Below, one piece after another: positions 1 to 34,952 of a DNA stretch of 34,952 nt; within the stretch, counting starts at the first letter, position 1, and each line of letters opens with the position of its first letter. The stretch is from a virus: positions 1 to 34,952 of the IMG/VR virus record IMGVR_UViG_3300009285_000389; one strand, 5' to 3'. The notes beneath the pieces are model-generated. The model made no database searches. It saw only the letters and a list, made by a program, of their open reading frames with translations, and had not been told where the DNA came from. The translations under genes and the position numbers were made by a program.

Positions 1-3000
1 TGGGGCAGTTGGGGTATGCGTCGCCGTCGGGGGGTGGGTATGCGTCGCCGTCGGGGTGTAGTTGTTGCCGACCGCCGTAGCGTCGTAGGTAGCGCGCGCC
101 AGCAACTCGCCATCCTTGTCGCCACGCGCCACGTCCCTGTACAGTTGCCCGCCCTCCGGCTGGCTTACTGGTATCTGCCAGATAGCCACGTAGCCCTGCG
201 GGGTGGCGTTGACTGTTTGCCCCGGCCATGAGTACCGTTGCCCTACCAATGTGGCCGCCGGCGTCGCCCCGACTGGCGTCACCGTGCCGATGGTCATCTG
301 GTTGTACATCAGCACATCCGTGATAGACGTGCTGGCCGTGATGTAGGCCGTGTACGTAATGATCTCCCCGACCGACGCGGCGTACTGGTGAGCGTCGGTG
401 CGGATGAGCGAGATGTCGTCGAAATACGACTCAGCGCCGCTATTGGTCACTCCGTACAATGCCACCCGGATAGTGGCGCACCCAGACGGGACGGTGAACG
501 GTACAGAGATAGGCGTCCATGTAGTGCCGGTCACACCGAGGCCGCCCAGCGGGATGATGTCGGCCGTGTTGGTCATGTCCCTGACCTGCGCGCGTGGGGC
601 GTATGTCCCATCGCCGTGTATCCATCCGGTCAGGCGATAGGTCTGCGTCTGTGTCACCGAGTAAGTCTGCAACAGCGCCGGCGCCGGTGATCCGCCCGAT
701 GTCAATTTGAGCGACGTCGCTCCCCAGTGGACGCTCCCGGTTTCAGCCACAATCGAGCCGGCGCCCGCCGCATCCGTCCAGCCGTAAAACGTCGAGCCGG
801 CAATCTCAAACGATGGGTTAAGCGTCAACTCCCGCCCCATCCAGACCGTCGCTACGGCCGCGGGGGTATTGGTCGGGGTCGGGGTGAACGTGGCAGTCGG
901 GACTGTGTACGACACATCCAGCACGGGATGGTGTGTCGTTTGCAGGTGGTCGGACGTACTGAATCCAAGCCACGCGCCAGAAGTAGTAGACCGCATGAGG
1001 ATGCCGTAATTATCACGTGTCCCGTTTACCCATTCCTGCACAAGGCCGGTCAGAGTGAAGTAGTACGTCCCATTAGTTGATATGTTCTTCGATGAATAGA
1101 TGGAGTCATAATCACCACCGGCTGTTGTCCAGTCGTTACCCGTGCTGTAAATGTTGTGAGTAGCTTCCAGCTCTACCCAGTCCTGTGTCACCGGATGCAC
1201 GTCTATCGCGTAGACCGTACCAGAATCGGCGTGATAGCTACACACAAGTTGTAACGTGGCGCTATCAATCGTGGCCCCCGCCGGGATATCCGACAGGTCA
1301 AACCGAAACAGCGCGTTCTGTTGGCCAATCTTGACGTATGCAATAGAGGCGCTGCCAAAGTTGGAGTTCGGCGCGGTAAGCGCGACCATCGTATCCGACA
1401 CGTCCGGCACGCCAGTTATTGGCGTCGGCGTGTAGGTGTACGTAGGCGTCACGGTCGGCGTATTGGTAGGCGCGGTTGTGGCCCACGTTCCGGTAGGAGT
1501 AGGAGTGGCCGTGTTTGTCACAATCGGGACGCCCGGCGTCGGGGTTTCGATGCCAAGATATGCTGCGTAGACCGTCGCCAGGGTGTTCGCATACGTGCCC
1601 CACTCTGCCGCGCTGACCTTGTAAACGTCTGGCTTCGTCAACTGATTAGACTGGACACAGGCGAACGAAATGCCGCCGTTCGTTACCGCCCGCGCCATCG
1701 TGGTTGCGTTCTTTTTGTCGGCATACTCTGGCGTGACAATCTCGCACGAATACCCCGCATTGATTGGCGTGCCGTTCAGTTCTTGGTCACACCATCGGCC
1801 CGGCTGCCCCGCCTCGAATCCTGTGCGTGTATATTCATCCCATGAATTGAACAGCGTCTCGTATGTGGTGCTGGTATCATTTCCCCATCCGTTTTGTTTC
1901 AGCCACACTCGCTTGGGATAATTGGTTGCGGCGTATTCTGCCACGTACTCAGCCGCGGTTGTTTGCCCAGAAATATAGCTGCCAAGCTGCACCACAACGG
2001 GCGTGCTAATCCAGTAGTCCATGTATATGTCAATCAGGTTACAGACCGTTTTGGCGTAGTAGTAGTCGAATAGCGCGGGCCATGCTATCCCCTCTACTGT
2101 AGCGGGTTGCGTCAGGTCATAGGCTGTATGCCCATTCGGGGCAAGCAGCGTTGCGCCAGCCGTCGCCATTGACTGAATCACCGGATGATTGACGTTTTGC
2201 ACGTCCTTGGGGCTACACCAACTCCAACCCAGATAGCACGCGGCGCTATATGACATTTCGCCATAGTTGCCGCCGGCCATCATTAGCACGGCTTCGACGT
2301 TCGTGTCATTGTCAAACTCGTTTGCCATCTCTTCCATGAGGTCGGCCCAGTGCGTTTGATAGTCCGGGTCCCATGGCGCGACGGCGGCGCGGGTGTATGA
2401 CGTGCAATATGGGTTTGAACGGCTACAGTTAGGCAGTTCGTCTACCCCGTCTGTTTTGGCCCATAGTGGCAAGGGGGCGATTGGCGTGAATGATGCTTCT
2501 GGCGTGCGGGTTTCCCCGACATAGGTTGCCGTCGGGGTTGTCCACGAACCGGGGCTATTCGACATGGCCTGAATCCAGACCTTGACGCCGGCGGCAGAGG
2601 CCGTGGCAATGGACTCAGCTATGGGCGTCCAGTTGTATGTGTCCTCTTCCGGTTCTAGCTTCTCCCAGAAGTAAGACTGACCGCTATCATAGCACCATGA
2701 CACATAGGATAGACTAATCACACTGCCCTGACAGGAGTGGCATACACCCAACAGACCGGGGGGCGCAGGCGTGCCGTTCTTGAACGGAATGCGCGTGTTT
2801 GTCGGCCCGACAATGAGCATGGGTTCATCCTGGAACGTGAATCCCCACTCGCCCACATCGTACACGGTATCACCGGATAGCAGACCAAGCCGCATGGTCA
2901 TATCAGCGGTCGGCGTTGGGATATCTTCCGGCCCGGCGCATCCAAGAAAAAGAGCGCCGAACATTGCCAGCGCCCCTATGACTATTGCTACGATTGTCCA

Positions 3001-3015
3001 TCGGCCTCTATTCAC
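1..3015 (-). CDS. Large modular lipoprotein with glycosidase-like, DNRLRE-like and carbohydrate-binding-like domains (partial)
   Basis: This frame has no stop from the GTG at 3015 to the window edge, giving at least 1005 codons; the C-terminus is outside. The GTG lies one base after the fibre gene's stop. Residues 1-26 are a positively charged then hydrophobic signal ending in LFLGC, a loose lipobox, so the protein is probably secreted and lipidated. Residues about 95-480 contain WEKLEPEEDTYNW and later GGNYGEMS (E253), as in TIM-barrel glycosidases of GH42/GH5 type; E253 could be catalytic. A Thr/Pro linker (about 490-534) leads to a DNRLRE-like beta domain (535-705). A second linker (706-720) precedes a CenC-type carbohydrate-binding-like domain (about 721-876). 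A third Thr/Pro repeat runs into the edge. Such TPTPT linkers are common in secreted Chloroflexota proteins. Its position after the fibre suggests a virion-borne or surface glycan-acting protein. Domain names come from reading motifs, not from a search. Confidence 0.75.
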   Translation of the reverse strand, partial: MNRGRWTIVAIVIGALAMFGALFLGCAGPEDIPTPTADMTMRLGLLSGDTVYDVGEWGFTFQDEPMLIVGPTNTRIPFKNGTPAPPGLLGVCHSCQGSVISLSYVSWCYDSGQSYFWEKLEPEEDTYNWTPIAESIATASAAGVKVWIQAMSNSPGSWTTPTATYVGETRTPEASFTPIAPLPLWAKTDGVDELPNCSRSNPYCTSYTRAAVAPWDPDYQTHWADLMEEMANEFDNDTNVEAVLMMAGGNYGEMSYSAACYLGWSWCSPKDVQNVNHPVIQSMATAGATLLAPNGHTAYDLTQPATVEGIAWPALFDYYYAKTVCNLIDIYMDYWISTPVVVQLGSYISGQTTAAEYVAEYAATNYPKRVWLKQNGWGNDTSTTYETLFNSWDEYTRTGFEAGQPGRWCDQELNGTPINAGYSCEIVTPEYADKKNATTMARAVTNGGISFACVQSNQLTKPDVYKVSAAEWGTYANTLATVYAAYLGIETPTPGVPIVTNTATPTPTGTWATTAPTNTPTVTPTYTYTPTPITGVPDVSDTMVALTAPNSNFGSASIAYVKIGQQNALFRFDLSDIPAGATIDSATLQLVCSYHADSGTVYAIDVHPVTQDWVELEATHNIYSTGNDWTTAGGDYDSIYSSKNISTNGTYYFTLTGLVQEWVNGTRDNYGILMRSTTSGAWLGFSTSDHLQTTHHPVLDVSYTVPTATFTPTPTNTPAAVATVWMGRELTLNPSFEIAGSTFYGWTDAAGAGSIVAETGSVHWGATSLKLTSGGSPAPALLQTYSVTQTQTYRLTGWIHGDGTYAPRAQVRDMTNTADIIPLGGLGVTGTTWTPISVPFTVPSGCATIRVALYGVTNSGAESYFDDISLIRTDAHQYAASVGEIITYTAYITASTSITDVLMYNQMTIGTVTPVGATPAATLVGQRYSWPGQTVNATPQGYVAIWQIPVSQPEGGQLYRDVARGDKDGELLARATYDATAVGNNYTPTATHTHPPTATHTPTAP
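12..56. repeat. Two copies of a 24-bp tandem repeat coding a Thr/Pro/His linker
   Basis: The 21 bases at 12-32 recur exactly at 36-56, a period of 24 bases. In the minus-strand lipoprotein frame each copy encodes a PTATHT-type segment, so the repeat preserves frame. The array may continue beyond the window. Slipped-strand copying would change linker length without changing frame. Confidence 0.8.
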
Positions 3016-3016
3016 G

Positions 3017-4216
3017 TTACGCTACCCCACTAAAGTCAACCAGTGTGGCGGTCTTCGTGGTTCCCCCCCCCGTGATTTTCATCATAATGTCGCCGTCGTC
3101 TCCCGCACCAGTGCCATCACTCATCCATAGCGCGGCGTAGCCCTCGGCCGGGTCGTCGGGGTCAGCGGACTTCTCTTTGAACACAAGCGCCCCGCCATTG
3201 ATGGTCAGGTGACCGGATGCGTCAAGCTCTGCCATGTTTGCGGTCGATTCTACTGGCTTAAGCTGTATTGTCCCATGCGATGAAACCGTTACGCCGTCGC
3301 TTGTAGCGCCAAAAGATGCTGTTTTGCCCTCATCGGTAATCACAAAAACACCAAGCCCAGTAAATACACCGCGAACCATTCCGTTGCTGTCCCAAAGTTG
3401 CAGACTAGCAGACAGGTTATTGTCTATGGTATTCTTGAATATCAAATACCCATCATTTGCATATACATTGACGCTTGTGTCTAGTACAATATCAGTCCCC
3501 GTGCCATAAACCTCGTCATGGTACGCCCTGAATCCGAGCGCATAGCGCCTTGTTGCTGTTTGGTAGTTTGATATAGTAATGTTCCCGTCGCCGATCATCG
3601 TGTAGACCAGGCCGGGATAGGTAGCGTCTTTCGTTATGATGTAGCCGTATGTGCCTTCTACTTCCCAGACCGCCACGTTGTTGTTGTAGAACCCGATCAT
3701 CCCATCGCTGACAATGAATCCGTCGTAGTCTACGCCCGGCGTGCCCGTGCCGATGCGTATTTCGTCACTGTCAAGAAACGTGGACGTAATGGGGCCGGGC
3801 AATACCAACGCCCCGACCTGCAACGTGCCATCGATAATCGCATCCCCGTGAACGCGCAGCAGGGCATTGAGATCGGTGTACAACATCGGGCCGCCCGTGC
3901 CGGACTTGACGCCGATACTCAGCTTGCCGTCGGAGCGCGTGAATGCCAGAATACGCCGGCCCTGCGTGTCCGTGAATATCATGCCGTCTACTTCGTCACC
4001 GATATGCACACGCGCGCCACTCGAATCGCCTATGACTATGTTGCCAGCCGTCACGCGCCCCAGATTGGCCGTCAATGCAGAGAGCGCGTCAATGATTAGA
4101 CGGTTCGGCGGCATGGAACCCTGCGCTACCGCCGCGCCATTGAGCGGGTTTGACTCTGTGTATTCCATTCGTGGCGGTAACTGCCACTGCTGAATGTAGT
4201 CGTATTTCCCGCCCAT
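3017..4216 (-). CDS. Tail fibre / receptor-binding-like protein
   Basis: A 399-residue protein rich in Gly, Thr, Asp and beta-prone segments, with no signal or membrane segment. The N-terminal part has SALTANLGRVTAGNI, a pattern common in phage fibres near their attachment domain. The middle repeats short DG/GT units such as IDGTLQVGALVLPG. The C-terminus (EGYAALWMSDGTGAGDDGD, then an MKITGGGTTKT stretch) matches a tail commonly seen in phage structural proteins. It begins in TAATG overlap with the stop of the upstream tail gene. The lipoprotein starts one base after its stop. Order and composition point to a trimeric fibre that contacts the host surface. The receptor cannot be read from the sequence. 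Confidence 0.6.
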   Translation of the reverse strand: MGGKYDYIQQWQLPPRMEYTESNPLNGAAVAQGSMPPNRLIIDALSALTANLGRVTAGNIVIGDSSGARVHIGDEVDGMIFTDTQGRRILAFTRSDGKLSIGVKSGTGGPMLYTDLNALLRVHGDAIIDGTLQVGALVLPGPITSTFLDSDEIRIGTGTPGVDYDGFIVSDGMIGFYNNNVAVWEVEGTYGYIITKDATYPGLVYTMIGDGNITISNYQTATRRYALGFRAYHDEVYGTGTDIVLDTSVNVYANDGYLIFKNTIDNNLSASLQLWDSNGMVRGVFTGLGVFVITDEGKTASFGATSDGVTVSSHGTIQLKPVESTANMAELDASGHLTINGGALVFKEKSADPDDPAEGYAALWMSDGTGAGDDGDIMMKITGGGTTKTATLVDFSGVA

Positions 4217-5778
4217 TAGCTATATCGCTCCTCTATGTAGTCGTTGACCATATACCCGTCTGTGCCCTCGTAGCCTTTCGGTATTTCGACCTCAGTGTAA
4301 TAGATCATACCCATCGCAAGGTCTGGCATGGAGAGCATGTTGATACTGTCATACCGGGATGTCGTACTGAAGTCCTGTATCTCGTAGGTGTTGGGGCTCG
4401 CAGACGCCGCCGCATATTTAAGCGTTGCGCCATACGCTCGATAGTAGCCCGTGTCTCCCGTGTGAATGGCATAGAGTCGCTGCACGTCCCGCGAGTTGCT
4501 GCCAGCCGACACACTCATGCCCATGCGCTCGATAGGGTAGGACTCCCCGCCGATGATCTGCCGGCCCGCCCTGTGAATGGGGAACCGATACACGGCCCGC
4601 GCATCACCCACTGGCATACTACCAGACGATGAACCAGTGGAGCCGTAGCCCTTGCGGTCTGTGTCGCCGGCCAGGTACTCGATATTGCTGGCTGCCGTGG
4701 ACAATTGCAGCGACGTCGATCCAGAATTGCCATACACATAACTGCCAGCCGTGAACGGGCCCAGCGTGGTGTATCCGGTATTGGACCCGCCGGGCGCTTC
4801 GGCAAGGTAGAGCAGGTAGGCCACATCGTAGCCATAAGACAGGTTATGGGTAGAGCACGCCGTTACCGTCACCCTGACTTCATCATTAGGATTGTGCGCT
4901 ATCCCCGTGGTGTCCAGCGAGCACGCGGTCATGGTCATCTTCTCAGGCGCCACACTGCCAGATCCGGCCATCGCTATTGTAGTCAACGCCGTGCCGTTGA
5001 ATGTTGGCTTAAAGTAGATCGTGCTCTGATAGCCATGCTCACGTGAATACCCCACAAGCAGGTATAGCCGCCCGCCGCGTGTGGACTTGACATAGCCGTC
5101 GAATAGCGTCTGATTGGCGTCAACGCCCTCAGCCACGTATACATCCCGTGACCGCGCTCGAAAGCCAGCCGTGCCGCGCTTCGCCAGACCATTCAGGTTG
5201 ATGATATTGTCCCGTAGCGCGTGAAGGTCAGTACACGCCGAGGTGGTGTCACCATCCCTGAACCTGCTGGCAGAGAACGGCGTATACCCCGAGCTGGTCG
5301 TTTTGATTTGGCCCAAGTAATAGATCGTCGTTTCGTTCGTTGCGCCGTTCGTGGCGTCGTTGGCTTTGAACTGGACGGCCCGATTTACCCCGTCGCTGTC
5401 TGCCAGAAACGACAAATCCTTGACGCCGCGGTATACCGTGCTACCCACGCTATCAGTGAAGGTACAGGCGTTCGTGCCGGCCACAATCATGCACGTGGAC
5501 ACCTGGCTCGCGCCCGTGCCCGCACCGCCGGCCACGGTGATGCTGTACTCCAATCCCAGGTGTTCCGATGCGCTGGTTATGTACTTGTGAATCATGTTGT
5601 ACTGCGCTTCGCGCTGGTTGGCCCCGCTCAACTCGTCGCCAAACGTCACCGTTTCAAATGGGATGTTCGGCGCTTTGCAGCGTCCTTCGATGTCCACAAT
5701 GTCATCGGCTACGATATTCAGTTGCGTCGCGCCCAGGAGCGTCGATGCCGACATGGGCGGTGGCGTGGTGTAGTTCAT
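4216..5778 (-). CDS. Tail-tip or baseplate structural protein
   Basis: A 520-residue protein that starts at the base after the preceding tail gene's stop and shares its last base with the fibre start. It is rich in Thr, Ser, Gly, Ala and Tyr and looks largely beta-structured. It opens with MNYTTPPPMSASTLLGATQ and ends in an acidic segment, EIPKGYEGTDGY. I do not recognise a specific family. Position after the hub-like protein and before the fibre suggests an upper-fibre, baseplate-wedge or fibre-attachment role. An independent appendage protein is also possible. No enzyme motif is visible. Confidence 0.55.
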   Translation of the reverse strand: MNYTTPPPMSASTLLGATQLNIVADDIVDIEGRCKAPNIPFETVTFGDELSGANQREAQYNMIHKYITSASEHLGLEYSITVAGGAGTGASQVSTCMIVAGTNACTFTDSVGSTVYRGVKDLSFLADSDGVNRAVQFKANDATNGATNETTIYYLGQIKTTSSGYTPFSASRFRDGDTTSACTDLHALRDNIINLNGLAKRGTAGFRARSRDVYVAEGVDANQTLFDGYVKSTRGGRLYLLVGYSREHGYQSTIYFKPTFNGTALTTIAMAGSGSVAPEKMTMTACSLDTTGIAHNPNDEVRVTVTACSTHNLSYGYDVAYLLYLAEAPGGSNTGYTTLGPFTAGSYVYGNSGSTSLQLSTAASNIEYLAGDTDRKGYGSTGSSSGSMPVGDARAVYRFPIHRAGRQIIGGESYPIERMGMSVSAGSNSRDVQRLYAIHTGDTGYYRAYGATLKYAAASASPNTYEIQDFSTTSRYDSINMLSMPDLAMGMIYYTEVEIPKGYEGTDGYMVNDYIEERYS

Positions 5779-7320
5779 CTAGTAGAACAACCTCCCCTTC
5801 CCAGCACCAGTACCTAGCGCAGACCTAGAAATTTCATAGTAGTCGGAATACGGGAACAGGTCAGTCACCGGCAAGCCCCAGATGGATTGCGTATACGTGG
5901 CATTGTCGGGGTCGGTGAAGTCCTGCCCTTCCCATGTTCGCATGATGAAACAGTCGTGGTTCGTACCTGATTTCGTTTCCTGCACCGTCACGCGGTCAGA
6001 TACTTCCAGGTACGGGATAGCCGGTATGCCCTGCAACACAATGCCCTGCTTCGGGTCTTTGTTGCGGTCAATGGTAAAGTGTGCGATAGCCGTAGCGTGC
6101 CGGCGGCCCTGAATGAGTGGACTGCTTATCTGAACGTGATTCTTGCCGTACTGCGCGATGCTTGTGGCGTCCTCATATTCCACCTCATCCATCTCGCGCT
6201 TGGCAACCAGGTTGCCGCGCAATTGATTGCGCCACATATACAGTGAGTCGTTGCCCGTGTTCTCGATGGACAACGTGGCCTGCTTCGAGTATGCGGTGGC
6301 TGTAATCGTAATATCGGAGGTCATGTCAAACCCCGCCGCCGTTACCGCCTGATAGTCTGTGTCTGCTACGGGGTCAAGCACGCTATATGCCGGCTCCCGA
6401 AACGATGCCTTGTGCTCGATGGTCTCACCCGGGCGTATCAGCAGCCGTTCGCCGCACGAATAGATCACTTCTCTGTTGGCGATAAAGCGCGGGAAGTATT
6501 GCACCGTCACGGCATTGATAGGCGGTTCCTTGATAGTCCATGAATGGGTCAGGCCGGCGTACCGTGCGCCGGTGAAGGTGAACACACTGGAGGCGTGCGC
6601 TCCCAGTAGCACGTGTGACATATCCTCATAGCGCAACACACCACTATGGTCGAAGTACACACGCCCACCGTCGGCCTCAGCTACCGCTTTGATTTCTTCC
6701 CATGCCGTCTCCCCCTGCATCCATGCGAAGTCAATCGAGAACCGCCCTGCGTCCACACTGGTTGTGATGTTCGTGCGAGACTCTGCGGTCAGTTGCAGAT
6801 TGACGGCGGCTATGATGTAGTCAATCCAATCGCCCGGCGTAGTGGCCACCTGTGTCGTGGTGTGTATCTCGCGGCCCTTCAGTTCAACCGCAAGGTCTTC
6901 ACAGTACAACGTCACGGTTTGCGCTATGGTGTCCTCAGTCGCTTCCTTGACGAACCCCACGAAGCGCGGCAGGTTCTCGGCCACGCTGCTGCTGTTGTAG
7001 AACCCCGCGTATATCTTCACCTTGTGGCGCGGGAGCTTCGCGCCGCCGATGTAATCGTATAGCGCGCCCGTGGTCAGGAATGGAGAGAATCGGTTGGTCT
7101 TGTTGGATAGCGTAATATTGGCCGTGCCCGATTTGGAGTTGCCAACTATAGCGATCCCCTTGTCGGTGTAGGCCGATTCCACCATCGTATCCCAGCGCAT
7201 GACATACGGCGTTTCGTCTGTCCAGTCCGAGCCGTTCCAGAGAAACGACACGGCCAACGATGGGCGCCGATACGCTGCCAGCGCGGTTGTGGCAAGTTGC
7301 GTTCCTGTTGTACTCTGCAT
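5779..7320 (-). CDS. Tail-tip hub-like (Tal/gp27-like) protein
   Basis: A 513-residue protein beginning in TAATG overlap with its upstream neighbour. The first half (FLWNGSDWTDETPYVMRWDT, then KIYAGFYNSSS and RFVGFVKEA) resembles hub domains of siphovirus tail-associated proteins. These commonly carry segments of the form 'I..G.I..I.....' followed by an acidic-aromatic stretch. Residues about 190-240 have a WEEIKAVAEADGGRVYFD segment, which recurs in baseplate hub and late-control-like proteins. There is no clear peptidoglycan hydrolase domain. It likely caps the tail tube and anchors the fibre proteins coded just downstream. The family assignment rests on position and pattern only. Confidence 0.6.
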   Translation of the reverse strand: MQSTTGTQLATTALAAYRRPSLAVSFLWNGSDWTDETPYVMRWDTMVESAYTDKGIAIVGNSKSGTANITLSNKTNRFSPFLTTGALYDYIGGAKLPRHKVKIYAGFYNSSSVAENLPRFVGFVKEATEDTIAQTVTLYCEDLAVELKGREIHTTTQVATTPGDWIDYIIAAVNLQLTAESRTNITTSVDAGRFSIDFAWMQGETAWEEIKAVAEADGGRVYFDHSGVLRYEDMSHVLLGAHASSVFTFTGARYAGLTHSWTIKEPPINAVTVQYFPRFIANREVIYSCGERLLIRPGETIEHKASFREPAYSVLDPVADTDYQAVTAAGFDMTSDITITATAYSKQATLSIENTGNDSLYMWRNQLRGNLVAKREMDEVEYEDATSIAQYGKNHVQISSPLIQGRRHATAIAHFTIDRNKDPKQGIVLQGIPAIPYLEVSDRVTVQETKSGTNHDCFIMRTWEGQDFTDPDNATYTQSIWGLPVTDLFPYSDYYEISRSALGTGAGKGRLFY

Positions 7321-7697
7321 TACGTCTGTACCAACGTCCAGGTGAGTTCCCAGTAGTGGGGCGATCCAGCCACTCCGGTGTTGACCTGTTTGCGCTTCAG
7401 ACCCCCTTCGCTTACCACGTGAAAGTATCCGCTACTGCCAGTCGTTTCAGGCGGCGACATATCGAGCGATGTCGTGCGCGCCGCCTCAGTGCCCAGCTTG
7501 GCCTTATCAGCCGGCGACAATGGCGGCCATGTGAACGTCCAACGGCGATAGCTGCCAAACACGTCACGAATGCGGCAACTGGACGTGTTATGTACCCCGC
7601 CGATGTCGTTTGTGTCATCTGACCAGCCTGCCTTCGGCATAGGCATTTCTGTCATTGCAGAGCCGTTACTCGAATGCGGCCCGATCCATAGCGCCAT
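7320..7697 (-). CDS. Small tail protein between tape measure and hub
   Basis: A 125-residue protein in TAATG overlap on both sides, with the tape measure upstream and the hub-like gene downstream. It is rich in Trp, Ser, Thr and Pro (GWSDDTNDIGG, RRWTFTWPPLSPADKAK, YWELTWTL) and has no signal peptide or membrane segment. Short proteins in this slot are often distal tail or tail-completion proteins. It is much shorter than canonical Dit proteins of about 250 residues, so I call it only a tail-tip component. The WTFTWPPLS segment looks like a beta strand rich in aromatic residues. Confidence 0.6.
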   Translation of the reverse strand: MALWIGPHSSNGSAMTEMPMPKAGWSDDTNDIGGVHNTSSCRIRDVFGSYRRWTFTWPPLSPADKAKLGTEAARTTSLDMSPPETTGSSGYFHVVSEGGLKRKQVNTGVAGSPHYWELTWTLVQT

Positions 7698-9646
7698 TAT
7701 CGTTCCGCCTCCCTGTCAATGATGCGCGCCACCGCCGGCGCGACGGCCTCAGCCATTGCGTTAATCCATTGCGTTTCCTTGACGGCTTTCAGCGCACCGG
7801 CGGTCAGCGTGTTGCCCGCGCTTTTGCCGGCGTCGAGCAACAATTGCTTGTTTTCTGCAAGGTCATCCCTGAAAGCCTGGGCCAACGGAGCGATAAACTC
7901 GTTTTGCCCCATCTGCTCCTTGATGCCGGCCATGATATCATCGCCGCTGGACTTGCCCTCAGCAGACATAAGCCCGAGGCCGCCAATCTGTGACACAACG
8001 CCGGTGGTAGTCCCAAGCCGCGCCGCCACTTCTGCGGCCAACGCCTCCTTATTGGCGTCGCCTTGCATACCACGTTGAACCTGTGTAGTTAATCCCTGTA
8101 TCATCGTCTCGCGGTCTTCCGGTGTCATTTCGCCCCAGTTCACGCCGGCGTAGAAGTCTTCCTTACCCTGCATGGCCGCAAACTTCAACTCGTCGCCGCC
8201 CATGCCGCCAAAGTATTGAGACGCAAACGGAGACGCCTCGCCCTGGTTGACGATGTCCTGCATACGCCGGCCGTACTCGTCCCATTTGTTCTGGTACGTG
8301 CCCTGTCCGGTCTGGTACATATCGAGTTCAGTGACAGACGTGGCGGTCATGTAGCCCATGATAGTTGACTGTAGCTGGCGTGCCTCGGCCTCTCGCAGCC
8401 GATTCGTGGCGTCGATTGCTTTTTCTTTTGCCTTGACTTCTTGCTCGATTAGGTCGTTTTTCTTAGTCTGAAACTGGTTCTCAATGTCAATTAGCTGCGT
8501 TTCCATCGTGTTGAAGAAGTCATACATCTTGCCCGCGCCGACAGCGCCAAACGATGCCTGTAGCAGGTCGGGCCAGTTCACGAGGCGCGAGTTGATTTCT
8601 TCTACCTTGTCAACGACTGGTTGAATTTGTCCGGGAATGCCGTTCCATGCCGCGCCCAACTCGCTTGTAGCAAGGCTACTTTGTCCGATAGCGCCAACTA
8701 CAAGCGCCAGTTCCGCTTGTAGCGCGGTGATTTCTTGCTTCACCTTTTCAGGGTTTGTATTCGCCGCCGCCATTGCGCCCGCACCGTTGGCAAGTAGCAT
8801 CTGCCGGTATGAGATTTGTTCTTGTAGTGATTTCTGTTGCGCCGAAAGGTTTGTCGGGTCCATGCTGCCAGCCAGCACGTTAAGCATACTGGTCAACGCA
8901 GACGCAGCCGTTCCCATCCAGGCACTGTCACCAACAACAACCTTCAGGTTAGCCCATGCCGCTGCCAACGCCTCCAGCCGGTCAACGTCATCATTTTCTA
9001 TCCCGCCGGCCAGCTCGATCTGTTTGCCGCCCTCTACCAACACGCTATTGAGTAGCGCCTGTTTCTTCTCTGTTTCACTCAGTGCGCTGGCCGTCTTGCC
9101 AAGCGATTCCGCATATTTGGCATAGGTGTTCTCAGCGTCAATGACAATACCGAGGTTATCCAGGATCAGGGGAGATGCGCGGCCAATACCAGTAACGATG
9201 TCCGAAAACGCCTGCGCCGTACTCAGGCCCATTGCGCGGCCGCGGAAACGAGCGACCTCCATCAAGTCGCCCGTCTTTTCGGCGTCGGCCCCAAGCCCGA
9301 GCATCATGGCGCGGTTCGCCGACAGCGTGAGTGACATATCGTCAACGGTGCCGCTTGACGCTTGCCGCAACGCGGTCATAATCTTCTGGGCGCTGCCGCC
9401 GTACTGCTGGGCAAGTTGATCCATCGAGACAGAGAGCCGCTTGTGCTGCGCGTCCATACGGCCAAGTTCAACGTATGCAGCCGCCGCCATCTTCACGTAG
9501 TGTGAGCCAATGACTGCTACGCCAAGGCCAATGGCTTTTGTCAAGCCACTCATGCCCGTTTTCGTTTGCTGGAAGCCCTTTTCCATCCCGCTCGTATCAG
9601 CCCCGATACTCACGAAATAGGACGCTATCCGTTCGCCTAAGCCCAT
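7697..9646 (-). CDS. Tape measure protein
   Basis: A 649-residue protein with the usual layout of siphovirus tape measures. A short conserved start (LGERIASYFVSIGADTSG, then GFQQTKTGMSGLTK) leads to a hydrophobic segment near residues 37-55. Long Ala/Gln/Glu-rich helices follow, including ETQLIDIENQFQTKKNDL at about 377-395. The C-terminal part (GLTTQVQRGMQ, AAEVAARLG) is also helical. It sets tail length and may leave the tail with the DNA. At about 1.5 angstrom per residue the tail would be near 100 nm, an estimate only. The start at 9646 lies just inside the end of the chaperone extension. No lytic domain is visible. Confidence 0.88.
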   Translation of the reverse strand: MGLGERIASYFVSIGADTSGMEKGFQQTKTGMSGLTKAIGLGVAVIGSHYVKMAAAAYVELGRMDAQHKRLSVSMDQLAQQYGGSAQKIMTALRQASSGTVDDMSLTLSANRAMMLGLGADAEKTGDLMEVARFRGRAMGLSTAQAFSDIVTGIGRASPLILDNLGIVIDAENTYAKYAESLGKTASALSETEKKQALLNSVLVEGGKQIELAGGIENDDVDRLEALAAAWANLKVVVGDSAWMGTAASALTSMLNVLAGSMDPTNLSAQQKSLQEQISYRQMLLANGAGAMAAANTNPEKVKQEITALQAELALVVGAIGQSSLATSELGAAWNGIPGQIQPVVDKVEEINSRLVNWPDLLQASFGAVGAGKMYDFFNTMETQLIDIENQFQTKKNDLIEQEVKAKEKAIDATNRLREAEARQLQSTIMGYMTATSVTELDMYQTGQGTYQNKWDEYGRRMQDIVNQGEASPFASQYFGGMGGDELKFAAMQGKEDFYAGVNWGEMTPEDRETMIQGLTTQVQRGMQGDANKEALAAEVAARLGTTTGVVSQIGGLGLMSAEGKSSGDDIMAGIKEQMGQNEFIAPLAQAFRDDLAENKQLLLDAGKSAGNTLTAGALKAVKETQWINAMAEAVAPAVARIIDREAER

Positions 9647-9650
9647 GCGC

Positions 9651-9848
9651 TCACCTGTACATCCATGCGTATGACTGCCATACCCTGTCCGTTTCCAGCA
9701 CTTCCGATATTAGCTCGTCGGGCCATTCCGCTATTTCTTCGAGCTTGTATGACGTGTGTAATACATTATTCACCTGGCGCGTCGCCATGATTAGCTCGAA
9801 GTTGCCCGGCGGCGCGCCATCCCTACGAAACAGGTAGTCAACTAATTG
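9651..9848 (-). CDS. Probable frameshift extension of the tail assembly chaperone (gpT-like)
   Basis: After the chaperone's TGA at 9838-9840, the frame shifted by +1 (equivalently -2) stays open from 9923 to the TGA at 9651. It codes QLVDYLFRRDGAPPG, FELIMATRQ and later EWPDELISEVLE. Much of the protein-like part lies upstream of its only good ATG (9788), and that ATG has no clear Shine-Dalgarno. This favours translation by ribosomal frameshifting from the chaperone, as known for lambda gpG-gpT and equivalents. The slip site is not certain: the chaperone end carries a repeated GCGAAA followed by GACAGG and TTTCGAAAG. A separate 45-residue gene from 9788 is the alternative. The extension ends five bases before the tape-measure ATG. 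Confidence 0.6.
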   Translation of the reverse strand, partial: QLVDYLFRRDGAPPGNFELIMATRQVNNVLHTSYKLEEIAEWPDELISEVLETDRVWQSYAWMYR

Positions 9849-10218
9849 ACTTTCGAAACCTGTCTTTCGCTTTCGCGTACCTCTGCTGATAGAGAATGAA
9901 GGCGGCGTCCACGACGAACGCCATCAGTTGAGCGTCTTCCTCGTCGCCAAACACCGCCTCAATCGCCTCAGCACTGTCGACCATCGTGGTATTGCCGTCA
10001 ACGGTCATGTCTCGCACGATCTGACAGATGGAATCCATGTAGGCGGCCTCAGCCTCTACCACCTCTGCCGCCGTCTGCGCGGCCTGAATGCGAGCGAATG
10101 ACTCGAAGTGCTGATTACGCACACCCTTGGTCATGTTGACCCACACCGTCGCCGTGATGTTGGGGTAGCCCAACTCCTCACAACTGACGGTTTGATATAC
10201 CTTCTTGTCCTCTTGCAT
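9838..10218 (-). CDS. Tail assembly chaperone (gpG-like)
   Basis: A 126-residue, acidic, helical protein lying between the major tail protein and the tape measure, the standard place for the tail assembly chaperone. The start at 10218 follows a good GGGGGG-A type Shine-Dalgarno. Segments include EELGYPNITATVWVNMTKG near the start and SAEAIEAVFGDEEDAQLMAF later, then a basic C-terminus (RYAKAKDRFRKS). Chaperones of this class bind the tape measure and bring tail tube subunits to it, and they are not part of the finished virion. A longer form is probably made by frameshifting near the stop. Confidence 0.7.
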   Translation of the reverse strand: MQEDKKVYQTVSCEELGYPNITATVWVNMTKGVRNQHFESFARIQAAQTAAEVVEAEAAYMDSICQIVRDMTVDGNTTMVDSAEAIEAVFGDEEDAQLMAFVVDAAFILYQQRYAKAKDRFRKSIS

Positions 10219-10235
10219 TACTCCCCCCTATGCGG

Positions 10236-10664
10236 CTATGCCGTCACGCTATGCACCCACGAGCCAGACGCCAGATTCGTGACCGTGATCTCATACGGTA
10301 CGACTTCCCGGATTGCCGGCGCGCTGGAACGCCGCGAGATGTAGGCCACGTGACAATATCGCCACTGTTTGCCGCTGCCCGTCGCGCCCTGCGGGAAGAT
10401 GTCAATGCAGCCCGTGGTCAACGCATCGAATGCCGAGCCGGTGGGTTGCGCGTTGCTGACCCCGGCATCGTCCCATCCACTGATAGTGACGGTCAGGTCT
10501 TTGGCGTTGGGGATGTCATCAAGTCTCTGTTGCGTAGCGTCGCCGCCCGACGTGGTGTCCAGCTTGGGAATGTCGCCTGTGTCTTCCCAAGAGATGCGCG
10601 TCACGTTGGGAATGCTGACACTATTCCAACATGCCGCAATTGCCGATCCGGTAAATTCTGCCAT
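10236..10664 (-). CDS. Major tail (tube) protein
   Basis: A 142-residue protein preceded by a strong AGGAGA site. It shows the beta-rich pattern of siphovirus tube proteins: an N-terminal strand (MAEFTGSAIAA) and a mid segment DIPNAKDLTVTISGWDDAG. The mid segment corresponds to the 'change in x, predicted difference' region of many tube proteins. FDALTTGCIDIFPQG and an IREVVPYEITVTN strand near the end follow. It sits between the tail terminator and the chaperone, which fits. It should form stacked hexameric rings around the tape measure. Identification is by position and fold pattern; there is no diagnostic motif. Confidence 0.72.
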   Translation of the reverse strand: MAEFTGSAIAACWNSVSIPNVTRISWEDTGDIPKLDTTSGGDATQQRLDDIPNAKDLTVTISGWDDAGVSNAQPTGSAFDALTTGCIDIFPQGATGSGKQWRYCHVAYISRRSSAPAIREVVPYEITVTNLASGSWVHSVTA

Positions 10665-10675
10665 TTGTCAATCTC

Positions 10676-11089
10676 CTAGATGCTCACTCTGATTGTGTAG
10701 GTGTAACCAGCCATCCGGTGCTGGTTGCCCGCGTCGCCGTTAATCATGCCCTCGCGCAGAAGGCCAGTACACGTGTGGCCGCCCGATAGACTGCCGGTCG
10801 CGTTGATTGCCGCCGGCCCCGTCAACGCCGCTCGAATCTTGCCGGCGTATGACCCCGCCAATCGATTGTCTACATAGTCGCCGGCCAGCTTGTAGACAAC
10901 CTTCACATCGACACGCCATTCGTCACCCTCGCGATTGCCGCTGACCATCGGGGTTGAATCGTACACGTCGATAATTCCAAACGGTGGCACGGTTCCAGCA
11001 GGCGCCGCCTTGTTGTACCACGACACGCCCGCCACGGAGCCAGTAGCCAATGCCTTCCATAACGCATCCGGCAGGTAGATTTCTATCAT
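10676..11089 (-). CDS. Tail terminator-like protein
   Basis: A 137-residue protein. I start at 11089, in ATGA overlap with the gp10-like gene, rather than at 11110. The start MIEIYLPDALWKAL and the later VPPFGIIDVYDSTPM and DVKVVYKLAGD segments match the usual pattern of tail terminators and DUF3168-like minor tail proteins: an N-terminal helix, a 'PY/PF' strand, and a YKL segment followed by helix. It ends with a TYTIRVSI strand. Tail terminators cap the tube and form the tail side of the head-tail joint. Position after the gp10-like gene and before the tube gene supports this. The family is inferred. Confidence 0.68.
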   Translation of the reverse strand: MIEIYLPDALWKALATGSVAGVSWYNKAAPAGTVPPFGIIDVYDSTPMVSGNREGDEWRVDVKVVYKLAGDYVDNRLAGSYAGKIRAALTGPAAINATGSLSGGHTCTGLLREGMINGDAGNQHRMAGYTYTIRVSI

Positions 11090-11484
11090 TTGCCCAGTGT
11101 CCTTACCCACGTTTTGAGCGCACGTTCCAGCCGCGCGCCTTCCTGGTATAGCGCCCGTGTCATGTAATGGTGGCCAAACACATACGTTCCGGCACTGGTC
11201 ACGTGGCCCTCTTCGACGTATCTGGCGTACTCTGTGTCGGGGTGTATGTCAGTTGATACGCGGCCCGGCATGACTTTGACCTGCTCTGTCTTGATGCTGT
11301 TTGCTAGCCGCCCCTCGTCTACTGGCACGATGCACTTAGCCGTTTTCTCTACGTCGAATCCGGATTTCTGCACCGCAGCGCGTAGCTGTCCGCCGCCTTG
11401 CGCCTCAGCTATCATCTTGTCAAGCTGCGCTGTGTCAATCTCTACCCTGACATTCGTGCCCTTGCTACTTGTGCGATTAATCAT
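11086..11484 (-). CDS. HK97 gp10-like tail completion protein
   Basis: A 132-residue basic protein with ATGA overlaps at both ends. An N-terminal strand (VRVEIDTAQLDKM) and an amphipathic helix (SGFDVEKTAKCIVPVDEGRL) are followed by EYARYVEEGH and HYMTRALYQEGAR. The 'PVDTGrL..SI...', 'YA.yVE.Gt' and 'fm..A' signature is well established for HK97 gp10-family neck proteins, and it is clearly present here with EEGH in place of the common EFGT. The protein likely helps join the tail to the head. It sits between the stopper and terminator genes, as expected. Confidence 0.85.
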   Translation of the reverse strand: MINRTSSKGTNVRVEIDTAQLDKMIAEAQGGGQLRAAVQKSGFDVEKTAKCIVPVDEGRLANSIKTEQVKVMPGRVSTDIHPDTEYARYVEEGHVTSAGTYVFGHHYMTRALYQEGARLERALKTWVRTLGK

Positions 11485-11831
11485 GCCCGCTCCAAGTCAA
11501 CGACTATCAGTGCCTTGTGAGACTTCGCATCATCCGAGAATCGCACGTTATAGCGGGTAGAGTCTATCAGCACGTCACACGATGCGCTGATACACGCGCT
11601 ATGCGGCAAGGCCAGCTTCCAGCCCGAGAACTCCGTCGCCTTGCCCGGCTCCATGCGCTCCTCAGTAGTCATGGGCCACAACGCGCCGGTGTAGGTCGTA
11701 TAGGTACATCCACTTTGCACGACATTGCCGTAACTGGTTGATGTGGTGTAGTACAATACCGTGATCGTCTTGTCCATGCCCTTGTTGAACCACGACTGCA
11801 TATAGTCCAGATAGCCTCTATTGACAATCAT
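11481..11831 (-). CDS. Head-closure (stopper) like neck protein
   Basis: A 116-residue protein from the ATG at 11831, which forms an ATGA overlap with the glycosyltransferase gene before it. Alternative starts up to 11849 would overlap that gene further and are less likely. It has the beta-rich, small-domain make-up of head-closure proteins (DKTITVLYYTTSTS, TEERMEPGKATEFS, DVLIDSTRYNVRFS). Its location just upstream of gp10-like, terminator and tube genes fits the stopper slot. It is separated from the other neck gene, the connector at 17146-17487, by the glycosylation cassette. No specific family motif is certain. Confidence 0.55.
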   Translation of the reverse strand: MIVNRGYLDYMQSWFNKGMDKTITVLYYTTSTSYGNVVQSGCTYTTYTGALWPMTTEERMEPGKATEFSGWKLALPHSACISASCDVLIDSTRYNVRFSDDAKSHKALIVVDLERA

Positions 11832-12826
11832 GTCAGCCCCTCGATCCACTTGCCAGCGTTCGCCTCGATGCTGAATTGCAGCACCGCGTCAACCCGCCGG
11901 CCTGTCGCCACCGTGCGGTATGTGTCGATATTGTCAATCATCTCGCACAACGCCGGCAGCCAATCGTCTGTCACCTGCAATGACCAATCGGTCAGGTCGG
12001 CGTATGGGTCGGACTTGCTCACAATGCACGGCACGCCGGCGCACGCGTATTCCACAACCTTTAGCCATGACCGCCGCCTGTCATACTCTGACCACAACGG
12101 CGCGAGGCCAATGTCGAATTGCGCCAGCAGCCGCGGCCACTCATCCTGCGGAACGCCTGGAACCCAAAACTTTTGGCGTGGCGGTATTTCGTGCAGCATG
12201 TCAAAGTTTGCCCGGTCATTGCCGCATACTGCCACCCTCACGAACGAATAGCACCGGCACGCTTCTACCAGAGCCGCCACCGCGCCACTGTACCGCCACG
12301 AATCGGCGTGCGACATTGAACCGCCCCAGCCGATAACGACTCCCTCGTGTGGTCGGCGCGCCACGTTCCGGTACCACTCAGCTCGCACGTAGTTAGGCAG
12401 CCATACCTTTTCCGGCGCGGCCCAATCATCCAGCAGTAGCTTTGACGGGGAGGTCAACCCGCTCGAAATGGACAGGCCATAGCGCAATTGCTCAATCGGC
12501 GACGGGTTGAACCCGTTGACGTTTTCAATCCAAAACCGCCGCGCCACGTTGGTCTCTGGTAGCATCTGATACGCATCGTCAAGGTCGATATAGACCGGCA
12601 CGCCCAGGCCGCGCCACTTCTCCAGCGTTTTCAGGTTGTCACCAAACACGTTGCGCTGCAATACTACCGCGTCGGCCCCTTGCAGATTGGCCGACTGCCA
12701 GCCCAGCAGGTCCAGGACCTCCACGTCAACGCCAATGCGCCGCAGGCCATACGCGGGGTTGACGATGCGCCACTGGCTACAATTCCATTCACTGTCTGTG
12801 TCGGCGTGTACGAGTACTATCCGCAT
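11828..12826 (-). CDS. Glycosyltransferase, GT-B fold (GT4-like)
   Basis: A 332-residue protein starting after a GGGGGAGAT Shine-Dalgarno. The start MRIVLVHADTDSEW resembles the first strand of GT-B enzymes. Later PVYIDLDDAYQ, FWIENVNGF, VVIGWGGSMSHADSW and a C-terminal KVVEYACAGVPCIVS segment match the nucleotide-sugar-binding half of GT4-type enzymes. The E of the 'E..A.G.P.i' motif lies near residue 261. It should transfer a sugar from an activated donor, but donor and acceptor cannot be read. It is the last gene of the glycosylation cassette and is coupled to the neck gene after it by ATGA. There is no membrane segment, so it likely acts in the cytoplasm. Confidence 0.82.
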   Translation of the reverse strand: MRIVLVHADTDSEWNCSQWRIVNPAYGLRRIGVDVEVLDLLGWQSANLQGADAVVLQRNVFGDNLKTLEKWRGLGVPVYIDLDDAYQMLPETNVARRFWIENVNGFNPSPIEQLRYGLSISSGLTSPSKLLLDDWAAPEKVWLPNYVRAEWYRNVARRPHEGVVIGWGGSMSHADSWRYSGAVAALVEACRCYSFVRVAVCGNDRANFDMLHEIPPRQKFWVPGVPQDEWPRLLAQFDIGLAPLWSEYDRRRSWLKVVEYACAGVPCIVSKSDPYADLTDWSLQVTDDWLPALCEMIDNIDTYRTVATGRRVDAVLQFSIEANAGKWIEGLT

Positions 12827-12885
12827 ATCTCCCCCATGGTTGTGGCTTCTGGCGGGGGTGGCGCAGGCTCTTTATATCTCCACCA

Positions 12886-13086
12886 CTAGACATCAACCGC
12901 CTGACCTCTCACGTGAACCATCTCCCAAGTGTGCGACGTGCTATGTCTCCACACGGGGGCAACTAACCATTCTTTTGCACCCTTCCAACATCCCCAGAAA
13001 TCCTCATGGCAATACGGAACCGCATCGTCTACGGAAATCCAGTCATTGATTCTTTTTGCTTCTGAATAGCTAATCTCTATTGCCAT
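12886..13086 (-). CDS. Small protein of unknown function in the glycosylation cassette
   Basis: A 66-residue protein beginning at 13086 after a GGGGGGAATAA Shine-Dalgarno, with a 17-base overlap with the glycosyltransferase before it. It is rich in Trp, His and acidic residues (NDWISVDDAVPYCHEDFWG, WLVAPVWRHSTSHTWEMVH). I do not recognise a family. The His/Cys/Trp-rich composition might suggest metal binding, but there is no standard motif. A spacer of about 60 bases separates it from the next gene, whose own Shine-Dalgarno lies in that spacer. It is kept because start, site and length fit coding. Confidence 0.5.
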   Translation of the reverse strand: MAIEISYSEAKRINDWISVDDAVPYCHEDFWGCWKGAKEWLVAPVWRHSTSHTWEMVHVRGQAVDV

Positions 13087-13981
13087 TTATTCCCCCCAAT
13101 AGCCGCATCCAGTCGTTGATATACCGCTCCGTGCTGAAGTGCGCCCGCGCCGCCTCTGCGCCGGCCAACCCCACGCGCCGCACCGTTGCCGGGTCTTTCA
13201 GCAGGCCCAATAGCGTCGATTCCAGTTCCGGCTCCTCTACGATGTAGCCCGTCTTGCCATGCTCGATATAGTTCTCGGTGTCGTGCCCTGGTAGGGACAC
13301 AACGCACAGTCCCATGAGCATCGCCTCAGTGCGCGCTCCCGGCATAGGTGAGCGCCTTGTCGGGTTGACATAGATGGTGCCGCGCCCCAACACATGCCGG
13401 TATTCATCGAACGTCGCCGGCTTCTCTGCCAAGCCGATCCACGTGACAGGCACGGAGAACATGAGGCGCTCCAATATGTCGCAGCCGTTGTATTCGTGGT
13501 GAAACCCGCGCCAGCCGCCGACACACGTGACTATCTCGGGCTCACGATCTTTCGTGTTGACGGGCCATTCCCGCGCATCGTAGCCGTGGATGATAGGCGT
13601 TCCCCAGCCCCATTCACTAGCCGCCTGCGCGCTGTTCGTCACCATGTGGCAACCGTCTAGCCAGTCTCGCATCATGTACACGTCAATGTAATTCTCTGGC
13701 GCGCCGTGGTTGATAACGATGATTGGCTCCTTGACAACGGAGCGCAATTCCCGAAACTGCGGGGCCATGCTCTGATAGCGCCAGCACACTTCGTCAACAT
13801 GCAATATCACCGCGTCGTATTGCCCCGGCTCGTAGCGATCCACGATGCGGTTGTGAGGGTATGGCCTGCTGTGTTCGTTCCAACGCGGCCAGCCATCATG
13901 CCAGATGTAGTCACGCTCTACCGGCAACACGTCCAGCCGGCGCGCGTGGGCCTCGTGCCAGAAGTGGTCAAGGAGTTTCAT
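13070..13981 (-). CDS. Glycosyltransferase, GT-B fold (GT4-like)
   Basis: A 303-residue protein from the ATG at 13981, in ATGA overlap with the GT2 gene and preceded by GGGGGGAAC. An N-terminal sugar-acceptor half (DHFWHEAHARRLDVLPVERD) contains PGQYDAVILHVDE and IIVINHGAPENYIDVY. The C-terminal half carries TCVGGWRGF and RSPMPGARTEAMLMGLCVVS, the 'P.p.a..EA...G..vv' donor-binding motif of GT4-type enzymes. GHDTENYIEHGKTGYIV follows, a typical C-terminal part. The donor and acceptor are unknown. It lies in the middle of the cassette. A longer N-terminal extension is open upstream but would run far into the previous gene. Confidence 0.85.
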   Translation of the reverse strand: MKLLDHFWHEAHARRLDVLPVERDYIWHDGWPRWNEHSRPYPHNRIVDRYEPGQYDAVILHVDEVCWRYQSMAPQFRELRSVVKEPIIVINHGAPENYIDVYMMRDWLDGCHMVTNSAQAASEWGWGTPIIHGYDAREWPVNTKDREPEIVTCVGGWRGFHHEYNGCDILERLMFSVPVTWIGLAEKPATFDEYRHVLGRGTIYVNPTRRSPMPGARTEAMLMGLCVVSLPGHDTENYIEHGKTGYIVEEPELESTLLGLLKDPATVRRVGLAGAEAARAHFSTERYINDWMRLLGGINGNRD

Positions 13982-14733
13982 CGTTCCCCCCTCAGCACTT
14001 CCGGGTGCTTGCTTGCCATGCGCCGCCATGCCCGGTCTGCGCGCTCCTGTTTCTCTGACGTGCGCGGTACGTCTGGATGGTATATCAACGCATCGGGACA
14101 ATAGGCCATCCCGTACCCCGCCTGAAACCAACGGATGCCCAGCTCGATGTCTTCCCAGCCGTACTCGTTCGGTTGTGCGAAGTCCTCATCGAACCCGCCC
14201 ACATCCATGAACGCGCTGCGCCTGAATGACAGGTTATTCGAAATGAAGTTGCCCCACGACAGGCGGTCGGTGTTCTCTCGCCGCGCCTTGTCACTCAGTA
14301 GCCCGATAGGTATGTGCCGTTGCAGGTTGTGGTATGTCGGGTCACGCTGCCCCAACACCGCAAACTCTTTGCCCGGATGTGTTTTGCCCAGGCTGCCATG
14401 TACCCATTCGTGGACTTCCAGTAGGTGCTTGTGCGGTAGGCTGTCATCGTCCAGCAGTAGCATGATGTCAGACGTGGCGGCCTCGATACCCTTGTTGCGT
14501 GCCACCGACACGCCGTTAGTTCCGGGTTGCACGCCGCTACACACGATGCCGCCATTCGGTATCATGTCTACCACTTCCGCAAACGGCGATTGATAGACGC
14601 CCGTATCATCGCAGATAATGATTTCGTCTGCCGGCCGCGTCTGCTCTGACAGGAGCTGCAATATCGCTCGCATTCGCCACGGGCGCGGGTAGCCGGCGGC
14701 TATAATGACACTAATCGTAACGTTGTTCTCCAT
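13978..14733 (-). CDS. Glycosyltransferase family 2 (GT-A fold)
   Basis: A 251-residue protein from the ATG at 14733 behind a GGAGGGGGGA Shine-Dalgarno. An N-terminal TISVIIAAG strand with P-R-P and an EIIICDDTG segment make the GT-A nucleotide-binding half. The metal-binding triad lies in LLLDDDS. The acceptor-side motif is GFDEDFAQPNEYGWEDIELG with the ED pair, as in GT2/GT27-like enzymes. It should add a sugar from a nucleotide sugar using a divalent metal. The acceptor is unknown. It overlaps the FkbM-type gene by 23 bases upstream and the next glycosyltransferase by ATGA downstream, so all are made together. Confidence 0.9.
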   Translation of the reverse strand: MENNVTISVIIAAGYPRPWRMRAILQLLSEQTRPADEIIICDDTGVYQSPFAEVVDMIPNGGIVCSGVQPGTNGVSVARNKGIEAATSDIMLLLDDDSLPHKHLLEVHEWVHGSLGKTHPGKEFAVLGQRDPTYHNLQRHIPIGLLSDKARRENTDRLSWGNFISNNLSFRRSAFMDVGGFDEDFAQPNEYGWEDIELGIRWFQAGYGMAYCPDALIYHPDVPRTSEKQERADRAWRRMASKHPEVLRGER

Positions 14734-15394
14734 CGTCCCCCCTCCGTGCGAATATGTGGCCACGGCCCCACAGTTCGTCGTTGATGTATTCGTGCGACTC
14801 CATGCCCTGCCTGTCCATGATGTAGCCCTGGTTGCGCAAGTAGTCGGCCAGCCTTATCGAGGCGTCTCTGCTGCCATGCCACTCGCACACGATACGCTTG
14901 ATGTTGCGTAGCCTGAACGGGTGCAATGAGTAGAGAATGTCGTACTCTGCGCCCTCACAGTCCAGCTTCAGAAAGTCGCATTTACCGCCGGCAATCTCCA
15001 GCGCCTCAGCCAGCGTAATACAATCGACCTCTACCGATTCGCCGCCATCATTCCAGTACATCGAATAGTTGCCTGTGTTGCCCGGCGTCTTCTCCCACTT
15101 GTAGAGCGTGCGCTTGCCCGGCTTACCCTGTACGCCGTTCCGCATGGCAATCACGTCTAGCCCCTTGACGTTCTGCACAAGCATCGAATGGTTTTCTGGT
15201 TCCGGCTCGAATGCGTAGACGGTTGCGCCCTTGCTTGCGGCCCACGTAGCGAACGCCCCGATGTGGGCGCCAATGTCAATCACCATGTGGGCCGGCTCGA
15301 TGTCGTAATGTGGTAGCCAGTACTCTTTCCGGTTCCATATCTCGTCGATTATCTGTTCGTCATGCGTTCCCGCTCGGTACACTGTCGGTTTCAA
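14711..15394 (-). CDS. FkbM-type SAM-dependent methyltransferase
   Basis: A 227-residue protein starting at a TTG (15394) behind a strong GGGGGGAA site, overlapping the end of the previous glycosyltransferase by 35 bases. The SAM-binding motif is VIDIGAHIGAFATWA at about residues 38-52. It is followed by YAFEPEPENHSML and the FkbM signature DFLKLDCEGAEYDIL. FkbM-family enzymes methylate hydroxyls, mostly on sugars or polyketides. In this setting the product probably carries an O-methyl sugar added by the adjacent glycosyltransferases. It acts in the cytoplasm. Confidence 0.88.
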   Translation of the reverse strand: MKPTVYRAGTHDEQIIDEIWNRKEYWLPHYDIEPAHMVIDIGAHIGAFATWAASKGATVYAFEPEPENHSMLVQNVKGLDVIAMRNGVQGKPGKRTLYKWEKTPGNTGNYSMYWNDGGESVEVDCITLAEALEIAGGKCDFLKLDCEGAEYDILYSLHPFRLRNIKRIVCEWHGSRDASIRLADYLRNQGYIMDRQGMESHEYINDELWGRGHIFARRGDDGEQRYD

Positions 15395-16274
15395 GCTTCC
15401 CCCCTAGCAATGCCATCAATTCGTCTACATACGTTCCCCACGTCCTACGATGCGCCCGTTCGCCAATCATCCACCTGTCGGCGTTCGCTAAATCGTACTT
15501 GTGCCTCACATGTCTGAGTATCTCTTCCAACTGCTCGGCGTTCTGGTACCAGTAGGCGCTCCCTGGCGCAACGGCAAACTCTACCGCGAATGATGTCGGC
15601 GGACAGATGATAGGCACGCCACACGCCAGCGCATCCAGCACGCCTAACGTGGTATCACGCCCGGGATGCCACAAGTAGTCCAGCGTCGGCACGATGTCAT
15701 GGTTAATCTGGTAGTCGGCCTCGTAATCGCCGGTACCTGGGTAGCAGATGCCGTCTACGCCGTACCCCTCAAGCTCCTTGATAACCGGCTCCCAGCCAGC
15801 GCCGATCACGTGTAGCTGCACGTAGTCAAGCGCCTTACGCCGGGCCATCTCTATGATGTCCCATTCACGCCGACGACCGTCTCCGTAGTATCGGCACGTG
15901 ATACCGATGCGTAATGGACGCGGCCGCCAATCGCTGTCACATGCCGGCAGAATGGTGGTCATCTTGTCCGGTAGAGCGCCATGCTCGATTAGCCGCTCCC
16001 GCTCCCACTTGCTCATTGTCGTGGTGTGGTCGGCCTCGTTGATGAGGTATGTGGCGAGTAGCCCCTGCCCCTCGTTGATATGGGTGAAAAACAGCATGTC
16101 GTATTTCGTGCGCGGCCTATCCAGCTTATGCCAGTAGTACCAGTTGAAGTACCAGTTGACGTCGGCCTCGGCGTCAGGCTCCTTGCCGATTGTCACATTG
16201 CCATGCGCCGCTATGCTCTTGGCTATCTTGTCGAATATCCACGTCTTGTCCGGCGATACGATGTTTATGCGCAT
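15360..16274 (-). CDS. Glycosyltransferase (GT-B-like), copy 2 of a duplicated pair
   Basis: A 304-residue protein from the ATG at 16274, overlapping the preceding paralogue by 10 bases. Shared landmarks with that gene include a TWIFDKIAKSI start, NWYFNWYYWHK, DMLFFTHINEG, RWERE-type and DWRPRPLRIGI segments, and LGVLDALACGVPIICPPTS. The last is the donor-binding 'G..DALA.GvP.i' motif. The fold is GT-B like. The two are clearly related but quite diverged, as expected after an old tandem duplication. Acceptor and donor are unknown. The C-terminus (GGKLETDS) overlaps the FkbM-type gene. Confidence 0.75.
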   Translation of the reverse strand: MRINIVSPDKTWIFDKIAKSIAAHGNVTIGKEPDAEADVNWYFNWYYWHKLDRPRTKYDMLFFTHINEGQGLLATYLINEADHTTTMSKWERERLIEHGALPDKMTTILPACDSDWRPRPLRIGITCRYYGDGRRREWDIIEMARRKALDYVQLHVIGAGWEPVIKELEGYGVDGICYPGTGDYEADYQINHDIVPTLDYLWHPGRDTTLGVLDALACGVPIICPPTSFAVEFAVAPGSAYWYQNAEQLEEILRHVRHKYDLANADRWMIGERAHRRTWGTYVDELMALLGGKLETDSVPSGNA

Positions 16275-17128
16275 AGCCGCCCCCACAACGCTTCCAACTC
16301 TGCCACGAATGCGGGCCACGTGCGCGCTCGCGCCTTTTCGCCTATGGCCCGGTGCTTCTGCATGATGCCGCGTAGGATTGCCTCTAGCTCGTCTACCGTG
16401 TCAAACCAGTGCGCCGAACCTGGCTCTGTGGCGAAGTCCAACGAGTACCCCCCCCGCCGGTGTATCAACGGGACGCCCGTTGCCAGCGCGTCAATTGCGC
16501 CGATGGTGTCATTTGTCGCCGTGTGAATTACGTAGTCAATGTATTGCATGTGCTTGTGATGCTCTGCGTAGTCTGCGATGAAGTCGCCCGTCTGCGGGAT
16601 GCTTGCCGCATGTACGCCCAGTGCGGCAATGTCCATCAGGAACCGCTCCCATTCCGGCCCCATCGCCACCAACAGGAACCCGTCCAGCGCGCCGCGCCTG
16701 GCACATTCCATCAGCATCCATTCGTCACGCCGGCCGTCGGGATACCATCGGCACGGCATAGCCAACCGGATAGGGCGCGGCTGCCAGTCGGCGTCAATCG
16801 GCTGCAATGTGAGTGTCAACTTATCCGCCGGCACGCCCAGGTTGATAGCCCGCTCCATTGCGTAGGTGCTGATAACGGTAGAGTGGTCGGCGCGCCCAAG
16901 CGTGTCCAGTACCAGCGATTCCTCTCCCTTGTTAAGGTGCGTATAGTACAACAGGTCGATACCCGGTTGCTTGTCGTAGAACGTGAATACATGCCAGTTG
17001 AAGTAGTAGTTTATGTCTGCCGCCGGATCTGGCATATCGCCAATGGTCGCGCTTGATAGTTCGTGTATCCGCCATGCCAGTTTGTCCAGAATCCAGCCCG
17101 TAGGCGGTGCTACCAGATGGACGTGCAT
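16265..17128 (-). CDS. Glycosyltransferase (GT-B-like), copy 1 of a duplicated pair
   Basis: A 287-residue protein from the ATG at 17128, preceded by GGGGGGAATA. It starts MHVHLVAPPTGWILDKLAW and has INYYFNWHVFTF, DLLYYTHLNKGEE, DWQPRPIRLAM and GAIDALATGVPLIHRRGG, each with a counterpart in the next gene. The last segment is the GT-B donor-binding 'A.A.G.P' motif. It is the first gene of the glycosylation cassette and begins 17 bases after the head-tail connector's stop, so it is part of the same late transcript. The product should transfer sugar. The acceptor is unknown. Confidence 0.75.
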   Translation of the reverse strand: MHVHLVAPPTGWILDKLAWRIHELSSATIGDMPDPAADINYYFNWHVFTFYDKQPGIDLLYYTHLNKGEESLVLDTLGRADHSTVISTYAMERAINLGVPADKLTLTLQPIDADWQPRPIRLAMPCRWYPDGRRDEWMLMECARRGALDGFLLVAMGPEWERFLMDIAALGVHAASIPQTGDFIADYAEHHKHMQYIDYVIHTATNDTIGAIDALATGVPLIHRRGGYSLDFATEPGSAHWFDTVDELEAILRGIMQKHRAIGEKARARTWPAFVAELEALWGRLCA

Positions 17129-17145
17129 TATTCCCCCCAGTCTGC

Positions 17146-17487
17146 CTAACTCCCTGCTACGATGTCGTGTGAGTACCCGTCCTTGCGGGTCATGGCAATT
17201 GTCGCCGCGCCACCGCTCGCGGTTCGGCGTAGTTCCCGCGCTGCCTCCCGGCATTCAGACGCGTTCATGGTGATATTCAGTCCGCCTTGCGCGAACGATA
17301 CCGGGTTCCTGGCGATCTTCATCGCCAGCGTTTCCATTGCCCGCGCCGCGGCAAGGCGCACCGCCGTTTCCTCAGTCAGGAAATAGTCGATTTCGTCGTC
17401 GGCAAACACGCTGCCGCTTGACGTTACGTCGCCTATCTCCAGCCGCACCTTGCCGCGGTCGGTTGTGATGTCATAGGTGAACGCCAT
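17146..17487 (-). CDS. Head-tail connector (gp6-like / adaptor)
   Basis: A 113-residue protein from the ATG at 17487, in TAATG overlap with the gene before it and preceded by an AGGGAG site. YDITTDRGKVRLEIGDV and SSGSVFADDEIDYFLTEE match the 'D.g.vR.lIGD.....f.DeEI..~l' pattern of HK97 gp6-like connectors; a long Ala-rich helix (AVRLAAARAMETLAMK) follows. These adaptors bind the portal and form the first ring of the neck. The next genes are not neck genes but glycosyltransferases, which is unusual. Confidence 0.85.
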   Translation of the reverse strand: MAFTYDITTDRGKVRLEIGDVTSSGSVFADDEIDYFLTEETAVRLAAARAMETLAMKIARNPVSFAQGGLNITMNASECREAARELRRTASGGAATIAMTRKDGYSHDIVAGS

Positions 17488-17825
17488 TATGGTCGCTCCC
17501 TGTTCTCCAGGTACACCGCAAACGCGCACGCCGATGCGGTTGACGCTGATTGCGTAGCCGTCACGCGCTTATACGGGAAGTAGTCAGTACCAGCGACGTG
17601 GCGCCCCGATCCAGTTGTCCCGCCGGCGCACGCCGTTGTCGTGCTGATAAGCCATTGCGGGGAGAAACTGTCAGTGAATGCGCCGTACAAGTTCACCACG
17701 ACTGATACATCGGTGTTGCCCCAAATGGCAAGCGTGTACTGGTACGGCGATACGCTCGCAACGATATCACTCGTACACCCGCTAGTGCCATCGGTCGGCA
17801 AACTGCAACTCAAGATTTGTGGCAT
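17487..17825 (-). CDS. Late-operon protein of unknown function (virion-like)
   Basis: A 112-residue protein rich in Ser, Thr, Ala and Val (TLAIWGNTDVSVVVNLYGAF, TATQSASTASACAFAVYLE) and mostly beta-prone. I do not recognise it. It sits between the capsid-side genes and the connector and shares its last base with the connector start (TAATG). The start at 17825 follows a plausible GAAGGAC site. A virion-associated role such as a decoration or minor head protein is the default reading for this slot. A GC-rich hairpin lies just upstream, so it may be made at lower level than the capsid genes. Confidence 0.5.
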   Translation of the reverse strand: MPQILSCSLPTDGTSGCTSDIVASVSPYQYTLAIWGNTDVSVVVNLYGAFTDSFSPQWLISTTTACAGGTTGSGRHVAGTDYFPYKRVTATQSASTASACAFAVYLENRERP

Positions 17826-17845
17826 GTTCTAGTCCTTCACTGAAA

Positions 17846-17872
17846 GGGGCGGCGCGTGCACGACGCCGCCCC
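17846..17872 (-). terminator. GC-rich hairpin with a short T-run, possible weak terminator
   Basis: A 9-bp perfect stem (GGGGCGGCG / CGCCGCCCC) with a 9-base loop, itself partly self-complementary, lies in the 55-base gap between two genes. Read on the minus strand it is followed by TTTC, too short for a strong intrinsic terminator. It may reduce read-through after the abundant head genes or protect their mRNA 3' end. Confidence 0.5.
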
Positions 17873-17880
17873 AGTTTGAT

Positions 17881-18222
17881 TTACATCGTCTGCGAGGTCA
17901 ACGCATTGAGCAGGAGCCACACAGAACCACTTGCCGCCGATGCGCTCACGTTCATGTACAACGCAGCGTTCGCCACGTCCGAGCCAGCCGTTCCGGTTAC
18001 GGCATAGCGCGAGTAGAGCGAACCCCGCCGCGCATTGTGAGTGGGCGCAGCCGTGCCAGAGCTGAACGTCACAGACCCCAGTGTGGTCACACTTCCCGAT
18101 GACGTCACGGTTCCAGTCACCGTGACGTTGCCCGTGAACACACCGTTGACGCCTTCGACATCGTAGGTCGCAATCAGATCAGAGCCGGCGGTGATGCTGT
18201 CGTAACTGGTAGTACCAGACAT
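17881..18222 (-). CDS. Small late protein next to the capsid, probable head-associated protein
   Basis: A 113-residue protein starting at 18222 after AAGGGGGTGA, a strong site. It is dominated by Thr, Ser, Val and Gly (VEGVNGVFTGNVTVTGTVTS, SGTAAPTHNARRGSLYSRY) and looks fully beta-structured, with an alternating 'VTVTGTVT' stretch near residues 30-43 typical of phage fibre-like shafts. It follows the major capsid gene by 12 bases. A head fibre or decoration role is plausible. No family is recognised. Confidence 0.5.
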   Translation of the reverse strand: MSGTTSYDSITAGSDLIATYDVEGVNGVFTGNVTVTGTVTSSGSVTTLGSVTFSSGTAAPTHNARRGSLYSRYAVTGTAGSDVANAALYMNVSASAASGSVWLLLNALTSQTM

Positions 18223-18234
18223 AGTATCACCCCC

Positions 18235-19173
18235 TTAACTCGGATTCGATGCCACAAGCCACCGCCAGTCGGTGAACCCGCAGCCGTAGCGCTCATAGGC
18301 GCGCCAGCGTGCAACCAACGTATCGAAGTCGTCGGCGTCACGCGCAAACTCCAGGCCGACACGCGTGAACCAGTGCAGGTGCCGCTTCATAGACCGGCTG
18401 TCAATCATGAACCACATATTGCTGTCAGTCAGGTTGTGATTGACCAACACCTTCCAGCGCCCCGCCTCAGCGTTGACCGTATTCGAGAACTCATACGGAT
18501 TCATCGGGGAACCGACAACTTCCGTAGCGGTCTTCTGTAGCTCGGGCGGAACCATGATGGTGTCAGGCCGGATGTAGAGCAGGTTGCCGCGGTCGTCACG
18601 GAAGTTCATCATTTGCTGCCGGATGGTGTCTAGTGCGCTCACGCTCAGGGCGCTCGTGGCGTAGTTGTCCACGGCAGTCGTGTCGCCCGTGGCGAACGTG
18701 TGCGAGTCAGAACAAAGCGCCACCCCATCGCCGCCTGCGATGCTGACGGTGAAGCCGTCTTCCGTGTAGGTCGTGGCGGTGCAATTGTTGAACACCACCG
18801 CGGCGCGCGCCTGCTTCGTGCGATAGGACGCCAGCGCCAACTCACGGGGATAGGCCTCGAGCAGCGTGCCGGTCTTGTCGTCGTCGGCCATCTGCCGCGT
18901 GATGTAGAAGCCCCCGGCGTATTCCGGGAACTCGAACGCCACATCGTACCCCTGGCGCAGTTCGTCGTATTGAACCTTGCCAGTGGCGTCCAGCCGCTTG
19001 AGCTTCCCGGCTGCACCCACCTGAGAGAAGCGCACGTCATGCTCGTCAACCTTCATCGGGTTGAACAGAATCGAAATCCAGTCCTCGGCTTCCGCGTATT
19101 CCTGGTAGTCATGCCAGAAGATTTGTTTGAAACGCGGATCGAGGAGATCAGCAAAACCAGAAGTAGTAGCCAT
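18235..19173 (-). CDS. Major capsid protein (Mu gpT-like)
   Basis: A 312-residue protein from 19173 after an AAAGGAGAT site. SGFADLLDPRFKQIFWHDY and the DDDKTGTLLE and AVVFNN segments resemble Mu gpT-type HK97-fold capsid proteins. The stretch LCSDSHTFATGDTT then VDNYATSALSVSAL, and later MMNFRDDRGNLLYIRPDTIM and WKVLVNHNLTDSN, match that family's 'H....S....LS', 'D..G..l...P..L.VPP' and 'v.L...~W' landmarks. Position directly after scaffold and decoration genes confirms the role. It forms the shell hexamers and pentamers. No protease gene is seen upstream. Confidence 0.85.
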   Translation of the reverse strand: MATTSGFADLLDPRFKQIFWHDYQEYAEAEDWISILFNPMKVDEHDVRFSQVGAAGKLKRLDATGKVQYDELRQGYDVAFEFPEYAGGFYITRQMADDDKTGTLLEAYPRELALASYRTKQARAAVVFNNCTATTYTEDGFTVSIAGGDGVALCSDSHTFATGDTTAVDNYATSALSVSALDTIRQQMMNFRDDRGNLLYIRPDTIMVPPELQKTATEVVGSPMNPYEFSNTVNAEAGRWKVLVNHNLTDSNMWFMIDSRSMKRHLHWFTRVGLEFARDADDFDTLVARWRAYERYGCGFTDWRWLVASNPS

Positions 19174-19185
19174 GTTTTATCTCCT

Positions 19186-19629
19186 TTAGGTGATCCGCGA
19201 GCCGGCGGTCTTCAGCCGGGTGAGAGCGTGCAGCTCGGAATGGATACGCACAAGCGTCTCCTCGTAACTGGCGCTGTTGGCCACAACTTGCAGGATGCCG
19301 TCTTGGCTGGCAGCGGGCGCAACAACCGCCCCGCCAGTGGAGTCAATCGTCAAGGTATCGCCGTTGTAGCGTGCCGTGGCGTCGGTGACTCCGTAGACTG
19401 CATCAGGGTCAGTGATAACGTATACATAGCTACCACTGGATTCAGCCTGCGTACCAGTGGCGACACCCCACATTGCCGTGGTGCCGGCCGCACTGGTTGC
19501 GACTGCGATAGTGCCGGCGGTAGACGCTGCAACCATGTCGCCGATGTCTACTGATTCACCATCTTTCAGCATCATCGAGCGAATGGTCGGCGCACCTCCA
19601 CCGATCTTGTATCGGAACGAAAAGCTCAT
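19186..19629 (-). CDS. Decoration or head-stabilising protein
   Basis: A 147-residue protein starting at the ATG at 19629 behind a perfect GGAGGTTAAC site, so a longer upstream frame (19746) is ignored. It has the 'D.G..V..GD....' pattern (KDGESVDIGDMVAASTAG) of capsid decoration proteins and a Gly/Thr/Ala-rich body with strands such as GAVVAPAASQDGILQVV. Its location between scaffold and major capsid is the classical slot for such proteins. It is probably attached to the outside of the head. Family assignment is by pattern and context. Confidence 0.65.
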   Translation of the reverse strand: MSFSFRYKIGGGAPTIRSMMLKDGESVDIGDMVAASTAGTIAVATSAAGTTAMWGVATGTQAESSGSYVYVITDPDAVYGVTDATARYNGDTLTIDSTGGAVVAPAASQDGILQVVANSASYEETLVRIHSELHALTRLKTAGSRIT

Positions 19630-19646
19630 GTTAACCTCCGGTTTGT

Positions 19647-20207
19647 TTACCGGCGGCGCGGTGTGGCGTATTTCGCCAGTTCCTCCAGGTTCCATCCACG
19701 GCGCTGATATTCTGCAACCTGCTCCGAGGTGAAAACCTCCTCCCATAGAGGCCTTTGTTTCTTCGTCGCCGGTAGTGTCCCTGCGCCTATGTCTGGCGCG
19801 GGCTTGCGTTGTTCCGTGGCAATGAGCGGTAACAGAGCTTGCGCATCGGCCTCGATCTCTTCGGGCGTCTCACCCTGGAGCCGCGCGGCCAGCGCGTCCG
19901 GTAGGCCGTGATTCAGTCCGATAATGCGCCGTGCTGCTTCCAGTTCCACGCGCTTGCGCTCGGCCTTCTCAGTAGCCAACTCCTGCTCTCGCTTCTCTGC
20001 CAGTTCCTTCCATTTGCCTTCTTCGGCCAGCCGCACCTTCTCGCGTTCTTGTTCGGCTTTCTCGATTGCGGCTAGTCGTTTCTCAAGCTTGGTTGCCTCT
20101 TTGTCCCGCTCTCTCAGCTTGGCAATGAGCGCCTTTGCGCGCTCTGGCTCCCACTCGTCTTGTGTAGCCGTCTCGACTACGTTCTCTTCGGGCATCTCGC
20201 CGTCCAT
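19647..20207 (-). CDS. Capsid scaffold protein
   Basis: A 186-residue, highly charged protein with a long helical coiled-coil region (AKALIAKLRERDKEATKLE to about residue 80) rich in Glu, Lys and Arg, followed by Ala/Leu-rich and basic C-terminal segments. This is the usual make-up of phage scaffold proteins such as SPP1 gp11-like ones. I start at the ATG at 20207, which has a GGAG site seven bases upstream. The upstream ATG at 20228 lies inside a small hairpin and is less likely. It directly precedes decoration and capsid genes. It is needed for procapsid assembly and then removed. Confidence 0.78.
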   Translation of the reverse strand: MDGEMPEENVVETATQDEWEPERAKALIAKLRERDKEATKLEKRLAAIEKAEQEREKVRLAEEGKWKELAEKREQELATEKAERKRVELEAARRIIGLNHGLPDALAARLQGETPEEIEADAQALLPLIATEQRKPAPDIGAGTLPATKKQRPLWEEVFTSEQVAEYQRRGWNLEELAKYATPRRR

Positions 20208-20248
20208 GTCATTTCTCCATTCCGGCATCTCGCCGGTTTTATCGCAAC

Positions 20249-20270
20249 AAAAAACCCGCCTTTCGGCGGG
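20249..20270 (-). terminator. Strong intrinsic terminator upstream of the scaffold
   Basis: A 6-bp GC stem (CCCGCC/GGCGGG) with a GAAA tetraloop is followed on the minus strand by TTTTTT. It lies just after the zinc-ribbon mini-gene and 42 bases before the scaffold start at 20207. This is a textbook intrinsic terminator. It would end transcripts from the packaging genes before the scaffold-capsid operon unless read-through or an unrecognised promoter feeds that operon. Confidence 0.85.
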
Positions 20271-20281
20271 CCTTGTGGCCT

Positions 20282-20434
20282 CTACTCTTTATTCGTCTCA
20301 TTCCTGCGGGTTACGCACTTTCTGCACCCGCAGAATGGACAGTCACGCCACCCTACCCAATCTGGCCGAAAGTTGTATCGCTTCTGCCAGTCGCACCGGG
20401 AGCATGTGAGAACGTATGATACGCTATTGGTCAT
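20282..20434 (-). CDS. Zinc-ribbon mini-protein
   Basis: A 50-residue protein overlapping the MuF-like gene's end by 11 bases, from the ATG at 20434 after a GGGGAAG site. It has a CSRC pair near residues 11-14 and a CPFCGC cluster near 32-37 plus another Cys at 40, a zinc-ribbon pattern, and an Arg-rich body. It resembles other Cys-rich mini-proteins in this window. Binding to nucleic acid or protein is possible but not shown. It ends 12 bases before the intrinsic terminator, so it is the last gene of its transcript. Confidence 0.7.
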   Translation of the reverse strand: MTNSVSYVLTCSRCDWQKRYNFRPDWVGWRDCPFCGCRKCVTRRNETNKE

Positions 20435-21515
20435 TCCATAACTTCCCCTTCGGCTTCACCGTCCAGCTATTGCCCCATGCGCCCGACTCATTCAACGTCG
20501 GCACGTCATCCCAGCCAAACTTGCCGGCCTTCCAAGCATCGTAGCCACCCTTGCCGAACTCACGGTCGAAATACGCGCGCTGTTGCGCTTCGGGCAGCCC
20601 CTCGATGTACTGCCGGCCCGTGGGGATGTCGCCAATGTCATACGGCCCGACCGTGCCCTCCGGTACGTCAACGCCCAGTATGTCACTATAAGATGCCGTC
20701 TCAGGAAGCATCGCACATTTTCCATTCGGGTGATCCGCCATGGCCGGAATCGACCCGTCTGCATTGCGTGGGTAAAACGTCCCATCAAGAGCGATACACG
20801 CCGCGCAGGTAGTCAGCATGTTGGCCGACTTCCTAACCCATCCCTTGACGATATGCGGGTTTGCCTCGTATGACCGCCGGCCCGCCTCTCTGCTGGCGCG
20901 TATCGTTTCAGTGCGCGCCCATGTCAACGCATTTCCCAGCAAGCCAGAATCCAACGTACTCCGTAGCTTCCGCACTATCTTCGTTGGGTGCCAGCCCAGC
21001 GCGAGGCCCTGCTGCAATGTCTGATTCACGGTCGGGGCCAACTCGGAACCAAACCGTTCCACCATTGCCGGCATCAGTGGCGATCCATCGCCCGCAAAGC
21101 CGACCATCGCTTCCAACGCATCGAATGGTATCCGATTCCATTGTGTCATTAACTCCGCTGCCAGCTCTGGCGTCTTGCGCTGCGCTGCCACGTCGGTCAG
21201 CCTGTACGACTCTTCCAGCGCCAGGTTGATTGCCGCTGTCTGCTCGTTGGCTATCACTTGCGCCACGTATTGAGCATATCGCTCTTGCTCTGCGAATAGT
21301 TGACGCTGCAAGTCCTTGTACCGCTGTAGTCGGATTGTGCGGCCCCAGGTCAAGCCCTTCTCGGTCGCCTCTCGCAGTAGCAATTCGTACTCGGTGATTA
21401 GCTGGCGTTCTATCTGGATGTACGCATCTGACATTGACGCGAACGCCGACGCCTCACGCGCTTCTAGCATCGCCTTGAATTGCTCAGAAACTCGGATGAT
21501 GTCGGGTTGCGCCAT
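20424..21515 (-). CDS. Phage head morphogenesis protein (MuF / SPP1 gp7-like)
   Basis: A 363-residue protein. The first two thirds are helical. The C-terminal region has the MuF signature: ALTWARTETIRASREAGRR, then WVRKSANMLTTCAACIALDG with paired Cys, and DHPNGKCAMLPE with His and Cys. This metal-binding-like pattern (C..C...H....C) is typical of MuF/gp7 proteins, minor head proteins that act with the portal during assembly and are sometimes ejected with DNA. It starts after an AGGTGG site and follows the small gene after the portal. No toxin domain is visible at its C-terminus. Confidence 0.88.
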   Translation of the reverse strand: MAQPDIIRVSEQFKAMLEAREASAFASMSDAYIQIERQLITEYELLLREATEKGLTWGRTIRLQRYKDLQRQLFAEQERYAQYVAQVIANEQTAAINLALEESYRLTDVAAQRKTPELAAELMTQWNRIPFDALEAMVGFAGDGSPLMPAMVERFGSELAPTVNQTLQQGLALGWHPTKIVRKLRSTLDSGLLGNALTWARTETIRASREAGRRSYEANPHIVKGWVRKSANMLTTCAACIALDGTFYPRNADGSIPAMADHPNGKCAMLPETASYSDILGVDVPEGTVGPYDIGDIPTGRQYIEGLPEAQQRAYFDREFGKGGYDAWKAGKFGWDDVPTLNESGAWGNSWTVKPKGKLWNDQ

Positions 21516-21530
21516 ACGCCACCTAATTGG

Positions 21531-21803
21531 TTATCTAACTTCACCAAACGATTTATGCACCACCACAAACGGGTCTCCCCCAGATGGGCCACCCCACTCT
21601 ATTCCGTACTGAATACCATCTACAGAACAAATCGGCACACCAAACGCTGAACTCACATTGTCTATTGTAGTGTGTGCAAGTATGCGCGCCCTATGATTAG
21701 CATGCCAATCTTGTACCAGGTCTTGTTTGGTATATACCTTGCCAGATTCCCCCCGATATGCCCTGGGCTCAGAACTACCAAATAGATTATTCAAGAACCC
21801 CAT
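21531..21803 (-). CDS. Small protein between portal and MuF genes, unknown function
   Basis: A 90-residue protein. I start at 21803, which has a GGGGGGTGG site, instead of 21818. It begins MGFLNNLFGSSEPRA and contains TKQDLVQDWHANHRA and a mostly beta C-terminal part (VPICSVDGIQYGIEWG). I do not recognise a family. Its place between portal and MuF suggests a minor head or assembly factor, but the sequence does not prove this. Codon use looks like its neighbours. Confidence 0.5.
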   Translation of the reverse strand: MGFLNNLFGSSEPRAYRGESGKVYTKQDLVQDWHANHRARILAHTTIDNVSSAFGVPICSVDGIQYGIEWGGPSGGDPFVVVHKSFGEVR

Positions 21804-21820
21804 CAAACCACCCCCCATAT

Positions 21821-23347
21821 TTACGCATTATTGGTATCTCCAATCCTACGCGCCACCGCCGGCGCACCTGGGGGCACGGGCACCTGTTCCATGCGCCGCC
21901 GCGCCTCGGCCGCAAACGCCGCGCCGATGTTGGCCTGCGCTACCTGCTCCTCAGCCTTCTCACGTTTCATGCGCTCGATTTCGGTGTCATCGTAGCCCAT
22001 CAAGCGCAGCGCCTCAGCCTCGTACCCGTTTTCAACCAGGAACCGCGCCCGTGCGATTTCGCCTTCCATCGTCTGCGTTTCGGGGTCGTTCCAGAGACAC
22101 GTTATCAACGCACCCTCTGGTATGTCAATCCCGCCACCAAATGCGTTTTGCAGCGTGATACACATATGCATCACGTCTTCCCACGCATTGCCGAACCCGA
22201 CTTGCCGGTCGCGTATCTTCGCCACAAGACCAGACTCTGCCGTCTTCATCGCTTCGCCGCTTGGCATTTGGCCAGTCTGGTAGAACATGTATTGTGGCGT
22301 CCGGGTAATGGATGCGATCCATTTGATATTGGCGTCAATCGTTTCGATGAAGTGCGACTGCGCGTTGGGCTCGATGCGCCCGAATTGCGTTTCAGGGTCG
22401 GCGGCCCACAGGAGCGCGCCAGGAAAGATGTAGCCATCGGGCCGCTCCCCACCGGTCTGCCAGAAGACGCCGAAGGCTTCGTAGTCGGCCTGTTGCAGCA
22501 TGTCAATCAGTAGTTTGTTGATTGCGTTCTGGACGGGGATAACGGACTTCAACTCACTGATTCCGTGCGTGTAACCCACATCGCAATTCTTGAAGTGAAA
22601 CACCGGGACGCCTAGCCCCTTGCCGTCCTTGCCAACCCACCGGATAACGCCGTCTCCGCCGCTCTCAGTCCATCGCTGCCACATGGCGTCGTTGCTGTCT
22701 TGCGTCGAGTACCACATCTCGATATGGTCATCGAAATACAGGTTGATGCGCTGGATGGTGTTGACGCGCCCACTTTCGTCGAACGTGTCCTCTTTCCAGC
22801 GCTTTGACGCACAGTAGACATTGCCGCCTTCGGCGTAGTGGACTTTGACGCCTTGCCCGTTGTTGGAATTGCCACCGTAGGACGTGAACGCCGGCTGATA
22901 GTTGATGCGCGGCCGCATGTGTTCTTCGTCCCAATCTACAATGGCATACGATTCCCCGTCCCTGAACGCCGACTTGTAGACCATGCGCTGCAACCCGTCG
23001 CATCGGTTGTCAGTCCACCACTCGTTCAGTACCTCGCCCCATTCGTCCTCTGGCGACTGTTCGTCATCGGCCCCCGCAGTGTCTTCGCCGGCCTGCAACG
23101 ACGGCGGCATGGACACACGAAACCCACTCACGGCCATGCGGTCTGACGGCGTATCGACTACCACAGGGCACAGGTTCAGGCAGAAGCGCAATTCCCGCCC
23201 GTGGTGTTCCAGGTACTCCTCAGCGCGCTCTGTCAGGTAGGACTGCTGGTCGCCGTCGTAGTAGTCACGGAACGCGGCAATGTTGTCCTGCCGCGCACGC
23301 TCCTGCTCGAAAAGCCACTGAATATATGCTTGACTTGCGAGATTCAT
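21821..23347 (-). CDS. Portal protein (SPP1 gp6-like)
   Basis: A 508-residue protein in ATGA overlap with TerL, starting after a GGAGAT site. It has the SPP1 gp6-like plan: an N-terminal helical region with YYDGDQQSYLTER, then LNLCPVVVDTPSDRMAVSG (the 'p.iVd..~~~l' landmark), and a body with a Trp/Asp-rich segment. The C-terminal helices include IPVQNAINKLLIDMLQQ and a DAFGVFW-type region. An acidic C-terminal stretch with Lys/Glu pairs ends at the next gene. The portal forms the ring through which DNA enters and leaves. Gene order terS-terL-portal-MuF supports the call. Confidence 0.9.
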   Translation of the reverse strand: MNLASQAYIQWLFEQERARQDNIAAFRDYYDGDQQSYLTERAEEYLEHHGRELRFCLNLCPVVVDTPSDRMAVSGFRVSMPPSLQAGEDTAGADDEQSPEDEWGEVLNEWWTDNRCDGLQRMVYKSAFRDGESYAIVDWDEEHMRPRINYQPAFTSYGGNSNNGQGVKVHYAEGGNVYCASKRWKEDTFDESGRVNTIQRINLYFDDHIEMWYSTQDSNDAMWQRWTESGGDGVIRWVGKDGKGLGVPVFHFKNCDVGYTHGISELKSVIPVQNAINKLLIDMLQQADYEAFGVFWQTGGERPDGYIFPGALLWAADPETQFGRIEPNAQSHFIETIDANIKWIASITRTPQYMFYQTGQMPSGEAMKTAESGLVAKIRDRQVGFGNAWEDVMHMCITLQNAFGGGIDIPEGALITCLWNDPETQTMEGEIARARFLVENGYEAEALRLMGYDDTEIERMKREKAEEQVAQANIGAAFAAEARRRMEQVPVPPGAPAVARRIGDTNNA

Positions 23348-24768
23348 ATTATCTCCGTCTTGGTCGTGGACTTCTCGATCAGCATCAGGTTCGCGCCGGA
23401 CACGGCGTCTACCATGTCATCGTGCCGCCCGTAGGGGAAGTCACACAGTTCATTGAGAAACGCCGCATTCCATTCCCCCCGTTTCAGCACCACTTTGCCT
23501 GCCTCAGCACGCGCCGCCCACGGTGACGCCCTGACTTCCTTGCTGTCACCGCCGCGGATCGGAACCTTCACCCACTTGACACCCAGGCTCGACGGCGTGG
23601 TCATTATGTCCTGGTACAACGCCGTCTGCATACCCACAACTTCGATGCCCTGCGGCACACGCGGCCCGTCCTGTTGCGCCGTCGCCACAATAACTTTGCG
23701 CGCATCGGGCCACTCGGCCTGTAGCCGCACAATGTCCAGGACGTACAAGTTGCCGTCCATGTCAACGCCCACCAGCGCGCCGGCGGTATAGTCGCCGCCC
23801 GTTGTGGCTGCCAGGTCCCAGTATCGCACGACCGCTTTCAGGTTGCCGGGCTGCGCGTCCACGTACTTGCTGAACCATGCCCGCTTGAACAGCGAACCCT
23901 CCGGCGGCGTCGGTCGGCCCTGGTAGAGAGCCTCGAATTGACGCGCCCCGATGGACGCCCGTATCTGTTCCAGCGCGTCTGTGTCGTACATCTCGGGCCA
24001 CAACGCCACGCCGTCAGCGTCAATCGCCGGCAAGTGCAGCACTTCCCATTGGTCGGCCTTCGGGTCGGCTTGCGCCTGTTCTAGTAGGCGCCCGGCGAGG
24101 TCATCTTGGTGCCAGCGGGTCATGATCAAAACTATGGCGCCGCCGGGGTGCAGCCTCGTGCGCGCTGTCGTGATGTACCAGTTCCAGACGTTTTGACGGT
24201 AGGTCTCCGACTCGGCTTCTTCGGAGTTCTTCACAGGATCATCTATCAGCAGCAGGTCGGCGCCTTCACCCGTGATAGGCCCGCCCACGCCGGCCGCAAT
24301 GTACGACGCTCGCTTGTTGCGCTTGCCAGCTATGCGCCAGCGTGACACCGCCGCGCTATTCGAGTCCAGCTTTGCATCGAATACACCGGCATATAGCTCT
24401 GACATAATGGTGTCGCGGATCGCCTTCGAGAACGTGTGCGCCAGGTCCGCCGAATACGAACATCCGATAACTTGCTTTTGCGGGTTGCGCCCCAGGTACC
24501 ACGCCGGGAACCGGATGGACGCTATTTCGCTCTTCCCGTGACGTGGTGGCATGAATACCATCAGTCGGTCAATCTCGCCCCGCTCTACCGCGTGCAGCTT
24601 CTCCGCTATCCGTTCGTGATGCCAACCGACGCGGTAGTCTGGGTATGTGTGTGTGCAAAACCTAATCAGGCTCCGGCGCGCCCTCTCCGATTGTATCTTC
24701 TGCAAACCTTGAGGCGATGTGACTAAGTAAGTCCAGTTCTTCATCTGTGAGCTTTGACAAATCGTCAC
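23344..24768 (-). CDS. terL: Terminase large subunit (ATPase and nuclease)
   Basis: A 474-residue protein. Walker A is PPRHGKS at residues 74-80, Walker B is LLLIDDP at 172-178, and the nuclease metal sites include RYWDLA (D318) and HDDMVDA near 449-455. VGVDMDGNLYVLDIVR fits the RNase H-like nuclease core. It packages and cuts concatemeric DNA. The likely start is the GTG at 24768, which has a GAGGTG site seven bases upstream; this overlaps the TerS gene by 107 bases. An ATG at 24744 is the alternative but has no good site. It is coupled to the portal by ATGA. Confidence 0.92.
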   Translation of the reverse strand: MTICQSSQMKNWTYLVTSPQGLQKIQSERARRSLIRFCTHTYPDYRVGWHHERIAEKLHAVERGEIDRLMVFMPPRHGKSEIASIRFPAWYLGRNPQKQVIGCSYSADLAHTFSKAIRDTIMSELYAGVFDAKLDSNSAAVSRWRIAGKRNKRASYIAAGVGGPITGEGADLLLIDDPVKNSEEAESETYRQNVWNWYITTARTRLHPGGAIVLIMTRWHQDDLAGRLLEQAQADPKADQWEVLHLPAIDADGVALWPEMYDTDALEQIRASIGARQFEALYQGRPTPPEGSLFKRAWFSKYVDAQPGNLKAVVRYWDLAATTGGDYTAGALVGVDMDGNLYVLDIVRLQAEWPDARKVIVATAQQDGPRVPQGIEVVGMQTALYQDIMTTPSSLGVKWVKVPIRGGDSKEVRASPWAARAEAGKVVLKRGEWNAAFLNELCDFPYGRHDDMVDAVSGANLMLIEKSTTKTEII

Positions 24769-25168
24769 CTAATTTCACCTCAATTGCCGCGCCCCCCACA
24801 CCGCTCAATTCTGTTCGCGCCGGCGCGTCCAACCCGTACAGTTTCCGCTCATCTTCCAGCGCCCGCAATACCAGGTCATACCGCTTGGCCGCCCACGCGG
24901 CGCGACGCGCCTCCCGCAGCTCCGCGAGGATGTTGGCTTTTAGCTCATCCGTGCTGGCGCGGGCCGCCTTCTGCCATTCTTCACCAAGCGCCGTCAAGTC
25001 GTTTTGGATGACGCCGCGCGACCACGGCTTGCTGCCCTTCTCGTTGACGATGCCGCGTTCTGCCAGCGCCTCCTCGATTTCGCGCACAGTGAGCCCGCGC
25101 AAACGCAGCGCCGCGACCGCACGCCGGCGGTGGTCTATGATTGCGGACTGACTGCGGTTCATTGGCAT
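24662..25168 (-). CDS. terS: Terminase small subunit-like protein
   Basis: A 168-residue protein with an N-terminal helix-turn-helix (RRRAVAALRLRGLTVREIEE, then LAERGIVN) for DNA binding and a long helical middle (LKANILAELREARRAAW) of the kind used for oligomerisation. An acidic C-terminal segment (LTDEELDLLSH, then EDTIGEGAPEPD) follows and could contact TerL. It lies right before TerL and overlaps it by 107 bases. It should recognise packaging sites on phage DNA. The 'small terminase' call rests on layout and position, not on a unique motif. Confidence 0.75.
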   Translation of the reverse strand: MPMNRSQSAIIDHRRRAVAALRLRGLTVREIEEALAERGIVNEKGSKPWSRGVIQNDLTALGEEWQKAARASTDELKANILAELREARRAAWAAKRYDLVLRALEDERKLYGLDAPARTELSGVGGAAIEVKLGDDLSKLTDEELDLLSHIASRFAEDTIGEGAPEPD

Positions 25169-25174
25169 TTCGGG

Positions 25175-25981
25175 TTATCCTTGTGATTCAGGAGCGGACA
25201 GGTCGGACTTGCACCGCCAGTCTTCCGGTTGGTCACCGGACGCGTTATCTATTTCGCCTTGCCCGCTTATACCACGATACATCGAAGCCCCTCGCCGCTC
25301 AATCTCGCTAAATGGCAATATGGGCACGGTCAATCGTTGCCGATACTCTGGGGCAAGGAAATAGATATAGCGCAGTTGAAAGCCGCGCAGTGGCCTAGCC
25401 CCGGCTGCAATAAACGGCCGCATACTTGCCCCACCAGTCTCGGTTATCGCCTTACCTTTCGTGACAGTGACTCGACTAAGCAGTCGCGCTCTCTCTGGCC
25501 GACGCGTATCCGTGGCAACTAGTCGAGTTGTTGTTTCTCCATTCGGCATAACCCATATCTGGTCATTCTGCTTGATACCCGTCAGCACGAACCCACTGGC
25601 CCGATAGATCGTGCCGTCCCCGCACTGCGTGGCGTCAGCGAAGCTAATAACCCACCTCAGATGTGGCGCATGTTTCCGCAACATCTTCATAGCCATTGCG
25701 ATGGCCCTGCTCTCACTGTTGCGCGGCAAGGTATCTGTAAATGCAAGCCGGTTAAGTTCAATAAACTCATTCCAGCCCGTACCTTCCACAAGTCCCATTA
25801 TCTTACGCTTGTCTAGACTTGGCCCAAACTGCATAGCCCCTTCCAGCTTGCCAAGATAGAACACGCCGATATGAATCTGGCTATTATTCACAACCTTACC
25901 AGAATAGTGAACACGTCGCACAAGGGCATTGGCCTCCCGCGCACTTATAGGCCGCAGCAGAATATCCTTAGCTTTGCCCAT
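25175..25981 (-). CDS. Mom-family DNA hypermodification protein
   Basis: A 268-residue protein. Known Mom-family landmarks are present in order: RRVHYSGKV at about 22-30, IGVFYLGKLEGAMQFGPS, EFIELNRLAFTD, SESRAIAMAMKMLRKH, and SFADATQCGDGTIYRASG at 113-130. This GNAT-like family (phage Mu Mom and relatives) makes carbamoylmethyl-type changes on adenine in DNA, which protects it from restriction enzymes. The last 100 residues are less conserved (ARPLRGFQLRYIYFLAPEY). It overlaps the ParB-like gene by 14 bases and is followed by TerS. The reaction in this phage is inferred from the family. Confidence 0.85.
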   Translation of the reverse strand: MGKAKDILLRPISAREANALVRRVHYSGKVVNNSQIHIGVFYLGKLEGAMQFGPSLDKRKIMGLVEGTGWNEFIELNRLAFTDTLPRNSESRAIAMAMKMLRKHAPHLRWVISFADATQCGDGTIYRASGFVLTGIKQNDQIWVMPNGETTTRLVATDTRRPERARLLSRVTVTKGKAITETGGASMRPFIAAGARPLRGFQLRYIYFLAPEYRQRLTVPILPFSEIERRGASMYRGISGQGEIDNASGDQPEDWRCKSDLSAPESQG

Positions 25982-26603
25982 AGTCAGTCACAAATACCTC
26001 GCATACCCGCGCCAGAGCATTCCCGTTGCTATTCTCGTTCGGACTGTCAAAGTCGCCCATGCCCTTAGCAATACTCAGTGCTTGCTTAATCTGGTCTACC
26101 TGTTCATCATGCAGGGTGAAGGTCATCTGCTGGAATGGCGCTTTGTCACCATCTGGCAACCCCCCCATAGCATCGGCCCATACGCCATCATCTGGTATGG
26201 TAGACAACAGGGTATCAAGCTCATCCCCAGTAAACAGCCCCTCCAGCGCCCCGTCATCTTCCAGGGCAATAGCGGCGATCACTTCGGCGTCCCAGTCTGC
26301 GAGTTCCGATGCGCGATTGTCGTACAGCGCCAGCTTCGTCTTTTGCGCCTCAGTCAACCCCGACCGCCGCACGGCGATAATCGTCTTGCCGTCTGCCTCG
26401 ACCACCTGCACGTTCTCAATGCCGGCAATCGCGGCCGCTTCGATGGTGGCATTGCCAGCCAGCACGCGCCCGTTTTCGTCAATGACAATCGACCGCGCCG
26501 CGCCGACTTCGCGCAATGCTTTCTCTACCATGCCGACGTTGCGCTCGTTGTGCTTGCGCGCATTCCGCGGGTCTGGCGTCAAGTCCCCCAGGTGCTTAAT
26601 CAT
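25968..26603 (-). CDS. ParB/sulfiredoxin-fold protein
   Basis: A 211-residue protein with a good GGAG site. Residues 1-110 show the ParB N-terminal pattern: MIKHLGDLTPDPRNARKHN, EKALREVGAARSIVID, GRVLAGNATIEAAAIAG and a YDNRASELADWD segment. The C-terminal half is acidic and less recognisable. In phages such proteins often accompany DNA-modifying enzymes and may bind or cut DNA, but no precise role is proven. It is one of four genes read together with the Mom-like gene. It overlaps the zinc-ribbon gene before it by eight bases. Confidence 0.8.
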   Translation of the reverse strand: MIKHLGDLTPDPRNARKHNERNVGMVEKALREVGAARSIVIDENGRVLAGNATIEAAAIAGIENVQVVEADGKTIIAVRRSGLTEAQKTKLALYDNRASELADWDAEVIAAIALEDDGALEGLFTGDELDTLLSTIPDDGVWADAMGGLPDGDKAPFQQMTFTLHDEQVDQIKQALSIAKGMGDFDSPNENSNGNALARVCEVFVTDYGQS

Positions 26604-26847
26604 GCCGCTCCATTCTCACGTGACACGTGCGCGCCGGCGATACCTCCGCCGGTTCGCCGCAACACACTACCACCGGCGCGGGGTAGCCCGAAGCCACAAT
26701 CTCGCGGCCGCACTTGCCGCAACGGTAGGCATATAGCGGCACAATTCGCTCCGAGTACAGTTTCTCGATATAGCGCCAGCGGTATAACACCTCACGGCTA
26801 TCTGCATTCTCGTAGCCGCGCACCATAGCCGACAGGGAGTCAATCAC
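26596..26847 (-). CDS. Small zinc-ribbon protein
   Basis: An 83-residue protein starting at a GTG (26847) in GTGA overlap with the mini-gene before it. The middle has YAYRCGKCGREIVASG and then VVVCCGEP, a CxxC...CC zinc-ribbon-like set. The N-terminus is Tyr/Arg-rich and helical. It ends with RTCHVRMERHD, another Cys/His. I infer metal binding. Its place just before the ParB-like and Mom-like genes recalls Mu, where the small zinc-binding Com controls mom translation, but no homology with Com is claimed. Confidence 0.65.
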   Translation of the reverse strand: MIDSLSAMVRGYENADSREVLYRWRYIEKLYSERIVPLYAYRCGKCGREIVASGYPAPVVVCCGEPAEVSPARTCHVRMERHD

Positions 26848-26996
26848 TCAATAACCAGCGTTGATCTGCTAATGTCAATCACGCTAGACAGCATATTAGC
26901 TGTCTCCCTTGCTACGCGCTCATATCGCGCTGGAACTACAATATACGGCGCGCCTTCCCTGAGTTGTCTAGCAACCCATAACGCAAATCCTCTCAC
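26844..26996 (-). CDS. Mini-protein of unknown function
   Basis: A 50-residue protein starting at a GTG (26996) with a GGAGGTG site at proper spacing and in GTGA overlap on both sides. It begins VRGFALWVARQLREG and includes APYIVVPARYERVARE and SVIDISRST. There is no recognised domain. The strong site and tight overlaps support it as a real gene in the chain leading to the ParB-like and Mom-like genes. Confidence 0.6.
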   Translation of the reverse strand: MRGFALWVARQLREGAPYIVVPARYERVARETANMLSSVIDISRSTLVIE

Positions 26997-27139
26997 TTGT
27001 CACACCTCCAGTGATGCACTATCGGGAACCAGATGCGCCGCGCATCGGCCCCGCAGAATGAACACTGTGCTTTGGGCGCCCACTTGCCGACGATCCGAAA
27101 TTCATGCCCGCACTCAGGGCAACGGTACTCGTACACCAT
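26993..27139 (-). CDS. FmdB-like zinc-ribbon mini-protein
   Basis: A 48-residue protein at 27139 with a GGGGGAG site six bases upstream and a TGATG junction with the gene before it. The start MVYEYRCPECGHEF and the CSFCGADARR segment form two CxxC pairs, as in FmdB-type zinc ribbons ('..Y.C..C...F.......CP.CG'). Such domains usually bind metal and often nucleic acid. It could be a regulator of the downstream ParB/Mom genes; that is inference only. Confidence 0.7.
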   Translation of the reverse strand: MVYEYRCPECGHEFRIVGKWAPKAQCSFCGADARRIWFPIVHHWRCDK

Positions 27140-27297
27140 CAGTCAGTCGCTCCCCCGTCAAACACGCCGCACATCTGGCGAAACTCGGCCATGTCTTCCT
27201 CTGGCGCAAACACAACAGACATACCATCCGGGACTTCGATGTACACCTTGCCGGCGTATTCGATTATGCCGTCCTGGATGTCAACCAGTGCTATCAC
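27139..27297 (-). CDS. Mini-protein of unknown function
   Basis: A 52-residue acidic protein, IALVDIQDGIIEYAGKVY followed by EVPDGMSVVFAPEEDMAEF and CGVFDGGATD. The start is one of three GTGs (27297, 27303 or 27309); I use 27297. The stop overlaps the next gene's start (TGATG). It looks beta-structured with an acidic loop. It is the first gene after the terminator at 27415-27441, so its transcription must read through that terminator or start after it. Confidence 0.5.
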   Translation of the reverse strand: MIALVDIQDGIIEYAGKVYIEVPDGMSVVFAPEEDMAEFRQMCGVFDGGATD

Positions 27298-27414
27298 ACC
27301 CACCCTCACCCGCCAGCGATTCGCCGGCGCACCTTTGAGTCATGCAGCGGTTTGCCCCGCGCTGGCTGCCGGCGACCTTGCGATCCATGCCACGATTTCG
27401 ACGTAACCGGCCCA

Positions 27415-27441
27415 ACAGAAAAGCGCCGCCAGTGGCGACGC
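27415..27441 (-). terminator. Intrinsic terminator after the candidate RNA
   Basis: An 8-bp stem (GCGTCGCC / GGCGGCGC, one G-T wobble) with loop ACT is followed on the minus strand by TTTTCTGTT. It stands alone in a gene-free stretch about 100 bases downstream of a promoter candidate and about 120 bases before the next gene. Confidence 0.75.
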
Positions 27442-27453
27442 TCGAATGTCCTT

Positions 27454-27478
27454 CCGTGCCGGTGGTCAGCCGGCACGG
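27454..27478 (-). other. Perfect 9-bp inverted repeat (hairpin)
   Basis: CCGTGCCGG and CCGGCACGG are separated by seven bases. The hairpin has no T-run, so it is not a terminator by itself. It lies 12 bases upstream of the intrinsic terminator stem, so the two form a double stem in the candidate RNA. Confidence 0.8.
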
Positions 27479-27537
27479 GGTCAGGAGGAGAGAAGAAGAT
27501 GCGGGCGCATAAAGGCCCACGAACTCACGATAACAAC

Positions 27538-27567
27538 ATAACACACTTTTGCCCTTTTGTCTGTCGA
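27538..27567 (-). promoter_or_regulatory. Sigma-70-like promoter candidate
   Basis: On the minus strand TCGACA (five of six matches to TTGACA) at 27567-27562 is followed after 18 bases by TGTTAT at 27543-27538 (four of six matches to TATAAT). It lies in the gene-free region after the sigma-like gene. The start would be near 27531. Weak -10 match; no experiment is available. Confidence 0.4.
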
Positions 27568-27571
27568 AAGC

Positions 27572-27595
27572 GGAAATTCCGGAAATTCCGGAAAC
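27572..27595. repeat. Direct repeat of GGAAATTCC
   Basis: GGAAATTCC occurs at 27572-27580 and 27581-27589, followed by GGAAAC. Each unit is a near-palindrome. The repeats lie immediately downstream of the sigma-region-4-like gene and just upstream of the promoter candidate, so they could be an operator for that regulator or another DNA-binding protein. Confidence 0.6.
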
Positions 27596-27596
27596 G

Positions 27597-27950
27597 CTAC
27601 ACATCAAAGATGCGCGCCTTCATGCGATCAATGCCCTTGTCAATGTATGACCGCACAGTCCGATCCGACTTGCCAATGATGCGCCCTATCTCCGCGTGGC
27701 CGTACTTTGACGGGCCATAGGCCAGTCGTATAACCGCTTCCTCTTCCACTGGCAATCGCTCCAGGGCCAGCACTATCTCAGAACGTGAGACCATCTCATC
27801 GGTCATGCAGCGCCCTGTGCTGTCTGGCTCCCGTGTGGTCAGCTTCATCGGCAATGGCGCGTCGTCTGTATTGAGCACTTGACATAGCCAGAATACCAAC
27901 AGAGAGCGCTTATCTGCTTCCGCAAGTGCGACAGATCCGATTACTGGCAT
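27597..27950 (-). CDS. Sigma-region-4-like transcription regulator (ArpU/RinA-like position)
   Basis: A 117-residue protein starting after GGAGGGTAGAGT. Residues 58-113 read EIVLALERLPVEEEAVIRLA, then YGHAEIGRIIGKSDRTVRSY and a basic end. This is the helix-turn-helix pattern of sigma-70 region 4: 'l..L...~~.v..l.......eIa..lg.s..tVr...'. No sigma region 2 is present, so it is unlikely to act alone as a sigma factor. Phages often place ArpU/RinA-type late activators of this build just before the packaging genes, which matches. It may control the late operon and the candidate RNA downstream. Confidence 0.75.
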   Translation of the reverse strand: MPVIGSVALAEADKRSLLVFWLCQVLNTDDAPLPMKLTTREPDSTGRCMTDEMVSRSEIVLALERLPVEEEAVIRLAYGPSKYGHAEIGRIIGKSDRTVRSYIDKGIDRMKARIFDV

Positions 27951-27996
27951 ACTCTACCCTCCGTTGCGCCGGTGTTGACTGCGACGAATGTGCGCA

Positions 27997-28482
27997 TTAG
28001 TCCCCCAACGCCGCATAGGTTACGGTAACGCTCTGCACGGACGGGGCCATGTACCCGACATCCGCCGGCCTCGTGTCAGGCACAATCCACGCCCACACGT
28101 GGCGGGTTTCGAGGTCGCCGAATATTGCCTCAAATGTGCGCTCTGGAATGTCGACCACAATGGGCCACGCGTCTGGATGCGCAACGCTATCGGAGGCCGG
28201 CACAAAGTAACGCGAGTAGCTACTCCGATAGAACTTACCAGCGTTGTACAACCAGCCGGTATCATCCACTCGCAGCGTTGCCATGTGTCCGTCATCCGAC
28301 ACAATCAACAGCGTCTTGCCCCGCAGGAGCTCCCATTCGGAGTCATCCACGGAGCAGATCGGCGCATTCAGCACAAACGCATTCCCGCCCCGCGTGTAGG
28401 GACCTGGCCCGTTGTAGTAGGTCGCGAGGCCGTCAAGCACCGGCTCTCCCAACATCGAAACGAGTATAGACAGTGTAATCAT
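27997..28482 (-). CDS. Probable exported double-psi-beta-barrel (RlpA/expansin-like) protein
   Basis: A 161-residue protein with a hydrophobic N-terminus (MITLSILVSMLG), then GLATYYNGPGPYT, FVLNAPICSVDDSEW, GKTLLIV and RVDDTGWL. The 'G.atyY', 'aP' and 'V.D.G' landmarks and a later VVDIPERTF segment (D111) fit a double-psi barrel of the RlpA, 3D or expansin type. Such domains bind or cleave peptidoglycan or polysaccharide. It could be a lysis or cell-wall enzyme. The N-terminus lacks charged residues, so export is uncertain. The stop overlaps the previous membrane gene's chain by ATGA. Confidence 0.45.
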   Translation of the reverse strand: MITLSILVSMLGEPVLDGLATYYNGPGPYTRGGNAFVLNAPICSVDDSEWELLRGKTLLIVSDDGHMATLRVDDTGWLYNAGKFYRSSYSRYFVPASDSVAHPDAWPIVVDIPERTFEAIFGDLETRHVWAWIVPDTRPADVGYMAPSVQSVTVTYAALGD

Positions 28483-28664
28483 AGCTCATATCCCTCCGCA
28501 TCTTCGCCGCCCCACGTCAGCAGCGACCATACCAGCATGATGGCACTCAGTGGCCATAGCGCACACGCAACGGCAATAATCGGGCTGTCATTGTCCAGTA
28601 GATGACTCAGTAACAGGTAGCCCACGGCCGCAATCGCCACATATACACCACAAATCCAGATCAT
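28479..28664 (-). CDS. Two-helix membrane protein, holin candidate
   Basis: A 61-residue protein starting after an AGGAGAT site. Two hydrophobic helices (about 3-21, WICGVYVAIAAVGYLLLSHL; about 30-48, IIAVACALWPLSAIMLVWSL) are joined by a short DNDSP loop. The C-terminus is acidic. It is in ATGA overlap on both sides and directly precedes the DPBB-like gene. Size and topology fit a small class II-like holin, but many phage membrane proteins look like this, so the name is a hypothesis. Confidence 0.55.
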   Translation of the reverse strand: MIWICGVYVAIAAVGYLLLSHLLDNDSPIIAVACALWPLSAIMLVWSLLTWGGEDAEGYEL

Positions 28665-29092
28665 GGTATCAATCTCCTTGTCTCTGGTATCTCCACGGTC
28701 ACACCAAGCGCTGCCGCCACCGCCCGAATGTCACACCGCTTGTCAATCCACGCGTCCACATACGGTGAGTTGCGGTACTCGTTCACCTGATACACACAGT
28801 CCACAGTTTCAACCCACGCGCAGTCGTCACACCACACCCGCAGGATGTTGCCGTGCATCTCCTCGACGAGGATGCCTGTTCGGCGCGGCTCATTGCCCCA
28901 TCCCGGCTGCTGGCATATGCCGTCTTCGCAGCATCGCGAGTACACCGCGAGTAGTTTGTCGTAGTCGTGAAACAACTCATCGTAGTCGTCCTGGATGGTG
29001 TTTCTTTGACTCGATGCGACCACAACGCCAACAAACATCATAAACCCCAAAGCCGTTAGCCATATGAACACAAGCGAATTATCCCTCTTCAT
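28661..29092 (-). CDS. Membrane-anchored Cys-rich protein of unknown function
   Basis: A 143-residue protein with one N-terminal membrane helix (FIWLTALGFMMFVGVVVAS) after a short basic start, so the rest is likely outside the membrane. The outer part has many Cys (SRCCEDGICQQ, RVWCDDCAW, DKRCD) that could pair. There is no known domain. It lies among membrane and exported genes with ATGA coupling. A cell-surface or exclusion role is possible but unproven. Confidence 0.6.
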   Translation of the reverse strand: MKRDNSLVFIWLTALGFMMFVGVVVASSQRNTIQDDYDELFHDYDKLLAVYSRCCEDGICQQPGWGNEPRRTGILVEEMHGNILRVWCDDCAWVETVDCVYQVNEYRNSPYVDAWIDKRCDIRAVAAALGVTVEIPETRRLIP

Positions 29093-29325
29093 CCCCGTAT
29101 CTCCCTCCGCCCCATTGAAAACAACTCAGCATCTGGTATCCCGACCTGCACATCAAACGCGGTGGCGATTGCCCTGACAGCCGCGTCAAATCCCGCTCGG
29201 TACATGCGCGCCGGCTCACCCGGCACCGCAGCCAGTACCTCGGCGTTTGCGTTGTTGATTGCCTCAAGTATCGCCCGGATGTCACGGCGATAATATATCT
29301 GAGTCTGTACCGGCGGTAGTGTCAT
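29089..29325 (-). CDS. Small helical protein of unknown function
   Basis: A 78-residue soluble protein with ATGA overlap at both ends and a GAGAGGG site. It is Ala-rich and helical (RDIRAILEAINNANAEVLAA, then GFDAAVRAIATAFDV). There is no recognised motif. It belongs to the chain of small genes between the replication and packaging regions. I keep it for its site, overlaps and composition. Confidence 0.55.
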   Translation of the reverse strand: MTLPPVQTQIYYRRDIRAILEAINNANAEVLAAVPGEPARMYRAGFDAAVRAIATAFDVQVGIPDAELFSMGRREIRG

Positions 29326-29627
29326 CGTGCATCCCTCTCATCCTGAAACACTGCCAACACATCCCCAGTCTTCTCTATGGTGCCGCGCAATAAACATATG
29401 CGGAAGTCAATGTCTAGTATCCGCATGGTTATATCCCTTTCTTCAATCGGCTTGATATTCATCAAGTATTGCCCACCACCCTGAATGAGATTCGCAATCT
29501 GGATTCCCAGTTCTCTATACATGTGTTCTTCCAGTTGTTGATGTGGAAACTCAATTCCAGGTGGCAAGTTTGCCTCTACCGCAATTCGCTTTATCTCACC
29601 GATTTCGAAAGCTATTTCTTCTGGCAT
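29322..29627 (-). CDS. Small protein of unknown function
   Basis: A 101-residue protein starting at 29627 with a GGAGATGCGCG site; an upstream frame to 29696 is ignored because the site sets the start. It begins MPEEIAFEIGEIKRIAVE and includes LPPGIEFPHQQLEEHMY and RDITMRILDIDF. No family is recognised. It follows a gap of about 90 bases after the membrane gene upstream, which holds GT-rich repeats and no clear promoter, and is coupled to the next gene by ATGA. Confidence 0.55.
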   Translation of the reverse strand: MPEEIAFEIGEIKRIAVEANLPPGIEFPHQQLEEHMYRELGIQIANLIQGGGQYLMNIKPIEERDITMRILDIDFRICLLRGTIEKTGDVLAVFQDERDAR

Positions 29628-29718
29628 CGCGCATCTCCTCTCTGTATGCCCTGTGTTGTGGTGTGTTGTGTCCTGTGTAGGCACGTGTGATTTCACCCTA
29701 CATCATGGCATGAGTGGG

Positions 29719-30345
29719 TTAGTGGCCCTCGTTCATCGCCTCGATAATCGTCTCTGCATCGGCGGTCAGCACCCACCCGGCTTTCGGGTTGCGCCTATCA
29801 CGCCACTCGGCCCACTCCGCACCCATGAGCGCATTGCGGTACTCGGTATAGCGCGGCTCCCTCGCCTGCCAGTACCGCGCCGATGTGTCGGTCTCACATG
29901 ATCTGACGAACGCCGCGAATCGATCTTCCTCTTCTTTGCGCCGGTCGGCCTCGCGCGCATCCTTGCCGATATATGGACTCAGCAATACCGGCTGGTGCGG
30001 CTCTGGCAACGCCGGCATCGCCATTGGCTCGGGCGCCGGCTCACCTGGCATCTTCCGCACATCCTCGCTGGCCCACACCATACGGTCAATGCCCGCGGCG
30101 CGCCACAAGAACCCCACGACCGCAAACGTCGCCACGAAAATAGCAAACGGCATCCAGAAGTAGCCGGTCAGCATGTCGAATACCATGCCAAACACCGCCC
30201 CGAGCCACACGCCCATGTACAACCCTGTCAGCGCCGGCACCACGAAATCAGACCTGACCGTCTGCGCCCGCGTCGGGATGCGCCGGCGTGACACGATTTC
30301 ACCGGCTGCCGGCGCGGTGGCGTGGTAGCTTCGCCGGCGCGTCAT
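29719..30345 (-). CDS. Membrane protein with two helices and a charged cytoplasmic-type tail
   Basis: A 208-residue protein with a basic N-terminus (RRRIPTRAQTVR) and two hydrophobic segments (VPALTGLYMGVWLGAVFGMV; FWMPFAIFVATFAVVGFLW) at about 36-82. The rest is charged (DAREADRRKEEEDRF, then a long Arg/Glu/Trp stretch). No catalytic motif is seen. It overlaps the lipoprotein-type gene by ATGA. The role is unknown; superinfection or membrane functions are guesses only. Confidence 0.6.
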   Translation of the reverse strand: MTRRRSYHATAPAAGEIVSRRRIPTRAQTVRSDFVVPALTGLYMGVWLGAVFGMVFDMLTGYFWMPFAIFVATFAVVGFLWRAAGIDRMVWASEDVRKMPGEPAPEPMAMPALPEPHQPVLLSPYIGKDAREADRRKEEEDRFAAFVRSCETDTSARYWQAREPRYTEYRNALMGAEWAEWRDRRNPKAGWVLTADAETIIEAMNEGH

Positions 30346-30569
30346 TTCCGGCGCATCCGCGAGAACACAACCAACGCCGCCATTGCGCCCAACGCCGAAA
30401 ACACGAACACGGTCAGCGCCAGTTGCAGATCACTGGCCGCCGCCATGTCAGCATTGAGTGTCAGACTGTCAACGCCACGCGGGTTGTAGTCGCCGCCTTC
30501 GAGAAGGGCGTTGCCTACGCAGCCGGTGAGCGCCAGGGCCACAAGTAGCAGGGGGAGTATGCGTTTCAT
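30342..30569 (-). CDS. Small lipoprotein with a C-terminal membrane helix
   Basis: A 75-residue protein from the ATG at 30569. It starts MKRILPLLLVALALTGC, an ideal lipobox (LTGC), so a lipid anchor is likely. A second hydrophobic segment (LALTVFVFSALGAMAALVVF) and a basic end (SRMRRK) follow. The linker NPRGVDSLTLNADM lies between. It could be a spanin-like or membrane-fusion protein, or a phage-coded surface lipoprotein, but short length and composition give no proof. Overlaps both neighbours by ATGA. Confidence 0.7.
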   Translation of the reverse strand: MKRILPLLLVALALTGCVGNALLEGGDYNPRGVDSLTLNADMAAASDLQLALTVFVFSALGAMAALVVFSRMRRK

Positions 30570-30688
30570 CGTTTCCCCTCTTCCCGCGGCGCTCTCCATA
30601 CGTGGCTGCACTTCCAACAGGACAGCCACTTGATGCCATACTCGATCCACCAGTGTGTGTATTTCCAACCGCACTTAGGACACGTCAT
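30566..30688 (-). CDS. Zinc-ribbon mini-protein
   Basis: A 40-residue protein from the ATG at 30688 with GAGG seven bases upstream, ending by ATGA at the lipoprotein gene. It begins MTCPKCGWKYTHWW and continues to SCWKCSHVW, two CxxC pairs 17 residues apart. This is a classical zinc ribbon. The body is Trp/Lys-rich and could bind nucleic acid. It is one of several such mini-proteins in the window. Confidence 0.75.
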   Translation of the reverse strand: MTCPKCGWKYTHWWIEYGIKWLSCWKCSHVWRAPREEGKR

Positions 30689-30755
30689 CGGCTTGCCTCA
30701 CTTTCAGATACGCGCGACAGATGGCGGTGCAGAAGTCACCGTCAGACAATATCAC
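30675..30755 (-). CDS. Very short possible gene
   Basis: A 26-codon frame beginning at a GTG in GTGA overlap with the gene before it, reading VILSDGDFCTAICRAYLKV. It overlaps the zinc-ribbon start by 14 bases. There is no clear Shine-Dalgarno, so it is kept only as a possibility and could be a linker between two genes. Confidence 0.3.
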   Translation of the reverse strand: MILSDGDFCTAICRAYLKVRQADDVS

Positions 30756-30889
30756 ATTGCCAAAATTACTATGTCAACCAGTGCTTGCACCGCCTCACGG
30801 ATAATCCAATCAGACGCCGAGTGCCCTGGTAGCATTCTAGCGCGTGGTAACCGCTCCTCGATCTCCTGCAATCGCTCCTCAGTCAGCAT
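30752..30889 (-). CDS. Small helical protein of unknown function
   Basis: A 45-residue protein. I choose the ATG at 30889 because of a perfect GGAGG site eight bases upstream; longer forms up to 30952 have poor sites. It reads MLTEERLQEIEERLPRAR and ends with a hydrophobic helix (VQALVDIVILAM). Proteins starting MLTEERL..IE.R occur in many phages without known role. Its neighbours are small replication-region genes. Confidence 0.6.
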   Translation of the reverse strand: MLTEERLQEIEERLPRARMLPGHSASDWIIREAVQALVDIVILAM

Positions 30890-30932
30890 CTCTTTCCCCT
30901 CCTGCAAATTGTCCACAATCATCTTGTCCATG

Positions 30933-31250
30933 CTATACCGCTTGCCACCCATCCCGCGTAAGTTCGACCTGGCCCTGCGCCCGCAGATGGTTCAGCGCCC
31001 ACTGCATCTTGCCGCGGGACACCGCGAAGTGCTCTGCGAGGGTTGGCGCGGATTGTGGCTTCACCAGCGCCCCCATGTATTCCAGCACTTCCCCCAGGTG
31101 CTCGCATGGTTTCCAGCCCGCTTCTACCCACTCCTGCACCGCGTCTTCCAGCGCTTCCAACAGATCCGCGTTGACCACATACGCGTCGTGGTTGTTCAGT
31201 TGCGATGTTTCAATCAGCGCCGCGGCCGCGTCTCTCAGCTTTCTACTCAT
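30933..31250 (-). CDS. Winged-helix DNA-binding-like protein
   Basis: A 105-residue protein from the ATG at 31250, in ATGA overlap with the nuclease gene. The C-terminal half reads SAPTLAEHFAVSRGKMQWAL and then HLRAQGQVELTRDGW. This fits a winged-helix motif, with the recognition helix near FAVSRGKMQWALN and a wing strand near QVELTRDG. The N-terminal half is helical (LLEALEDAVQEWVEAGW). It may be a transcription regulator or replication accessory. No specific family. Confidence 0.6.
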   Translation of the reverse strand: MSRKLRDAAAALIETSQLNNHDAYVVNADLLEALEDAVQEWVEAGWKPCEHLGEVLEYMGALVKPQSAPTLAEHFAVSRGKMQWALNHLRAQGQVELTRDGWQAV

Positions 31251-31552
31251 TGGTCGCCTCCGAACCACTCCACAAAGTCTTTCAGCCGCAGGACTACGAG
31301 ATCGTCATCATGCCGCCGGCCCTTCTGGTGCAGCACCACAACGGGGAGCTTGTCGTTGCCACGATTTGCCGCGACCGCCTGCACCATCGCGTCACACAAC
31401 CAAACAGGCAAGGCGCGGCGGTGCTTGACCTCGATGCTCAGCCAGTCATGCGCCACGTCGGGCACGTCGCCACGCTGCCGGCCCGTGATCGGAACCCGCT
31501 GGCCACCAAGCCTTGCCGCCACCGCCCGCTCTACCGCTTTCCATGTGGTCAT
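31247..31552 (-). CDS. PD-(D/E)XK-type nuclease, Holliday-junction-resolvase-like
   Basis: A 101-residue protein with ATGA overlap at both ends. It has TWKAVERAVAARLGGQRVP, then GDVPDVAHDWLSIEVKHR, the core D...E-x-K of the fold, and WLCDAMVQAVAANRG with a later DKLPVVVLHQKGR. Size and motif fit small phage resolvase-like nucleases that act on recombination or replication intermediates. The exact substrate cannot be inferred. Confidence 0.75.
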   Translation of the reverse strand: MTTWKAVERAVAARLGGQRVPITGRQRGDVPDVAHDWLSIEVKHRRALPVWLCDAMVQAVAANRGNDKLPVVVLHQKGRRHDDDLVVLRLKDFVEWFGGDQ

Positions 31553-31893
31553 CGCGTCACCCTCATTCTGCTGTCCATCGTTTCATGCGTCGCCTCTTCG
31601 AGCTCGTACTGCCAGCCGTCGCACTCGCCATGTATCTGTGTGTACTCTGCCAGCGCCCGTTGCATCTCTCCGTCCGCTTCGCCGGCCCCGAGCCACGCGC
31701 CCTGGAGGCGTGCGAGCTGCACCTGTAAGTCGCTCAGCAGGCGCTTGGCTTTGAGGTCGCCCGGATTCGTTGCGATGTACGCCGCACCCTTGTCGATGCG
31801 CTCCTTCAGGGCCCTGACCTTGTCGTCGTGGGCGTCGAACGCGGCGCGTATTCTTGCCTCAGCATCTATCAGGCGTTGCGGTTTGTCGGTCAT
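31549..31893 (-). CDS. Coiled-coil protein of unknown function
   Basis: A 114-residue protein from the ATG at 31893, in ATGA overlap with the Cys-rich gene. It is mostly charged helix (RLIDAEARIRAAFDAHDDK, KAKRLLSDLQVQLARLQGAW, YELEEATHETMDSRMRV) and looks coiled-coil. Upstream open frame beyond 31893 overlaps the previous gene and is ignored. No family is recognised. It precedes the nuclease, and the two are probably coupled. Confidence 0.6.
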   Translation of the reverse strand: MTDKPQRLIDAEARIRAAFDAHDDKVRALKERIDKGAAYIATNPGDLKAKRLLSDLQVQLARLQGAWLGAGEADGEMQRALAEYTQIHGECDGWQYELEEATHETMDSRMRVTR

Positions 31894-32051
31894 TGCACTG
31901 CCGCCATCTGCGCTATTTGCGCGTCCAGCGCTTCCAACTCCGCCCTGAGGCACTCCCAAAACAACGGGCATTCTGCGCACGCATCACACAAATCGGGTTC
32001 GCCATAGGTGCCCAGTGCGCAGGCGTCGTCAATGCGTAGATCGTCTGTCAT
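31890..32051 (-). CDS. Cys-rich mini-protein with WhiB-like cysteine spacing
   Basis: A 53-residue protein from the ATG at 32051, ATGA-coupled on both sides. MTDDLRIDDACALGTYG is followed by DLCDACAECPLFWECLRAE. The C-x2-C-P-x4-C spacing resembles the end of the iron-sulfur cluster motif of WhiB-type regulators. A GVWGG-type turn and the usual length are missing. It could bind a metal or cluster, or the match may be chance. The C-terminal helix is Ala/Gln-rich. Confidence 0.5.
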   Translation of the reverse strand: MTDDLRIDDACALGTYGEPDLCDACAECPLFWECLRAELEALDAQIAQMAAVQ

Positions 32052-32248
32052 AGCATCTCTCCCCATCGCTCTTCTGGTAGTACACACGCCATGCAGAGCG
32101 CCAGCACGTCTTTTGTGTAGGTCGCCTCGATTTCGCCGGCGTCGTTGCGCTGCCACTGGCCGCGTACGACTGGGACTTTGGTGTCAGCGGGCCAGGTCAC
32201 CTCATATATCGTGTTGTCAACGTATTTGAGCCGCTTGTTCACTGGCAT
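32048..32248 (-). CDS. Small protein of unknown function after the octamer region
   Basis: A 66-residue protein from the ATG at 32248, chosen because a GAGG site lies nine bases upstream; 32257 is an alternative with no room for a site. It reads MPVNKRLKYVDNTIYEVTW, then VPVVRGQWQRND and a C-terminal helix with CMACVLPEERW. No family is recognised. It is the first gene after the octamer-rich gap and likely the first of its operon. Confidence 0.55.
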   Translation of the reverse strand: MPVNKRLKYVDNTIYEVTWPADTKVPVVRGQWQRNDAGEIEATYTKDVLALCMACVLPEERWGEML

Positions 32249-32350
32249 CGCGTTCATCCTCGCAGTCTATGATTCTCTACGGTTTGCCATGTTTCAGGCG
32301 TTAAATCAGGGTTACCGGGTCATGATAATCTATGATACTTAATGTATGTT

Positions 32351-32485
32351 CTGATAGTCCTGACAGTTCTGATAGTTTTCTGATAAATCACGCGAGACTT
32401 GAGTACAGCTCAAATAACCTAGAAAAGTGTCAGAACTATCAGAGACTATCAGGAGTTTCCTTCATTTCGCCCTCACAACTGTCAG
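32351..32485. repeat. Inverted clusters of a CTGAYAGT octamer around a small palindrome
   Basis: On the plus strand CTGATAGT lies at 32351-32358 and 32369-32376, CTGACAGT at 32360-32367, and a weaker CTGATAAA at 32380-32387. The first three have a nine-base period. Facing copies are ACTATCAG at 32435-32442 and 32445-32452, and ACTGTCAG at 32478-32485. TTGAG-N5-CTCAA at 32399-32413 sits nearly at the centre. The arms at about 32351-32376 and 32427-32452 are near-complementary over some 25 bases. This is the only large gene-free stretch by the primase. It could be an origin, an operator or a long hairpin. No gene is visible in 32249-32487. Confidence 0.75.
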
Positions 32486-32487
32486 AA

Positions 32488-34656
32488 CTACTCACTATTA
32501 TCGTCAAGTAAACCGATTCCATGATAGGTTACATACCCGGTCACGCGTTTTTCCTTGTTAAATCCACGTTCACGCAAAGTATTGCCAAAGCGCGTCCCCG
32601 AGATAGCACTTTCACCATTGTTTTTGCACCATTCGGCGTAAGCCTTGTACAGGTGGCTGGCCCTGGCTGCATAGTTTCCGTTGGGGTCTACAATGCAGCA
32701 CTCTGTCAAGAACGCCGTGATGGTGTCCATCTCTGCCCGATACGCCTGGGTAGCGTCTTGCACCGCCGCCGGCATCCCGAGCCCGTCTCTCTGCCACTCC
32801 ATGCAGCCCCGCACCGCCCACGCCAGAATGCCGGGCAATTCGTCTTGTAGCTTTGTGCATAGCGCTTCATCCTGTTCCGCCTTGGGTATCGTCACCTCGA
32901 AAGGTATCAAGCGCATACGTCGCCAGATGCCCTCGTCTGTGCCTTTGATGATTGGCTTATGATTGCCATATACCCATAGCTTGTGAGTTGGTTTGAACTC
33001 GAAAAACTCCTGGTGCAGGTAGCGAGCCACCATTGTGTCGCCGCCGGTCAGATCCTTGACCAGTGACTCAGCCAGTCGCCGGCCCTCCTCAATTTCTGCT
33101 GCGACCACGAACCGGGAGCCGGGCAACCTGGCTATGTCGTTCGGTATAGTTGCGTTGTACTTCGCCATGAGCATCTCGGTCGGCGCTTTTTGTGCGTAGT
33201 CGCCCAGCATACTGGCGATGGTGTTGACGAAGGTGCTCTTGCCGTTGGCCCCGACTCCGTACATGAAAAACAGGCATTGCTCTGTAATCAACCCGGTCAG
33301 CGAGTACCCTATGGCGCGTTGCAGGAAGTCGATTAACCCCTGATTGCCGCCCATGATGCGCCACAAGAACGCTTCCCATAGTGGGCAATCCATGTCAGGG
33401 TTGTACGTAGTCGGGCACAACTTGGTTATCAAGTCCTCTTGCGAGTGTGGCCTTATCGCTCCTGTGCGGAGGTCGATAGTCCCATTCAGACAATTCAGCA
33501 AACCTAGATCGGCGTCAAGGTCATTGTGCAGCACATAGATTTCTGCCTTGGCAGTCTCTACCATATTCACAAGCCGCGAGCGTGACTCAGATTTGAGCGC
33601 CCACTTTGCCAGCGCCTTGCGCCGATCATCGTCGCCGGCCTGTGCAGCTTCGGCGTAAACCGATGCGACCGTATCTCTGGCAAGGCGCTGAATCTCCTCA
33701 TTGCGATCATGCTCCCAGTGGGTACCGCGCCACAGAAGCCATGTGCCCCAGGCATGACAGTATCGGATATTTTCACCATGCCGGCGTACCAATCGCCGCG
33801 CATTGCCCAGGTCGGTCTCGTTGATGGTTTCCGTAGGATTCAATGATTGCGCCGGTTTATAGCGCCCGACTGACCTTGCGATCTTTTCGATGTCCCTGGG
33901 CGCTAATGGTGGTTTGCAGCGCGCCTCGTTCTCGGCTGTCAAAGCGGCCATGATGGTCGCATGGCTGGCCCCGCGGCGTTGCAAGCTACCCGCTAACGAT
34001 GTAAGGATAGTGTCGCGCTGCCCTTCTCCGATGGTGTCAGGCAGTGGCCCCGCGCGCTTATCGCCATTATCCGGTTCTGCCGACTCAGCATCCACGCCGG
34101 CCCACCCTTCCAGCCACCCGCGCAGCTCACCGAAATTTGCCGTTACCCAGTCCGATTCAATATCGATCCACTCGTAGAAATTGCCGGACGGGTGCAGGCT
34201 GGGTGGTACCAGAGTCTGGCAGCGATTGCCGCGCAGCTCGATAGCCGTCTTGTCTCCCATGTCTGGACGTGGGTACACCCGGCGGGTGAAGCTTTCGGGC
34301 ATGTCCGGGCAAACCAGATAAATGTGTAACTTGCCTGACCCCGTCCTGACCTTTGGCGCCCGTTCTGCTTCGGGCCACGCTGCCATGAATGCATCGCGCG
34401 CAGACTCCCAACCGTCACCATCGAAATCGAGACACACGATATTTCGTGACAGGCTGCCAGTCACTAGCCCGATACCGGTGATGGAGCCGTTGCCTTGCGT
34501 GATCATGTCGTGCAGCTCTTGACGATCCAGTCGGCGCGATTCCCATCCTTGCAGGGTTGGCCCCTTGCGCCCGTATGGGATAGGGATGATGGACAGGTCG
34601 CGATCCCATAGTGACATAGCGGCGCGTGCTAGACGATTCGGGTCAGCGTTTTGCAT
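32488..34656 (-). CDS. Primase-polymerase / SF3 helicase fusion (P4-type)
   Basis: A 722-residue protein. Residues about 10-180 are an archaeo-eukaryotic primase (prim-pol) domain with VCLDFDGDG (D77, D79) and GKLHIYL (H111). A linker and D5-N-like region follow. The helicase has Walker A in YGVGANGKSTF at about 466-476, Walker B near VVAAEIEEGRRL, sensor 1 in WVYGNHKPII (N565) and IWRRMRLIPF. The C-terminal part is a small helical domain. It should make primers and unwind DNA at the origin. The start at 34656 overlaps the RNase H gene by 14 bases. The octamer region follows its stop. Confidence 0.92.
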   Translation of the reverse strand: MQNADPNRLARAAMSLWDRDLSIIPIPYGRKGPTLQGWESRRLDRQELHDMITQGNGSITGIGLVTGSLSRNIVCLDFDGDGWESARDAFMAAWPEAERAPKVRTGSGKLHIYLVCPDMPESFTRRVYPRPDMGDKTAIELRGNRCQTLVPPSLHPSGNFYEWIDIESDWVTANFGELRGWLEGWAGVDAESAEPDNGDKRAGPLPDTIGEGQRDTILTSLAGSLQRRGASHATIMAALTAENEARCKPPLAPRDIEKIARSVGRYKPAQSLNPTETINETDLGNARRLVRRHGENIRYCHAWGTWLLWRGTHWEHDRNEEIQRLARDTVASVYAEAAQAGDDDRRKALAKWALKSESRSRLVNMVETAKAEIYVLHNDLDADLGLLNCLNGTIDLRTGAIRPHSQEDLITKLCPTTYNPDMDCPLWEAFLWRIMGGNQGLIDFLQRAIGYSLTGLITEQCLFFMYGVGANGKSTFVNTIASMLGDYAQKAPTEMLMAKYNATIPNDIARLPGSRFVVAAEIEEGRRLAESLVKDLTGGDTMVARYLHQEFFEFKPTHKLWVYGNHKPIIKGTDEGIWRRMRLIPFEVTIPKAEQDEALCTKLQDELPGILAWAVRGCMEWQRDGLGMPAAVQDATQAYRAEMDTITAFLTECCIVDPNGNYAARASHLYKAYAEWCKNNGESAISGTRFGNTLRERGFNKEKRVTGYVTYHGIGLLDDNSE

Positions 34657-34952
34657 TCGTATAAGCCCTTCGTGTCAACGCGTCGGCGCGCTCGTTTTGT
34701 GCTCTCGGAATCCAATACACAACGCCATTGCACTGTTTCAACAGGTCACGTATCAAGTCACGCGCCTTTTGCAAGCGCGGGTTGTTGCACTTCCAGTCTC
34801 CGGCAATCTGCTTTGCTACGAGTTGTGAATCCGTGCGAATCTCACACTGGATGCCATTCTCAGCGGCCCACTTTGCGGCCTCATACACTGCTCGATACTC
34901 TGCAAGGTTGTTGGTCATCTCTGGACCATGCCCCATGCATCCAGACGCCTCG
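34643..34952 (-). CDS. Ribonuclease H (N-terminus beyond the window)
   Basis: The frame is open to the window edge and continues upstream, so the first ATG seen (34936) is not the true start. It reads ASGCMGHGPEMTNNLAEYRA, with the E of the active site, then RTDSQLVAKQ with the D, and NERADALTRR near the end as in RNase HI. The N-terminal first Asp lies outside. It likely removes RNA primers or R-loops during phage DNA replication. It overlaps the primase-helicase gene by 14 bases, so the two are coupled. Confidence 0.85.
   Translation of the reverse strand, partial: EASGCMGHGPEMTNNLAEYRAVYEAAKWAAENGIQCEIRTDSQLVAKQIAGDWKCNNPRLQKARDLIRDLLKQCNGVVYWIPRAQNERADALTRRAYTNAKR

Follow-up and report, generated by a model that had tools for sequence, protein, structure and literature searches.

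A putative replication origin with facing iterons directly downstream of the D5-type primase-helicase gene of an uncultured phage

The replication region of an uncultured phage contains, beside the gene for a primase-helicase, a gene-free gap that is crowded with copies of the octamer CTGAYAGT. This arrangement raises the question of whether the gap is an origin of replication or an operator, both of which had been offered in a preliminary description of the locus. The window analyzed here is the whole 34,952-nt stretch of IMG/VR record IMGVR_UViG_3300009285_000389. The gap is confirmed, although with boundaries at 32258-32487 instead of the 32249-32487 given initially, as it lies between the start codon of the next ORF (ATG, 32257) and the primase stop codon (32488). 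Both this small ORF (32257..32048) and the primase gene (34656..32488) are on the minus strand, so that the cluster lies directly downstream of the primase stop in gene order, in a non-coding region immediately 3' of the presumed initiator gene. The GC content of the gap is 40.9%, compared with about 57% for the record.

Exact CTGAYAGT occurs 11 times in the whole record, where 1.28 occurrences are expected, and six of the 11 copies are located within 32351-32485 (Table 1). Any other 230-bp stretch of the record contains at most one exact copy. The five copies beyond the gap are isolated singles in the remaining 34.7 kb, a mild excess over the 2.2 (sd 1.9) derived from an order-3 Markov model. 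Six copies in 230 bp compared with five singles elsewhere is far from chance. The six strong copies, three per strand, and the additional weak copy reported in the preliminary description are all present at the positions claimed, and the tally over the record shows an octamer that is dense in the gap and sparse elsewhere rather than equally dense throughout. The sites are short tandem repeats, roughly a helical turn from one to the next, that form two facing sets in the order +++ and a weak plus copy, then a weak minus copy and ---, with 9-10-bp steps in both inner sets. The step is 9 bp in the plus arm and 9 and 10 bp in the minus arm, and the outlying minus copy is 33 bp off. The repeat unit is better given by the 9-mer CTGAYAGTT than by the octamer. 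The element TTGAG-N5-CTCAA, also noted initially, is found in the spacer between the facing sets at 32399-32413.

Table 1 Features of the gene-free gap and its neighborhood.
Feature	Position	Strand	Basis
Gene-free gap, 230 bp, putative replication origin	32258..32487	.	ORF list, composition, origin annotations of phiadh, A2, Sfi21 at this place
60-bp stretch with the lowest GC in the record (30%), possible unwinding element	32326..32390	.
Weaker copy ATGATACTT	32332
Iteron copy CTGATAGT	32351..32358	+	exact octamer count
Iteron copy CTGACAGT	32360..32367	+	exact octamer count
Iteron copy CTGATAGT	32369..32376	+	exact octamer count
Spacer between facing clusters, about 38-39% GC, presumed first melting site	32377..32425	.
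Weak iteron-like copy CTGATAAAT, 2 mismatches to CTGAYAGTT	32380..32388	+
Weak iteron copy CTGACACT, 1 mismatch (seventh copy)	32426..32433	-
Iteron copy CTGATAGT	32435..32442	-	exact octamer count
Iteron copy CTGATAGT	32445..32452	-	exact octamer count
Iteron copy CTGACAGT, outlying, adjoins primase stop	32478..32485	-	exact octamer count
Primase-helicase, 722 aa, presumed initiator	32488..34656	-	Pfam, PHROGs, AlphaFold, 7ola match
Predicted C-terminal winged-helix part, about residues 656-715	32512..32691	-	model secondary structure, alignment
RNase H-like protein at record end, fragment or small gene	34643..34936	-	RVT_3 / RNase_H, PHROG 531

One-mismatch relatives of CTGAYAGT number 73 outside the gap, compared with 36-49 from Markov models of order 1-3, perhaps a consequence of codon composition. 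The record's only other repeat of such density is the 8-mer GCCGGCGC, which has four copies (either strand) within 230 bp at 30131-30452, in coding sequence.

At 0.39 GC within a 57% GC record, the AT content of the spacer is no more than moderate, and the 60-bp stretch in which GC is lowest extends over the distal cluster and is not confined to the spacer. GC skew, a check suggested in the preliminary description, exhibits no sign switch at the gap and is uninformative, since nearly all genes are on one strand. The record carries no terminal repeats.

The presumed initiator is an SF3 (D5_N) helicase, fused here to an AEP primase, as seen from its Pfam domains: Prim-Pol (AEP), PriCT_1, D5_N, DUF5906 (SF3 ATPase) and Pox_D5. 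The AlphaFold model has a mean pLDDT of 90.6. Among solved structures, the protein matches ASFV C962R, 7ola (E 1.1e-6) and, weakly, poxvirus D5; the 7ola entry is titled 'DNA primase', and we take it to be SaPI5 Rep. The C-terminus of the model comprises two helices (666-679 and 687-696) and then strands (700-716), with pLDDT values mostly of 84-94. Based on the secondary structure of the full model and on alignment, this region is predicted to have a winged-helix plan, as in the P4 alpha initiator, with residues 687-696 (GTRFGNTLRE) as the predicted recognition helix. The RNase H-like protein encoded at the record end probably belongs to the replication module.

A tblastn search retrieved 1180 phage records with related primases. 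An origin is annotated directly behind the primase gene in phages phiadh (13084-13469) and A2 (32208-32717), and the origin annotation of Sfi21 is found behind the helicase gene (34487-34784, '302 bp non-coding region, phage inhibitory sequence'). These three phages resemble the window in having a non-coding gap (250-400 bp) right behind the gene of a D5-type primase or helicase, with sets of short repeats that occur on both strands and surround a spacer. They differ from the window in their iterons, in their strongly AT-rich spacers and in the lack of nucleotide similarity, and the phiadh and A2 primases are about 33% identical overall to that of the window. The downstream gaps of relatives contain short repeat sets on both strands, with a repeat that differs from phage to phage: GTGTATAGTT in phiadh, ACGGGAGGATGA in A2, TTGTTACTT in phi105, GGTGGATAGTT in B025 and GTCTGACGG in AcaML1, while the Sfi21 iteron is about AGTTACT. 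Nucleotide searches with the gap against phage and plasmid records yielded no similarity; thus, what is conserved is layout and position, not sequence.

A comparable organization is seen in phage satellites. PICI origins lie 3' of the gene for the initiator and always comprise two iteron sets with an AT-rich region between them (PMC6092414), and the C-terminal domain of SaPI Rep and of Cch2 binds iterons directly downstream of its own gene (PMC7581432). The window resembles the SaPI/PICI (SaPI5 Rep, SaPIbov1) and SCCmec Cch2 systems in that a helicase, presumed to be self-loading in the case of the window, has two iteron sets 3' of its gene, and resembles SaPI5 Rep also in the fusion of primase to helicase. 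These systems are satellites or islands with other iterons, whereas the window phage has portal, terminase and tail genes. Between the two functions offered initially, the evidence favors the origin, which is annotated at the same place in homologues and has published satellite analogues (PMC6092414, PMC7581432). The cluster is very probably the replication origin of this phage, with iterons that its own D5-type primase-helicase most likely binds; the origin reading is strongly supported by position, architecture and conservation as judged from sequence comparison. As an origin it is of a known kind, with its own iteron sequence.

The P4 alpha protein provides a further parallel and, at the same time, a different explanation of the locus. 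It binds origin repeats through a winged helix (reviewed in PMC4234260). Like the window protein, P4 alpha is a primase-helicase with a C-terminal winged helix and has 8-bp repeats on both strands immediately downstream of its gene; it differs in its primase, which is of the TOPRIM type and not Prim-Pol (PMC4234260), in its separate ori, and in its type 1 repeat, GGTGAACA, which is not the CTGAYAGTT of the window. The P4 iteron region directly downstream of alpha is crr (4291-4590), and the annotated ori is 4.5 kb away. By this precedent, the gap could be a cis-required accessory site where the helicase binds while synthesis starts elsewhere. No second iteron region of the P4 ori/crr kind is present within the record, which argues against such a role, although the record is perhaps incomplete and may miss such a site. 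The downstream region is itself annotated as the origin in phiadh, A2 and Sfi21. An accessory site is improbable.

The preliminary description also pointed out that the two arms might form a long hairpin. The arms do pair on paper, and a strand of the gap folds better than its shuffles (z = -4.1), as would be expected of a structural hairpin (RNA or cruciform DNA) or of an element in the primase mRNA at its 3' end; the origin of pRN1 is a 100-nt stem-loop downstream of the primase-helicase gene (PMC4234260). Inverted copies of one repeat, however, always pair by construction, and the hairpin is most plausibly a side effect of binding sites that face each other. The arm spacing is unequal, and pairing is not needed to account for the layout. 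The region gave no match in an Rfam search, and no terminator is present within 32000-32700. Copy number and spacing vary among relatives. A functional hairpin is unlikely in the extreme. An origin of the pRN1 type, a large stem-loop devoid of iterons, was rejected as iterons are present and the spacing in relatives is variable.

The homologous loci were surveyed with a score for the best tandem 9-mer pair facing another tandem pair, using a stretch inside the helicase gene as the control. The score exceeded all ten shuffles in 66 of 94 homologous loci, leaving 28 of 94 without the layout by this measure, compared with 4 of 94 in-gene controls; many of the 94 loci are closely related, so these counts are descriptive and not independent. 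The window itself scores 48, compared with a shuffle maximum of 41 and a control of 32. A stricter three-copy test was passed by 52 of 156 non-redundant loci. The repeat in the facing clusters of homologous loci is 9-10 bp long. The facing-repeat layout, previously known from a few phages and phage satellites, is thus found to be widespread and is common among tailed phages with a D5-type helicase. A search with the portal protein returned no near relative of the phage.

The survey also bears on the operator reading, according to which the repeats are sites for a transcription regulator of the genes downstream (32257 onward) or of the primase gene. The intergenic place and the multiple inverted copies would suit a regulator. 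In relatives, however, the cluster keeps its place at the 3' end of the gene for the helicase while the genes beyond it vary, and a different helicase tends to come with a different repeat. Within 32000-32700, a promoter search covering the sigma-70 type found no site above chance on the coding strand, the single promoter-like match being on the plus strand at chance level, and the lack of a terminator there likewise disfavors an operator. Nothing lends positive support to this function, which is unlikely, and we assign it very little probability.

The window's own repeat was then sought in 2.9 million viral contigs of IMG/VR, as two adjacent CTGAYAGT copies with a third within 30 bp. Eight records were retrieved and seven of these contain an origin-like cluster, which sits behind a D5-type or VapE-like helicase gene wherever the gene is in view. 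In five records (L116-L120) the cluster follows D5 helicases that are 31-39% identical to that of the window, and in L005 it follows a VapE-like helicase. The cluster of L007 has the sequence of that in L005 and lies close to the end of a contig, with the gene itself cut off. A scan for the repeat only thus recovered the matching helicase without its being searched for. L006 is probably not such an origin, as its four tandem copies are located at the end of a reading frame and no helicase is seen beside them. Loci L203 and L272, which were found via the helicase, carry the window's repeat or one almost identical to it. In the L116-L120/L203 group and in L272, the window's iteron (CTGACAGTT, CGGATAGTT, GTGATAGTT) again occurs as sets that face each other downstream of the helicase gene; these phages differ from the window in having more copies and an extra outer set. 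The cluster is therefore conserved in relatives, where same-repeat clusters lie behind related helicases. A scan of bacterial genomes for the triple repeat gave 16 matches. By ORF map, most of them lie at the end of a contig or within a long open frame, and of the 14 inspected none has a nearby frame with the helicase P-loop pattern used.

Covariation between the repeat and the protein was analyzed for 69 loci and 390 nine-residue segments, with overall helicase identity removed. The best segment, 683-691, is located at the predicted recognition helix with a partial r of 0.16 (largest value in 200 label permutations, 0.13); it is a lead only, because segments 657-665 and 498-506 score nearly as high and the permutation does not correct for the choice of the best segment. 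On the scale of whole domains, the covariation is weak and does not separate the domains, and only the finer segments indicate the winged helix. For locus pairs with at least 50% helicase identity, the recognition helix is 57% identical when the repeat is the same and 28% when it is different, compared with 69% and 56%, respectively, for the helicase core. The contrast is smaller in pairs above 60% helicase identity (helix 66% vs 59%, wing 56% vs 42%). The helicases of L203 and L118 are 85% identical and share the same repeat, with a helix identity of 0.80, whereas those of L203 and L204 are 89% identical with different repeats and a helix identity of 0.47. Similarly, L066 and L085 have different repeats at 86% helicase identity, with values of 0.53 for the helix and 0.22 for the wing. 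Repeats ending in GTT are present in 25 of 36 loci with a T-x-[FLM]-G helix and in 4 of 33 others (Fisher 2e-6); thinning at 60% helicase identity gives 7/11 vs 1/18 (p 0.001) and thinning at 50% gives p 0.08, all of these p-values being optimistic as the class was noticed before testing. The window helix has the T-x-F-G form (T688/F690/G691). The covariation would lend indirect support to iteron binding by the primase-helicase.

The spacers of relatives exhibit a further trait. For 44 clear facing-set loci, the longest spacer tract of alternating purines and pyrimidines has a mean length of 10.4 nt, compared with 6.4 nt in shuffled spacers and 5.9 nt in flanks. The tract is ATATAT in AT-rich phages and CGCGCG or CACACA in GC-rich ones, and loci with long tracts include L028, L049, L066, L071, L075, L103, L052 and L024. 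About half of the relatives have it, and many of the ATATAT examples come from related Bacillus-type loci; the window spacer has no such tract, its longest alternation being 6 nt only. The alternating tract may be an unwinding aid. Several Gram-positive phage origins (L024, L027, L029) have a box like CCTTGTGGCTGTGAG / CCCTTGGGAGAGTAAG beside the iteron sets.

It is tempting to postulate a winged-helix recognition-helix code that reads the iterons and, together with alternating spacers, makes origins predictable from the helicase sequence; we put this forward tentatively, as possible rather than probable. In such a code, T-x-F-G helices may pair with ...GTT repeats, and a change of helix may accompany a change of repeat even between helicases that are 86-89% identical. 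If true, it would enable origin prediction across many uncultured phages from the helicase sequence.

For the origin of the window phage, the following mechanism is proposed. The origin would consist of 9-bp iterons (CTGAYAGTT) in two head-on sets, each with three strong copies, flanking a spacer of roughly 50 bp. The primase-helicase most likely binds the iterons via its C-terminal winged helix and, by analogy, would assemble as a ring on each arm, probably in the form of two head-to-head hexamers. The facing rings would then melt the spacer or the adjacent AT-rich stretch, bidirectional unwinding would start, and the AEP domain would prime synthesis. Counting against an origin here are the modest AT content of the spacer and its missing alternating tract, the lack of terminal repeats in the record, and the 28 homologous loci in which the layout was not detected. 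The putative origin activity of the gap provides this uncultured phage with a defined candidate origin and a candidate initiator-site pair. That the layout is common among tailed phages with this helicase is relevant to the way in which satellites and phages trade replication modules or compete for them, and to the kind of phage resistance, based on the origin, that is known from Sfi21.

Other genes in the record encode a Mom-like DNA modification protein near the terminase gene (25175-25981, minus strand; Pfam Mom E 1.5e-52, PHROG 1384) and a 117-residue protein containing sigma-70 region 4 only (27597-27950, minus strand), which is probably a late-gene regulator. Two glycosyltransferase-like proteins (11828-12826 and 13070-14131, minus strand) are encoded within the structural gene region.
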